DNA of 54,894 nucleotides from an uncultured bacterium (GTDB lineage: Bacteria > Bacteroidota > Bacteroidia > Chitinophagales > CAIODY01): the NCBI GenBank assembly GCA_903857255.1, contig CAIODY010000094.1, positions 1 to 54,894 of the forward strand, given 5' to 3'. Positions 1 through 54,894 of the stretch are shown here, piece after piece; the first letter of the stretch is position 1; each line of letters begins with the position of its first letter. Both the position numbers and the translations under genes were made by a program. The notes beneath the pieces are model-generated. The model worked only from the letters and a program-made list of their open reading frames with translations, made no database searches and was not told the origin of the DNA.

Positions 1-642
1 GTTTTCTTCCATTGTGGCAATAAATTTTTCAAACTGCAACACATAATTTTCAACCGTTGGAAAAATATTGATGTGGTCCCAAGCAATGCCGCTAATGCAA
101 GCCACATGTGGTTTGTAAAATAAAAACTTAGGGATTTTTGTTTCTTGCGAATCAGGATATTCATCGGCTTCAATAATCATAATTGGCGCATCACTCAATT
201 GAACTGAGTAATCAAAACCTTCTAATTTTGCTCCAACTAAAAAATCAAAGGCTTTGTTATTTTGCTTCAACACATGCATCACCATACCCGTAATCGTAGT
301 CTTGCCGTGGCTTCCAGCAATGGCTACACGGATTTTATTTTTGCTGTGCTCATAAATAAATTCGGGGTAGCTGTAAATTTTTAAACCCAATTCTTTTGCT
401 TTCAACCATTCAGGATTATCCTTGTGGGCATGCATGCCTACAATCACAGCATCTAAATTTTTATTGATTCTATCAGCATTCCAACCCATTTCATCGGGCA
501 ATAAATTGTGCACTTTTAAATTAGATAATGCAGGTTCAAAAATTTCGTCATCGCTGCCAGATACAGTATGACCAAGCCTTTTGAGTTGAATGGTGAGTTG
601 GTGCATAACGCTTCCGCCGCAAGCTACAATGTGAAAATTCAT
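1..642 (-). CDS. mpl: Mur ligase, Mpl-like (partial, C-terminus off the window)
   Basis: This is the N-terminal 214 residues of a Mur ligase that continues past base 1. It opens with a Rossmann-like start (MNFHIVACGG) that fits the Mur N-terminal domain. The ATP-binding loop GSHGKTTITGM lies near residue 110, followed by EADEYP and by SGIAWDHINIFPT, which match the central ligase domain. The glycine-rich start and the WDHINIFPT segment fit the Bacteroidetes group often named peptidoglycan synthetase. Relatives are UDP-N-acetylmuramate:L-alanyl-gamma-D-glutamyl-meso-diaminopimelate ligase (Mpl, murein recycling) and MurC. Mpl-like is preferred over MurC because of the EADEY and DHINIFP pattern, but the missing C-terminal domain prevents a firm choice. 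The ATG at 642 is followed at once by the expected N-terminal strand. It is divergent from the small lipoprotein gene at 743. Confidence 0.85.
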   Translation of the reverse strand, partial: MNFHIVACGGSVMHQLTIQLKRLGHTVSGSDDEIFEPALSNLKVHNLLPDEMGWNADRINKNLDAVIVGMHAHKDNPEWLKAKELGLKIYSYPEFIYEHSKNKIRVAIAGSHGKTTITGMVMHVLKQNNKAFDFLVGAKLEGFDYSVQLSDAPIMIIEADEYPDSQETKIPKFLFYKPHVACISGIAWDHINIFPTVENYVLQFEKFIATMEEN

Positions 643-742
643 GTGGATAATGTGTTTTGGTAAAAACTATTTTCGATTTAAAATGTTTATTTTTGCGTAA
701 CTTTTTTCGGTAAAAGTATTTTGTAATTTTCAATTTTATAGC

Positions 743-883
743 ATGAAAAGAATTTCATTTGCAATTGTTTTATTAGTTGCTATTTCGTTTTGCATCGCAT
801 CATGCGGTTCGCATCGCAAAACTTTGGGCTGCCCAGGCATGATTACTAAAGCCAATTCCACAGCCACTTTACATCATTCTTAA
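743..883 (+). CDS. Small lipoprotein, 46 residues
   Basis: This is a short complete reading frame starting at ATG 743 and ending at TAA 881-883. The product has a charged start (MKR), a hydrophobic stretch and a lipobox (IASC, with Cys at residue 21), so it should be exported and lipidated. The mature part is only about 26 residues, with a further cysteine at position 30 in the sequence LGCPGM. It lies three bases upstream of the ytxJ start and probably shares its transcript. I do not recognise a family. Similar tiny lipoproteins occur beside ytxJ or mur genes in related bacteria only by my impression, so no function is proposed. Confidence 0.6.
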   Translation: MKRISFAIVLLVAISFCIASCGSHRKTLGCPGMITKANSTATLHHS

Positions 884-886
884 ATT

Positions 887-1222
887 ATGAATTGGCATCC
901 GTTAGAAAACGAATCGCAATTAGATTCCATCAGCAAAGCATCGTTTTCAATTCCACAATTATTATTCAAACACAGCACTCGTTGCAGCATCAGTCGAATG
1001 GCTTTAAGCAAAACCGAACGAAATTGGAATTTTACTGAAACTCAAGTGCAGCCTTACTTTCTGGATTTAATTGCACACAGAAATATCTCGAATAAAATTG
1101 CCGAACAATTTCAAATTGAACATCAATCACCACAAATGCTGTTGATTAAAAATGCAAAATGTGTTTTCAGTTCTACACACAACGATATCAATCCAAATGA
1201 TTTGATTCAGTTTTTGAATTAA
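887..1222 (+). CDS. ytxJ: Bacillithiol-system redox protein YtxJ
   Basis: The 111-residue product matches the YtxJ family (DUF2847), small thioredoxin-fold proteins linked to the thiol bacillithiol. The diagnostic block is FKHSTRCSIS at residues 27-36: a phenylalanine-lysine-histidine strand end and a single redox cysteine (Cys33) in a CxxS arrangement rather than CxxC. That suits a monothiol bacilliredoxin-like role, reducing proteins mixed with bacillithiol in the cytoplasm. The length is normal for the family and there is no signal peptide. It starts three bases after the small lipoprotein gene, so the two are probably cotranscribed. Confidence 0.85.
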   Translation: MNWHPLENESQLDSISKASFSIPQLLFKHSTRCSISRMALSKTERNWNFTETQVQPYFLDLIAHRNISNKIAEQFQIEHQSPQMLLIKNAKCVFSSTHNDINPNDLIQFLN

Positions 1223-1274
1223 GCGCAAATACTTACCTTGCTTGCGTTTAATAGTTTAAACGAAGAAAATTAGC

Positions 1275-2546
1275 ATGAATTTTTACAGTAAATCCACTTT
1301 ATCAATTGTTACCAAATTTATTTTGATGGCTTTGCAGTTGTTGGTTTATTTACTGATTAATCGTCAACTTTCGCCTACCGAATTTGGTAATTACACTTTG
1401 TTGTTTGCAAACGCTTGTTTTATTCAATTGATTTTCAGCGGTGGCTTTGATGTAGCAGTTGTGCATTTTTTTTCTGTAAAAAATTTCAAAAAAATATTTT
1501 CGCAATTACTTTTCAATTACAGTAAAGTAATTGCTATTATTTTGGTTTTACTATTTATTGGTAATTATCTTTTAGGAACTAATGCTTTGCGAATCGGCAT
1601 TTCGAGCGATTTTTTGCCAAATCGTTCTGTGTTATTTTTATTTTACTTTGCCAGTTTTATTGTCAATTTATTTTCACAATCATTTTATTTAGCTCGTGGT
1701 TTTTATGTGTTGAATAATTTGATTTTAATTTTGGCGCAAGTTATTCTAATACCTTTAGTGCTGGTATTTAATCAGCCCGATGCGATTATTTTAAGTTATG
1801 CAATTTGCAATTTGATGCCACTAATTCTAATTCCATTTTTTAAAAACAAAGCATCAGTAATTGTTTTGCAGAAGGAAATAAAAGCAACCCAATTCTGGAA
1901 ATATGCATTGGTAGTGGCTTTCATCAATATAGTTCAATTTATGGCTTATCGTGCTGATTATTGGCTGATTGATAAAAATTTAAAACCGCAAGATTTAGCT
2001 TTGTATGCCAATGCCATGAAGTTTTCACAATTATTTTGGATTATTCCAAATGCACTTGCTACTATAATATTTCGTGAATTATCAGGAGGAAATGAATCTT
2101 TAAAAAAATCATTACTCGGCATGGCGCACTTTGTGTTTTTGGGTTTGTTTATCGCATCTTTCTTTTACATCGAATTTGGTGGTGATTTGGTTGATTTTTT
2201 TCTATCGCATAAATATAAAGGTGCTGCCAACACTTCGTTTCAGCTATTACCTGGCACTTTATTTTTCACTTATAACATCTTGCTTTCTCCTTATTTTTCA
2301 GCGCAAAAAAAATTGTGGGTGAATGGTTCAATTTCATTTTTTTCTGCCTTGTTTTTAATCATTGCTGATTTTATTCTAATCCCTAAATATGGCTTAAATG
2401 CTGCTATTGAGGTGAATAATGCTTGTTACATTTTCGGCGGAGTTTTAACGCTGATTGCTTACATTTATTTTGAAAAAATTTCGTGGCGTGCAGCATGGAA
2501 TTGGAAGCAAAATTTTAAAAATTTCAGAACAATAAAAATTGAATAA
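1275..2546 (+). CDS. Polysaccharide/oligosaccharide flippase (Wzx/MATE-like)
   Basis: This is a 423-residue integral membrane protein with roughly 12 hydrophobic segments. It begins with a start typical of polysaccharide exporters (SKSTLSIVTKFILMALQLLVY), followed by the short motif LSPTEFGNYTLLF, which resembles the conserved L-x-P-x-(E/D)-(F/Y)-G block of the Wzx/MOP superfamily. Such proteins flip lipid-linked sugar units across the inner membrane. Its stop codon lies inside the start of the downstream glycosyltransferase (8-base overlap), so the two are translationally coupled and probably serve one glycan pathway. Substrate cannot be told from sequence. Confidence 0.8.
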   Translation: MNFYSKSTLSIVTKFILMALQLLVYLLINRQLSPTEFGNYTLLFANACFIQLIFSGGFDVAVVHFFSVKNFKKIFSQLLFNYSKVIAIILVLLFIGNYLLGTNALRIGISSDFLPNRSVLFLFYFASFIVNLFSQSFYLARGFYVLNNLILILAQVILIPLVLVFNQPDAIILSYAICNLMPLILIPFFKNKASVIVLQKEIKATQFWKYALVVAFINIVQFMAYRADYWLIDKNLKPQDLALYANAMKFSQLFWIIPNALATIIFRELSGGNESLKKSLLGMAHFVFLGLFIASFFYIEFGGDLVDFFLSHKYKGAANTSFQLLPGTLFFTYNILLSPYFSAQKKLWVNGSISFFSALFLIIADFILIPKYGLNAAIEVNNACYIFGGVLTLIAYIYFEKISWRAAWNWKQNFKNFRTIKIE

Positions 2547-3714
2547 CAAACGAAATATTTTATTTGTTGCAAGTTGGCTACCCAACAGAACTGATGCTTA
2601 TATCGGTGATTTTATTCTTCGGCATGCCACTGCCATTGCGCCTTTTGCAAATTTAAAAGTATTGTACATTGGTAAAGATGACCAACTGAAAAATAAAAAA
2701 ATAGATGTTCAACGTCAGCAAGAAAATGGTGTTGATATCATCCAAATTTATTACACTGAATTTCATTCGCCTTTTAAATTCATTAATAAAATAGTTTCGC
2801 TCTACTGCTATTTTCAAGCATTTTTCATGGCATTAAAAGTTTTTAAAAATGAAAATTTTAAAATTGAATTAGTGCATTGCAATGTATTGTTAAAGAGTGG
2901 CTTAATCGGCTGGTGGCTTAAAACGTTCCAAAAAATTCCTTATGTCATTACAGAGCACTGGTCGATTTTTATGCCTGAAGATGGATTTTACGAAAAGCAA
3001 AATTTCTTATTCAAATTCATTGCGAAAAAAATTGCAAATAAGGCAGATGCAATTTTGCCAGTTTCACATTCACTCAAAAAAGCCTTAATTCATCATGGTT
3101 TCAAGCCGAATAAATACGAAGTTATTCCTAATGTAGTGGATACTTCGGTTTATTTTTATAAAACCAAGAAAGATACTTTCAACTTCAAATTCTTCCATAT
3201 TTCATCTTTGTTGCCATCCAAAAATGTGGCAGAATTAATTCGCTCATTTCTTGAAGTGAAAAAAAAATACCCACAAGCTGAATTGCACATCATTGGCGGT
3301 GAGCCAAGTGATTTGAGTTTGTTTGAAAAATATTTTAATAATTCTTCTATCAAATTTTATGGAACAATGCTTTATCAAAAAATTCCACCATTGTTGCAAG
3401 AAGCAGATTGTTTTGTGTTGTTTAGCAAATTTGAAACGTTTTCGTGTGTGGTATCTGAATCTTTGTGTATGGGTATTCCTTGCATTTCGTCGAAAATTGG
3501 AGGTCCAATTGATTTAATAAATACTACCAATGGTTGTTTGGTAGAAAGCGAAAATAAAATTCAGTTAGCTGAATCAATGAAATGGATGATTGAAAACTCA
3601 AACTCTTTCGACCGAAAAAAAATTGCAGAGGCAGCAGCTAAAATATATTCGTACAACACAGTAGGGCAAAGATTTGCAGACATTTATGAGGAAATACTTG
3701 GACCTGTAAAATGA
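2539..3714 (+). CDS. Glycosyltransferase family 4
   Basis: The 391-residue product has the GT-B fold layout of GT4 enzymes. The N-terminal acceptor half begins NILFVASWLPN. The C-terminal donor half contains LLPSKNVAELI and the E-x7-E-like donor site FSCVVSESLCMGIPCISSKI near residue 310. It should transfer a nucleotide-activated sugar to a glycan or lipid carrier at the cytoplasmic face of the membrane. The start must be TTG at 2539, since no ATG lies near the N-terminus. The start overlaps the flippase end by 8 bases, implying coupled translation. The substrate is unknown. Confidence 0.85.
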   Translation: MNNKRNILFVASWLPNRTDAYIGDFILRHATAIAPFANLKVLYIGKDDQLKNKKIDVQRQQENGVDIIQIYYTEFHSPFKFINKIVSLYCYFQAFFMALKVFKNENFKIELVHCNVLLKSGLIGWWLKTFQKIPYVITEHWSIFMPEDGFYEKQNFLFKFIAKKIANKADAILPVSHSLKKALIHHGFKPNKYEVIPNVVDTSVYFYKTKKDTFNFKFFHISSLLPSKNVAELIRSFLEVKKKYPQAELHIIGGEPSDLSLFEKYFNNSSIKFYGTMLYQKIPPLLQEADCFVLFSKFETFSCVVSESLCMGIPCISSKIGGPIDLINTTNGCLVESENKIQLAESMKWMIENSNSFDRKKIAEAAAKIYSYNTVGQRFADIYEEILGPVK

Positions 3715-3723
3715 TTTTTATCA

Positions 3724-3753
3724 TTGCATGTTTTTAAATCAATCTTAACTTTG
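3724..3753 (+). promoter_or_regulatory. Bacteroidetes-type promoter for trhO
   Basis: TTG at 3724-3726, then 19 bases, then TAACTTTG at 3746-3753, which matches the TAnnTTTG -7 box of the primary Bacteroidetes sigma factor with correct spacing. It lies 76 bases before the chosen trhO ATG. The match is seen in the sequence; its activity is inferred. Confidence 0.55.
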
Positions 3754-3829
3754 CCACGTTTCAAAGAATTTTGTTCGCCATGCCAGCGACTTTTTGAAAT
3801 TAAAACTTAATTCTAAAATTCTTTTTGCA

Positions 3830-4861
3830 ATGTCAGTGCTTTACAACCGTATTAATCAAAAGGAGCTGAAAGAAAAAATGCTCCAATCTGCCGAAAAGCG
3901 CACCACTGTTTCATTCTATCATTATTTTCCAATTGCCGAACCAAAACAATTCAGAGATGAGTTGTACAAAAAATTATTTACACTAAAAGTATTTGGACGA
4001 ATTTATGTGGCTGAAGAAGGCATCAATGCTCAAATAAGTGTGCCTGATGAAAATTTTGAAGCATTCAAAAAACATTTGTATGCCATTGAACCATTGAATG
4101 GAATCAGATTAAATGTGGCAGTGGATGATGATGGAAAAAGTTTTTGGGTGTTGAAAATAAAAGTCAGAAATAAAATTGTTGCTGACGGAATTGATGACCC
4201 AACTTTTAGCATGGAAAGAAAAGGTAAATACTTGAAAGCCAATGAATTCAATGCTTTGAGCGAAAATGAAGAAGCCATAATTGTAGATATGCGCAATCAT
4301 TATGAGTATGAAGTCGGGCATTTTAAAAATGCAATTGAAGTGCCCAGCGATACTTTTAAAGAGCAATTGCCAATGGCTGTTGATATGCTAAAGGATAAAA
4401 AAGATGCACCGATAATTATGTATTGCACGGGTGGAATTCGCTGTGAGAAAGCATCTGCGTATATGTTGCACCATGGTTTCAAAAATGTATTTCATGTAGA
4501 AGGCGGCATAATTGAGTATGTGAACAAAGCCAAACAGCAAGGTGTTGAAAATAAATTTATCGGGAAAAATTTTGTGTTTGATGAAAGATTGGGCGAACGA
4601 ATTACCGAAGATATTATTGCAACCTGCCACCAATGCGGCAAACCAGCCGATACACATATTAATTGCTACAACGAAAGTTGTCATTTACTTTTTATTCAGT
4701 GCGATGAATGTGCTGCGAAATACAATCATTGTTGTAGTGAAGAATGTAAAAATGTTTTTGAATTGCCTAAAGATGAACGCAAAGCTCTGCGCAAAGGCAT
4801 CAAAAATGATAAGATGATAAATCACCGAAGTAAGAATAGATTACGACCGAAGTTGGGATAA
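3830..4861 (+). CDS. trhO: tRNA uridine-34 hydroxylase TrhO (rhodanese family)
   Basis: The product (343 residues from ATG 3830) matches TrhO/YceA, which hydroxylates uridine 34 of certain tRNAs on the way to 5-methoxy- or carboxymethoxy-uridine. The N-terminal ferredoxin-like domain carries FYHYFPI and [10 protein letters not shown] rhodanese domain follows, with the catalytic loop [12 protein letters not shown] (Cys near residue 199). The C-terminal domain is cysteine-rich ([31 protein letters not shown]), as expected for the family. An upstream in-frame TTG at 3794 would add 12 residues, but ATG 3830 gives the usual family start. It is monocistronic as far as seen, with a clear promoter match upstream. 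Confidence 0.92.
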
Positions 4862-4894
4862 ATAAAATAAGCAATTGCTTTCATTGTTCCTCCC

Positions 4895-5560
4895 TCACTG
4901 CACTACCACACTCACTAGGATGCTTTCCGAGCCTTTTCCATTGGGGTTAATGCCGAATATTATCACTTCATATTTGGTAATGCTTTTCAAACCTGTGAGT
5001 ATCAGTTTGTGATTGGTATCAAAAGCTACTACCATATCATCAATGGTAGCAGGCTTCACAGTAACAGTTTTCCGATTGAAAACCAGATGATTCAAATTGC
5101 CTTGGGGTGCAGCAAGCGCAATGTATGTACAGCAATTTTTCAAAGGAAACACTTCTAACTCAATCACACCTTGTGCGACTGATTTAACACTTTTTATCAC
5201 CACTTGGTTAGGTTCGCTGCGTTTGCTTTTGCCCGTTTTTGAAGGCATAAATCCACCACTTTCAATCAAAGTAATATCACCTTGAGCAATGCGACTGACA
5301 CAATCAGCCTCTTCATCCAACAAAGCAATCACTTTCAGTCGCTGCGCTTTCATGGCATCAAAGTCAGCCTTTGAGCCTTTAATGGCATTCTGAATCAACT
5401 TATCAAATTTATCGCAAGCAGTGCTTAAAGTACTAATCGGCACATCGGGCGAAGGGAAAGCCGCATTACCAGTGAGTTTTGTTACTACCTGATGCCCAAA
5501 ATTGCACAACTTAGCATTAGGTAATCGTTTGAAAGTTTTCAATGATTTTGAGTTACTCAT
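4895..5560 (-). CDS. Fibronectin type III-like hypothetical protein
   Basis: The 221-residue protein has no signal peptide or membrane segment. Residues about 20-105 form an alpha-helical region (FPSPDVPISTLSTACDKF and following). The C-terminal part (about 130-221) has beta-strand spacing and a closing GINPNGKGSES segment like a fibronectin type III domain. I recall similar proteins, annotated only as fibronectin type III domain-containing, in many Bacteroidetes and some Proteobacteria; their function is not known to me. ATG 5560 is preferred over an in-frame GTG at 5569 because AAGGTG sits at good distance upstream. It points toward trhO, which converges on it, and away from the 21-base repeat array. 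Confidence 0.6.
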   Translation of the reverse strand: MSNSKSLKTFKRLPNAKLCNFGHQVVTKLTGNAAFPSPDVPISTLSTACDKFDKLIQNAIKGSKADFDAMKAQRLKVIALLDEEADCVSRIAQGDITLIESGGFMPSKTGKSKRSEPNQVVIKSVKSVAQGVIELEVFPLKNCCTYIALAAPQGNLNHLVFNRKTVTVKPATIDDMVVAFDTNHKLILTGLKSITKYEVIIFGINPNGKGSESILVSVVVQ

Positions 5561-5688
5561 AATAATCACCTTATTTGTATTCAGTGAGTGTAAATATCAA
5601 ATCATAACGATATTGATTTTGGTGAAAAGATGTATGTATGTACGCTTATTCATCGCGAATGTTTCAAATACTGACAAGAGTTGTGTTA

Positions 5689-5877
5689 ATGAAAGCTTGC
5701 ATGGCAGCCATGTAACATTGCAAGCCACCCATGTAATATTACATGACACCAATGTACTATTTCTTTAGTAAAATGTAATATTTCATACGCCTCATGTAAT
5801 ATTTCTTTTGCCTCTTGCAATATTACATAAGCCATTTGTAATATTACATGCACCACTTGCAATATTGATTTGATGCT
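5689..5877. repeat. 21-base tandem repeat array, about nine units
   Basis: Head-to-tail units of exactly 21 bases begin at 5689 (degenerate), 5710, 5731, 5752, 5773, 5794, 5815, 5836 and 5857 (partial). The common core is TGTAATATT or TGCAATATT, followed by a more variable end such as TCATACGCCTC. Unit 5731 contains the perfect palindrome ATGTAATATTACAT. Read on the minus strand, the array stays open and encodes heptads of the pattern ILQ/ILH-x-A-x-x, part of an 86-codon open frame (5946 to 5686, TTG start). That frame has no clear start signal, so I do not call it a gene. The flanks 5561-5688 and 5878-6003 hold no gene that I can see. Confidence 0.85.
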
Positions 5878-6003
5878 TTTCTCATTTGAAATGATTTGTT
5901 GTTGGTTAGATTGGATTAAATAAAGGTTGACATTAAAAAAATGCAAGTTTGTTTTAACCCCAAACAGATTTGATGTTTTAAAAAAAATGTAAAGAATGAT
6001 TTT

Positions 6004-6206
6004 ATGCGACCCTGAAGGGGGCGTATTTTCTTTGTTTGATGTTTTGTTGTTATAAATGTTTGATGCCTATGGCATCAATAATCAACCCTGTTAAGGGTTG
6101 TATGGTTATAAAAAAGCATGAAGTAAATGAGATTCGACCCCGAAGGGGTCGTATTCCGTTCTTTGCATTCGTTTTCTATAAACATTCGATGCCTAAAGGC
6201 ATCAAA
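6004..6206. repeat. Two copies of a palindromic intergenic (REP-like) element
   Basis: Copy 1 spans 6004-6078 and copy 2 spans 6132-6206 in the same orientation. Each opens with a palindrome around CGACCCCGAAGGGGTCG (GACCCTGAAGGGGGC in copy 1), then GTATT, then a T-rich spacer with TATAAA, then a second palindrome (GATGCCTAAAGGCATC in copy 2, GATGCCTATGGCATC in copy 1). A third palindrome, AACCCTGTTAAGGGTT, lies between them at 6084-6099. This architecture looks like the dispersed intergenic repeats common in Bacteroidetes genomes. The region is non-coding and lies between the 21-base array and the secreted-protein pair. Confidence 0.75.
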
Positions 6207-6294
6207 AAAATATTCTTCGCCTCGATTCGTGTTCCTACCAATCGAAAAATATTTTTTTTCTTTTCAATGTTTTCTTTTTAATTTTGAAATCAAC

Positions 6295-6774
6295 ATGAAA
6301 ACAATCTGCTTCATTTTATTTTTTACAATTTCCAATTTTGCATTCAGTCAAACCACTGAAAGAGTAGTGATTAATTGTGATGGACAAACTCAAACTAATA
6401 ATGGCGTAACCATTAAATCAAGCATTGGTGAAGCAATTGTTGGTAAAAAAGGAAATACGAAATTGATGCTATCACAAGGGTTTTACACAGGTTCATTTCA
6501 AGTGATGAATACGGCTGTCGCCAATAATTTTTTAGCACCCAAGAATCCAATTGTGTTTTATCCGAACCCTACTACTAATCAAGTTGCTTTTAACGATGAA
6601 CAGTTGAATGCTTCGCTGGTAATCATCGAAAACATTTTCGGACAAGTAGTTGCCGAACAAAAACTTTCAAACAATATTATTTCATTAGAGAATTTTTCTC
6701 AAGGAATTTACCTCATAAAATTGTATGACAAGAACAATCAATTACTGACCATTTCTAAAATTGTAAAACAATGA
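6295..6774 (+). CDS. Secreted protein with T9SS type A sorting tail
   Basis: The 159-residue product starts with a signal peptide (MKTICFILFFTISNFAFS, cut before or near QTTE). It ends with a T9SS sorting domain of about 75 residues: YPNPTTNQV, then IENIFGQVV, then SQGIYLIKLYDKNNQ and a basic last strand. Such tails direct export through the outer membrane and attachment to the surface. The middle section is short (about 60 residues, including GEAIVGKKGN). The start at ATG 6295 is chosen because it begins the signal peptide; the longer frame upstream runs through the palindromic repeat. The stop overlaps the next start (ATGA), so the two genes form an operon. Confidence 0.85.
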   Translation: MKTICFILFFTISNFAFSQTTERVVINCDGQTQTNNGVTIKSSIGEAIVGKKGNTKLMLSQGFYTGSFQVMNTAVANNFLAPKNPIVFYPNPTTNQVAFNDEQLNASLVIIENIFGQVVAEQKLSNNIISLENFSQGIYLIKLYDKNNQLLTISKIVKQ

Positions 6775-7700
6775 AAAAACTTTTTCTGATTTTCATTTTG
6801 CTTTGCTCAACAAAATTATTTGCACAAGCACCACAAGGTATCAATTATCAAGCAGTAGCCATGGGAACTGCTGGAGTGTTAGCTAATCATACTATTAGTT
6901 TACGTTTGAGTGTGATTGATAGCGTTGCAACTGGCATTGCCGTTTATACCGAAACACAAAACACTACTACTGATGCAGTTGGTTTGTTTTCAATTGTGAT
7001 TGGTAATGGTACACCAACAGTAGGAACATTTAATGGAATAAATTGGGGGAAGAATTTTAAATTTTTAAAAACAGAAATTGATACAACAGGTGGAACAAGT
7101 TATGTATTAATGGGTATTACACAATTTATGAGTACACCTTATGCTTTGTATGCGAATAAAACGAAGCAAACATTCTCTGATATTACTCATCCTGATGATT
7201 ATGTAAATCCATCGCTTGTAATCATTGATACGAACTTTTATACTGTACCTGTTGGCAAAAATCTTTATTGCTGGACTACAGGTCGGATGTTAGTTTACGG
7301 CAGTGCATCTCAAGATTCAGTTTATACTGGCGTATTTAGTGCTGGACAGCAGTTAAGATACATCGCCGATACTTTACCATGTTGGCTTTTCGATAAAAAA
7401 GTTGATTGGATTACGTTTGATATTATTACAAACTCCTTAACTCCTCCTAATGGAAAATCTTTTGTTATTGTGAATTGCACACCAAACCCATATGGGTTTT
7501 ACAACTCTATCAATAATTCATATAACTACCCAAGTTTTTATTTAAACGGTCAAAAAATTACTGCAACATTATTATCTGGAAGTATTGTTGGTGTAACATC
7601 CAATAATGTTTTTATTGTTCCCTCTGGAATGACATTAAGTGCAACTCTTGGAAGTTCACCTGGACAAATGATTATTAATGGGTATTTTATAGACAACTAA
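6771..7700 (+). CDS. Secreted protein with Bacteroidetes N-terminal domain
   Basis: The 309-residue product has a signal peptide ending at LFAQ. The next segment, APQGINYQAVA, through to STPYALYA, forms a domain of about 120 residues that I recognise as very common at the N-terminus of secreted Bacteroidetes proteins, often ones with long repetitive or collagen-like ends. The C-terminal 170 residues are rich in beta-prone, aromatic and asparagine residues and have no recognisable motif or T9SS tail. Its ATG overlaps the stop of the upstream T9SS protein by four bases. The pair probably act together at the cell surface, but the role is unknown. Confidence 0.7.
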   Translation: MKKLFLIFILLCSTKLFAQAPQGINYQAVAMGTAGVLANHTISLRLSVIDSVATGIAVYTETQNTTTDAVGLFSIVIGNGTPTVGTFNGINWGKNFKFLKTEIDTTGGTSYVLMGITQFMSTPYALYANKTKQTFSDITHPDDYVNPSLVIIDTNFYTVPVGKNLYCWTTGRMLVYGSASQDSVYTGVFSAGQQLRYIADTLPCWLFDKKVDWITFDIITNSLTPPNGKSFVIVNCTPNPYGFYNSINNSYNYPSFYLNGQKITATLLSGSIVGVTSNNVFIVPSGMTLSATLGSSPGQMIINGYFIDN

Positions 7701-7807
7701 CATACCATAGGCAAATCTGTATTTTTTATTTCAAATCATTTTCTTTCGCTTTAGTTTTTTACTCCGTACTTAATCTTCTATTTTTGTCAGCAACAAAATA
7801 ATTTTTC

Positions 7808-8698
7808 ATGAAGAATATTGCAGTGGTTGGTGCAGGACAAATGGGTAATGGCATTGCACATGTGTTTGCCTTAAATGGTTACCAAGTTACTTTAATTGAT
7901 GTAGCACAAACAGCTTTAGATAAAGCCTTAGCAACAATCAAAAAAAATAATGATAGAATGGTTACTAAAGCTTCTATTAGTCAACAACAAGCTGATGATT
8001 GTGTGAAAAATATTTCCACTAATAGTTCAATTGCCGAAGGTGTAAAGCATGCTGATTTAGTTGTAGAAGCAGCCACCGAAAATGTTGATTTGAAATTAAA
8101 AATCTTCAAAGAAATAGATGCTAATGCACCACAACAGTGTATTTTGGCAAGTAATACTTCTTCTATTTCGATTACTAAAATTGCAGCAGCAACTGCAAGA
8201 CCACAACAAGTAATTGGCATGCACTTTATGAATCCTGTGCCTGTAATGAAATTGGTTGAAATCATTAATGGTTATTCTACATCAAAAAATGTAAGTGAAA
8301 CCATTGTTGATTTATCAAAGAAAATAGGAAAAACTCCAGTTGTGGTAAATGATTATGCAGGCTTTGTTAGTAATAGAATTTTAATGCCCATGATTAATGA
8401 AGCCATTGAAACTTTATTTCAAGGTGTGGGTGGTGTTGCTGAAATTGATACCGTGATGAAATTAGGAATGGCTCACCCAATGGGACCTTTACAATTAGCT
8501 GATTTCATTGGTTTGGATACTTGTTTGGCAATTCTTCGAGTGTTGCACGATGGCTTTGGAAATCCGAAATATGCACCATGTCCGCTTTTAGTTAATATGG
8601 TTCAAGCTGGAAAAATGGGCGTGAAAAGTGGCGAAGGATTCTATGTGTACACTGCTGGTAGTAAGGATTTGGTGGTAAGTCCGCAATTCGCTAAATAA
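7808..8698 (+). CDS. 3-hydroxybutyryl-CoA dehydrogenase
   Basis: The 296-residue enzyme belongs to the 3-hydroxyacyl-CoA dehydrogenase family. The NAD-binding loop GAGQMGNG lies at residues 8-15. The SNTSS segment (115-119), His139 in GMHFMNPVP and Glu151 form the catalytic and substrate pocket. The C-terminal helical dimerisation domain includes GFVSNRILMPMINEA. It oxidises 3-hydroxyacyl-CoA to 3-ketoacyl-CoA with NAD(P) in the cytoplasm, in fatty acid or butyrate-type metabolism. The stop is followed eight bases later by a thioesterase start, so the two probably share a transcript and act on CoA thioesters. Confidence 0.92.
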   Translation: MKNIAVVGAGQMGNGIAHVFALNGYQVTLIDVAQTALDKALATIKKNNDRMVTKASISQQQADDCVKNISTNSSIAEGVKHADLVVEAATENVDLKLKIFKEIDANAPQQCILASNTSSISITKIAAATARPQQVIGMHFMNPVPVMKLVEIINGYSTSKNVSETIVDLSKKIGKTPVVVNDYAGFVSNRILMPMINEAIETLFQGVGGVAEIDTVMKLGMAHPMGPLQLADFIGLDTCLAILRVLHDGFGNPKYAPCPLLVNMVQAGKMGVKSGEGFYVYTAGSKDLVVSPQFAK

Positions 8699-8706
8699 TT
8701 TTTTTG

Positions 8707-9135
8707 ATGACTGAAAATATTTTTCCATTTACATTATCTCTTCGGTTAGATTGGAGCGAAATGGATTTGTTTGGGCATATCAACAATGTTTCCTACTTCA
8801 AATATATTCAAGCTTCACGAGTGCATTATTGGGAACAATCGGGAATTTCGAAATTGTTTGAGGAGAAAAAAATAGGACCGATTTTAGCTTCGGTTAAATG
8901 TGATTTCATCAAGACTTTGCATTACCCAGGTATTTGTTTTATAAAAGCTCGAATTGAATTTATTGGCAACAGTAGTTTTGGAATTCATCACAAAATATTG
9001 AACGAACAAAATGAATTGTGCGCCGAAGCACATGATGTGATTGTGATGTACGACTTCAATAAAAATATTAAAGTTGTTTTCCCCGAAGAATTAAAAATGA
9101 AAATTGAATTATTGCAAGGCAAATTTTCTCACTGA
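8707..9135 (+). CDS. Hot-dog fold acyl-CoA thioesterase (4HBT family)
   Basis: The 142-residue protein shows the 4-hydroxybenzoyl-CoA thioesterase pattern DWSEMDLFGHINNVSYFKY near the N-terminus, where the D and HxNN residues line the active site of hot-dog enzymes. The rest (SFGIHHKILN, CAEAHDVIVMYD) forms the remaining strands. It should hydrolyse acyl-CoA in the cytoplasm. A TTG at 8704 directly precedes the ATG at 8707; ATG is preferred. It follows the 3-hydroxyacyl-CoA dehydrogenase closely. Its last 7 bases overlap the convergent beta-propeller gene. The exact substrate is unknown. Confidence 0.85.
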   Translation: MTENIFPFTLSLRLDWSEMDLFGHINNVSYFKYIQASRVHYWEQSGISKLFEEKKIGPILASVKCDFIKTLHYPGICFIKARIEFIGNSSFGIHHKILNEQNELCAEAHDVIVMYDFNKNIKVVFPEELKMKIELLQGKFSH

Positions 9136-10142
9136 TTGCCATACACCAATATCTCGAAACTATTAGGAATGATGCGTCTTTTGCCTTCTTCAAATTTAGC
9201 AGCAGGTAAATAAATTTTCTTTGTTCGTTTATCTATCATCATTGTTCTGCAACCTTTTTGTGTAATTAAAGTTTGCAGCAAAGTGTATTTATCAGCTGCT
9301 TCTTGCTGAATGATAGTAACATTTCCTTCACCATTTGAACTGTAAATTATTTTTGTGATGGGGTCGAAAACTACTGCATCAGGTCTGCCTCCAATTGGAA
9401 AAGTGGTAACCACTTTATTATCACGATAATTTGAAATGACCAGCAAATTATTTTCACAAACACTAAATAATAATTTATTCGCAGTGTCAATTGCTAAGCC
9501 TGATGGTGATTTGCCTGGTGCGATAGACCATGAACCTGTGATTTTTTTTTCTTTTGAATCAATTTGGATAATTTCATTTTTGTCTTCCATATTCACAAAA
9601 ATATTTCCAACATTATTGGTTACAGCAAACTCGGGTTTGCTTTTTAAATCAATGGTTTCATCCATTCGCATCGAAAGTGGGTCAATCACTGTAACATCTT
9701 TGCTCTTACCATTAAAAGTGAAAATTTTATTTGAAAATTTATCGTATAAAATGGCATCCGGATTTTTTCCATCAATGGCAATCGTATCGAACAAATGAAA
9801 ATTATACAAGTTGAAAACTGAAATGGAATTGGCTCTGCCATTGCTGGTAAAGCCTTTGCTCAAGTTGTAATTCAAAGCAATGCCATGAATGCCATTGGTT
9901 TCTTGCACTTCATCAATCACTGTATCCAAATCCATATTTACTACCAATAATTTTACTCCATGCGACACAAATAAATGCCTTTTGTCATCATCTGCCGTTA
10001 AATAATCCCAACCAAAACTATCATGAATTTTGATTGTTTTTATCAAGCGATAAGGTTGAAATTTGTTTTGAGCAATTGTTGTATAAACCGTAGTGGTAAC
10101 AATTGTAATCAAAATGAAAAAACGAAAAAAACTGTTTTGCAT
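9129..10142 (-). CDS. YncE-like beta-propeller protein, exported
   Basis: The 337-residue protein has an N-terminal signal peptide (MQNSFFRFFILITIV to TTIAQ). About seven beta-propeller blades follow, each with a motif such as VTVIDPLSMRMDETI, LLFSVCENNLLVI or IIYSSNGEGNVTI, typical of the YncE/YVTN family. Such proteins are periplasmic or surface ligand-binding proteins with no common enzyme activity. The ATG at 10142 is chosen because it gives a clean signal peptide; an in-frame extension to 10220 has no support. It is convergent with the thioesterase gene, and divergent from the DinB-like gene at 10269. Confidence 0.75.
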   Translation of the reverse strand: MQNSFFRFFILITIVTTTVYTTIAQNKFQPYRLIKTIKIHDSFGWDYLTADDDKRHLFVSHGVKLLVVNMDLDTVIDEVQETNGIHGIALNYNLSKGFTSNGRANSISVFNLYNFHLFDTIAIDGKNPDAILYDKFSNKIFTFNGKSKDVTVIDPLSMRMDETIDLKSKPEFAVTNNVGNIFVNMEDKNEIIQIDSKEKKITGSWSIAPGKSPSGLAIDTANKLLFSVCENNLLVISNYRDNKVVTTFPIGGRPDAVVFDPITKIIYSSNGEGNVTIIQQEAADKYTLLQTLITQKGCRTMMIDKRTKKIYLPAAKFEEGKRRIIPNSFEILVYGNQ

Positions 10143-10268
10143 AATTGAATTGAATGACCAAATATAGGGCTTAAAATTTACTGCAAACATGATTGAATGA
10201 TGAACTTTTGATGAATTCAAAAATCAATCTCAAACGAAAAAAAATCTATTTTTACAAAAACAAAATTT

Positions 10269-10799
10269 ATGACAAGTAGCTATTTACCCAGTGTTATTCA
10301 ACGTTTTGAGCAATATAAATTATTAGCCGAAAAAGCATTTGAGCAAACAACAGATGAGAAATTATTTTGGCAATTCAATGCTGAAAGCAATAGCATCGCA
10401 ATCATCATGAAGCATTTATCAGGCAACATGTTATCGCGTTTCACAGATTTTTTATCTACTGATGGAGAAAAAAAATGGCGAAAAAGAGATGCCGAATTTG
10501 AAAATACTTTACTCACAAAAGATGAGTTATTGCAACAATGGAATGCTGGTTGGCAATGTTTGTTTCAGGCTTTAAATGCACTATCAGAGCAAGATTTGGG
10601 CAAAGAGATTTTCATCCGTAATCAATCACATTCTGTGATGGATGCCATTAATAGGCAGTTGGCGCATTATTCCTATCACATCGGGCAAATTGTTTTCATT
10701 GCGAAAATGTTGAATGATAACAGCTGGAAATCGTTGTCAATCCCGAAAGGAAAATCTGACGAATTCAATAAGGAAAAATTTTCACAACCCAAGTTGTAG
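10269..10799 (+). CDS. DinB-like protein (DUF1572)
   Basis: The 176-residue protein is a four-helix protein of the DinB/DUF1572 group. It carries the pattern SNSIAIIMKHLSGNMLSRF and, near the C-terminus, AHYSYHIGQIVFIAKML, where the histidines probably bind a metal. Some DinB relatives are thiol-dependent transferases, including bacillithiol-dependent ones, which would fit a ytxJ-carrying genome, but that link is an inference. It is a single gene between the beta-propeller and the LiaF-like unit. Confidence 0.8.
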   Translation: MTSSYLPSVIQRFEQYKLLAEKAFEQTTDEKLFWQFNAESNSIAIIMKHLSGNMLSRFTDFLSTDGEKKWRKRDAEFENTLLTKDELLQQWNAGWQCLFQALNALSEQDLGKEIFIRNQSHSVMDAINRQLAHYSYHIGQIVFIAKMLNDNSWKSLSIPKGKSDEFNKEKFSQPKL

Positions 10800-10844
10800 T
10801 TGTTTCATTTCACCTACTTCATTTTACCGTTCGCCTAAAACCAA

Positions 10845-10875
10845 TTGTTGTCTTTATTTTCTGCTTCTACATTTG
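10845..10875 (+). promoter_or_regulatory. Bacteroidetes-type promoter for the LiaF-like gene
   Basis: TTG at 10845-10847, then 20 bases, then TACATTTG at 10868-10875, an exact TAnnTTTG -7 box. A second TTG at 10848-10850 gives a spacing of 17. The -7 box ends 18 bases before the ATG at 10894. Activity is inferred. Confidence 0.6.
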
Positions 10876-10893
10876 CAACATAATTTTATAAAA

Positions 10894-11694
10894 ATGGAAA
10901 ATCAAAATATAAACGAAAACCCCATGAATCATTGGAGCGATGAATGGGAAGCATCAAGAAAAAGAGGTAGAATTTTTGGCGGTGCTGCTTTAATTATTGC
11001 TGGAACAATTTTAGCATTACAAGAGTTGAAACAAATTACTATTCCCGATTGGGTGTTTAGTTGGCAATCAATTTTAGTTTTTATCGGTTTAATGATTGGT
11101 GTAAAATCTAACTTCAAACGCCCGTCAGCATTCATTCTCATCTTTATTGGTGGAATGGGATTTGTTGCCGAATACATTTTGCCCGAAATTCATTTCAGCA
11201 ATTTATTTTGGCCAGTGATGATTATTGGTTTGGGCTTGTTAATAATTTTCAAACCTCGAAATCGCTGGCGTAATCATTGGATGCGTCATCAGCATATGCA
11301 TCAACAATTTAACCGACCAACGAATGATTGTCGGCAAGAAACTGATGATAGCAATGATTACATGGATTACAATGTTTTTTTTGGCGGTGTAAAAAAAAAC
11401 GTGATTTCTAAAAATTTTAAAGGCGGCGAAGTGAACAATGTTTTTGGCGGAAGCGAAATCAATTTTATGCAAGCCGATATTCAAGGCACAGTTCGCTTAG
11501 AAATCAATAATGTTTTTGGCGGCACAAAATTAATTGTGCCAGCGCATTGGCAAATAAAATCGGAACTAACTGTATTTATGGGTGGAATGGAAGACAGGCG
11601 AAACGTGCAGCAAAATCAAGTGTTTCCGAGCGATAAAATTTTAGTGTTAGATGGAAATGTAGTGATGGGTGGCATCGAAATTAAAAGCTATTAA
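10894..11694 (+). CDS. LiaF-like membrane protein
   Basis: The 266-residue protein has three to four hydrophobic segments in its N-terminal half (IFGGAALIIAGTILALQ, SILVFIGLMIGV, LFWPVMIIGLGLLIIF), a pattern of the LiaF transmembrane (DUF5668) domain. The C-terminal half is a cytoplasmic LiaF-like beta-helix, recognised by repeats of NNVFGG and by GGVKKNVISK. LiaF-family proteins modulate an envelope-stress kinase in Firmicutes; here a LytS-type kinase and LytTR regulator lie just downstream. ATG 10894 is used because it begins the conserved protein; the longer frame back to 10714 overlaps the DinB-like gene. Confidence 0.8.
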   Translation: MENQNINENPMNHWSDEWEASRKRGRIFGGAALIIAGTILALQELKQITIPDWVFSWQSILVFIGLMIGVKSNFKRPSAFILIFIGGMGFVAEYILPEIHFSNLFWPVMIIGLGLLIIFKPRNRWRNHWMRHQHMHQQFNRPTNDCRQETDDSNDYMDYNVFFGGVKKNVISKNFKGGEVNNVFGGSEINFMQADIQGTVRLEINNVFGGTKLIVPAHWQIKSELTVFMGGMEDRRNVQQNQVFPSDKILVLDGNVVMGGIEIKSY

Positions 11695-11723
11695 AATGTG
11701 TTTGTGAATAGCAATGGTAAATA

Positions 11724-11776
11724 AATTCTTTGCGTCTTGGCGTGATAAAAACATAAAAATTTGAGCCTTTGTGTCA
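11724..11776. repeat. Dispersed intergenic repeat, CTTTGCGTCTTGGCG type
   Basis: A stretch with TTCTTTGCGTCTTGGCGTGA and then GCCTTTGTGTC is related to the inverted-repeat sequences found at 21841-22034 and 23551-23617 (common word family CACAAAGrCnCnAAG and its complement). It sits in the 125-base gap before the DUF4288 gene. I see no other feature in this gap. Confidence 0.45.
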
Positions 11777-11819
11777 ATAAAATAGAACCTAATCTATAAT
11801 CTTCAAAACCCCTACAAAC

Positions 11820-12176
11820 ATGAATTGGTATGTTGCAAAAATAGTTTTCAATATTGATATTAATTATGGTGAAAACCAAAAACAATTCGATGAGCAATTT
11901 CGATTAGTAGCCGCAAGAAGCAGGCAGGAAGCCTATTTCAAAGCTTCTACTATCGGGCAAACCGAAGAAGAAAATTTTATGTCAACCAATAAAAAAACGA
12001 TTGTTTGGAAATTTATTGATGTGGCTGAACTGCATGAAGTAACCGAAATGAAAGATGGAATGGAAATTTACAGCACCACCATTGAAACCAATCATCCGAA
12101 CTGTTATATTCAAAATACAAAAAACAGAGCGGCACAGTTATCTTCACAACATTCTTTTCAAACCCTTGTCAACTAA
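11820..12176 (+). CDS. DUF4288 protein
   Basis: The 118-residue protein matches DUF4288, recognised by the start MNWYVAKIVFNI, by EQFRLVAARSRQEAYFKA and by WKFIDVAELHEV. The family is small, cytoplasmic and uncharacterised. It lies between the LiaF-like gene and the histidine kinase, with only three bases before the kinase start, so it belongs to that unit. Its role with the kinase cannot be read from the sequence. Confidence 0.8.
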   Translation: MNWYVAKIVFNIDINYGENQKQFDEQFRLVAARSRQEAYFKASTIGQTEEENFMSTNKKTIVWKFIDVAELHEVTEMKDGMEIYSTTIETNHPNCYIQNTKNRAAQLSSQHSFQTLVN

Positions 12177-12179
12177 GCT

Positions 12180-13238
12180 TTGCGATATTTTAAGAAATAT
12201 TCTGTTGCTACTGTAATAATTTGTTTGCTGTGTTTAAGTTTAATTCTTGCAGCAATTCAAACATTGATTATTCATCGTTTTTTTGCTAATTGGTATTTCA
12301 ATTTGATAGATGGGTTAATCACGGGAAGTGCATTACTGGTCGGTTTCACAGCTATTTTTATCAGAGCAAAATATCTTTTTTACAATCCCGATAAATCAAA
12401 TTTTAAAAGAGGATTTGTTTTTTTGAAATTACTTTTTACTATCTCTTGGGCTGCTTGGATGCAAAGTTATTTTTTGAAATTATATTTCAAGAACGTAGAT
12501 TTAAAATACTGGTCTTTTATTGATAGCTCATTTTTAATTCGTTTTGTTTTTGGAATCACCGTTTTAGTTTCTGTTGCATTATTAAGTTGGATGTGGATGT
12601 ACTTCATTGAACAACAAGAAATAATTGAACGAAATACTGATGCAGAGCGGCTTTTGAAAGAAGCAGAATTGACCAAATTGCGTCAACAATTACAACCACA
12701 TTTTCTTTTCAATAGCTTAAATTCTATCAATGCTTTGGTTGGTTCAAACCCAACGGCAGCTCGAAATATGATTCAGCAGTTGAGCGATTTTTTACGAGGC
12801 ACTTTGAAGAAAGATGATAACCAATTACACACTTTAGAAAATGAATTGGAGCATTTGAAATTGTATTTAGAAATTGAAAAAGTGAGATTTGGTCATCGTT
12901 TGCAAACCATTATTGATGCCGATGAAAATATTTTACAACTAAAATTACCAGCTTTATTATTGCAGCCCATTGTTGAAAATGCTATTAAATTCGGGCTTTA
13001 CGACACTACTGAACAAGTTATTATTTCAATAAAATGCAAAAAGGAAAATTTCTATTTGCAAATTGAAGTTGAAAATCCTTACGATTCAACAACTGCCAAA
13101 CCCAATCGTGGTGAAGGTTTTGGGCTGAATAGTGTACAACGCAGATTGTATTTGTTGTATGCCCGAAACGATTTGATTAGAATTGAACAAGCAAAAAATA
13201 TTTTTAAAACTGTTTTACAAATTCCACAAACGATATGA
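12180..13238 (+). CDS. LytS-type sensor histidine kinase
   Basis: The 352-residue protein has four or so N-terminal membrane segments (residues about 8-30, 40-60, 80-98, 118-142). A short coil follows, then the His_kinase domain LRQQLQPHFLFNSLNSINAL with the phospho-acceptor His174. The C-terminal ATPase part carries LPALLLQPIVENAIKFGL (N-box) and GEGFGLNSVQRRL (G-box). It should phosphorylate the LytTR regulator encoded next, whose start overlaps its stop (ATGA). The start must be TTG at 12180, since the next methionine is residue 94. It probably senses a membrane or cell-envelope condition, given the LiaF-like gene upstream. Confidence 0.88.
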   Translation: MRYFKKYSVATVIICLLCLSLILAAIQTLIIHRFFANWYFNLIDGLITGSALLVGFTAIFIRAKYLFYNPDKSNFKRGFVFLKLLFTISWAAWMQSYFLKLYFKNVDLKYWSFIDSSFLIRFVFGITVLVSVALLSWMWMYFIEQQEIIERNTDAERLLKEAELTKLRQQLQPHFLFNSLNSINALVGSNPTAARNMIQQLSDFLRGTLKKDDNQLHTLENELEHLKLYLEIEKVRFGHRLQTIIDADENILQLKLPALLLQPIVENAIKFGLYDTTEQVIISIKCKKENFYLQIEVENPYDSTTAKPNRGEGFGLNSVQRRLYLLYARNDLIRIEQAKNIFKTVLQIPQTI

Positions 13239-13978
13239 TTAAAACCATTTTGATTGATGATGAACCCCTTGCCCGAAGCATTGTTCGGGAGTATTTGCAA
13301 AGCTTTAAAGAAATAGAAATTGTTGCCGAATGCAATGATGGATTTGATGGCATTAAAGCTATTCAACAACATCAACCTGAATTGATTTTCTTGGATATTC
13401 AAATGCCAAAAATTAATGGATTTGAAATGTTAGAAATTGCCGAGCCTTTGCCCGATGTGATTTTCACCACAGCATTTGATGAATTTGCGATGAAAGCTTT
13501 TGAAGCTAATGCAATTGATTACTTGCTGAAACCTTTTAGTAAAGAGCGTTTCGACAAAGCAATGACAAAATGGTTAGTGAATAGAAATTCAAATTCATCA
13601 CAAAAAAGTTTAGAAAAAATTGTTGAAAAATTCAATTATCAACCCGAAGAAAAAAATAGAATTGTGGTGAAGAATGGTGCTAATATCAAAATAATTCCTG
13701 TGGCTGATGTATTGTATTTAGAGGCTTTTGATGATTATGTGAAAATTTATACAACCGATGGCATGCAATTGAAAAAGAAAACTTTGTCGTTTTACGAACA
13801 AACTTTAGATGAACAAAAATTCCTTCGAGTGCATCGAAGTTATATTATTCAACTCACACAACTCACTAAAGTAGAGCCTTACGACAATAATAATCATATT
13901 GCCATGTTGAAAAACGGAACTAAAATTCCAGTAAGCCGAAGTGGTTATTTGAAATTAAAAGAAGTGCTAGGGATTTAA
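13235..13978 (+). CDS. LytTR-family response regulator
   Basis: The 247-residue protein has an N-terminal receiver domain with acidic DDE at residues 8-10, the phospho-acceptor Asp54 (LIFLDIQMPKI) and the conserved lysine in DYLLKPF near residue 105. A LytTR DNA-binding domain follows from about residue 140 (VLYLEAFDDYVKIYT, FLRVHRSYII, KIPVSRSGYLKL). It binds DNA once phosphorylated and regulates its target promoters, with the LytS-type kinase upstream as cognate partner (4-base overlap). Targets are unknown, but the LiaF-like and DUF4288 genes are obvious candidates. Confidence 0.92.
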   Translation: MIKTILIDDEPLARSIVREYLQSFKEIEIVAECNDGFDGIKAIQQHQPELIFLDIQMPKINGFEMLEIAEPLPDVIFTTAFDEFAMKAFEANAIDYLLKPFSKERFDKAMTKWLVNRNSNSSQKSLEKIVEKFNYQPEEKNRIVVKNGANIKIIPVADVLYLEAFDDYVKIYTTDGMQLKKKTLSFYEQTLDEQKFLRVHRSYIIQLTQLTKVEPYDNNNHIAMLKNGTKIPVSRSGYLKLKEVLGI

Positions 13979-13992
13979 TTTTCAGTAAAAAA

Positions 13993-14964
13993 CTAAGCTT
14001 GTTTTCTTCCGCTTTTTGCTGAAATTCCTTTGCTTGTTTTTCTTTTTGCAGATTGTGCAATTGATGCTGAATGCTTAACTGATGCGGTTTTGTGCGCTAT
14101 GGTGCCAGTTTGTTTTGTGTTCGTTTTTTTACCTTTAGCCACTGAACCATAACTGATATTTTGCAATTTAGCTTTTGTATATCTGCTTCTTGTTTTGCTG
14201 CTATACACTGGATGACGATTGCCAGCAACAGGCGTTACAGTGTAACTATTTGTCGCATCGCTTACGTTAGAAACTTGCCAATGCACGGTTGGATAATCAT
14301 TCTCATCTTTACCATCAGCTGATGGCAAATTTGACGATGGTACTGTTTCTACAATCACATTTTGTTTGTCGTTGGCATGCTCATAACTGGTTGCTTGCGA
14401 TGCAGTAATTTTTTTTGAAACCGCCATTCCATTCACCATAGTATGTGATGTAATTGAATTTGCATTATCGAATTGTTGCAAATTATTTTCTTCAATGTGC
14501 TTTATCAAAATTGAGGCGTACGAAGGGTTTGTGGCATATCCAGCTTTGCGTAAACCAATTGCCCAACCTTTGTAGTCAGTTTTATCCAACTCAAATAGAA
14601 AGCTATAACGCAATGCAGTTTTTAAAAAATTGCTGTGGTCAACATAACTCAACGAATCATTGTCGTACACTCTAAAACATTCGCCTTTTGCATCATCATC
14701 GTGGTATGTAAATTTTCCATTCCAATTGCTTTTGCATTTGATTCCGAAATTATTATTTGAGCGCAAATACAACGGACTTGTGCCTGCTGCTGTTTCCAAA
14801 ATGCCTTGTGCCAATGTAACACTTGCCGGAATGCCGCTTCTATTCATTTCAGCAATCGCAATATTTTTATGACTTTGCACATAAGCATCAATTTGTTCTT
14901 GCGTTTGTGCAAATCCCGAAATACCTATCAAGCTTAATGTTGCGGTTATAATTAATTTTTTCAT
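13993..14964 (-). CDS. Exported glucosaminidase (GH73 family) with basic tail
   Basis: The 323-residue protein has a signal peptide (MKKLIITATLSLIGISGFAQ). A GH73 glucosaminidase domain follows at about residues 22-165, with the catalytic Glu57 in LAQGILETAAGTS, then NNNFGIKCK and AGYATNPSYA. It should cut the glycan chain of peptidoglycan in the periplasm. In place of the LysM domains usual in such enzymes, residues about 170-323 are a low-complexity, lysine- and serine-rich tail. It lies 46 bases downstream of the O-methyltransferase gene and may share its transcript. Confidence 0.85.
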   Translation of the reverse strand: MKKLIITATLSLIGISGFAQTQEQIDAYVQSHKNIAIAEMNRSGIPASVTLAQGILETAAGTSPLYLRSNNNFGIKCKSNWNGKFTYHDDDAKGECFRVYDNDSLSYVDHSNFLKTALRYSFLFELDKTDYKGWAIGLRKAGYATNPSYASILIKHIEENNLQQFDNANSITSHTMVNGMAVSKKITASQATSYEHANDKQNVIVETVPSSNLPSADGKDENDYPTVHWQVSNVSDATNSYTVTPVAGNRHPVYSSKTRSRYTKAKLQNISYGSVAKGKKTNTKQTGTIAHKTASVKHSASIAQSAKRKTSKGISAKSGRKQA

Positions 14965-15010
14965 TCTGGTTTTGTTTTGAGTTTTTTGAAAAAGAAGTTT
15001 TCAAATTTAG

Positions 15011-15649
15011 TTACAATTTTCTAATCACGTTCAATCCATCTCTTATTGGTAGAATCAAATTCTCAACACGTTTGTCGGCTCTGACTTTTTTATTGAACGA
15101 ATCAATGGCAGTGGTTTTCTTGTCGAATTTTTCTTCTAAAATTTTTCCTTTCCACAACACATTATCGGCAATAATCCACCCACCTTTTTTCACTTTGTCA
15201 ATCACCAAATCAAAATACAAACTGTAAGAACCTTTATCAGCATCAATGAATATTACGTCAAATTCAGCATTTAGTTTCAACATAATTTCTTTGGCATCGC
15301 CATAATGCACTTTTATATGTTGTTGCAAATTAGCTTTTGAAAAATATTTTTCGTGAAAATATTGCATTTCATCATTCACTTCAATCGTGTCAATCCATCC
15401 ATTTTTTGTTAGACCTGCGGCTAAGCAAATAGTTGCAAATCCTGTGAAAGTGCCTATTTCAAGCACTCTTTCGGGTTTTATCATGCGGCTGAAAAACTGC
15501 AACAGCAAACCTTGTTCATGCCCTGAAATCATATTCGGTTGCAACGTTTTCAAATTTGTTTCACGATATAACTCATCTAACAACGCATCCAAGTTGCTGC
15601 TATTTTGCTGAATATAATTTGTTAATTTTTCTTCTGTAATATTGTTCAT
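15011..15649 (-). CDS. O-methyltransferase (class I, catechol-type)
   Basis: The 212-residue protein has the S-adenosylmethionine binding motif VLEIGTFTGFATICLA at residues 62-77. It also has the metal-ligand segment FDVIFIDADKGSYSLYF (Asp in IDADK) and GGWIIADNVLWKG. This places it with the magnesium-dependent catechol- and caffeoyl-CoA-type O-methyltransferases, of which many small bacterial members have unknown substrates. It starts five bases after the stop of the upstream GT87-like gene, so the two are probably cotranscribed. Confidence 0.9.
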   Translation of the reverse strand: MNNITEEKLTNYIQQNSSNLDALLDELYRETNLKTLQPNMISGHEQGLLLQFFSRMIKPERVLEIGTFTGFATICLAAGLTKNGWIDTIEVNDEMQYFHEKYFSKANLQQHIKVHYGDAKEIMLKLNAEFDVIFIDADKGSYSLYFDLVIDKVKKGGWIIADNVLWKGKILEEKFDKKTTAIDSFNKKVRADKRVENLILPIRDGLNVIRKL

Positions 15650-15654
15650 CCGTT

Positions 15655-16863
15655 CTATTTTGAAATAGATAATTGCTGTTTTTGTTTTTCGAAAATGAAA
15701 TTTAAAATCAAAATAATCGCCAAGTTACTAGTCCCCAAAATGCTGTTCTGTAAATAAACATCAGCCATATCATTGCCAATTACATCTGTAATTTTTAATC
15801 CAAACAAAATCAAAAACACAACTGAAATTCCTAAAATCAATTTGCTGTTTTTAGTGAAGAATAAAAATGTAATTAATGAAAAAAGGATAGGCATCGCAAA
15901 CAAAAAATGTTCAGTATCTGTAATCACCAAATTTGGAACAATGGCGATTAATGTAAAAAATTCCATCGCAAAATCTTTTTTCTGCAAGGAGATATTTTCT
16001 TTCTCATCTTTAAAATGTTTTAAACAAAGTAACCCGAAACTCAGTGCTGTTGCAGCAATCAACATAAACCAAACAAATGTTGAATTGGGTAAATTGAAAA
16101 AACGATGCACCATGTAAAGAAAAGTTTGCTCGTTTCCTTCATTCGCAGCGTTGTGTGTTTGCATAGTAGCAAGCCATTGCAAAAGGTTGTTGTAATTATT
16201 TGCCCAACCTAAAATGATGGCTGGAAAAATTAAAAACATTACCACCGAGATTATTATAGTGAATAAAATTTTCCATTCTCTTCGCAATACAAAAAGTGGA
16301 AGCAGTATTAAAAAATGAGGTTTGAAGCAAGTTGCAAGCCCAATTAAAATTCCAGCGGTTAATTTCTTTTGATAAATAATTAAATGAAAAGCAATGACCA
16401 ATAAGCAAACCAACTGCATATTCAAATTGCCTAAATGCAATTCACGTTGCAGATGAACAGCACAAATTAGCAAAGTGAAAAACGGAATCAGAAAATAATT
16501 TTTCGCCTTTTCGGTTTTAAAAAAATATTGCAACCAATTTTGCAAAAAATAAAACACAGTGATTATCGCTGTTGAACTGATGCAAAAGAAAATGATTTTT
16601 GCAATGGAATAATTTAACAGCGAAATTGGAATAAATAAAAATGCTGCAAACGGAGAGTATTTGTAAAAACCAGAATCAAGCCCAAAAGCTTCACCATAAA
16701 TGTTTTGATGGTTTCTTAAATGTGTGGCAGCTTCGTAATAAACACGAAAATCATTCAACCAAAATCGTTGATTGATGATATCCAAAACAATATTTAGCAA
16801 CAAAAAAATTGCTAACACTAAATTTATTTTTCGTTGCCAAAAAAAATTATACAACTGTTGCAT
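15655..16863 (-). CDS. GT87-like membrane glycosyltransferase (DUF2029)
   Basis: The 402-residue protein has about ten hydrophobic segments and an N-terminal start like the polyprenol-phosphate mannosyltransferase group (GT87, formerly DUF2029). The acidic first loop has the segment NDFRVYYEAATHLRNHQNIY, where such enzymes place a catalytic Asp. The central part contains LGNLNMQLVCLLVIAF and GILIGLATCFKPH, which are typical of the family. It should transfer a sugar from a lipid carrier outside the cytoplasmic membrane. It is transcribed divergently from the GT4 gene at 16959. The acceptor is unknown. Confidence 0.75.
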   Translation of the reverse strand: MQQLYNFFWQRKINLVLAIFLLLNIVLDIINQRFWLNDFRVYYEAATHLRNHQNIYGEAFGLDSGFYKYSPFAAFLFIPISLLNYSIAKIIFFCISSTAIITVFYFLQNWLQYFFKTEKAKNYFLIPFFTLLICAVHLQRELHLGNLNMQLVCLLVIAFHLIIYQKKLTAGILIGLATCFKPHFLILLPLFVLRREWKILFTIIISVVMFLIFPAIILGWANNYNNLLQWLATMQTHNAANEGNEQTFLYMVHRFFNLPNSTFVWFMLIAATALSFGLLCLKHFKDEKENISLQKKDFAMEFFTLIAIVPNLVITDTEHFLFAMPILFSLITFLFFTKNSKLILGISVVFLILFGLKITDVIGNDMADVYLQNSILGTSNLAIILILNFIFEKQKQQLSISK

Positions 16864-16958
16864 TTGATGGAAAAATATTTTTTCAAAAATACCATTTCGA
16901 TTTTTAACTCTTTTAATAATCTAAATTAAATCGCAATTATCTTTGACTTCAATAAATA

Positions 16959-18083
16959 ATGAAAGTTGCCGTAAATACAAGAATGTTGCTCAAAAACCGA
17001 TTGGAAGGAATCGGCAGATTTACTTTTGAAATTACTAAAAGAATTGTTGAACAACATCCTGAAATTGAATTTCATTTTTTATTCGACAGACAATTTGACG
17101 AACAATTTATTTTCGGAAAAAATGTTGTACCGCATGTCATTCAGCCGCCAACAAGGCATCCGCTGCTTTGGTATGTTTGGTTTGAATGGAGCGTTAATTC
17201 GGTGATGAATAAAATCAAACCTGATTTATTTTTGAGCATGGATGGCTATTTGAGTTTAGCTTCAATAGTGCCTACACATCTAACTATACATGATTTAGCT
17301 TTTGAACATTTTCCTGATGCGGTTCCATTTTTGGTGAAAAAATATTACCAATATTATGTTCCAAAATTTGCTCATCATGCTAACAGAATTGCAACAGTTT
17401 CCAATTTTTCAAAGCAAGATATTGTAACGCAATATAAAATTGATGAACAAAAAATTGATGTGGTTTATAATGCAGCAAGCCAATATTTTCAACCTATTCA
17501 AGCGTTTGAAAAGGAAAAAATAAAACAAGAATTTTCTAATGGGAAAGAGTTTTTTATTTGTGTAAGTTCTATTCATCCACGAAAAAATATTGTGAATTTG
17601 TTGTTGGCTTTTGATGAATTTAAAAAACACGATGACAATAATATTCAATTGATTTTGGTGGGTGATTTTATGTTTGGTAAAAGTGATGTGCTGCAAACTT
17701 TAGAAAGTTTGCAACACAAGCATTCAATTGTCCTAACAGGAAATTTATCTCATGAAAAAATTAGCAAGCTGCAAGCCGCTGCCATTGGCACTTTATATGT
17801 TTCGTTGTTTGAGGGTTTTGGAATTCCAATCATTGAATCTATGCAATGTGGTGTGCCTGTAATTACGTCCAATTGTAGTTCAATGCTCGAAGTAGCTGCT
17901 GATGCGGCTTTGCTGGTGAATCCGACGGAAATCAATTCAATTGCCGCTGCGATTTTAAAATTAAGCAAAGAAGAATCACTTCGTCAAACCCTGATTGCAA
18001 AAGGATTTCAGCGATGCAAAGATTTTAGTTGGGATAAATCGGCAAATGATTATTGGAAAAGTGTGGAGAAGATTTTGGTGTGA
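16959..18083 (+). CDS. Glycosyltransferase family 4
   Basis: The 374-residue protein has the GT-B fold. The N-terminal half begins MKVAVNTRMLLKNRLEGIGR, a common start for WbaZ/mannosyltransferase-type GT4 enzymes, and has the segment LTIHDLAFEHFPDA. The donor half contains CVSSIHPRKNIVNLL and the donor site VSLFEGFGIPIIESMQCG near residue 290. It should add a sugar to LPS or another envelope glycan. A TATCTTTG box at 16938-16945 matches a -7 promoter element close to the start. The GHMP kinase and lpxK genes downstream support an LPS role, which is an inference. Confidence 0.88.
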   Translation: MKVAVNTRMLLKNRLEGIGRFTFEITKRIVEQHPEIEFHFLFDRQFDEQFIFGKNVVPHVIQPPTRHPLLWYVWFEWSVNSVMNKIKPDLFLSMDGYLSLASIVPTHLTIHDLAFEHFPDAVPFLVKKYYQYYVPKFAHHANRIATVSNFSKQDIVTQYKIDEQKIDVVYNAASQYFQPIQAFEKEKIKQEFSNGKEFFICVSSIHPRKNIVNLLLAFDEFKKHDDNNIQLILVGDFMFGKSDVLQTLESLQHKHSIVLTGNLSHEKISKLQAAAIGTLYVSLFEGFGIPIIESMQCGVPVITSNCSSMLEVAADAALLVNPTEINSIAAAILKLSKEESLRQTLIAKGFQRCKDFSWDKSANDYWKSVEKILV

Positions 18084-18136
18084 TTTTTTTAGACTATTTT
18101 TGATTTTAATTTTCAAAAAATAATTTTCAAATCGAG

Positions 18137-19159
18137 ATGATAATACGAAGCAAAGCCCCGTTGAGATTAGGTTTGGCAGGTGGTGGAACAGATGTAAGTC
18201 CGTACAGTGATTTGTATGGTGGTGCAATTTTAAACGCCACAATTAATTTGTATGCGTATGCAAATATCGAACCACGAACTGATGGAAAAATTATTTTTCA
18301 TTCCATTGACAAAAATGAGATGGTGGAATTGAACAATGCTAACGAAATAATTTTTGATGGGAAATTGGATTTATTAAAAGGTGTTTTCAGCAATATCCAA
18401 CAAAGATTTAGCAAAGAAAAATTATCATTCACTTTGACTACTTATGTAGATGCACCAGCTGGAAGCGGCTTGGGAACTTCATCTACATTAGTTGTAGCCA
18501 TCATTGGTGCATTTGCCGAATGGTTGAATTTACCATTGGGTGAATACGATTTAGCGATGTTGGCTTATGAAATTGAACGCAAAAAATTGAACATGGCTGG
18601 TGGAAAACAAGACCAATATGCTGCCACATTTGGCGGTGTGAATTTCATGGAATTTTATGCCAATGATAAAGTGATTGTAAATCCGTTGCGAATTAAGGAT
18701 GAATATTTGAATGAATTGCAAAACAATATTTTGCTGTATTACACTGGTACCAGCCGTTTGAGCGCATATATCATTGATGCACAAACAAAAAATGTGGTAG
18801 CGAAAAAAGAAAAATCAATTGATGCGATGCACAAATTGAAAGAGCAAAGTGTGATGATGAAGGAGGCTTTGTTGATGGGAAAGCTAGATTCAGTGGGCGA
18901 AATTTTAGATTTTGGTTGGCAATTTAAAAAACAAATGGCTACTGAAATCAGCAATGCGATGATTGATGAAATTTATGAAACAGCCATGAATACTGGTGCT
19001 TCGGGCGGAAAAATAAGTGGTGCTGGTGGTGGTGGTTTTATGATTTTTTATTGCCCAAGCAATACACGATATAAAGTGATGGAAGCAGTTAAAAAATTTG
19101 GTGGCGAATTCAAGCGCTTTGAATTTACAAATAGAGGGATGACCAGTTGGAGCATTTAA
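18137..19159 (+). CDS. GHMP-family sugar kinase, heptose 7-phosphate kinase-like (HddA)
   Basis: The 340-residue protein opens with RSKAPLRLGLAGGGTDV. The ATP-binding motif PAGSGLGTSST lies at residues 107-117 and the third GHMP motif near residue 292 (GGKISGAGGGGFMIF). These fit D-glycero-alpha-D-manno-heptose 7-phosphate kinase (HddA) and relatives used to make GDP-heptose for S-layers or LPS. No other heptose gene (gmhA, gmhB, hddC) is in the window, so the precise sugar is uncertain. A TATTTTTG box at 18095-18102, with TTG at 18075-18077, might be its promoter. lpxK begins 20 bases downstream. Confidence 0.85.
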   Translation: MIIRSKAPLRLGLAGGGTDVSPYSDLYGGAILNATINLYAYANIEPRTDGKIIFHSIDKNEMVELNNANEIIFDGKLDLLKGVFSNIQQRFSKEKLSFTLTTYVDAPAGSGLGTSSTLVVAIIGAFAEWLNLPLGEYDLAMLAYEIERKKLNMAGGKQDQYAATFGGVNFMEFYANDKVIVNPLRIKDEYLNELQNNILLYYTGTSRLSAYIIDAQTKNVVAKKEKSIDAMHKLKEQSVMMKEALLMGKLDSVGEILDFGWQFKKQMATEISNAMIDEIYETAMNTGASGGKISGAGGGGFMIFYCPSNTRYKVMEAVKKFGGEFKRFEFTNRGMTSWSI

Positions 19160-19179
19160 TAAATTAAAATCAACACAAA

Positions 19180-20238
19180 TTGTTTTTCTTACGACTTTTA
19201 TTATTTCCCTTCGCATTGCTCTATGGCTGCATTGTAGCCTTACGAAATTTTTTGTACGATAGAAAAATCTATGGTTCAATTGTTTATGATTTTCCTGTGA
19301 TTTGCATTGGCAATTTGAGTACTGGCGGTACAGGAAAAAGTCCACATGTGGAATATTTGATTAGATTATTGCAACAAAACAATTTGAATCCGGCGACATT
19401 AAGCCGAGGTTACAAAAGAAAAACAACAGGTTTTTTGATGGCTGATAAAAATGCAACAGCTGCTACTATTGGTGATGAACCATTGCAATTTTACAAAAAA
19501 TTTAATGAACAAGTGCCAGTAGCTGTTGCTGAAAATAGAATGTTGGGAATTGCGGAATTATTGGCACATGTACCCGAAACCAACGTAATTTTATTAGATG
19601 ATGCTTTTCAGCATCGAGCTGTGGAAGCAGGTTTCAATGTTTTGATAACACGGTTTGATAAATTATTTACCGATGATTTTTTAATGCCAATGGGTTTGCT
19701 TCGTGAATTCAGAAATGGCGCAAAACGAGCACAGGCAATAGTTGTAAGCAAATGCCCAGATAATATTCCCGAAAATGAAAGGTCGCAAATTGTAAAAAAA
19801 ATAAAAAAATATTCGAGTGCGCCAATATTTTTTAGCACGATAAAATATACGGTGATAAAATCTTTTTTTGGAAATGCTGATTTTGATTTTAAGAAAGAAA
19901 CCATCTTCATAGCTGGCATTGCCGACCATAAAGTACCTGAAAAATATTTGCGAACAATTGTTCAAAAGGTTTCTACAGTTTCATTTGCTGACCATCACAA
20001 TTTCGATATTACTGATTTGGAAATGATTTTCAGAACTGTTGAGAAACAAAACCGAACTTGGGATGAATTCAATTTAATTACCACCGAAAAAGATGCCATG
20101 CGCTTGATGTCATTTCGTTTTTGGTTTGAAGAAAAGAAGCTAAATTTGTTTATCCTTCCTATTGAAATAGAATTTTGCAACTATAACAAAACCAAGTTTG
20201 ATGAACTGATTTTGAACTTTGCTAATTCTGCAATTTGA
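19180..20238 (+). CDS. lpxK: Tetraacyldisaccharide 4'-kinase LpxK
   Basis: The 352-residue protein is the kinase that phosphorylates the 4' position of lipid A precursor at the inner membrane. The N-terminal membrane anchor (FFLRLLLFPFALLYGCIVAL) is followed by the Walker A loop GNLSTGGTGKSP at residues 44-55. LSRGYKRKT and LLDDAFQHRAVEA follow, all characteristic of LpxK. The start is TTG at 19180: an in-frame stop lies just upstream and the next methionine is far inside. It is 20 bases downstream of the HddA-like kinase, which supports a joint role in lipopolysaccharide assembly. Confidence 0.93.
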   Translation: MFFLRLLLFPFALLYGCIVALRNFLYDRKIYGSIVYDFPVICIGNLSTGGTGKSPHVEYLIRLLQQNNLNPATLSRGYKRKTTGFLMADKNATAATIGDEPLQFYKKFNEQVPVAVAENRMLGIAELLAHVPETNVILLDDAFQHRAVEAGFNVLITRFDKLFTDDFLMPMGLLREFRNGAKRAQAIVVSKCPDNIPENERSQIVKKIKKYSSAPIFFSTIKYTVIKSFFGNADFDFKKETIFIAGIADHKVPEKYLRTIVQKVSTVSFADHHNFDITDLEMIFRTVEKQNRTWDEFNLITTEKDAMRLMSFRFWFEEKKLNLFILPIEIEFCNYNKTKFDELILNFANSAI

Positions 20239-20365
20239 TTGTGTTTTTTAATTTGTTTAACCATCCGAATTCAATTTCAACTAATTTTTAAACACCAATA
20301 ATTTTGTTCAACAATTAACTATCAAATCTTAAACAATAAATTTTCGATGATGTTACATTGCAGTA

Positions 20366-21844
20366 ATGCAAAAAATCATCATCATCGGCTCGGGGTTCTC
20401 ATCTATTGCGGCTGCGGCGTTTTTAGCGCAAGCGAAAATGGATGTAACTGTGTTGGAAAAAAACAGCATGGAAGGCGGCAGAGCGCAAATTTATAAAGCA
20501 GATGGTTTTACGTTTGATATGGGACCAAGTTGGTATTGGATGCCTGATGTGTTTGAAAGGTTTTTCAATCAATTCAATTTTTCCGCAAAGGATTTTTATG
20601 AATTAAAACGCTTAAATCCAAGCTACACAGTAGTTTGGAGCAAAACCGAAGAATGGAAAATTCCTGCTACCACCAATGCTTTGGCTGATTTATTAGAACA
20701 AAAAGAAAAAGGAGCAGGAAAAAAATTGCACCGATTTTTAGCGCAAGCAGCCATCAAATATCAAGTGGGAATCAACAATTTGGTGATGAAGCCCGGAATA
20801 AGTGCCACTGAATTTTTCAACAAAGAATTTGCGAAAGGAATTTTTCAGTTGGACGTTTTTTCCTCCATGAAAAATCATGTGGCAAAATATTTCAAAGATG
20901 AAAAAATAAAGCAGTTGTTAGAATTTCCAGTTTTGTTTCTTGGTGCTGAAGCAGATGATACGCCTGCGTTGTACAGCTTGATGAATTATGCTGATATAGA
21001 ATTAGGTACTTGGTATCCGATGGGTGGCATGCATGAAATTGCAAAAGCCATGCGGAAAGTTGCAGAACAAAATGGCGCAAAATTTATTTTTAATCAGGAA
21101 GTTATTGGTTTTGATTTTGATGAAAATAAAATCGAAAAAGTAAAAACTCAATCGGCTGAATATGCAGTCGATACAGTGGTTTCGGGTGCTGATTATTATT
21201 TCACCGAAAAATTATTGCCAACAAAATTTCAGAATTATTCCGAGGATTATTGGCAAAGCAGAAAGTTAGCGCCATCGTGTTTACTGTATTATGTTGGGTT
21301 GAATAAAAAATTGCCTGATGAAGTAACTCATCACACTTTATTTTTTGATGCTGATTTTGAATTGCATTCCAAAGAAATTTACCAGCAGCCGCAAATGCCC
21401 ACCAATCCATTGTTTTATATGTGCTGCCCATCAAAAATAGATGATAGTGTTGCACCAAAAAATCACGAAAATTTATTCTTGCTAATTCCAATTGCAACCA
21501 ATTTAAAAAATGATGATGAAGCAACTAGAGAAAAATATTTTCAGGTAATGGTAAAAAGAATTCAGGAAAGATATGGTGTTGATATAACTGAAAACATTGT
21601 TCACAAGCGCAGTTTCAGCGTTCGCGATTTTAAAAGCGAATACAATTCTTTCAAAGGAAATGCGTATGGTTTGGCAAATACACTTTTACAAACAGCCATT
21701 TTGAAACCAAAAATAAAAAGCAAAAAAGTTAAAAATCTCTACTTCACTGGTCAGCTAACAGTGCCTGGACCTGGCGTTCCGCCTGCATTGGTGAGCGGTG
21801 AAGTGGTGGCGAAATATATTTTAAAACAACAACAAAACATTTAA
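20366..21844 (+). CDS. crtI: Phytoene desaturase CrtI
   Basis: The 492-residue enzyme begins with the FAD-binding loop IIIGSGFSSIAAAAFL, then EGGRAQIYKADGFTFDMGPSWY in the usual arrangement for CrtI-type desaturases. The C-terminal signature is GQLTVPGPGVPPALVSGEV. It takes phytoene to lycopene by successive desaturations at the membrane. The gene is first of a carotenoid run (crtI, crtB, idi, crtZ, lycopene cyclase). A 127-base gap precedes it, with no exact -7 box seen. It is the right length for the family. Confidence 0.95.
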   Translation: MQKIIIIGSGFSSIAAAAFLAQAKMDVTVLEKNSMEGGRAQIYKADGFTFDMGPSWYWMPDVFERFFNQFNFSAKDFYELKRLNPSYTVVWSKTEEWKIPATTNALADLLEQKEKGAGKKLHRFLAQAAIKYQVGINNLVMKPGISATEFFNKEFAKGIFQLDVFSSMKNHVAKYFKDEKIKQLLEFPVLFLGAEADDTPALYSLMNYADIELGTWYPMGGMHEIAKAMRKVAEQNGAKFIFNQEVIGFDFDENKIEKVKTQSAEYAVDTVVSGADYYFTEKLLPTKFQNYSEDYWQSRKLAPSCLLYYVGLNKKLPDEVTHHTLFFDADFELHSKEIYQQPQMPTNPLFYMCCPSKIDDSVAPKNHENLFLLIPIATNLKNDDEATREKYFQVMVKRIQERYGVDITENIVHKRSFSVRDFKSEYNSFKGNAYGLANTLLQTAILKPKIKSKKVKNLYFTGQLTVPGPGVPPALVSGEVVAKYILKQQQNI

Positions 21845-22034
21845 ACACATAGGCACAAAGGATTTTATAAAGAAAATACAACGCTGATTTTGTTTGAAAT
21901 AAAGCAAAGCTTTCTTTGATTTCTATTCCACCTGAAAGTTTTAATTCAAGAAAAAAAATAGGCAAATAAATTTTTAAACATAGAAATACAGTTGATTCTA
22001 AAAACGATAAAACTATGAACCTATGTGTTTTAGA
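21841..22034. repeat. Inverted-repeat element between crtI and crtB
   Basis: A left arm at 21841-21869 (AAACACATAGGCACAAAGG and following) is an imperfect inverted copy of the right arm at 22006-22034 (AACCTATGTGTTTTAGA). The first 11 bases of the arms match exactly and the rest in part. The element fills nearly the whole 204-base gap and starts inside the crtI stop codon. The inside (21870-22005) has AAAGCTTTCTTTG and a second ACATAGAAATACA word. It contains no gene. It resembles a small inverted-terminal-repeat (MITE-like) element, but no flanking target duplication was found by eye. Confidence 0.6.
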
Positions 22035-22048
22035 AAACAAAAACAATC

Positions 22049-22897
22049 ATGACGAACATTCAACTCTACAACAAAGTTTGTTTTGAAAACAGTAAAACGA
22101 TTACGGAGCGATACAGCACTTCGTTTTCGTCAGCCATTCAATTGCTGCATCCCTCCATGCGTTCAGCCATTCATGGTATTTATGGATTTGTAAGATTAGC
22201 CGATGAAATTGTGGATACATTTCATGATGCTGATAAAGAAAATTTGTTGGCTGAATTTAAAACAGAAACCTACAAGGCAATAGCACAGCGCATTTCATTG
22301 AATCCTGTGTTGCATGCTTTTCAAATGACGGTGAATAAATATCACATCGAACAGCATTTGATTGAAGCATTTTTTTGCAGCATGGAAATGGATTTGCACA
22401 AGAAAAAATATGAAACGGCAAAGGAATACAACGACTACATTTATGGTAGTGCCGAAGTGGTTGGCTTGATGTGTTTGTATATTTTTTGCAATGGCGATAA
22501 AGAAAAATTCATGTCGCTCGAAAGCTCAGCACGAGCTTTGGGTGCGGCTTTTCAGAAAATAAACTTTTTGAGAGATGTGAAAGATGATGTGAAATTATTG
22601 AACAGAACTTATTTTCCGAATGTTGATTTTGATTTATTGAATGATGAAGTGAAACAAAAAATTGTAGATGATATTGAGATTGATTTTAGAAACGGATTGA
22701 AAGGAGTTCGTCAATTGCCCGTTGGTAGCAGGTTTGGTGTTTATGTGGCGTATAAATATTATTATTCGTTGTTTAAAAAAATTAAACGATTGCCCACAAA
22801 AGCAATAACGCAACAACGAGTTAGAATTGCTGATTACTCGAAATTATTGATTGTTTTTAAATCGTTTTTTCGATATAAATTGCAAATGATGTATTGA
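22049..22897 (+). CDS. crtB: Phytoene synthase CrtB
   Basis: The 282-residue enzyme is a squalene/phytoene synthase. The first Asp-rich motif ADEIVDTFHD has Asp52 and Asp56, and the second, LRDVKDDVKLLNRTYFP, has Asp176, Asp179 and Asp180. These bind the magnesium and diphosphates of two geranylgeranyl diphosphates as they are joined to phytoene. The tail is rich in basic and aromatic residues. It sits in the carotenoid run, 204 bases downstream of crtI, that gap being filled by the inverted-repeat element. Confidence 0.95.
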   Translation: MTNIQLYNKVCFENSKTITERYSTSFSSAIQLLHPSMRSAIHGIYGFVRLADEIVDTFHDADKENLLAEFKTETYKAIAQRISLNPVLHAFQMTVNKYHIEQHLIEAFFCSMEMDLHKKKYETAKEYNDYIYGSAEVVGLMCLYIFCNGDKEKFMSLESSARALGAAFQKINFLRDVKDDVKLLNRTYFPNVDFDLLNDEVKQKIVDDIEIDFRNGLKGVRQLPVGSRFGVYVAYKYYYSLFKKIKRLPTKAITQQRVRIADYSKLLIVFKSFFRYKLQMMY

Positions 22898-22920
22898 GTT
22901 GAGCATGTAAAAATGTGCTT

Positions 22921-23020
22921 GTATTTGCGGCAGGGATTGAAGTGGAAATCCTTTTGCAGCGTATGTTTTGAGCGTTGGAGCAAAAGATTGAAACGAAAAG
23001 CCCGTATGCCGCCCAAAGAA
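22921..23020 (+). ncRNA. Structured intergenic element between crtB and idi
   Basis: A stretch with several matching stems. The outer pair is GCGGCA at 22927-22932 and TGCCGC at 23007-23012. Inside is a hairpin GGATT (22934-22938) with AATCC (22947-22951), and a longer one CTTTTGCAGCG (22951-22961) with CGTTG plus GCAAAAG (22973-22986). Two blocks stand out, GGGATTGAAGTGGAAATCC and GATTGAAACGAAAAGCCCG. I have the impression that similar blocks recur between genes of other Bacteroidetes. Function is unknown; it could be a structured RNA, a leader or a mobile repeat. Reverse-strand frames across it are not real genes. Confidence 0.45.
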
Positions 23021-23033
23021 AAAAAACAAAAAA

Positions 23034-23543
23034 ATGACAGAAGTAATTTTAGTAAATGAAAATGATGAAGCGATTGGAACGATGGAAAAAATGCAAGCGC
23101 ATCGTGAAGGAAAATTGCATCGTGCATTTTCTGTTTTTATTGTGAATAGCGAAGATAAAATGCTGTTGCAAAAACGTGCTGCAAAAAAATATCACAGTCC
23201 AAACCTTTGGACTAACGCTTGTTGCAGCCATCCTGCGCCTGATGAAAATATTTTTGACGCTGCAAAAAGAAGAGTGAAAGAGGAGTTGGGGATGGATGTA
23301 AATGTGTTTGAAAATTTGTTTTCATTTCGATACAAAACTTTGTTGGAAAATGATTTGATTGAGCATGAATTGGATTATGTGTTGTGGGCAAAAAGTGATG
23401 CGATTGTAAAATTAAATGAGGATGAAGTGAGCGATTTTATATTTTTATCGAAAGAAGAAATAAAAAACAAATTGGCTGAAAAGCCTGAACAGTTCACGGT
23501 TTGGTTTAAGTTGATATTTCCGAAAATTGAAAATTTGTTTTAA
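23034..23543 (+). CDS. idi: Isopentenyl-diphosphate delta-isomerase, type I
   Basis: The 169-residue protein has the type I isomerase pattern. HRAFSVFIVN lies at about residues 29-38, LLQKRAAKKYHSPNLWTNACCSHP holds the active-site cysteine at about residue 64, and the Nudix-type box AKRRVKEELG holds the catalytic glutamate. It interconverts IPP and DMAPP, feeding the carotenoid pathway. It lies between crtB and crtZ, so it supplies the same pathway. The structured element just upstream ends 13 bases before its start. Confidence 0.93.
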   Translation: MTEVILVNENDEAIGTMEKMQAHREGKLHRAFSVFIVNSEDKMLLQKRAAKKYHSPNLWTNACCSHPAPDENIFDAAKRRVKEELGMDVNVFENLFSFRYKTLLENDLIEHELDYVLWAKSDAIVKLNEDEVSDFIFLSKEEIKNKLAEKPEQFTVWFKLIFPKIENLF

Positions 23544-23550
23544 AGAAAAT

Positions 23551-23617
23551 GCCACAAAGACATTAAGGTACGAAGAAAATTTTGAAAAATAATTTTGTGT
23601 CTTTACGACTTTGTGGC
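23551..23617. repeat. Short inverted repeat between idi and crtZ
   Basis: The left arm GCCACAAAGACATTAAGG (23551-23568) matches in inverted form the right arm TCTTTACGACTTTGTGGC (23600-23617), with the first 9 bases exact. The sequence belongs to the same word family as the repeats at 11724-11776 and 21841-22034. It fills most of the 88-base gap. If transcribed it would form a stem with a loop of about 30 bases. Confidence 0.55.
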
Positions 23618-23631
23618 GAAATAAAAAATTT

Positions 23632-24099
23632 ATGTGGTTAAATATTTTATCGTTTTTACTTACGTTTTTTATAATGGAATTTGTGGCATGGAGTGCTCAC
23701 AAATTTGTGATGCATGGATTTTTATGGTATTTACATGAAGACCACCATTTAAAAGGCGAAGAAGGTTTTTTTGAAAAAAATGATGCTTTCTTTTTGATAT
23801 TTTCTATACCCAGTTTTTTGTTTTTTTTGTGTGGGGCTTTGTTTTTAAATTCTGTGCTAATCTGCATTGGAAGCGGCATTGCAGCTTATGGCTTGTGTTA
23901 TTTTTTGGTGCATGATGTTTTTATTCATCAACGATTTAAGTTGTTTAGAAATAGCAACAACAGGTATTTGAGAGCTGTTCGCCGAGCGCATAAAATGCAC
24001 CACAAACATTTGGGAAAGCATGATGGCGAATCGTTTGGCATGTTGTGGTTTCCGATAAAATATTGGTTGGAATCGAATGACAAAAAGAGTTTGATGTGA
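23632..24099 (+). CDS. crtZ: Beta-carotene hydroxylase CrtZ
   Basis: The 155-residue membrane protein carries four histidine motifs of the non-heme diiron hydroxylases: HKFVMH (residues 23-28), HEDHH (35-39), HDVFIH (94-99) and HKMHHKH (120-126). It adds hydroxyls to the beta-ionone rings, giving zeaxanthin. ATG 23632 is used: an in-frame TTG 21 bases upstream lies in repeat DNA. The stop overlaps the lycopene cyclase start by one base (TGATG), so the two are translated together. Confidence 0.95.
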   Translation: MWLNILSFLLTFFIMEFVAWSAHKFVMHGFLWYLHEDHHLKGEEGFFEKNDAFFLIFSIPSFLFFLCGALFLNSVLICIGSGIAAYGLCYFLVHDVFIHQRFKLFRNSNNRYLRAVRRAHKMHHKHLGKHDGESFGMLWFPIKYWLESNDKKSLM

Positions 24100-24782
24100 T
24101 GTTGCCAGAAAAATATTTCTACCTCACTATTGATGTGGCTTCGTTTGCATTTCCATTTTTATTTTCCTTTCATCCACGAATAAAATTTTATAAAAAATGG
24201 AAATTCTATTTGCCATCAATGCTGCTTACAGCCTTGTTTTTCATCATTTGGGATGAGTGGTTTACAAGAATGAATGTGTGGAGTTTTAATCCAAAATATT
24301 TACTCGGAATTTATGTTGGTCATTTGCCGTTGGAAGAAATTTTGTTCTTCGTTTTCATTCCTTATTGTTTGTCGTTTATGTTTCATTGTTTGCCATTGGG
24401 AACAAAAATTAATGAACAAAATTCTTGGCTAAAATTTTTGAATTGGGCGATTGCAATTTTCATCTTCATTATTGGAATTAGCAGTATTCATCAATGGTAC
24501 ACCGGTTTTACTTTTATTGCAACGGGATTATTTTTAGCAATAATTTTATTGCTCGACAAGCAAAATTTATTTCCTTGGAAACAATTTTGGTTCACCTATT
24601 TGTTGAGCTTAATTCCGTTTTTTATTGTGAATGGATTGCTGACTTCAATTCCAATTGTTACTTACAATAATGCTGAAAATTTGAGCATCAGAATTACTAC
24701 AATTCCTGTGGAAGATTCGGTTTACAATTTGTTGCTGTTTTTGTGCAACATAGCTGGGATGATTTTTTTTTTAAAAATCTAA
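24099..24782 (+). CDS. Lycopene cyclase (CrtYcd-like, fused two-domain type)
   Basis: The 227-residue protein has about six or seven membrane segments and two copies of the lycopene cyclase domain, as in the fused CrtYc/CrtYd or CarR type. The first copy carries WDEWFTRMNVWSFNPKY and the signature GHLPLEEILFFVFIP; the second has YTGFTFIATGLFLAII. It should cyclise lycopene to beta-carotene. In this run it completes the set from GGPP to zeaxanthin. ATG 24099 is preferred over a GTG at 24096. Its end is one base from the convergent PorW gene's stop. Confidence 0.88.
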   Translation: MLPEKYFYLTIDVASFAFPFLFSFHPRIKFYKKWKFYLPSMLLTALFFIIWDEWFTRMNVWSFNPKYLLGIYVGHLPLEEILFFVFIPYCLSFMFHCLPLGTKINEQNSWLKFLNWAIAIFIFIIGISSIHQWYTGFTFIATGLFLAIILLLDKQNLFPWKQFWFTYLLSLIPFFIVNGLLTSIPIVTYNNAENLSIRITTIPVEDSVYNLLLFLCNIAGMIFFLKI

Positions 24783-27608
24783 TTACTTATTGTAATTGTC
24801 TTCATAAAACTTGCCGTAAGCATTGATATCAGGGCTTTTCATCAATTGCGAATAATTGTCGGCAGAAATAGTCATCACCTGATAATCATTGGGAGTGAGT
24901 GGTGAAAAAAGATTGTTTTTAGTATCAATTTCATCAACATAATCTGCTGCTTCATCAGCACTTTTAAATGATTTGATTCGCATTAATTGCACTTTATCAG
25001 TCAGCATTTGTTGTTGTGCATCAATATGGTCGAGGCTGTGTTGTTTGTTATTGTAATTGCTAATATGCCCAACAATAGTGGTGTTTTTTGAACTCACTTG
25101 CGCAAACCAAACTAACACATAATGTTCCGATTCGGGCGCATAAGTATAAGTGGCTTTTGTTTTTACATTTTTCGAGTTGTTGTTTTTTGAATTTTTTGTG
25201 CTATCAACTGCTGGCTTATTTTCTTTTGAAGAATAATCATGAATCATCTTTTGCGGATTGTTCATTAATGCCAATAAATCTTGTGCTTTTTTCTTCACTT
25301 CATGTTCAGGATAATCGCCAACTATTTTTTGTAATGATGCTGTGAACTTTGGCTGCTCCTGTGTTTTACCAATACACAATGCTCTCATGAAATCTAATTT
25401 AGGTTTCAGTTTGTTGTTTTTGCTCATCGTGTCAGCAATGTTGCATCGCTCAATTACTTCGACATATTTTTTATCTATGTACATGCTGTAAGTTTCTTCA
25501 TAATAATTATTCAGCGCAACTGCACTCGATGATTTTTTCTTAGCAAAATCAGGGTCTTTGAGAGTTTTCGCAAAATTTGAATTAGGGAATTTATCTAAAA
25601 TTTTATTTTTAAATAAATCTGCTTTGGCATAATCGGGTTTTTTGTTGTAGAGCAAATACAAGTTGTAATAACATTCTTGTTCGTATTTATTGGTGGGATA
25701 GCGGCTCAATAATTTTTCAAATGTTTCAATACTACGCTTATCATTTTTCAATTTCACTTTGTAAATGTTGGCCAAATCGAAATAAGCGTTGATGATTTTC
25801 GCATCCGATTTTTTTCGCTGTTCATCCGAAACTGGCACATTGGCTAACGCTTTTTCTAACTCTGAATTGGCTGCATCTTTTTTGTCATCGCCTGTTTTAT
25901 CAGTCTTTTCATCTTCTTTGTCTTTTGTGTCGGCTGAAACTGTTGATTGCTTGGTGTTTCGGCGCCAATTATCGGCTAACTGACGATTGCCCCATTTGCG
26001 AATAAAATCGTTGTAACCACTTCCTTTTGCTGATGGATTGTAGAAATACCAACCGCCACCATCGTCATCATTTTTTCCATTTTCTTTATTGTCAGTATTT
26101 GCAATTGATTTGCCTAATTTCTCCAATGAATCTTCTAACTGCTTTTGGTGCATTGCCGCTAACATTTTACTCACTTTTTTTTCCAAATCGCCTTTGCTTA
26201 AGGAAGCTAATTTTTGCAAACTATCTTCTTTTTGAATGATGCGAATTTTTGCCACCACATCATCCAACACTTCTTTGCGTTCTTTTACTGGCGCATAATC
26301 ATCGTGTGTGGTTGGTAGATAGTGCAATGTACTGTCGTAGCGGTTTCGGGCTAAAATGTATTGTGTTTTGTTGTAGAAAATATCACCCAATTTTTCAAAT
26401 GATAAACCTTTTTGTGTGGCGTTAATTGTGCTGTAAAAAATGGATTGTTTCAAATCAATAATGGCTTGCTTTTCATTTTTTGCACGAGTATCTAAATCAG
26501 CTAATAAATAATATACTTCATCCCACACATCACGATAGTGTTTATCATTCGACATTTGAATTAAAATATTTCGAGATTCGGCTGAAACTCCTTTGCTGCT
26601 TGCCATACTTAACAAAACAATTTTTTTTCGAGCATTGTAATCCATTACAAATTCAGGTTGCATGTTTAACACTTTTCGATAAGTGTTGATGGCATTTTTT
26701 ATATCGCCTGATGCCTCGTAAACCTGCGCTGTGATGAAGGTATAGCGCACTTGTAGCTTTTTATCTTTAGTTAAAGTAATGGCTGTATTTAATTGTGGTA
26801 TTGCTGCTTTGTAATCTTTATTTTTGATAAATAAATCAGCATGCAGCACTTTTAGTTCATTTTTTAATTTCAATGGAAATCCTTTTCTGGCTTCCACATT
26901 AGCTGTGATGGCTTCGGCTTCATTAAATTTCCCTATCTGTCCGTAAGTTTTAATAAGCCACAACAAAGCATCATCGGTGATAGGTTGATGATATAATTTC
27001 TTGGTAGGAATTGGAACGCCTTTAACCGTTTTGATTTTATATTTGGTTTGGATGTATTGAAAAACTTCCAACGCATCAGCATAACTTTTTTTGAAATAAT
27101 AAGCTTTGCCCATTAAAAAATAACAATCAGGTTTCCAAACTGAAATGGGGTGAAACTGAATAGCAGTCGATGTTTTCTTTATAATTTCATCCATATCAGC
27201 GCTTACGGATGTGCCATCGGCATCATAAGTGTAGAGTGGTAAAATTTTGTTGTAATCATCAGGCTTTGAAGTTTCAATTTTCTTCAAAGCCAAGTTTAAT
27301 TTCAATCGCGAATTGTAATAATAATTGTAACGAACAGTTACGTTTTGATAAATTTGACGTGGGCTGTATTTATGTTTTGCTTTTGAAATGGTTACACCGT
27401 TCACTTCATCAACAGGTTCAGCATTTTTTGTAGGTGCAGATTTGTTAGTCAATGGTTCGTTTTTCCCATTGCTCAATTTTCCATCATCGCCTTGACTCTT
27501 AGGCGTAGCAATGTTTTTTGACTTTGTTACTTGCGCCTCGGCAGAGGTGGTAAGTAGCAAAGCAATTGTTAATGCTGAAAATAATATGTGGTAGAAAAAA
27601 AATTTCAA
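24783..27608 (-). CDS. PorW/SprE-like TPR protein of the type IX secretion system
   Basis: The 941-residue protein has a signal peptide (MKFFFYHILFSALTIALLLT to SAEAQ) and several TPR units. These include WKPDCYFLMGKAYYFKKSYADALEVF at about residue 155, DIKNAINTYRKVLNMQPEF, and KRSIETFEKLLSRYPTNKYEQE near residue 640. The N-terminal block YYNSRLKLNLALKKIE and the C-terminal domain (MRIKSFKSADEAADYVDEI) are typical of SprE/PorW, T9SS-linked periplasmic proteins needed for gliding and secretion. Unlike the named relatives I know as lipoproteins, it has no cysteine after the signal sequence. The start has to be TTG at 27608. An acidic spacer (about 500-600) lies between the TPR parts. Confidence 0.85.
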   Translation of the reverse strand: MKFFFYHILFSALTIALLLTTSAEAQVTKSKNIATPKSQGDDGKLSNGKNEPLTNKSAPTKNAEPVDEVNGVTISKAKHKYSPRQIYQNVTVRYNYYYNSRLKLNLALKKIETSKPDDYNKILPLYTYDADGTSVSADMDEIIKKTSTAIQFHPISVWKPDCYFLMGKAYYFKKSYADALEVFQYIQTKYKIKTVKGVPIPTKKLYHQPITDDALLWLIKTYGQIGKFNEAEAITANVEARKGFPLKLKNELKVLHADLFIKNKDYKAAIPQLNTAITLTKDKKLQVRYTFITAQVYEASGDIKNAINTYRKVLNMQPEFVMDYNARKKIVLLSMASSKGVSAESRNILIQMSNDKHYRDVWDEVYYLLADLDTRAKNEKQAIIDLKQSIFYSTINATQKGLSFEKLGDIFYNKTQYILARNRYDSTLHYLPTTHDDYAPVKERKEVLDDVVAKIRIIQKEDSLQKLASLSKGDLEKKVSKMLAAMHQKQLEDSLEKLGKSIANTDNKENGKNDDDGGGWYFYNPSAKGSGYNDFIRKWGNRQLADNWRRNTKQSTVSADTKDKEDEKTDKTGDDKKDAANSELEKALANVPVSDEQRKKSDAKIINAYFDLANIYKVKLKNDKRSIETFEKLLSRYPTNKYEQECYYNLYLLYNKKPDYAKADLFKNKILDKFPNSNFAKTLKDPDFAKKKSSSAVALNNYYEETYSMYIDKKYVEVIERCNIADTMSKNNKLKPKLDFMRALCIGKTQEQPKFTASLQKIVGDYPEHEVKKKAQDLLALMNNPQKMIHDYSSKENKPAVDSTKNSKNNNSKNVKTKATYTYAPESEHYVLVWFAQVSSKNTTIVGHISNYNNKQHSLDHIDAQQQMLTDKVQLMRIKSFKSADEAADYVDEIDTKNNLFSPLTPNDYQVMTISADNYSQLMKSPDINAYGKFYEDNYNK

Positions 27609-27702
27609 ACTAAATTCGTTGCGTAATGATTTTTTAAAACGATGATTGCAGCAAATTTATTTTATTTTCAGCAAACAATTATCAAACTTTATAACAACTA
27701 AA

Positions 27703-28602
27703 TTGGAATCGTCTAAATCGAATAAAACTTTTTGGCAACGCTTGCGTAATAAATATCGCTTGGTGATAATGAATGATAGCACTTATCAGGAGTTGACCAG
27801 CTTGCGTTTGTCGCGTTTGAATATTTTTATTGTGCTAAGCACTTTAACTGTTTTACTGATTTTTATTACCGTTTTAATTATTGTAGCAACGCCTTTGAAG
27901 GAATACATTCCAGGTTATGGCGATGTAAGCAGCCGAAATGAATTGATTGAATTACGCATAAAAACTGATTCGCTTGAACAATTGGCTGCGGCTAATGATA
28001 AGTATTTGCAAAACATCAACAATGTGATTGATGGTAATGTTAGCACTACAAAACCTGCACCGCCTGAAAAGATTGAGAACAATAATGTGAGCACAAAGAA
28101 TTTAGACCCCGTTGCACCCGAAGATGCACAATTAAGAGCCGATGAAGAACGCAAGGAAAAATTTTTAGTAAAAAATAAAAAATCGGAAAACGGCTCTGAA
28201 TCAGGTAGTTCGGGTAATAATAAAATCTCTGATTTTTACTTTTTTACACCGTTGAAAGGAAATTTAACTTCAGTTTTTAATGCCAAAGCCAATCATTTTG
28301 GAGTAGATATTGCCGCCAAAAAAAGTGAACCTGTGAAAGCAACTTTAGATGGTGTGGTGGTGATTAGTGATTGGACGGCTGATAATGGTTATGTGATTTC
28401 AATTCAGCATGCCAATAATTTGATTTCAGTTTATAAACATAACTCCATTTTGTATAAAAAAGTTGGTAACTTTGTGAAAGCAGGTGATGTGATTGCTGTT
28501 ACTGGCAACACTGGTGAACTTTCTAAAGGACCTCATTTGCATTTTGAATTGTGGTATAATGGCATGGCTGTTAACCCAAAAGATTTTATCAATTTTAATT
28601 AA
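27703..28602 (+). CDS. M23-family peptidase (LytM-like)
   Basis: The 299-residue protein has one membrane anchor near the N-terminus (about residues 40-65), preceded by the usual cytoplasmic start WQRLRNKYRLVIMND. A coiled stretch (RIKTDSLEQLAAANDK) follows. The C-terminal M23 domain has HFGVDIAAKKSEPVKATLDG and KGPHLHFELWYNG, giving the zinc ligands H...D and HxH. It should cut peptidoglycan cross-links in the periplasm. TTG 27703 is the likely start, since a TTG at 27646 would add unlikely residues and no ATG precedes the conserved start. A bactofilin gene follows 20 bases on, a pairing known to control cell shape. Confidence 0.85.
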   Translation: MESSKSNKTFWQRLRNKYRLVIMNDSTYQELTSLRLSRLNIFIVLSTLTVLLIFITVLIIVATPLKEYIPGYGDVSSRNELIELRIKTDSLEQLAAANDKYLQNINNVIDGNVSTTKPAPPEKIENNNVSTKNLDPVAPEDAQLRADEERKEKFLVKNKKSENGSESGSSGNNKISDFYFFTPLKGNLTSVFNAKANHFGVDIAAKKSEPVKATLDGVVVISDWTADNGYVISIQHANNLISVYKHNSILYKKVGNFVKAGDVIAVTGNTGELSKGPHLHFELWYNGMAVNPKDFINFN

Positions 28603-28622
28603 CTAAAAACACACTCATCACA

Positions 28623-29051
28623 ATGGCAATGTTTGACAATAACAATAGCAACGGCAACAAGAAAAATCAACCTGTGATGCCTACTAATATTAATCCTGGA
28701 ACGCAGTTAGAAGGCAATATTAGCAGCGATGGTGATATCAGATTAGATGGTAGCATGATTGGAAATATTGTTACTAAAGCAAAAGTGATTATTGGACCGC
28801 AAGGTAGCATTGTAGGTGATATTGATTGCACTAGTGCTGATGTTTTTGGCAAAATAAAAGGCGATGTAAAAGTGAAAGAATTATTGTTTTTAAAAAATTC
28901 AGCCTCCATTGAAGGCGATATTTATACCACAAAATTAGTGGTAGAAAATGGTGCAACTTTTAATGGTTCATGTGTGATGAATTCTACTTTATCTACTTCG
29001 AAATCTGCCGAAAAGAAAACCTCACAATTAGTTGAAGAAGCCGCCATTTAG
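28623..29051 (+). CDS. Bactofilin
   Basis: The 142-residue protein is a bactofilin. From about residue 25 to 122 it has a beta-helix core with short repeats, such as LEGNISSDGDIRLDGS, IGNIVTKAKVIIGPQGS and ASIEGDIYTTKLVVENGA. Both tails are disordered and hydrophilic. Bactofilins form membrane-associated filaments that organise cell-wall enzymes. It follows the M23 peptidase closely and its last 20 bases overlap the next gene, so the three probably form an operon. Confidence 0.92.
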   Translation: MAMFDNNNSNGNKKNQPVMPTNINPGTQLEGNISSDGDIRLDGSMIGNIVTKAKVIIGPQGSIVGDIDCTSADVFGKIKGDVKVKELLFLKNSASIEGDIYTTKLVVENGATFNGSCVMNSTLSTSKSAEKKTSQLVEEAAI

Positions 29052-29241
29052 TGATTATGCCAAGTACACACAATTGGCATATCAAATAGTTGCTACGCTT
29101 GCTGTGTTTATGATAGCAGGATTTTTTGCAGATAAATTTTCACACACTTTAAAGCCTTGGTTCACCTTGTTTGCAGGTGTTATTGGTGTTGTAGTTGCAT
29201 TGTATATTTTGATTAAAACAACGACAAATAAGGACGAATAA
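29032..29241 (+). CDS. AtpI-like small membrane protein (ATP synthase associated)
   Basis: The 69-residue product has two membrane segments (QLAYQIVATLAVFMIAGFFA and WFTLFAGVIGVVVALYILI) and the pattern YQIVATLAVFMIAGFFADKF of AtpI/AtpQ-type proteins, which help assemble the F0 ring or import magnesium. Bacterial ATP synthase operons usually begin with such a gene. Here no other atp gene follows; the next gene is the convergent giant protein. The start is TTG at 29032, overlapping the bactofilin end by 20 bases. Confidence 0.8.
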   Translation: MKKPPFSDYAKYTQLAYQIVATLAVFMIAGFFADKFSHTLKPWFTLFAGVIGVVVALYILIKTTTNKDE

Positions 29242-29243
29242 TT

Positions 29244-32200
29244 TTACTTAACAACTTTGTAACTTTTCTTTCTTTTTTGAGTGGTGTTGGTTAATACAGC
29301 AACATATAATCCGTTGGCTAATGAGCCTAATTCCATTGATTTTACTTCACTTCCACCACCATCAATGGTAAAGTTATCGAATTGTTTGATGACTTGCCCA
29401 GCTTCGTTGTAAATTTCCAAAGTGTAAACTGAGCTGCTCCATGATGCTGGTGTTGTGATTCGCAAAGCTGGTTCAGTAAGGCTGTTGAGTAAATCTACTT
29501 TTTCATCTTCCTCATCTCCATCCGATTTGAAATTGGCTTCAACAATATTGGAATATTCAAAAGTGCCATCTCTATTAAATTGTTTTAAGCGATAATAATT
29601 ATAACCTGAAAATGGTTTTTCATCAATGGTGCTGTAATTCAAAATAACACGACTATTGCCTTCAGGTGCTTGTGTTTTAATTGTTGTCAATGATTCGAAA
29701 CTAACGCCGTCATTGCTTTTCTGAACATCAAAATAATCGTTATTCGATTCAGTTGCTGTTACCCAATTTAAATCAACTACTGTTGAGTTTTTTTGAGCAG
29801 TGAAAGAGATTAATTCAATTGGCAACACATTTATTCCACCTACTGAATTTCCTAATGCAAAAGTTGAAAACGAATTAAATGAAGTTGGTGAAGAAGTTGA
29901 GGTAACGCTACCTGATAAATAATTTCCGCCAATGCTAGCTGGTGCTCCCATTCCACCAATATCGAACCATTTGGTAGGAGAGGTGTAAATGTTTTTTACG
30001 ATGGTTAATGTGGTGCCATCTGAAACTCCATCATTAATGTTGAAAAAAACTTTGATGGTTTGATTGCCACTTAAACCAGCCGTAGGCTGGCTGGTATTTG
30101 ATGCATCTGTTCTACTAATAGTGTAATAATATCCTAAAGAAACATTTTTTACTGTTGATGGTAAATTATAATTCAGTGCCGCTGCGCTGGCATTAATTGC
30201 TTCTGATTTGTAAGTATATAATGTTGCAGAAGAATGGGTTACTGTTAATGCAATTGGATGACAAATTGCTCCTTTTCCAATTGGGAAATTTAATGTCGTT
30301 GAGCCGCTGCTCGATTTTTGATAATTCATTGGACCATTTACATAACTAGTTGAAAGTGCAGTGCCAACAGCAGTTGTAGAGCCATTTAACATTGTTAAAA
30401 TAGAACTGCTTGCTGTATTTAAAAGCCCCGATGTCATGACTAAATTGTTCGAAACATTGATGGATGTGTTATTTAATGTTACACCAGTTGTGTTGGTATT
30501 GGCAATGATTAATCGAGTGAAAATTGGTGTTGGTGTGCCAGTTGTAGCACTTATATTTTGTGCAATTGTACCTGAAAATTTTGCTGTTCCGCTACCTGCT
30601 CCCAATGTGATGGCAGTATTGCTGGGTGAAGTAACTGTAAGATTACCTGCATAAGTGCAAGTCCCATTATAGTTCGGATAAACAGCACCAGTGTTGCTTT
30701 GCACGAAGGTTACATCACTGTTGTAAGCATCAGCTAATGTTGTGCTCATCATTAAGTAACCTGTTCCCGAATTAGTAAAAGTTGAATTGTTATTGAAATT
30801 ATTATTACCTTGGCTTTGGTCGCTTGTGCTGCCAGTTTTAGTGGCGTTCACAATTCCATTAAATGAGCAGCCATTGAAAAATATTCCTGGGCTTGAAGAA
30901 GTGATAGCACCATCAAATGTGGCTCCAGAGCCAAATTGAATATAGCTTGTGCCAGTTGTAGTTAATGTTTGGGGTGTTCCTAATCCTGATTGCACAAAGC
31001 CTTTGAAAATTAATCCACCTGAATTAAATCCTGAAGAACCAACTGAAATTGTTTTGCCACTTGCCAGCGTTGCTGTGCCTGTACTTGGTCCAAAATAAAT
31101 GCCGCCGCCATTTACATTATTCACTACAATATTGCCGTTGAATTGTGTGTTGATGCCATAATAATTTGGATAAATCCACAAGCCGCTTGAGCTTGGTTGA
31201 TTGTTGAAAATTACATCGCCATTAAAAATATTGCCCGTGCTGTTGTAAGCCACATACATGTGTTGTCCACTACTTTGATTATTGAAAGTAGCTGTAGCAT
31301 TGAATAAATCAGGGTTTCCATTACCCATCAACAAATATCCACTGCCTATGTTGGTTACTGTAAATTGGGCATTAAAAATATTGCCTCCGCTCGAAGCATC
31401 ATTGGTAGAGCCTGTTTTAATCGCATTTACCGTTTTATTAAAAGTGCAACCATTAAAAAATATGGATGGACTTGAAGTTACCACATCGCCGTCAAAGTGA
31501 GCAGTAGAACCAAAATACAGTTGTGCTGTGCCTGTTAAATTAAATGTTTGTGGTGTGTTGCCCACTTGTGTAAATTGTTTCAATGATAATAAACCAGCCG
31601 TAAATCCGCCAGCACCAATGGTTATAGTTTTTGTAGCTGCTAATGTAGCTGTTGCTGTGGTACTGCCGCAAAATTGTACTCCTTGTCCGTTTGTTGAGGT
31701 AACAACCATGTTATCATTAAACAAAGTGCCTGCCGAATACCAACTTACATAAATTGCTCCCGAAGTATTTGTGGGTGTGTTGTTGAAAGCAACTGTGGAT
31801 GCAAAAATATTATTGCTGCTGTTGTATGCTACATAAATATAACTACTTCCAGTATTATTGAAAATTGTTGAAGCATTGAACTGGTCGGCATTTCCATTGC
31901 CCAACAAAATATATCCCGAGCCATTATTCGTCATAGTTGTAGCAGCATTGAAAATATTATTTCCGCTGCTGTTGTCGCTTGTTGTTCCCGTTTTGGTAAC
32001 ATTTACAGTGCCATTAAAAGTTGCACCGCTAAAATAAATGCTGGGTACAGTTGCCGTCAAAGTGCCGCCAATTAATGTGTTTCGAGCAAATGACAAAGAA
32101 GCTGTTGCGCCTGTGAAAGTTAAATTTATTGGCGCATTGCCTAATTGTGTAAACGAATTTAAGTTTAGATAACCTGCGCTAAATCCTGCGCTGCCCACTG

Positions 32201-35200
32201 TGATTGTTTTGCCCGAAGCCAATGTGGGTGTGCCATTGCCAGCTTGATAACCCAACATAATTCCGCCCGAACCAGTTGAAGAAACAATGATAGAATCGTT
32301 GAACAAATCATTTGAATTATAACCCAACATAAAATAGCCCGTGTTGCTTTGTTGATTGATGGTACACGATGCGTTGAAAATATTTTGAACTTGGTTGTTG
32401 TGATTAGATGTGCCACCAGTTTTGGTAAAAGTTGCTGTTGAATTAAATGTACCACCTTCAATCCAAACATCAGGAGCGGTAACATTGAAAGGCGCATTGA
32501 ATATGCAGTTGGTGGCTGTTTTGTAAACATAAAATGCTGCAGTGCCAGTCATGTTTAAATTGATACCAACCGAATTTCCTAATTGAATAAAACCACCCAA
32601 TGCCAAATATCCTACGCTAAATCCTGCGCTGCCCACCGTGATTGTTTTGCCCGAAGCCAGCGTTGGTGAACCTGTTCCCGAATTGTACCCAATAAAAATT
32701 CCACCAGTGCCTGTTGAAGTAACAATAATGTTATCATTAAACAAATCGTTCGAGTTGTAGCCCAACATAAAATAGCCTGTGTTGCTTTGTTGATTGATGG
32801 TACAAGTAGAATTGAAAATGTTTTGGATTTGGCAATTGTGATTGCCGCCACCGCTAGTTTTGGTAAAGGTTGCAGCCGAATTAAATGTACCACCTTCAAT
32901 CCATAAATTTGGTGCAGTAACATTGAAAGTGCCGTTGAATATAGCATTGGCGGCTGTTTTGTAAATATAAAATGAAGAAGTGCCTGTCATCGTTAAATTA
33001 ATTCCAGTCGAATTTCCTAATTGAATAAATCCGCCCAACACCAACGAACCAGTGCTGAAACCTGCATTACCCACAAAAATATTTTTGCCCGAAGCCAGCG
33101 TTGGTGTACCTGTTCCGCCTGTATAGCCCAAATAAATTCCGCCAGTGCCTGTTGAAGAAACGATGATAGAATCGTTGAACAAATCGTTAGAATTGTATCC
33201 CAACATAAAATAGCCCGTATTGCTTTGTTGATTGATAGTACACGATGCGTTGAAAATATTTTGTTGTTGATTATTGTGATTGCTATTGCCGCCAGTTTTG
33301 GTGAAAGTGGCTGCAGCATTGAATGTTGCGCCTTCTACCCAAATATCTGGAGCAGTAACATTCAACGCACCATTGAATACACATGGGTTTGCGGTTTTGT
33401 AGAAATATAAACTTGCTGTACCTGTTAGTGTTAAATTGATGCCAGTTGAATTTCCCAATTGTGTAAATCCACCAAAATTTAATGAGCCCACTGCAAAGCC
33501 TGCGCTGCCCACAAAAATATTTTTACCAGCCGCTAATGTAGGTGTACCAGTGCTTCCGGGTTGCCAGCCTAAATAAATTCCGCCCGAACCAGTTGAAGAA
33601 ACAATGATAGAATCGTTGAACAAATCATTGGAATTATAGCCCAACATAAAATAACCCGTATTGCTTTGTTGATTGATAGTGCACGATGCGTTGAAAATAT
33701 TTTGGTACTGTTGATTATGATTTGATGTGCCACCAGTTTTTGTAAAAGTGGCTCTGCTGTTGAATGTTGCGCCTTCAATCCATAAATTTGGCGCAGTAAC
33801 ATTAAACACACCATTGAATACACAAGGGTTTGCGGTTTTATAAACATAAAAAGATGCTGTGCCAGTTAATGTTAAATTGATGCTGTTTGAATTTCCTAAT
33901 TGTGTAAATCCACCTAAATTTAATGAACCCACTGCAAAGCCTGCACTGCCAATGTAAATATTTTTACCAGCCGCTAATGTAGGCGTACCATTGCTTCCAG
34001 GTTGCCAGCCTAAATAAATTCCGCCCGAACCAGTTGAAGAAACAATGATAGAATCGTTGAACAAATCATTGGAATTATAGCCCAACATAAAATAGCCCGT
34101 GTTGCTTTGTTGATTGATTGTACACGATGCGTTGAAAATATTTTGGTACTGATTATTATGATTGGATGCACCACCAGTTTTTGTAAAAGTGGCTCTGCCA
34201 TTGTATATTGCGCCTTGTGCCCAAATATCTGGCGCAGTAGCTGTAAATGCACCACCAAATGTTGATGATGGGCCAATATACAAAGTTGCTGTGCCAGTTG
34301 CTGATAAATTGATAGGTGTATTGCCCGATTGAATAAATTGTTTCAAATACAAATAGCCTGTAGTTAATCCACCAGAGCCAGCTTGGATAGTTTTACCTGC
34401 TGCTATTAAAGCCGTTGCAGTATTATTGCCACCACAAAATTGAATGCCTTGTGCGCTGCCCGAAGTGTTCACATAAATGTTGCCATTGAACTGATTTCCT
34501 ACACTCGACCAAGCTGGCAATAATCTCTCCGAGCCGCTGTTGGTAAAGGTTACATCATTGTTCCAAATATCAGGATTGGTTGCGCCCATCAATAAATAAC
34601 TGCTGCCAGTATTCGTGATAGTTGAAACGCCTTGAAAAATATTTCCACCAACACCCCAATCGCCAGTAGAGCCAGTTTTGGTTAAATTGGTTGTGCCGTT
34701 AAATGTTGCGCCATTCATGTATAATGTTGGTGTTGATGCTGTAACATTTCCACCAAATGTTGATGATGGACCAAATGTTAAATTCCCAGTTCCTGTCAAT
34801 GTGAAATTTTGTGCCATGCTTCCAATTTGTGTAAATTGTCGCAATAATAATGTTCCTGCTGAAAATCCACCAGCACCAATTGTAATTGTTTTTGAAGCCG
34901 CCAAAGTGGCTGTGGCTGTGTTATTGCCACCGCAAAATTGTACACCTTGTCCGTTGGTTGAGCTCACCACAATGTTATCATTGAAAGAAGTATTTGCCGA
35001 TAACCAACTCACATAAATAAGTCCAGAAGTATTGCTGGGTGTGTTGTTGAAGGTAGTTGCTGCTGCAAAAACATTATTGCTGCTGTTGTAAGCCACATAA
35101 ATATGGCTACTGCCTGCGTTATTAAAAATGGCTGAAGTATTGAATTGGTCGGGGTTTCCGTTGCCCATCATCAAATAACCCGAGCCAGAATTAGTCATAT

Positions 35201-35699
35201 TTACTGCGCCATTAAAAATATTATTACCTGCACTAGCATCATTTGTTGAACCAGTTTTTACCAAAGTTAATGCATTTTGAAAAGTGGTTTTGGTCATCGT
35301 AATTGCTGCCGAAGTAACATTCACAGTACAATTCATCGTTACGTTGCTGTTGCCAAATGTTGTTGTTGTTGCACCTAAAATAGTGAGTGTTCCATTCTGA
35401 ATTGTACCCATTGTAAATGTTGCCGAAGTACCGCCAACAGTAAGTAGATAGCCGCCTAAATCAAATGTGCCGCTGGTGAGTGTAATGTTTTTTATTGAAG
35501 TTGCTGCATTTAAAATACAAGTTCTACTTCCAGTAACAATAGTAATATTGTCATTGGTCGAAGGCAAACCATTGGGTGTCCAATTGGTTGAAACATTGAA
35601 TGCGGTAGAGGTATTGCCATTCCATATATAAGAAGTTTGCGCCGATGCGATTTGCATAAAAGCAAACATCAAAATAAAATAGAGAAAAAGGGTTTTCAT
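29244..35699 (-). CDS. Giant repetitive T9SS-exported protein, 2151 residues
   Basis: The protein has a signal peptide (MKTLFLYFILMFAFMQIASAQ) and ends with a T9SS sorting domain (YTLEIYNEAGQVIKQFDNF to KSYKVVK). Before it lies a fibronectin-like region of about 110 residues (ELISFTAQKNSTVVDLNW to GYNYYRLKQFNRDG). Everything between is rich in N, T, S and G with short strands, most likely a long beta-helix or beta-solenoid. It includes five near-identical 146-147-residue repeats (motif NTGYFMLGYNSNDLFND) and, on both sides, a related longer module (motif VTKTGSTNDASxGNNIFN, then GQGVQFCGG). It is a probable surface adhesin or stalk, not an enzyme. A few frame-shadow reading frames on both strands overlap it and are ignored. 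Confidence 0.9.
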   Translation of the reverse strand: MKTLFLYFILMFAFMQIASAQTSYIWNGNTSTAFNVSTNWTPNGLPSTNDNITIVTGSRTCILNAATSIKNITLTSGTFDLGGYLLTVGGTSATFTMGTIQNGTLTILGATTTTFGNSNVTMNCTVNVTSAAITMTKTTFQNALTLVKTGSTNDASAGNNIFNGAVNMTNSGSGYLMMGNGNPDQFNTSAIFNNAGSSHIYVAYNSSNNVFAAATTFNNTPSNTSGLIYVSWLSANTSFNDNIVVSSTNGQGVQFCGGNNTATATLAASKTITIGAGGFSAGTLLLRQFTQIGSMAQNFTLTGTGNLTFGPSSTFGGNVTASTPTLYMNGATFNGTTNLTKTGSTGDWGVGGNIFQGVSTITNTGSSYLLMGATNPDIWNNDVTFTNSGSERLLPAWSSVGNQFNGNIYVNTSGSAQGIQFCGGNNTATALIAAGKTIQAGSGGLTTGYLYLKQFIQSGNTPINLSATGTATLYIGPSSTFGGAFTATAPDIWAQGAIYNGRATFTKTGGASNHNNQYQNIFNASCTINQQSNTGYFMLGYNSNDLFNDSIIVSSTGSGGIYLGWQPGSNGTPTLAAGKNIYIGSAGFAVGSLNLGGFTQLGNSNSINLTLTGTASFYVYKTANPCVFNGVFNVTAPNLWIEGATFNSRATFTKTGGTSNHNQQYQNIFNASCTINQQSNTGYFMLGYNSNDLFNDSIIVSSTGSGGIYLGWQPGSTGTPTLAAGKNIFVGSAGFAVGSLNFGGFTQLGNSTGINLTLTGTASLYFYKTANPCVFNGALNVTAPDIWVEGATFNAAATFTKTGGNSNHNNQQQNIFNASCTINQQSNTGYFMLGYNSNDLFNDSIIVSSTGTGGIYLGYTGGTGTPTLASGKNIFVGNAGFSTGSLVLGGFIQLGNSTGINLTMTGTSSFYIYKTAANAIFNGTFNVTAPNLWIEGGTFNSAATFTKTSGGGNHNCQIQNIFNSTCTINQQSNTGYFMLGYNSNDLFNDNIIVTSTGTGGIFIGYNSGTGSPTLASGKTITVGSAGFSVGYLALGGFIQLGNSVGINLNMTGTAAFYVYKTATNCIFNAPFNVTAPDVWIEGGTFNSTATFTKTGGTSNHNNQVQNIFNASCTINQQSNTGYFMLGYNSNDLFNDSIIVSSTGSGGIMLGYQAGNGTPTLASGKTITVGSAGFSAGYLNLNSFTQLGNAPINLTFTGATASLSFARNTLIGGTLTATVPSIYFSGATFNGTVNVTKTGTTSDNSSGNNIFNAATTMTNNGSGYILLGNGNADQFNASTIFNNTGSSYIYVAYNSSNNIFASTVAFNNTPTNTSGAIYVSWYSAGTLFNDNMVVTSTNGQGVQFCGSTTATATLAATKTITIGAGGFTAGLLSLKQFTQVGNTPQTFNLTGTAQLYFGSTAHFDGDVVTSSPSIFFNGCTFNKTVNAIKTGSTNDASSGGNIFNAQFTVTNIGSGYLLMGNGNPDLFNATATFNNQSSGQHMYVAYNSTGNIFNGDVIFNNQPSSSGLWIYPNYYGINTQFNGNIVVNNVNGGGIYFGPSTGTATLASGKTISVGSSGFNSGGLIFKGFVQSGLGTPQTLTTTGTSYIQFGSGATFDGAITSSSPGIFFNGCSFNGIVNATKTGSTSDQSQGNNNFNNNSTFTNSGTGYLMMSTTLADAYNSDVTFVQSNTGAVYPNYNGTCTYAGNLTVTSPSNTAITLGAGSGTAKFSGTIAQNISATTGTPTPIFTRLIIANTNTTGVTLNNTSINVSNNLVMTSGLLNTASSSILTMLNGSTTAVGTALSTSYVNGPMNYQKSSSGSTTLNFPIGKGAICHPIALTVTHSSATLYTYKSEAINASAAALNYNLPSTVKNVSLGYYYTISRTDASNTSQPTAGLSGNQTIKVFFNINDGVSDGTTLTIVKNIYTSPTKWFDIGGMGAPASIGGNYLSGSVTSTSSPTSFNSFSTFALGNSVGGINVLPIELISFTAQKNSTVVDLNWVTATESNNDYFDVQKSNDGVSFESLTTIKTQAPEGNSRVILNYSTIDEKPFSGYNYYRLKQFNRDGTFEYSNIVEANFKSDGDEEDEKVDLLNSLTEPALRITTPASWSSSVYTLEIYNEAGQVIKQFDNFTIDGGGSEVKSMELGSLANGLYVAVLTNTTQKRKKSYKVVK
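32160..34250 (-). repeat. Five tandem 438-441-base repeats inside the giant gene
   Basis: The anchor word CCCAACAT recurs at 32323, 32761, 33199, 33640 and 34081, i.e. spacings of 438, 438, 441 and 441 bases. Each unit carries codons for NTGYFMLGYNSNDLFND, with only a few changed positions. Differences lie mainly in short variable segments such as NNQYQ, NNQQQ, NCQIQ and NNQVQ. Recent duplication or gene conversion is implied. The bounds given are approximate. Confidence 0.8.
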
Positions 35700-35911
35700 T
35701 TTGTTGGAGAAATATTTTTTTTATTAATCTCAACAAATGTAGTTGGATGCTGATTTTTGCTAATAAAGCAATCAACGTAATTCGCTAATTGGAAATACGT
35801 ATTTATAGATTTTAATGAATACAACAATAAGTTTCTGTTTTTATTTACAATACAAAACCCATCAATTTGGATTAGTCAGTTTCTCATTCTATTTTTCCGA
35901 AAAACATTTCT

Positions 35912-36568
35912 ATGATTGATAAAAATATTTTAGCTCGATACATCGACCATACTTTATTGAAACAAACTTCAACGCTTTCACAAATCAGACAATTGTGTGA
36001 TGAAGCCTTGAAATACAGATTTGCTGCGGTTTGTGTGCCACCGAGTTATGTTGAAGTGGCAAAAGATAAATTAGAAACTGGCGGAATTAAAATTGCAACT
36101 GTAGTTGGTTTCCCATTCGGCTATTCTCATACAGAAGCAAAAGCAACGGAGATTGAATTGGCAATTGGCAATGGTGCAGATGAATTGGATGTAGTGATGA
36201 ATATCGGTGATTTGCTAAATGGCAACACCGATTTTTTATTTAATGAAATCAATTACTGTACTCAACTTTGCCATGAACGAGATGCCATTATTAAAGTGAT
36301 TGTTGAATCAGGAATTTTAACCAACGAACAAATTATTACAGCTTGCCAAATCTGCACCGATGCTGGTGTTGATTTTGTGAAAACTTCAACAGGTTATGCC
36401 GAAAAAGGTGCAACAATCGAAGCGGTGCAATTGATGCGAAAATATTTGCCAAAATCTATTGCCATAAAAGCAAGCGGCGGAATTAAAACATACGAACAAG
36501 CCAAAGCATTTATTGATGCAGGTGTAAGCCGCATAGGCACTTCGAGCGGAGTGGAAATTTGCTCTTGA
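35912..36568 (+). CDS. deoC: Deoxyribose-phosphate aldolase DeoC
   Basis: The 218-residue enzyme is a class I aldolase that splits 2-deoxyribose 5-phosphate into glyceraldehyde 3-phosphate and acetaldehyde. Schiff-base Lys157 lies in DFVKTSTGYA, Lys186 in IAIKASGGI, and an Asp at about residue 93 in DELDVVMNIGD. The product length and the start IDHTLLK fit the family. It lies between the divergent giant gene and a terminator hairpin that closes it against the convergent PPIase gene. Confidence 0.95.
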   Translation: MIDKNILARYIDHTLLKQTSTLSQIRQLCDEALKYRFAAVCVPPSYVEVAKDKLETGGIKIATVVGFPFGYSHTEAKATEIELAIGNGADELDVVMNIGDLLNGNTDFLFNEINYCTQLCHERDAIIKVIVESGILTNEQIITACQICTDAGVDFVKTSTGYAEKGATIEAVQLMRKYLPKSIAIKASGGIKTYEQAKAFIDAGVSRIGTSSGVEICS

Positions 36569-36603
36569 TTTTTGATTGAATTTTCAATCACATTGATTTA
36601 AAG

Positions 36604-36638
36604 AAAAGGGCACTACATAAACTATGTAGTGCCCTTTT
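36604..36638. terminator. Bidirectional rho-independent terminator
   Basis: A perfect 16-base stem (AAAAGGGCACTACATA at 36604-36619, with its complement at 36623-36638) has a three-base loop AAC. T runs lie on the deoC side and A runs on the other strand, so it should end both deoC and the convergent PPIase transcript. Confidence 0.85.
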
Positions 36639-36660
36639 AATTTTTGTGTGAATTGAAAAC

Positions 36661-38682
36661 TTATTTCACCAATGATTTCAAAATTTTTTGGTCTTCAACA
36701 ATCGGATATTTCTCACGAAGTGAATTCATCCAAGTTTTTTCCAATTGCTCTTGGTAATCAGCAATTACATAACCACGAGCTTCATCTAACATTTTTGGTG
36801 AAGGCTCAATCATGTTTTTTATTTGCACAACACATGGTACGCCATTATCTGATGTTACAGTTTGCACACCTATTTGCCATTTACATAAATCAATAATTTT
36901 GTTGTTGCCTTTTTCATATTTACCATTTTCAAAACTAACTCCACCTTTAGTTTCAGCCTTGTTCATCATTTTTTTAATCGTATCGGCAGGAATATTTTTT
37001 GCTAATAAAGCAGTTACTTGTTCGGCACTTGAAGCATTAGCACAACGATAAATAGTAGCTTCTACACGATTGCTCCATTTGTATTTTTCTTTGTGCTCGC
37101 TGTAATAATTTTTCAAACCAATAGTATCATTTACGGCTTTACTCCAAACATTTTTATCGGTGATATCAAACAAAATGATGCCATCACCATATTCGCTCAT
37201 CAAAGTTTTAAACTCAGGATATTTTACTTCTAATTTATTTTCGGCTACATCGTTGCAAATTTTTGTATTCCAATTGTTGAATGCTCTATCAGCTACATCT
37301 GCTGATGTTGCTGCATTTACACGATAGACACGCTGTGTGCTTTCTAAGAATGTAGCATAATCTTTCACGGTATAATTTTTATTATCCATCGAAATTAAAG
37401 TAGCATTATCAGTTACATCTTTTGCTTTGAAAGATGCTTTTAATAAAGTTGAATCAGCAATAGTTTTTTTAAATGCTTCATAATTGGCAGGATACTGCAT
37501 ATATTGATATTCTTTTTTCAAACTGTTAATGAAGGCAGTTTTTGCATTTTCCGAACGTGCATCTTTATCTACTATTTTTTTTAAATCGTCTTTATCTTTT
37601 TCATACGATTGGGGCAATCTTTTGTCTAATAATTTAATGATATGAAAACCATAATCAGTGCGGAAAGGCTCACACATATCACCTTTCATTTTTAATTTAA
37701 AAGCATGGTCTTCAAATTCAGCAACCATTTTACCAGTACCAAACCAAGGCAATTTCCCATTGTTGTTTGCACTTACTCTGTCATCACTGCTATCTTTTGC
37801 TAAAGCATCAAAAGTTGTTTTGCCCGATTTGAGCATGGCATATAAATTATCAATTCTTTTTTTGCCTTCAGCCACAGCTTCAGGTTTAGCACCTTTTGCT
37901 ACTGAAATTAAAATATGTTGAACCAATACCTGACCATTTGTATTTCTTTTTTCAATCAATTTCAAAATGTGATAACCCACTTTTGTACGAACTGGTTTTG
38001 AAATATCATTTGTTTTTTGCAAACTGTAAGCTGCGCTTTCAAATGGATACAAAGCTTGCATAGCAGTAATGAAACCAATATCACCACCATTGTTTTTTGC
38101 TGATGGGTCATCACTCATTTCTTTGGCTACTTTGCTGAAATCTTCTTTACCAATTGTTACTCGTTGATACAGTTGCATGATTTTTGTATAAGCCTCGGCT
38201 GTATCTTTTGCAGAAGCGTCGGCTGGTAATTTTATCATAATGTGGGCAATGTGAACTTCACTCAACGAGCGTTGGTAAGCCTCTCTGTACATACGTTCTT
38301 GCACTTCTTTATCGGCTAAATAACTTTTTGCTAATTGCTTGCGATAGTTTACTAATTCAGTTTTCAAACCTGGCAAAGTATCTAACTTTTCTGCTTTACC
38401 TTCGGTTACTTTCAATTTGAAATTTTCATACAATTTCAAATAATCGTTCAATGCTTTTTCAGAATAATCAACAGTTTTGCCCACGTTGTTTTTTTTGTAA
38501 ACTGATAAAAATTCGGCAGCAGTTACTTTGTTGCCGCCAAATGTAAACAACACGGCATTGTTCAAATTAGCTGCTGTTGCTGGTGTTTTGGCTACTGGTT
38601 TAGCTGGCATTGGATGCGCTTTTTGTTGTGCAAAAACATTTGAGCCGATGGTTAATAGAGAGGCGATTAAAATTGTTTTCAT
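36661..38682 (-). CDS. Peptidyl-prolyl isomerase with two PpiC domains
   Basis: The 673-residue protein has a signal peptide (MKTILIASLLTIGSNVFAQ). Two parvulin-type (PpiC) rotamase domains follow, the first with VHIAHIMIKLPADA to VGYHILKLIEKR (about residues 145-240), the second with VQHILISVAKGA to YGFHIIKLLDKR (about 250-360). A long C-terminal part has no recognised motif. It should help fold outer membrane or secreted proteins in the periplasm, as SurA-type proteins do. The ATG at 38682 is used because it starts the signal peptide; an in-frame extension to 38760 is not supported. It is divergent from dprA. Confidence 0.88.
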   Translation of the reverse strand: MKTILIASLLTIGSNVFAQQKAHPMPAKPVAKTPATAANLNNAVLFTFGGNKVTAAEFLSVYKKNNVGKTVDYSEKALNDYLKLYENFKLKVTEGKAEKLDTLPGLKTELVNYRKQLAKSYLADKEVQERMYREAYQRSLSEVHIAHIMIKLPADASAKDTAEAYTKIMQLYQRVTIGKEDFSKVAKEMSDDPSAKNNGGDIGFITAMQALYPFESAAYSLQKTNDISKPVRTKVGYHILKLIEKRNTNGQVLVQHILISVAKGAKPEAVAEGKKRIDNLYAMLKSGKTTFDALAKDSSDDRVSANNNGKLPWFGTGKMVAEFEDHAFKLKMKGDMCEPFRTDYGFHIIKLLDKRLPQSYEKDKDDLKKIVDKDARSENAKTAFINSLKKEYQYMQYPANYEAFKKTIADSTLLKASFKAKDVTDNATLISMDNKNYTVKDYATFLESTQRVYRVNAATSADVADRAFNNWNTKICNDVAENKLEVKYPEFKTLMSEYGDGIILFDITDKNVWSKAVNDTIGLKNYYSEHKEKYKWSNRVEATIYRCANASSAEQVTALLAKNIPADTIKKMMNKAETKGGVSFENGKYEKGNNKIIDLCKWQIGVQTVTSDNGVPCVVQIKNMIEPSPKMLDEARGYVIADYQEQLEKTWMNSLREKYPIVEDQKILKSLVK

Positions 38683-38853
38683 TTTATTGAAATAATTATT
38701 TTTAAAATTTGGATTGCGAAAATAGGAAAAAGCATTGAATGAAATCAAAAACTGACGCATTCAATTTTCAAAATCGATGTTAAATAAGAATATTGAAATA
38801 TTTTTATTGCATACGTGAAAAATAATTTTCTTTGCTCCACCTAAATAATCGGC

Positions 38854-39966
38854 ATGAGCGATACTTTAAAATATCAAATTGCAGTTACTCAATTAAAAGA
38901 AGTAGGCAGCAAAACTGCTAAAAATTTAATAACGCATTGTGGCAATGCTGAAGCAGTTTTCAAAGCATCGGCTAAGCAATTAATTCATGTTCCTAATATT
39001 GGCAAAGCTAAAGTGGAAGCCATTTTAGCATCGAAAGAAGAAGCATTAAAAAGGGCAGGAGAGGAGTTGGATTTTATTCATAAAAACAATATCACGCCAT
39101 TGTTTTACACCGATGTTAATTTTCCGAAACGATTATTGCAATTTACCGATAGCCCTATAATGCTGTATTTCAAAGGCAAAGCAAATTTGAATAACACCAA
39201 AATAATCAGTATTGTAGGTACAAGAAAAATTACTGATTATGGTAAAAAAATGTGTGAAAATTTTATTGAAACCGTTGCGCCTTACCAGCCGTTGATTGTG
39301 AGCGGATTGGCTTATGGCGTTGATATTGCAGCACACAAATCTGCATTGAAAAATAATTTACCCACTATTGCTGTGGTGGCAAATGGGATGGATAAAATGT
39401 ATCCAGCGCAGCATATTAAGTATGTGAAAGAAATGGTTGAAAATGGTGGTGTGCTGACAGAATACATGAGCGGACAGGTTGCTGATAAGCAAAATTTTCC
39501 GCAGCGCAACAGAATTGTAGCTGGCATGTGCGATGCTTTGATAGTGGTTGAAACGGCTATTAAAGGTGGTGCAATGATTACTGCTACATTGGCAAATTCA
39601 TATAACAAAGATGTGTTTACTTTTCCAGGTAGAAGCTTTGATGAATTTTCAAAGGGTTGTAATTATTTGATAAAAACCAATCAAGCAAATTTGATTGAAA
39701 ATGCCGATGATTTTGTAAATGCTATGTTTTGGGATGGCGAAAATGTGAAGCAGAAAACTAAAATTTTGCAGCCCGAATTATTTACCGATTTAAGTGAAAC
39801 CGAAAAAATAATTCTACAATTAGTGCAACAAAATGCACCAATTAATATGGATGATTTAGCCATTCATACGGCTTATTCGCAAACTGATTTAGCCAGCATT
39901 ATTCTTGCTCTCGAACTAAAAGGCATTTTAAAAATGTTGCCGGGTAAATATTTTGCATTGAATTAA
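38854..39966 (+). CDS. dprA: DNA-processing protein DprA
   Basis: The 370-residue protein has an N-terminal helix-hairpin-helix-like region (IGKAKVEAI). The Rossmann-like DprA core follows, with SIVGTRKITDYG (about residues 114-125), VSGLAYGVDIAAH, NFPQRNRIVAGM and KGGAMITATLAN. A C-terminal winged-helix part (MDDLAIHTAYSQTDLASIIL) completes the fold. DprA loads RecA onto incoming single-stranded DNA in natural transformation. It is transcribed away from the PPIase gene and runs up to the convergent delta-60 gene. Confidence 0.93.
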   Translation: MSDTLKYQIAVTQLKEVGSKTAKNLITHCGNAEAVFKASAKQLIHVPNIGKAKVEAILASKEEALKRAGEELDFIHKNNITPLFYTDVNFPKRLLQFTDSPIMLYFKGKANLNNTKIISIVGTRKITDYGKKMCENFIETVAPYQPLIVSGLAYGVDIAAHKSALKNNLPTIAVVANGMDKMYPAQHIKYVKEMVENGGVLTEYMSGQVADKQNFPQRNRIVAGMCDALIVVETAIKGGAMITATLANSYNKDVFTFPGRSFDEFSKGCNYLIKTNQANLIENADDFVNAMFWDGENVKQKTKILQPELFTDLSETEKIILQLVQQNAPINMDDLAIHTAYSQTDLASIILALELKGILKMLPGKYFALN

Positions 39967-39978
39967 AACTGTGTAAGA

Positions 39979-41523
39979 TTATTCCTTCACAAATTTTACT
40001 GTGTGCTGCATTCCATTATCATCAATGGCTTTCGAGAAATAAATACCGCTTGATAAACGACTTACATCAAGTTGTATTTTTTGATTGATTGAATTGTTGA
40101 GTTGTTTATTAAATACAATTTGCCCAACCATATTGCGTACTTCAATTGTATTTACTGAAAACTGATGACTGACTATTGTTAACTGATTTGTTGTTGGATT
40201 TGGATAAACCATTAATTGTTGTTGGGATAATGATTCAACATTTGTTACTCCAACATTTATCTGATTGGTAAATCGCATCAGTGCATAACTTCCTGCACCT
40301 GATAAGGCTGAATAACCAGCAATAATGAGCTTGCCATCGGGTTGTATGGCAATGGTTTGCCCATGGTCGTTGAAGTTGGATGTATTGAAAACAAAATTCC
40401 CAGTTACTACACCATTTGCACCAAAAGTGTTATCGTCAGTGCCATCAGCATTGGCTCTGTACATGGCATAATCTAAATTAATGCTGGCAGTGGTAGTGTA
40501 ACCACCAACTACAATTTTTCCATCAGTTTGCAAAATTGCTTTGTAACATTTATCGTCACTACCACCGATACTTTTTACTAATTTGCCACTGCCATTAAAT
40601 GTATTATCCAAATTGCCCGAAGTGTCGTATTGCAGCAATAATAAAGCGGTTGAGGCACTGCCGCTGTTGATAGTTGAATTGCCTGTGGCAATGATTTTTC
40701 CATCTGGTTGTTGCACCAACGAATTAATTGCATCATCATAACCACGAACATTAGTTTCTACAACGCCATTTGTTCCGAAAGTATTATCCAAAGTACCGTT
40801 TGCCAAATATCTTATCATCGCTGCCCAATAATAGGTGTTGTGATAAGATGAACCACCTGCTACAATTTTTCCGTTAGCCTGCAACAACACTGCATTTGCA
40901 CCGCTGTAAGGCAAAGTACCAATGTTGGTCAACACTTTTCCGTAAGTGCCAAATGTGCTATCAAATAATCCATCCGATTGCAATCGTAACAAATTGAAAC
41001 CGCCATTTTTCCCTGCTAAAACAATTTTTCCATCAGGTTGTAAAGTGGCTGAATTTATACTTCCGAAATTAGTTTGTGCTAATTTTAATTTTCCGTTTGA
41101 ACCAAAAGTGTTATCCAGCGCACCATTGGGCATGTATCGAGCAATGCTGATGTACAAATTGATAAATGAATCGCTGGTGCCAATGGCAATTATTTTTCCA
41201 TCGGGTTGTAGTAGCATACAATTTATTTGGTCGGATAAGCTATTGTAAAATGAATCGTACAAAATTCCATTTGCGCCAAATGAATAATCGTAATTGCCAT
41301 TGCTTAATAATCGGCTGATGGCAAATCTTGATGAATTATTAATTCTGCCTGTGCCACCTATAACAATTTTTCCATCGGGCTGAACAAGGCATGAAGTAAG
41401 CATTCCAGTAATATTTGTGAATAATTTTCCAGTGTGATTAAACGAAGTATCTAACACACTTTGTTGTGCATTAGTTTGAAAAATGTTGCTGCATAAAACT
41501 ACAACAAGAAAAAAGATTTTCAT
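39979..41523 (-). CDS. Delta-60 repeat protein with T9SS sorting tail
   Basis: The 514-residue protein begins with a signal peptide (MKIFFLVVVLCSNIFQTNAQ). It consists mainly of about eight delta-60 repeats, each with a core such as QPDGKIVIGGTG, QPDGKIIAIGTS, LQTDGKIVVGGYT or QPDGKLIIAGYS, and linked by DNTFGxNG words. The C-terminus is a T9SS domain: VYPNPTTNQLTI, VRNMVGQIVFNKQ and LSSGIYFSKAID to VKFVKE. It should be exported to the cell surface, where the repeats probably form a beta-propeller-like structure of unknown role. It is convergent with dprA. Confidence 0.9.
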   Translation of the reverse strand: MKIFFLVVVLCSNIFQTNAQQSVLDTSFNHTGKLFTNITGMLTSCLVQPDGKIVIGGTGRINNSSRFAISRLLSNGNYDYSFGANGILYDSFYNSLSDQINCMLLQPDGKIIAIGTSDSFINLYISIARYMPNGALDNTFGSNGKLKLAQTNFGSINSATLQPDGKIVLAGKNGGFNLLRLQSDGLFDSTFGTYGKVLTNIGTLPYSGANAVLLQANGKIVAGGSSYHNTYYWAAMIRYLANGTLDNTFGTNGVVETNVRGYDDAINSLVQQPDGKIIATGNSTINSGSASTALLLLQYDTSGNLDNTFNGSGKLVKSIGGSDDKCYKAILQTDGKIVVGGYTTTASINLDYAMYRANADGTDDNTFGANGVVTGNFVFNTSNFNDHGQTIAIQPDGKLIIAGYSALSGAGSYALMRFTNQINVGVTNVESLSQQQLMVYPNPTTNQLTIVSHQFSVNTIEVRNMVGQIVFNKQLNNSINQKIQLDVSRLSSGIYFSKAIDDNGMQHTVKFVKE

Positions 41524-41794
41524 TTTAATAGTTCCGTGTTTTTATTGGTTTACGAATTTAATTGTGCCGCATTCCACTATTATAGTCCTACAAAAATTTT
41601 AAGATAATTTTTATGCTAATAATATTTTTGCTAAAGATAAAAGTAAACAGAAAAAAGAATAGGAAAAGGTTTTTTAGGTTTGGGTATTTATTCGGCAACG
41701 ATAAATAAAGTTGACATAGAGGAAACTGAATCTACATCTAACAAATGAATGCTTAATTGGAAAAACAAAAATGTAAATAATAAGGTGTGTAGGG
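41524..41794. other. Gene-free stretch upstream of a T9SS fossil
   Basis: This is most of the 429-base gap between the delta-60 gene and the miaE-like gene. No open gene is seen. In one frame, 41647-41745 reads TEKRIGKGFLGLGIYS and then ATINKVDIEETES, which might be an older remnant of the same lost T9SS protein whose tail lies at 41795-41935, one frame away. No promoter or terminator was recognised. Confidence 0.3.
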
Positions 41795-41935
41795 GAAAAT
41801 TGTATCTACTCCACAAATCAATAACTCGGCAAATCGACCAAATACAACTTTGATGTATCCAATCTCACTGCTCAAATCTATGTCATCAAACCCACTAACG
41901 TTAAAGGGTTGGCACTTGAAGCAAAGTTTGCGTAA
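41795..41935 (+). pseudogene. Fossil T9SS sorting tail
   Basis: The stretch 41825-41935 reads LGKSTKYNFDVSNLTAQ and then IYVIKPTNVKG, ending LALEAKFA and a stop. The FDVSNLTA-IYVIK pattern with a final KF is that of T9SS type A sorting domains. The codons before it (41795-41821: ENCIYSTNQ) continue the fold in the same frame after an in-frame stop TAA at 41822-41824, as in the usual VYSTNGQ segment. There is no start or upstream gene body. It looks like the decayed end of a secreted protein gene. Which gene is unknown. Confidence 0.6.
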
Positions 41936-41952
41936 GAATTGCTGAGCTTTCT

Positions 41953-42534
41953 TTAGTGCATTCTATCGCCACGTAAATCCAAATTGAGCAAAATGCTTTT
42001 CTCAATTTCCAAAAATTCTTCCCATCGTTTTTTTACTAATTCTTCGGGTTGGTATTCCATCGCTAAATCTAAAAACAAGCGATAATGCGCTGCTTCGGCA
42101 ATCATAAATTTCTTATAAAAATCGCGAAAATAATCATCTTCCATGCCTTCGCTCAATAAGCGAAAGCGTTCGCAACTTCGGGCTTCAATCAATGCACATA
42201 CTAATAATGAATCAAGCAGGCGCAATTCACGGTCGCCACCTTTTCGCATATATTCTAGCAACTTATTCACATATTCATCCTTGCGTTGATAGCCCAACTT
42301 CAAATTTCTTTTTTCTAATTCAGCCAACACCTGCCTAAAATGCCCCCATTCTTCAGTTACAATCGGCGATAATTCTCTCACCATCCTTTCTTTATCTGGA
42401 TATTTTTGGATAAGCGAAATACAGTTTGATGCTGCTTTTTGTTCGCAATAACAATGGTCGGTTAAAATATCTTCAACACTTTTCTCGGCTAAATTCACCC
42501 ATCGTGGGTCGGTTGGTAATTTAAGATGTAACAT
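41953..42534 (-). CDS. tRNA-(ms2io6A)-hydroxylase MiaE-like
   Basis: The 193-residue protein is of the MiaE family, ferritin-like diiron monooxygenases that hydroxylate 2-methylthio-isopentenyl-adenosine at tRNA position 37. Candidate metal ligands are in HCYCEQKAA (Glu near residue 30), EEWGHF (near 64), EARSCERF (near 118) and AEAAHYRLF (near 148). The length fits the family. The ATG at 42534 is preferred over an in-frame codon at 42543. It is divergent from the FAD oxidoreductase, with both -7 boxes seen between them. Confidence 0.88.
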
Positions 42535-42540
42535 GTGTGG

Positions 42541-42598
42541 CAAAGCTAAAAAAAAAAGTGCTGTTGGTATAAAAGTGAACGCTGTTAAATTACTTTTG
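42541..42598. promoter_or_regulatory. Divergent promoter pair, miaE-like and FAD oxidoreductase
   Basis: On the minus strand TAGCTTTG lies at 42541-42548, seven bases from the miaE-like ATG. On the plus strand TACTTTTG lies at 42591-42598, 12 bases before the FAD oxidoreductase ATG. Both match the TAnnTTTG -7 box. A TTG at 42564-42566 is the best -33 candidate for the plus gene, but its spacing (24) is long. Moderate confidence only. Confidence 0.4.
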
Positions 42599-42610
42599 CA
42601 AAAAAAATCA

Positions 42611-44185
42611 ATGAGCCAAAAGGCAATTATAATAGGTGCTGGACCAGCAGGATTAACAGCCGCTTTCGAGTTTCAAAAACTATCTGATATTCAACCCATT
42701 ATTTTAGAAATGAGTGATGAAATTGGTGGCATTTCACGAACGGTGAATTACAAAGGCAACCGCATGGATATTGGCGGTCATCGTTTTTTTTCAAAAAGTG
42801 ATAGAGTGATGCGTTGGTGGATGGATGTGATGCCGATTCAAAAATCGGATGAAAATGATTTTAGTATCACTTATCAAAACAAATCGAAAAAGGTAGAAAC
42901 CAATAATGATGCGGCTCCTGATGCTGATAAAGTGGATATTGTGATGTTGATTCGTGGCAGGCTTTCACGAATTTATTACCTGCGAAAATTTTTCAATTAT
43001 CCTATTTCATTGAATATGGAAACGCTGAAAAATTTAGGAATTGTGAATAGCATTGGAATAATGGTGAGCTACATGAAAGCGCAACTGTTTCCTATTAAAA
43101 ACGAAGTTTCGTTGGAAGATTTTATCATCAACCGATTTGGCAATAAATTGTACCGAACTTTTTTTAAAGACTATACCGAAAAAGTTTGGGGAGTGGAATG
43201 TCATAAAATCAGCAAAGAGTGGGGAGCCCAGCGTATCAAGGGTTTGAGCATTACAAAAGTATTGTTGAATGCGATGCAAAGTGCTTTTAAATCGAACAAA
43301 AAAGGTGGTGATATTTATCAGAAAAATAAAGAAACAAGTTTGATTGAAAAGTTTCTTTATCCAAAATTTGGACCTGGTCAGTTGTGGGAAACTGTGGCTG
43401 AAACCATTGTAAAACAAGGTGGTGAGCTACATAAAAATTTCAAAGTAAAGGAATTAATTGTAGAAGGAAATAAAATCACAGGAGTGGTTGCCGAAAATAA
43501 TTCGACCAAAGAAATCAAAGAATTTAAAGGCGATTATTTCTTTTCAACAATGCCAGTTGTTGATTTAATCAAAAGCCTGAAAACCTCTATTCCTGCTGAT
43601 GTGCAAGCCATTTCGGATGGATTGATGTATCGCGATTTTATTACCGTTGGGCTGTTGTTGAGCGAATTAAAAATTAAGAACAAAGACAAATCGGCGGTAA
43701 AAGATAATTGGATTTACATTCAAGAAAGTGATGTGAAAATTGGCAGGTTGCAAATCTTCAATAACTGGAGCCCTTACATGGTTGCTGACAAAACTAAATC
43801 GTGGATTGGCTTGGAATATTTTTGCAACGAAGGCGATGAATTGTGGAGCATGACCGACAAAGATTTTTTAGAATTTGCAAAAATGGAATTGGCAAAAATT
43901 GACATTATCAGTTTGAAAGAAGTGTTGGATGGTGTGGTGATTCGAGTGCCAAAAACTTATCCAGCTTACTTTGGTACTTACGACCAATTTGATGTGATTA
44001 GAAATTTTACCGACAAAATTGAAAACTTATTTTTGGTGGGTAGAAATGGAATGCACAAATACAACAATCAAGACCACTCTATGCTTACAGCCATGACTGC
44101 AGTTGAAAATATCATCAACAAAAGAACCGATAAAGCCAACATTTGGGATATTAATACCGAACAAGAATATCACGAATCGAAATAG
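42611..44185 (+). CDS. NAD(P)/FAD-dependent oxidoreductase (UDP-galactopyranose mutase-like)
   Basis: The 524-residue protein begins with a FAD-binding loop GAGPAGL (residues 9-15). It has the region [19 protein letters not shown], typical of the protoporphyrinogen oxidase / UDP-galactopyranose mutase-like oxidoreductase group, and a C-terminal block [18 protein letters not shown]. Substrate unknown: it may act on a sugar or a polyketide-like molecule, as these are its nearest groups. ATG 42611 starts the FAD-binding strand; the ORF can be extended to 42533, but that part overlaps the miaE-like start. Confidence 0.75.
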
Positions 44186-44218
44186 AACGTTTGCAGTAAT
44201 AAATTACTTGAAAATAGT

Positions 44219-44248
44219 TTGCAAATAAAAAAAGTATTAGTACATTTG
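44219..44248 (+). promoter_or_regulatory. Bacteroidetes-type promoter for rpsO
   Basis: TTG at 44219-44221, then 19 bases, then TACATTTG at 44241-44248, an exact -33/-7 match for this phylum. It lies 35 bases before the rpsO ATG. This spacing and the strong match suggest a main promoter, as expected for a ribosomal protein. Confidence 0.7.
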
Positions 44249-44283
44249 CACCTCAAAATTTTAAGAAAGAAATAAACTAAACG

Positions 44284-44553
44284 ATGCAATTAACAGCAGA
44301 ATCAAAAAAAGTAATTTTCAAAAAATTCGGCGGTGCTGAAAAAAACACTGGTTCGACAGAAGCTCAAATAGCTATGTTTACTGAAAGAATTAATCATATC
44401 ACCGAACACATGAAAGGTCAGAAAAATGATAACAACAGCAATCGTGGGTTGATTAGAATGGTTGGTAAACGTAAAAAATTGTTAACTTATTTACACGATA
44501 ACAACTTAACTGAATATCGTAAATTGATTGAAAAATTAGGATTAAGAAAATAA
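44284..44553 (+). CDS. rpsO: 30S ribosomal protein S15
   Basis: The 89-residue protein is S15, with the core GAEKNTGSTEAQIAMFTERI (about residues 18-38) and MVGKRKKLLTYLHDNN. It binds 16S rRNA early in small-subunit assembly. Size and sequence are normal for the family. It has a strong promoter match upstream and a terminator hairpin directly after. No polynucleotide phosphorylase gene follows, unlike in many bacteria. Confidence 0.97.
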   Translation: MQLTAESKKVIFKKFGGAEKNTGSTEAQIAMFTERINHITEHMKGQKNDNNSNRGLIRMVGKRKKLLTYLHDNNLTEYRKLIEKLGLRK

Positions 44554-44570
44554 TCTTCATCAAAAAAATA

Positions 44571-44600
44571 AAAAAGGCGAACCCAGAAGTTCGCCTTTTT
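44571..44600 (+). terminator. Rho-independent terminator of rpsO
   Basis: Twelve-base stem (AAAAAGGCGAAC at 44571-44582, complement at 44589-44600) with a 6-base loop CCAGAA, followed by TTATTTT. It is placed 17 bases after the rpsO stop. Confidence 0.85.
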
Positions 44601-44711
44601 TATTTTAAAAAGAATCGAGGGAGAAATTTTTTTTAGATGCCAAAAAAATATCTTAGTGTGGTTTCTTTTACATTTGTGGGGCAATGCTGTGGTCAATAAA
44701 TAGTTATACTA

Positions 44712-45197
44712 ATGAAAAAAACTACCTTAATAATTTTAGCACTAACAATATCATTTGGTTTTGGTTTCGCTTTTAATAATTTTATTACAAAACAATCTGC
44801 CCCTACAAATACACAAAAAATAAAAAAAGTAACAGGAATAGGAGGTGTTTTATTTTAATGTAAAGACCCGAAAGCAGTAAATGAATGGTATAAAATACAT
44901 CTTGGATTGCATACAAGTCCTTATGGAACAAGTTTTGAGTGGCGACTCAATGATGATAGCACAAAAAAAGGATTGACGCAGTGGACGCCTTTTAAGGAGG
45001 ATACGAAATATTTTGAGCATTCCACTAAAGATTTTATGATAAACTATCGAGTAGAGAATTTAGAAGCATTGGTGGAAGAATTAAGGAATGAAAATGTAAT
45101 TATAGTAGATAAGATTGAGGATTCTGATTATGGTAAGTTTGTTCACATTATAGATATAGAAGGCAATAAAGTTGAATTATGGCAGCCTAAAGATTAA
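44712..45197 (+). pseudogene. VOC-family (glyoxalase-like) gene with one in-frame stop
   Basis: From ATG 44712 the frame codes an N-terminal signal- or anchor-like start (MKKTTLIILALTISFGFGFA), then VTGIGGVLF, a TAA at 44856-44858, and in the same frame CKDPKAVNEWYKIHLGLH through to VEGNKVELWQ-like IEGNKVELWQPKD. The VOC fold of about 110 residues is thus complete apart from the one stop. Relatives have lysine (AAA or AAG) at this spot (VFFKCKDP), so a single A-to-T change could explain it. No ATG lies between the stop and the VOC part; only a TTG at 44907. It may be a recent pseudogene or a sequencing error. Confidence 0.7.
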
Positions 45198-45380
45198 TTA
45201 CCAGATGTTAAAATTAATTTTTCTTGATAAAGTTTGTAATACACAAAGGCTCTTGTTATCACTACAACAAAGTTTGTCAAAATAAGAACAGTTTTATTTT
45301 TACAGCCTGCTTTTATTTAAAAATTATTGAAATCACCTTTTTGGTTTTAGATTGTAATTTCAACCTTCAATTTTTGCTTT

Positions 45381-47903
45381 ATGAATACCACTCCACCAAA
45401 TTCTTTTTGGCAATTTGATGCCAACTACTGGTTTCAGAAATTAAATACATCAGCCAATGGTTTATCACAAAATGATGCGGAAAAAATATTGGCGCAATCC
45501 AGTAATCAGAAAAAGGAAAAGTCAAGATTTGTAAAAGATGCTTTGCTTTTTGTAGGGCAGTTTAAAAGTCCGCTGATGTTGCTGTTGATTGGTGCAGTAA
45601 TATTATCAGCCTTTCTGGGCGATACATCTGATGTGTTTATCATTTTATTTATTGTTGTATCAACTGGGTTGTTAAGTTTTTTTCAGGAAAGAAATGCTGG
45701 CAGAGTGGTAGAAAAACTGCAATCGATGATTGCTTTAAAAAGTTCGGTGCTGAGAGATAATGTGGCGAAAGAAATTCCATCGTCACAAATTGTAAAAGGC
45801 GATGTATTGCTGTTTAAAGCCGGTGATATGATTCCTGCCGACTGTATTTTGATTGAAGCGAATGAATTAAATGTAAACGAAGCCAGCCTCACAGGCGAAT
45901 CATACCCAGTAAGAAAAGAAGTGGGTGTGATAGATGAACATACGGAATTAGCTAAAAGAAAAAATTGTTTGTGGGAAGGGAGCAACACCATAAGCGGTAC
46001 TGCAAAAGCTTTGGTGATGGCTAGTGGCAGAGATACTATTTTTGGAAGTATTGCGCAAAGTGCATCGGCATCGGTTGAAACTACTTTTGAAAAAGGTATT
46101 AAAGACTTTGGTTTTTTCTTGATGAAAATCACTTTGGTGTTGGCAGTTTTTATTTTAATCGTAAATCTGTTGGGGCACAAAGGTGTTGTTGAATCTGCGT
46201 TGTTTGCGTTGGCATTGGCTGTGGGTATGGCTCCTGAATTGTTGCCAGCTATCACAACTATTGCAATGAGTGCAGGTGCAAAACGAATGCTGGATAAAAA
46301 AGTGATTGTAAAAAAACTCAACTCCATTCAAAATCTGGGCGAAGTAAATTTATTGTGTACCGATAAAACAGGCACGATAACAGAAGGTGCAATCAACGTT
46401 TCGGGCTTGGTTGATATTGTAGGAAATGAAAATGATTTTGTAAAAACATTGGCTTTTTGGAATGCTAGTTTTGAAACAGGATATGCCAATCCGATTGATG
46501 ATGCACTGAAAAAAATAAAAATCACTTCTTCCATTTCACCAAAAAAAATTGGTGAGATTCCTTATGACTTTATTCGCAAACGCTTGAGTATAGCGGTTGA
46601 CAAAAGCGATGAGAAATTAATTATCAGCAAAGGAGCATTCAACAATATTTTCAGCATTTGCAAAAAGGTAAGATTAACTGATGGAAAAACAGAAGACATT
46701 TCAGCACACAATGATGCTATACAGCAGTTGTATCAAGGCTTTGGCGAAAAAGGATTCAGGGCAATCGGTGTTTGCTACAAAAATATTTCTGTTGATTCCA
46801 TCACAAAAGATGATGAAGCAGAAATGATTTTTGCAGGCTTTGTTTTGCTGCAAGACCCTGTAAAAGCTGGTATTACGGATACTATTGCAGCTTTAAAGAA
46901 ATTAGAAGTTGATTTGAAAATCATCACTGGTGATAATAAAAATGTAGCAAAATCAATTGGTGTAGCCATTGGCATTGCCAATCCTGTTGTGATGACAGGC
47001 GAAGAATTATTCAACACCAGCGGAATGGCTTTGGAAGTGAAAGTGAAAGAAACACACATTTTTGCTGAAGTAGAACCTCAACAAAAAGAGCGGATTATTC
47101 AGGCTTTACGCAAATCATACACGGTCGCTTACATAGGCGATGGCATTAATGATGTGCCTGCATTAACTGCTGCTGATGTGGGCATTTCTGTTGAGAACGC
47201 AGTGGATGTGGCAAGAGAAGCAGCTGATTTTGTATTGATGGAAAAAGAATTAATGGTGCTGGTGGATGGCATAAGAGAGGGAAGAAAAACTTTTAGAAAT
47301 ACGCTGAAATATATTTTCATCAATACAGGTTCTACATTTGGAAATATGTTTAGTGTGGCTGGTGCATCGCTACTGTTACCGTTTTTGCCCATGTTACCAA
47401 AACAAATTTTGCTCACAAATTTTATCACCGATTTTCCTTACCTCACGGTTGCATCAGATAATGTAGATGAAGACGCATTGGAAAAACCAGGCAAATGGAA
47501 TTTGAAATTCATTCGCAACTACATGATAATTTTTGGTATTCACAGTTCGTTGTTTGATTTAATCACGTTTCTCACTTTGTTGTATGTGTTGAAAGTGAAA
47601 GAAACTGCGTTTCAAACGGGTTGGTTTGTGGAATCTATTTTAACCGAGTTGTTTATTCTTTTTATTATTCGCACAAGAAAAAATTTCTTTAAAAGCAAAC
47701 CCGGGAAATATCTTTTTCTGTTGAGCATTTTAGGATTTATCATGACTGTTGCATTGCCTTATGTTCCTTATTTTGCGAATGCTGTCGGCTTAGTTCCTTT
47801 ATCGTTTGCCAGCATGAGTGCGATGATGCTGATTGTTGCCACATACATCATCACAGCCGATTTATTAAAAGTTTGGTTCTTTAAAAAATATCCTAACAAC
47901 TAA
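45381..47903 (+). CDS. MgtA-like magnesium-translocating P-type ATPase
   Basis: The 840-residue protein has the P-type ATPase layout. A TGES actuator loop lies near residue 171, a membrane segment near residue 285 (GMAPELLPAITT), the phosphorylated Asp328 in CTDKTGTITEGA, and the hinge motif GDGINDVPALTAAD lies about residue 590. The N-terminal half has no heavy-metal domain. The PELLP membrane motif is typical of the P3B magnesium group (MgtA), which imports magnesium. The C-terminal membrane bundle is complete. The PPK2 gene starts 28 bases on, so they may be cotranscribed. No leader or riboswitch was recognised upstream. Confidence 0.85.
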   Translation: MNTTPPNSFWQFDANYWFQKLNTSANGLSQNDAEKILAQSSNQKKEKSRFVKDALLFVGQFKSPLMLLLIGAVILSAFLGDTSDVFIILFIVVSTGLLSFFQERNAGRVVEKLQSMIALKSSVLRDNVAKEIPSSQIVKGDVLLFKAGDMIPADCILIEANELNVNEASLTGESYPVRKEVGVIDEHTELAKRKNCLWEGSNTISGTAKALVMASGRDTIFGSIAQSASASVETTFEKGIKDFGFFLMKITLVLAVFILIVNLLGHKGVVESALFALALAVGMAPELLPAITTIAMSAGAKRMLDKKVIVKKLNSIQNLGEVNLLCTDKTGTITEGAINVSGLVDIVGNENDFVKTLAFWNASFETGYANPIDDALKKIKITSSISPKKIGEIPYDFIRKRLSIAVDKSDEKLIISKGAFNNIFSICKKVRLTDGKTEDISAHNDAIQQLYQGFGEKGFRAIGVCYKNISVDSITKDDEAEMIFAGFVLLQDPVKAGITDTIAALKKLEVDLKIITGDNKNVAKSIGVAIGIANPVVMTGEELFNTSGMALEVKVKETHIFAEVEPQQKERIIQALRKSYTVAYIGDGINDVPALTAADVGISVENAVDVAREAADFVLMEKELMVLVDGIREGRKTFRNTLKYIFINTGSTFGNMFSVAGASLLLPFLPMLPKQILLTNFITDFPYLTVASDNVDEDALEKPGKWNLKFIRNYMIIFGIHSSLFDLITFLTLLYVLKVKETAFQTGWFVESILTELFILFIIRTRKNFFKSKPGKYLFLLSILGFIMTVALPYVPYFANAVGLVPLSFASMSAMMLIVATYIITADLLKVWFFKKYPNN

Positions 47904-47930
47904 TATTATTTTCAAAAACAAAAAAAAATT

Positions 47931-48680
47931 ATGAGCAAGTCCATTCATTTAGATAAAATTCCTACTCAACCAACTGATAAAATAACAAAAGCACAAGCCG
48001 AAAAAGAAACGGTGAAGTTGATTGAAAAACTATCGGTGCTACAAAATAAATTGTACGCACAAAAAGAATACGCAGTGTTGATTGTGCTGCAAGGCATGGA
48101 TGCATCGGGCAAAGATGGCGCTGTGAAAAATGTTTTTTCAGGTGTGAATCCTGCTGGATGTAATGTGAAATCATTTAAAGCACCAACTGATGTAGAAAAG
48201 ACACATCACTTTTTGTGGCGTATTAATTTAGAATGCCCTGAAAAAGGAATGACTAAGATTTTTAACCGTTCGCATTATGAAGATATTTTAGTGCCTTCGG
48301 TTGAAAAGTACGTGAATGAAAAAGGTATTAAAGAGCGAATGAGAGAAATTAATTCGTTTGAAAAAGGATTGATTCGCAACAAAACCATCGTTATGAAATT
48401 TTATCTGCACGTTTCTCACAATGAACAATTGCGACGCTTAGAAGACCGAAAGACTGATGAACACAAGCGTTGGAAATATCAGCAAGAGGACATTGCAAAA
48501 ATTGCACAACACAATGATTACAAAAATGTGTACGATAAAATTTTTAAACATTGCAACGAAGAAGCTAAGTGGCGTATTATTCCAGCTGATACAAAATGGT
48601 ATAAAAACTACAAGATTTTAAAAACAATTGTTGAAACACTGGAAGAATACAAGATTGATTATCCTGAAGTGAAATTGTAG
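47931..48680 (+). CDS. Polyphosphate kinase 2 family protein
   Basis: The 249-residue protein is of the PPK2 family, which moves phosphate between polyphosphate and nucleotides. Walker A-like GMDASGKDG is at residues 55-63, and the Walker B region FNRSHYEDILVPSV follows near residue 123. A lid segment (DRKTDEHKRWKYQQED) follows. PPK2 class I and III enzymes of this size use ADP or AMP/GDP; I cannot choose between them from sequence. It follows the MgtA-like gene closely. Confidence 0.9.
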   Translation: MSKSIHLDKIPTQPTDKITKAQAEKETVKLIEKLSVLQNKLYAQKEYAVLIVLQGMDASGKDGAVKNVFSGVNPAGCNVKSFKAPTDVEKTHHFLWRINLECPEKGMTKIFNRSHYEDILVPSVEKYVNEKGIKERMREINSFEKGLIRNKTIVMKFYLHVSHNEQLRRLEDRKTDEHKRWKYQQEDIAKIAQHNDYKNVYDKIFKHCNEEAKWRIIPADTKWYKNYKILKTIVETLEEYKIDYPEVKL

Positions 48681-48745
48681 ATTTTATCCAAAAACTATTT
48701 CAATGCTATAATTTTATTTTCTTTGCAAACTCAATTTCAATTTTA

Positions 48746-49798
48746 ATGAAAAAGATTTTAATCACCGGAGGTGCTGGTTTTATTGGTTCCCATGTTGTTC
48801 GATTGTTTGTCAACAAATATGTTGATTACAAAATTTTCAATTTGGATGCATTGACGTACGCAGGTAATTTGGAAAATTTGAAGGACATCGAAAACAAAGC
48901 GAACTATGCTTTTGTAAAAGGCAACATCACCGATGAGCAATTCATCAACGAATTATTTGCTGAAAATAATTTTGATGGCGTGATTCATTTAGCGGCTGAA
49001 AGCCACGTGGATAGGAGCATTTTAGACCCATTACAATTTGTAAAAACAAATGTAATTGGTACAGTTACTTTATTAAATGCTGCAAAAAATAATTGGAAAA
49101 ACAAGACGGAAGGAAAACGCTTTTATCATGTATCAACCGATGAAGTGTATGGAACATTGGGTGATGAAGGTTTGTTTTTAGAAACTACACCTTACGACCC
49201 ACACAGTCCTTATTCAGCCAGCAAAGCCAGCTCCGACCATTTCGTAAGAGCTTATCACGATACTTATCAATTGCCAATTGTGATTTCAAATTGCAGCAAC
49301 AATTATGGTTCGCATCATTTTCCTGAAAAATTAATTCCGTTGGCAATAAACAATATGAAAAATAAAAAGCCTGTGCCTGTGTATGGCAAAGGCGAAAACG
49401 TACGTGATTGGCTGTTTGTAGAAGACCATGCACGGGCGATTGATACGATTTTTCACTATGGAAAAAATGGCGACACATACAATATTGGTGGCTTTAACGA
49501 ATGGAAAAATATCGACTTGATTAATACGCTTTGCAAAATAATGGATAGAAAATTAAATCGTGCCGAAGGTGAAACTGCAACACTTATCACTTATGTGAAA
49601 GACAGAGCAGGACATGATTTGCGCTATGCAATTGATGCTTCAAAATTGAATAAAGAATTAGGTTGGAGTCCGTCATTACAATTTGAAGAAGGCTTGGAAT
49701 GCACTGTGGATTGGTATTTGGCGAATGAAGAATGGTTGAACAGAGTTACTTCAGGCGATTATCAAAAGTATTATGATACACAATATGATAAGCGTTAA
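48746..49798 (+). CDS. rfbB: dTDP-glucose 4,6-dehydratase
   Basis: The 350-residue enzyme opens with the NAD-binding loop ITGGAGFIGSH (about residues 6-16). It has HLAAESHVDRSI, the short-chain dehydrogenase YSASKAS motif near residue 155, and VSTDEVYG. It makes dTDP-4-keto-6-deoxyglucose from dTDP-glucose, an early step to dTDP-rhamnose and other deoxy sugars. The other rhamnose genes (rfbA, rfbC, rfbD) are not in the window. It is a single gene, convergent with the porin gene. Confidence 0.95.
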   Translation: MKKILITGGAGFIGSHVVRLFVNKYVDYKIFNLDALTYAGNLENLKDIENKANYAFVKGNITDEQFINELFAENNFDGVIHLAAESHVDRSILDPLQFVKTNVIGTVTLLNAAKNNWKNKTEGKRFYHVSTDEVYGTLGDEGLFLETTPYDPHSPYSASKASSDHFVRAYHDTYQLPIVISNCSNNYGSHHFPEKLIPLAINNMKNKKPVPVYGKGENVRDWLFVEDHARAIDTIFHYGKNGDTYNIGGFNEWKNIDLINTLCKIMDRKLNRAEGETATLITYVKDRAGHDLRYAIDASKLNKELGWSPSLQFEEGLECTVDWYLANEEWLNRVTSGDYQKYYDTQYDKR

Positions 49799-49804
49799 AC
49801 GCTT
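49790..49804. terminator. Possible short terminator hairpin between rfbB and the porin gene
   Basis: AAGCG at 49790-49794 pairs with CGCTT at 49800-49804, loop TTAAA, followed by TTACATTT. It spans the rfbB stop codon. The stem is short, so this is weak. Confidence 0.35.
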
Positions 49805-51118
49805 TTACATTTCCGCATGAAACCTTACTGAAAACACATTCACAGGTCCTCTATCCCTGTTATAGCCTGGGTTTGCAACCAACTGATAAAATACACTCAA
49901 AAATAAATTATTGCTGTTTAGTGCGTAGGAATAGTAAGTTTCAAAAACATTTTCTAAGCCATAATTCAAATTTCCATCGCCTAACATAAATCCTTTTCCA
50001 CCAGCTTTTAAATAAGCTTGATGGTCTTTTGAAATGCCTGAAATAGCCAATGCAGCACCCCAAGAATCATTTGCTCGTTTCCATTTATTGCCATTGCCAG
50101 CAATTCCAAAACTTAATGATTGGTCAATTTCAGTAAAATGCCAGGTTTCATTTTTGCCATCGTTCCATCCTGCTCTTAAAAAAATACCATAGCTGGAAGT
50201 GAGCCACTGTTCAGCGTTTAAACAAAATCCATATTTCGTTCTGCCATACATTCTGTTGTCAACAATATTTGGTTTGATGGGTTCTTGTTGTGAAATTTCT
50301 TTGTAATTACCCATATCAGTATTGGTCAGAAAACTCATCAATCGAACTGTGCCATCTTTTTTCTTGAATTGATAATGATGAACCAACTCAAAAGTTTCGG
50401 CGTTTGCCTTTAATAAATTTTGATTCATCTCGCCACCATTAGCCACCACAGGCACTTCAGAAGCAGCCAATCTGAATTCATTAACAGGATTTACTAATTC
50501 AAATAACAAGGTAGGCGTATAACCACGAGTATTCGCAGCATAATCCCATGCGCCATTATCCATTAAACCCCAACTGATAAATTGCGAACGGGGGTCGTGT
50601 GTGAAAGTGTTATCATCAAAATAATCACCCAAACTAATTTTGCCAAAAGTGATGGAGAAATATTTTGTTGGCATATTTCCTTCCAATTGATTGGCATCTG
50701 TTTTTTGCGTAAAATATTTTTTATTCAACGAAAATAATTGCCGCAAAGCCAACCGTGCTAAATACAATTTTGGTTCAGCACTTCCTACACGAAATGTTTC
50801 ACCATTGGTAGATGATGCAACACCTAATGCGCTGCTCAAGCCGCTTCCACCAGCTATTTCAGGGTTGCAGATTAAATTAGCATTGCGCCATAATCTGGCA
50901 GTTGCAAATAAAGTTGCAGTGATAGAAGTTTGTGTTTCTTCAGCAGTTTGCAAACTGTTATCGCCTGAATAATTTGCCTTAAACATCGGCTTATATTGTG
51001 TGATAACTGTTGATTGTGCATGAAAAGAAAACCGTCCTGATTTTAATGAATCAGATGAATTTGCAAATGCAGAACAAAAAAGAAAAACGAAAATTGTTGT
51101 GGTAAAAAAAAGTTTCAA
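49805..51118 (-). CDS. OprB-like carbohydrate porin
   Basis: The 437-residue protein has a signal peptide (MKLFFTTTIFVFLFCSAFA). The pattern is that of the carbohydrate-selective porins (OprB): FHAQSTVITQYKPMFKA near residue 33, GSAEPKLYLARLALRQLF, and a C-terminal strand ending in FHAEM, with many alternating strands between. It should form an outer membrane pore for sugars or similar solutes. The start must be TTG at 51118, since the next methionine comes after the signal sequence. It follows gldD by 40 bases on the same strand, and may be cotranscribed. Confidence 0.85.
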   Translation of the reverse strand: MKLFFTTTIFVFLFCSAFANSSDSLKSGRFSFHAQSTVITQYKPMFKANYSGDNSLQTAEETQTSITATLFATARLWRNANLICNPEIAGGSGLSSALGVASSTNGETFRVGSAEPKLYLARLALRQLFSLNKKYFTQKTDANQLEGNMPTKYFSITFGKISLGDYFDDNTFTHDPRSQFISWGLMDNGAWDYAANTRGYTPTLLFELVNPVNEFRLAASEVPVVANGGEMNQNLLKANAETFELVHHYQFKKKDGTVRLMSFLTNTDMGNYKEISQQEPIKPNIVDNRMYGRTKYGFCLNAEQWLTSSYGIFLRAGWNDGKNETWHFTEIDQSLSFGIAGNGNKWKRANDSWGAALAISGISKDHQAYLKAGGKGFMLGDGNLNYGLENVFETYYSYALNSNNLFLSVFYQLVANPGYNRDRGPVNVFSVRFHAEM

Positions 51119-51158
51119 AAAAAAATGTTTAATAAAATTTGTAGTGGTTTTGTGCTGT

Positions 51159-51752
51159 TTATTTTTTCCATTTAAAAGTCTGAATCAAATGCTCAATGTC
51201 TTTAAAAACGAATCTGGTGGCTGGTGCTAAGGAATCTTCATTGGGCTCGGCATAAAAATATAATGCACCTCGAACAAAATGATTCACACTATCCGTAATG
51301 TAAAATTGATTGGCACTTGCAGCATTTCCTCTTACCAAAAACATTTGTCCAGCAACACCGTTGGATGGGTGAAATGTAGATTTATCAATAGCTTCAGCTT
51401 TTACACTGTGTTTAAAAGTGAGTTGATAAGTGTCTTCCAATAAACGATAAAATATTTTTTTATCACTGTGCATTTCTTTATAACTCAAATGAATGTTGGC
51501 ATTTAATGCAGGAATGGAAATGTTGAGCCACCAAGGGTTTTCAGGCTTTTGTCCGAAAAAAATAGTATCGGGTTTTACGGTTGCATACACAGGATATTCA
51601 AAAGTGAATGGACCATTATTGTCGAATAATTTATACCCAGTTTCTGTTGGCAAATGTACTCGTGGATAGCCTTTGGGCTTGGGTGTAAAATCATCATCAT
51701 TGCAAGATGCAGCCATTAAAAGCAGTAAAAATAAAAACGAAAAATATTTCAT
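51159..51752 (-). CDS. gldD: Gliding motility lipoprotein GldD
   Basis: The 197-residue protein has a lipobox (LLMAASC, Cys17) after its signal peptide. The conserved GldD part begins TPKPKGYPRVHLP. It contains LFDNNGPFTFEYPVYA, FHPSNGVAGQMFLVRGNAAS and NHFVRGALYFYAEPNEDSL. GldD is an inner-membrane or periplasmic lipoprotein needed for gliding and for surface SprB assembly in Flavobacterium. It follows the glmM-type gene by 30 bases. Confidence 0.93.
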   Translation of the reverse strand: MKYFSFLFLLLLMAASCNDDDFTPKPKGYPRVHLPTETGYKLFDNNGPFTFEYPVYATVKPDTIFFGQKPENPWWLNISIPALNANIHLSYKEMHSDKKIFYRLLEDTYQLTFKHSVKAEAIDKSTFHPSNGVAGQMFLVRGNAASANQFYITDSVNHFVRGALYFYAEPNEDSLAPATRFVFKDIEHLIQTFKWKK

Positions 51753-51782
51753 GATTTGTTTTGGAATGGTTGCAACAGCTGA

Positions 51783-53165
51783 TTAGTTCATCAACTCCTG
51801 CATGTCTTTCATGATTTTTAATGCCATATTATTGGCGATATTTTCATACCTGCTTTCGGCATAAATTCTGATAATGGGTTCGGTATTTGATTTGCGTAAA
51901 TGAATCCAACCTTCTGCCATATCAATCTTCAAACCATCAATGGTATTGAGTTTCTCGTTTTTATATTTTGTGGCAATGCCTTCTAAAATTTTATCTACAT
52001 CTACACCATTTTCTAGTTTGATTTTGTTTTTCGAAATCACATAATCAGGATAAATGTTGCGTAATAATTTTGTTGTTTTGTTTGATTTCGCCAAATGTGT
52101 TAAGAACAAAGCTATACCCACTAAGGCATCACGACCATAGTGCAATTCAGGATAAATCACACCACCATTGCCTTCGCCGCCAATCACAGCATTCACTTCT
52201 TTCATCTTTGCTACCACATTCACTTCGCCAACAGCTGCGCCAAAATGCTCACCACCATTTTTTATAGTAATGTCTTTCAATGCACTTGTGGAAGAAAGAT
52301 TGCTAACTGTATTGCCTTTTTTATTTTGTAAAACATAATCAGCAATTGCCACCAAAGTATATTCTTCACCAAACATTTGTCCCTCTTCGGTTACAAAGCA
52401 CAAGCGGTCAACATCAGGGTCAACAACAATTCCTAAATCGTATTTTCTGTATTTTACTTCATTGGCAATTGCTACTAAATTTTCAGGCAATGGTTCAGGA
52501 TTATGAGCAAATTTCCCGTTCACTTCTTCATTCAACACCATGATTTCTTTCACGCCTAATGCCCTTAAAAGCATTGGTACCACTGTGCTTCCAGTTGAAT
52601 TAATGCCATCAACAATTACTTTGAATTCTTTTTTTGCAATGATTTCTTTATTCACTAATGGCAATGCTAAAATTTTGTCGATATGCTTTTGAATATAAGA
52701 ATCATCGTTTTTTACTTTACCTAAATCGTTCACTTCTACAAAAGTGAATTTTTCTTTTTCAGCAATTTTCAAAACTTTTTGTCCTTCTTTTTCTGAAATA
52801 AATTCACCGTTGTGATTCAGCAATTTCAATGCATTCCACTCTTTCGGGTTGTGGCTTGCGGTTAAGATTATTCCACCACCAGCGTTTTCATCAGGCACTG
52901 CCATTTCAACAGTTGGTGTAGTTGATAAACCTAAATTTATCACATCAAAACCTACGGCTATCAATGTACCGATGACCAAATGTTCCACCATTTCACCGCT
53001 GATACGGGCATCGCGACCAACAACAATTTTTTTCTTACCACTATTTTCATAAATGAAAGTGGCAAAAGCAGCAGTGTATTTTACAATGTCAATAGGAGAG
53101 AGGCTTTCACCAGTTTTACCGCCTATGGTTCCACGAATTCCAGAAATAGATTTTATCAGCGTCAC
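51783..53165 (-). CDS. glmM: Phosphohexomutase, phosphoglucosamine mutase (GlmM) type
   Basis: The 460-residue enzyme has the four domains of the phosphohexomutase family: active Ser104 in TASHNPKEWN, metal-binding DPDVDRLCFV, the sugar-binding loop GEGNGGVIYPE, and the phosphate-binding RKSNTEPIIRIYAE near the C-terminus. It most likely makes glucosamine 1-phosphate for cell wall and LPS precursors; this sequence type, common in Bacteroidetes, is usually named GlmM, but some members act on mannose or glucose. The start is GTG at 53165. A TACATTTG box at 53189-53196 lies upstream on the same strand. Confidence 0.88.
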   Translation of the reverse strand: MTLIKSISGIRGTIGGKTGESLSPIDIVKYTAAFATFIYENSGKKKIVVGRDARISGEMVEHLVIGTLIAVGFDVINLGLSTTPTVEMAVPDENAGGGIILTASHNPKEWNALKLLNHNGEFISEKEGQKVLKIAEKEKFTFVEVNDLGKVKNDDSYIQKHIDKILALPLVNKEIIAKKEFKVIVDGINSTGSTVVPMLLRALGVKEIMVLNEEVNGKFAHNPEPLPENLVAIANEVKYRKYDLGIVVDPDVDRLCFVTEEGQMFGEEYTLVAIADYVLQNKKGNTVSNLSSTSALKDITIKNGGEHFGAAVGEVNVVAKMKEVNAVIGGEGNGGVIYPELHYGRDALVGIALFLTHLAKSNKTTKLLRNIYPDYVISKNKIKLENGVDVDKILEGIATKYKNEKLNTIDGLKIDMAEGWIHLRKSNTEPIIRIYAESRYENIANNMALKIMKDMQELMN

Positions 53166-53265
53166 GATTCAGATTTTTTATTGCAGCGCAAATGTAAAAA
53201 AAGATGGGCGAAGCGGATAAGTAATTTTTGATTTCTCTTTCGCAAGAGATTCTTTGTAAATAAAA

Positions 53266-54894
53266 TCACACCAACTCACTCAACTCTAACCAACGCAATC
53301 CTTTCTCATCAAGCATTTGAATGATTTCGCCTAATCGGATAGAAGTGGAATTGATTTCTTCAAATGATAAATTAGTATTCAGCTTTTCATCGAGTATTTT
53401 TTTTTCAGCCTCTAATTTTTCGATTTCTTTACTCAACTTGTCGTATTCTTTTTTGTCGTTGTAACTGATTTTTTTCTTTGGTTCCTGAACAGTAACAGTC
53501 GTTTCTGTTTTTTCATTTTCTACTTCTTCATCTTCGTTGGTAATTGCTTTTAAATAAGCTCGGTATTCGGTGTAAGTGCCAGGAAAATCGCTGGTTTCGC
53601 CTTTGCCTTCAAATACCAAAAGATGGTCAACTAATTTATCTAAAAAATATCTGTCGTGAGATACAATCACCACACAGCCAGGAAAATCTAACAAAAATTC
53701 TTCCAATACTTGCAGTGTAAGCAAATCTAAATCGTTGGTTGGTTCATCCAGAATTAAGAAGTTAGGATTTTGATAAAGAATAGAAAGCAAATGTAGCCTA
53801 CGTTTTTCGCCGCCACTTAGTTTTGAAATATAAGTATATTGTTTATCGCCTTCAAACAAGAACTTTTGTAAAAACTGTGATGGGCTTACTTTCACACCAT
53901 TTGCCAACACAAAATTTTCGGCAATATCTTTCACAAATTCAATCACACGTTTATCTTCTTTTATCACCATTCCTTTTTGGTCGTAGTTGCCAAACACCAC
54001 TGTTTCACCCACATTCACTTTGCCGCTATCAGCTTGTTCTAAGCCTTGAATGATATTTAAAAAGGTAGATTTACCAACGCCATTTGGTCCAACAATTCCA
54101 ACACGTTCGCCTTTTTTAAACGTATAATCGAAGCCTTTTAAAATGTCTAAATCGCCATAGCTTTTATACACTTTTTTCATCTCCACCGTTTTGCCGCCGA
54201 GCCTTGTCATTTTCACTTGAAACTGCAAAGTCAAGTCATCCTTGCGTTTCATGGCCCTTTGCTTCACTTCTTCAAAAGCATCAATCCTCGATTTTGATTT
54301 TACTGTTCTTGCTTTGGGTTGTTTGCGAATCCATTCTAATTCTCTTCTGAAAATATTTTTATCCTTCTGCAATTCGCTGGCAATAGCTGCTTCACGTTCA
54401 CCTTTCTTTTCTAAGAAATAAGCATAGTTGCCTTCGTAAGTGTAAATGGTATCGTTCTCCATCTCCACAATTGTTTTAGCCACACTATCCAAGAAATATC
54501 TGTCATGCGTCACTAAAAGCAAAGTAATATTCTGACTACTCAAATAATGTTCGAGCCATTCAATCATCGAAAAATCGAGATGATTAGTAGGCTCATCTAA
54601 AATCAATAACGTATGTTGATTGCTGAAACCCACATCAATCAATGTTTTTGCCAATGCCACTCGTTTGCGTTGTCCGCCACTGAGCATGTGCATTGGTTTT
54701 TCGAGAAACGATAATTTTAATTTGCTGATGATTTGATGCACTTCATTTTCAACACTCCAAGCTTGTTGCTCATCTAATTGATGCATCAATGCCACTATCT
54801 TTTCCGATTCAGGTTCGGTATGCAATAGCATTTCATAATCTTTCACCAATTGCAATAATGGATTAGGATGAGCAAAAATATTTTCGATAACCGA
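53266..54894 (-). CDS. ABC-F family ATPase (Uup-like; partial, N-terminus off the window)
   Basis: The frame is open through the end of the window, so the gene is cut and begins beyond 54894. The remaining 542 residues cover the rest of the first ABC domain (LSGGQRKRVALAKTL and LLILDEPTNHLDF). A linker helix pair follows (SKSRIDAFEEVKQRA), then the second ABC domain (GPNGVGKSTFLNIIQG, LSGGEKRRLHL, LILDEPTNDLDLL), and a C-terminal coiled coil (KEYDKLSKEIEKLEAEK). ABC-F proteins act on ribosomes or replication forks rather than in transport. An in-frame TTG at 54855 is not the start, since residues before it (SVIENIFAHPNPLLQ) match the family. Confidence 0.92.
   Translation of the reverse strand, partial: SVIENIFAHPNPLLQLVKDYEMLLHTEPESEKIVALMHQLDEQQAWSVENEVHQIISKLKLSFLEKPMHMLSGGQRKRVALAKTLIDVGFSNQHTLLILDEPTNHLDFSMIEWLEHYLSSQNITLLLVTHDRYFLDSVAKTIVEMENDTIYTYEGNYAYFLEKKGEREAAIASELQKDKNIFRRELEWIRKQPKARTVKSKSRIDAFEEVKQRAMKRKDDLTLQFQVKMTRLGGKTVEMKKVYKSYGDLDILKGFDYTFKKGERVGIVGPNGVGKSTFLNIIQGLEQADSGKVNVGETVVFGNYDQKGMVIKEDKRVIEFVKDIAENFVLANGVKVSPSQFLQKFLFEGDKQYTYISKLSGGEKRRLHLLSILYQNPNFLILDEPTNDLDLLTLQVLEEFLLDFPGCVVIVSHDRYFLDKLVDHLLVFEGKGETSDFPGTYTEYRAYLKAITNEDEEVENEKTETTVTVQEPKKKISYNDKKEYDKLSKEIEKLEAEKKILDEKLNTNLSFEEINSTSIRLGEIIQMLDEKGLRWLELSELV

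Follow-up and report, generated by a model that had tools for sequence, protein, structure and literature searches.

A Flavo-1 element in the crtB-idi gap

The window, i.e. the whole stretch of 54,894 nucleotides analysed here, possesses a carotenoid gene cluster at positions 20366-24779. This cluster encodes a CrtID-type desaturase, a protein of the phytoene synthase family, isopentenyl-diphosphate delta-isomerase, a hydroxylase-like ORF (without family match in the domain search) and a lycopene cyclase domain protein. The gap between crtB and idi is 136 bases long and contains a structured element, which is in sense orientation and ends ~20 bases upstream of the idi start (Table 1). An imperfect inverted repeat of the CACAAAG/CTTTGTG type with weak arms lies directly downstream of idi (23548-23618); our impression is that it resembles another dispersed intergenic repeat of Bacteroidota.

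Table 1. Genes and structural features around the crtB-idi gap (window positions).
Feature	Position	Strand	Basis
crtB, squalene/phytoene synthase family, upstream gene	22049-22897	+	PF00494, E 5.2e-44
Flavo-1 element, Rfam RF01705, model positions 1-76 complete	22925-23011	+	55.5 bits, gathering score 42
Outer stem P1, 5' side (GCGGCA), unpaired in the Rfam model	22927-22932	+	co-varies with 23007-23012 in several families
Core hairpin, 5' arm (GGG-A-TT-GAA-GT-GGA-AATC-C)	22933-22950	+	alignment and covariation
Apical stem, 5' side (TTTTGC)	22952-22957	+	covariation among copies
Apical loop, variable in length and sequence	22958-22979	+	comparison of copies
Apical stem, 3' side (GCAAAA)	22980-22985	+	covariation among copies
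Core hairpin, 3' arm (GATT-GAA-AC-GAA-AA-G-CCC)	22986-23003	+	alignment and covariation
P1, 3' side (TGCCGC, 23007-23012), and conserved tail CCCAAA (23012-23017)	23007-23017	+	comparison of copies
idi, isopentenyl-diphosphate delta-isomerase, downstream gene	23034-23543	+	TIGR02150, 136.2 bits, cut-off 105.8

The match to RF01705 is the sole Rfam match of the whole window. The structure upstream of idi is a copy of a catalogued Bacteroidota hairpin family and an ordinary member of it, not the undescribed structured RNA considered in the initial annotation. Rfam types Flavo-1 as "Gene; sRNA", in line with its description as an sRNA that is not cis-regulatory (Weinberg et al. 2010, PMC2864571). 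It is listed as one of the more abundant "small RNA" families, and its function is not known (PMC9029176).

Conserved fold of the element

All sequence words quoted in the initial annotation are present in the element, namely GCGGCA and TGCCGC, which form the outer stem, as well as GGGATTGAAGTGGAAATCC (22933-22951), CTTTTGCAGCG (22951-22961), CGTTGGAGCAAAAG (22973-22986) and GATTGAAACGAAAAGCCCG (22986-23004). The conserved fold joins GGG to CCC (23001-23003) and AATC to GATT (22986-22989). From the three pairings proposed at first, the outer and the apical stem belong to this fold, whereas covariation places the GGATT/AATCC hairpin outside it. Indeed, base 4 of GATT is replaced by A, G or C in related copies, and the compensating substitution falls on the 3' arm (..AAGC, ..TAGC, ..CAGC, ..GAGC) and not in AATCC, which is almost constant; the GGATT/AATCC hairpin was therefore rejected. 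Among 76 parsed copies, base 4 and the base preceding AGC occur as T-A, A-T, G-C and C-G, with pairing in 49 of 51 copies of the long type (shuffle mean 22) and in 25 of 25 copies of the short type (shuffle mean 14). Covariation is also seen in the foot pairs and in the middle 2-bp stem. In the 14 copies from the window's genus, 98.7% of the pair cells are standard pairs and five pairs are altered on both sides; their pairing level was matched in 0 of 500 shuffles, and shifting one side by 1-3 columns left pairing at ~50% or lower.

The folding energy of the element is not unusual (-28.3 kcal/mol, z -1.32; 20 of 200 shuffles were equally good), and minimum free energy was rejected as proof of the fold because this z value is not significant. 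We accept the structure, as had been supposed initially, because comparison among copies proves the pairing, which energy alone does not. The two similar blocks noticed previously are not related half-units but the opposite arms, 5' and 3', of a single hairpin; they look alike owing to the symmetry and the purine-rich sequence of the 3x3 internal loops. One position of the short core type never forms a standard pair: 15 copies have T·T there and 10 have C·A, without any mixed combination. This position could be a required mismatch, or these could simply be two subfamilies.

The element extends beyond the Rfam model. The outer stem P1 reads GCGGC/GCCGC in the window's genus; the versions seen in four other families are GCGTG/CACGC, GCGTT/AACGC, GCACT/AGTGC, GCGAG/CTCGC and GCGCC/GGTGC. 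The next bases in most copies of the window's subfamily (several families) are CC(A/T)AA, and a small extra hairpin is sometimes found inside. P1 cells were paired in 204 of 210 cases (shuffle mean 159), a figure that leans upwards, as the copies were hand-picked and hand-parsed for this end.

Copy number and distribution

The window's genome possesses seven Flavo-1 copies, located beside unrelated genes, and related genomes possess from 0 to more than 60 (counts near 65 are lower bounds; three congeneric species have 33, 6 and 1, respectively). Across the phylum, Flavo-1 was found in 38 of 247 sampled genomes. Recurrence in other Bacteroidota intergenic regions and a repeat character, both suggested at the outset, are thus borne out; the opposite outcome named there was a single copy lacking covariation, and what was found is seven genomic copies and clear covariation. 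Every listed member of genus g52, which by inference is probably Flavobacterium, has at least 18 scored copies, and two complete genomes of this genus have 41 and 64 matches. The motif of the window is also present in two other genomes of its genus, a Chitinophagales MAG (CANFST01) and the uncultured MAG Umea1_bin-3847 (CAIQHW01). Copies within one genome have genome-specific outer parts in common. One Flavobacterium-like copy was also compared with phage and plasmid collections and gave no match.

Presence and absence at orthologous junctions

The crtB-idi junction is without the element in the congener G001 (two junctions; this assembly is 5% contaminated) and in three other family members (G003, G004 and G005); in these relatives, crtB and idi overlap or are ~10-70 bases apart. 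In G002 (83% complete), no match to idi was found. Further copies of the window's genome are missing from orthologous junctions as well, L005 and L006 in both G001 and G002, and L007 in G001. Other copies can persist, as two are common to the window's genome and G002 (L001=L153, with two differences in the element, and L004=L155).

The initial annotation had also considered a leader of idi. For such a cis-acting element (riboswitch, attenuator or translational control) speak the sense orientation and the short distance to the idi start. However, relatives have the same junction without it, other copies precede unrelated genes, and the hairpin is not followed by a U-run and therefore is not an intrinsic terminator. 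The leader explanation is largely refuted already, and we consider it extremely improbable.

G258 and G339, a Flavobacterium-like pair, have many copies in common; L197 is missing in G402. The orthologous elements L201 and L247 are 91% similar, compared with 44% for the upstream 100 bases, and L001/L153 is nearly unchanged while the upstream intergenic flank has diverged. Nearly intact pairing in most copies, together with orthologues that are more alike than their flanks, suggests selection or gene conversion acting on the element. The ordinary copies L193 and L192 of G258 have orthologues in G339, L270 and L271, respectively, with unchanged ends but a quite different and far longer apical hairpin, which hardly differs between these two loci. 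Different apical hairpins thus occur inside the same ends, and they have therefore been replaced or exchanged with pairing kept. As to the features expected of a MITE, element-free sites were found, but the junctions are too diverged, and the other intergenic DNA differs too, for a target-site duplication or a clean insertion boundary to be definable; an autonomous partner was not seen.

Gene context, orientation and transcription

The 108 copies with classifiable gene gaps comprise 44 codirectional-sense, 23 codirectional-antisense, 24 divergent and 17 convergent cases, close to the mix of background gaps at the same loci (132 codirectional, 42 divergent, 24 convergent); note that the ORFs for these classes were called mechanically, so that individual assignments may be in error. 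A leader is impossible between convergent genes and a 3' element between divergent genes, and copies are found in all gap types. This spread agrees with the transcriptome of F. psychrophilum, where Flavo-1 matches lie in sense or in antisense orientation relative to transcribed regions, many of the matches being untranscribed; given this mixed placement, the authors of that study could not assign a function to Flavo-1 (PMC9723704). Furthermore, the copies show no association with particular genes: among 381 ORFs, no recurrent neighbour gene family or cargo was found beyond orthologues and common families. The sense bias in codirectional gaps is weak (44 vs 23, p 0.014; in the window's genus, 9 of 14 copies are sense between codirectional genes) and leaves room for a role in transcripts. 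A replication-strand bias in G258 is not compelling, with 26 of 41 copies in leading orientation if position 1 is taken as the origin.

These data bear on the possibility that Flavo-1 acts as a true small non-coding RNA, or as an intercistronic RNA element, and is kept for an RNA function, e.g. binding a protein via its purine-rich loops. The strong compensatory pairing, the conservation of the purine-rich 3x3 loops, the mismatch that alternates between T·T and C·A, the near identity of L001 and L153 and the weak sense bias are all in its favour. Nevertheless, copies in every gene-gap type and in both orientations, their presence or absence between close species and the many untranscribed F. 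psychrophilum matches make this explanation unlikely.

Flavo-1 copies were also observed near rRNA operons. A copy on the opposite strand lies ~660-730 bases upstream of the 16S gene in all six examined operons of G339 (L259-L264) and in both examined operons of G258 (L265-L266), and in four of the six G339 operons another copy, on the same strand, follows 95-190 bases past 5S. Copies of G055 close to contig ends were suspected to mark rRNA operon borders as well; no rRNA was found there.

Flavo-1 and RAYT transposases

Dispersed intergenic multi-copy hairpins of variable copy number are typical of REP elements, and Flavo-1 shares this trait. It might therefore be a canonical REP element moved by a Bacteroidota RAYT (TnpA-REP) of subclass 2.6, the genes of which are reportedly flanked by "atypical secondary structures" (PMC6006769). 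RAYT-like genes (~180 aa, with YIHxNP motifs) are indeed present in many such genomes, including that of the window. However, the RAYT genes examined carry different flanking hairpins of their own, Flavo-1 is near only one of 20 RAYT loci, at a distance of ~1 kb, and no cognate transposase gene flanked by Flavo-1 was found at these loci. The Flavo-1-rich genomes G138, G192, G254 and G270 are without a PF01797 match; this counts for less than the flank test, since PF01797 aligns only partly with TnpA-REP proteins (PMC6006769). A GTAG or CGTC tag is not evident at the hairpin foot either, the ends of the window element and its copies being TTGC..GCCCAAA or TAGCCC..AGCTCC without such a tetranucleotide. 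With both the co-occurrence and the flank tests negative, RAYT transposase was rejected as the Flavo-1 mobiliser, and we regard a canonical REP/RAYT relationship as very improbable.

RAYT-like genes with YIHxNP motifs at L128, L132, L135, L140, L145, L146 and L147 are each flanked by different short hairpin copies, which apparently are their own REP-like elements.

Discussion

The element between crtB and idi is one Flavo-1 copy, and Flavo-1 in our opinion behaves as a dispersed, insertion-polymorphic, REP-like hairpin repeat rather than as a dedicated sRNA or riboswitch (probability about 0.78). Against this reading stand the near-complete pairing of most copies, orthologous elements that are more alike than their flanks, the weak sense bias, and the negative results for an insertion boundary and a mobilising enzyme. 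The repeat unit folds into a long imperfect hairpin with an outer stem, a core stem broken by purine-rich 3x3 loops, and an apical stem that varies. Insertion in this lineage is the most likely origin of the window copy between crtB and idi; relatives keep both genes almost touching. Copies presumably spread at the DNA level, either through an enzyme that transposes the folded single strand or through recombination or gene conversion. The element may be selected as a folded strand, with a behaviour comparable to that of REP/BIME, and gene conversion among copies would be an alternative way of keeping them alike. Should the crt genes be co-transcribed, it would be carried between two cistrons and could affect their processing or coupling, without being a dedicated regulator of idi; by analogy, any host role would probably resemble that of the E. 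coli REP/BIME elements.

A broader proposal is that Flavo-1 is a phylum-wide mobile DNA-hairpin family. An enzyme outside the known Y1/RAYT group would spread it, selection would act on its folded single strand, and in Flavobacterium it would have been recruited to positions flanking rRNA operons. No mobilising enzyme for Flavo-1 was found in the genomes examined, the checked Y1/RAYT transposases carrying other hairpins, and we put this proposal forward only tentatively, as a doubtful possibility.

New here are the co-varying mismatch, the evidence that speaks against a dedicated sRNA or leader role of Flavo-1, the P1 stem with its CCCAAA tail and the placement of copies beside rRNA operons; the last three need independent confirmation. 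An insertion-polymorphic Flavo-1 would change the annotators' reading of the family and poses the question which enzyme moves or homogenises the copies. For the window, the idea of an idi-specific switch is removed.

In comparison with known systems, the window element is closest to Flavo-1 as catalogued, with a full-length match above the gathering score and the same core hairpin, purine-rich loops and variable apical stem. In contrast to the Rfam model, the window's subfamily adds an outer stem (GCNNN/NNNGC) and the CCCAAA tail, which are unpaired in the model. The published reading as an sRNA that is not cis-regulatory (PMC2864571) fits poorly with the presence/absence pattern observed here. 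Flavo-1 differs from the REP/BIME/REPIN elements of Proteobacteria and the RAYT systems in being longer (~90 bases), in having no evident GTAG/CGTC tag, in not flanking the RAYT genes tested, and in its extensive compensatory changes, including the co-varying mismatch. Nevertheless, it resembles them (PMC3733652, PMC6006769) as a short, dispersed, intergenic imperfect hairpin that forms genome-specific families and varies in copy number between relatives.
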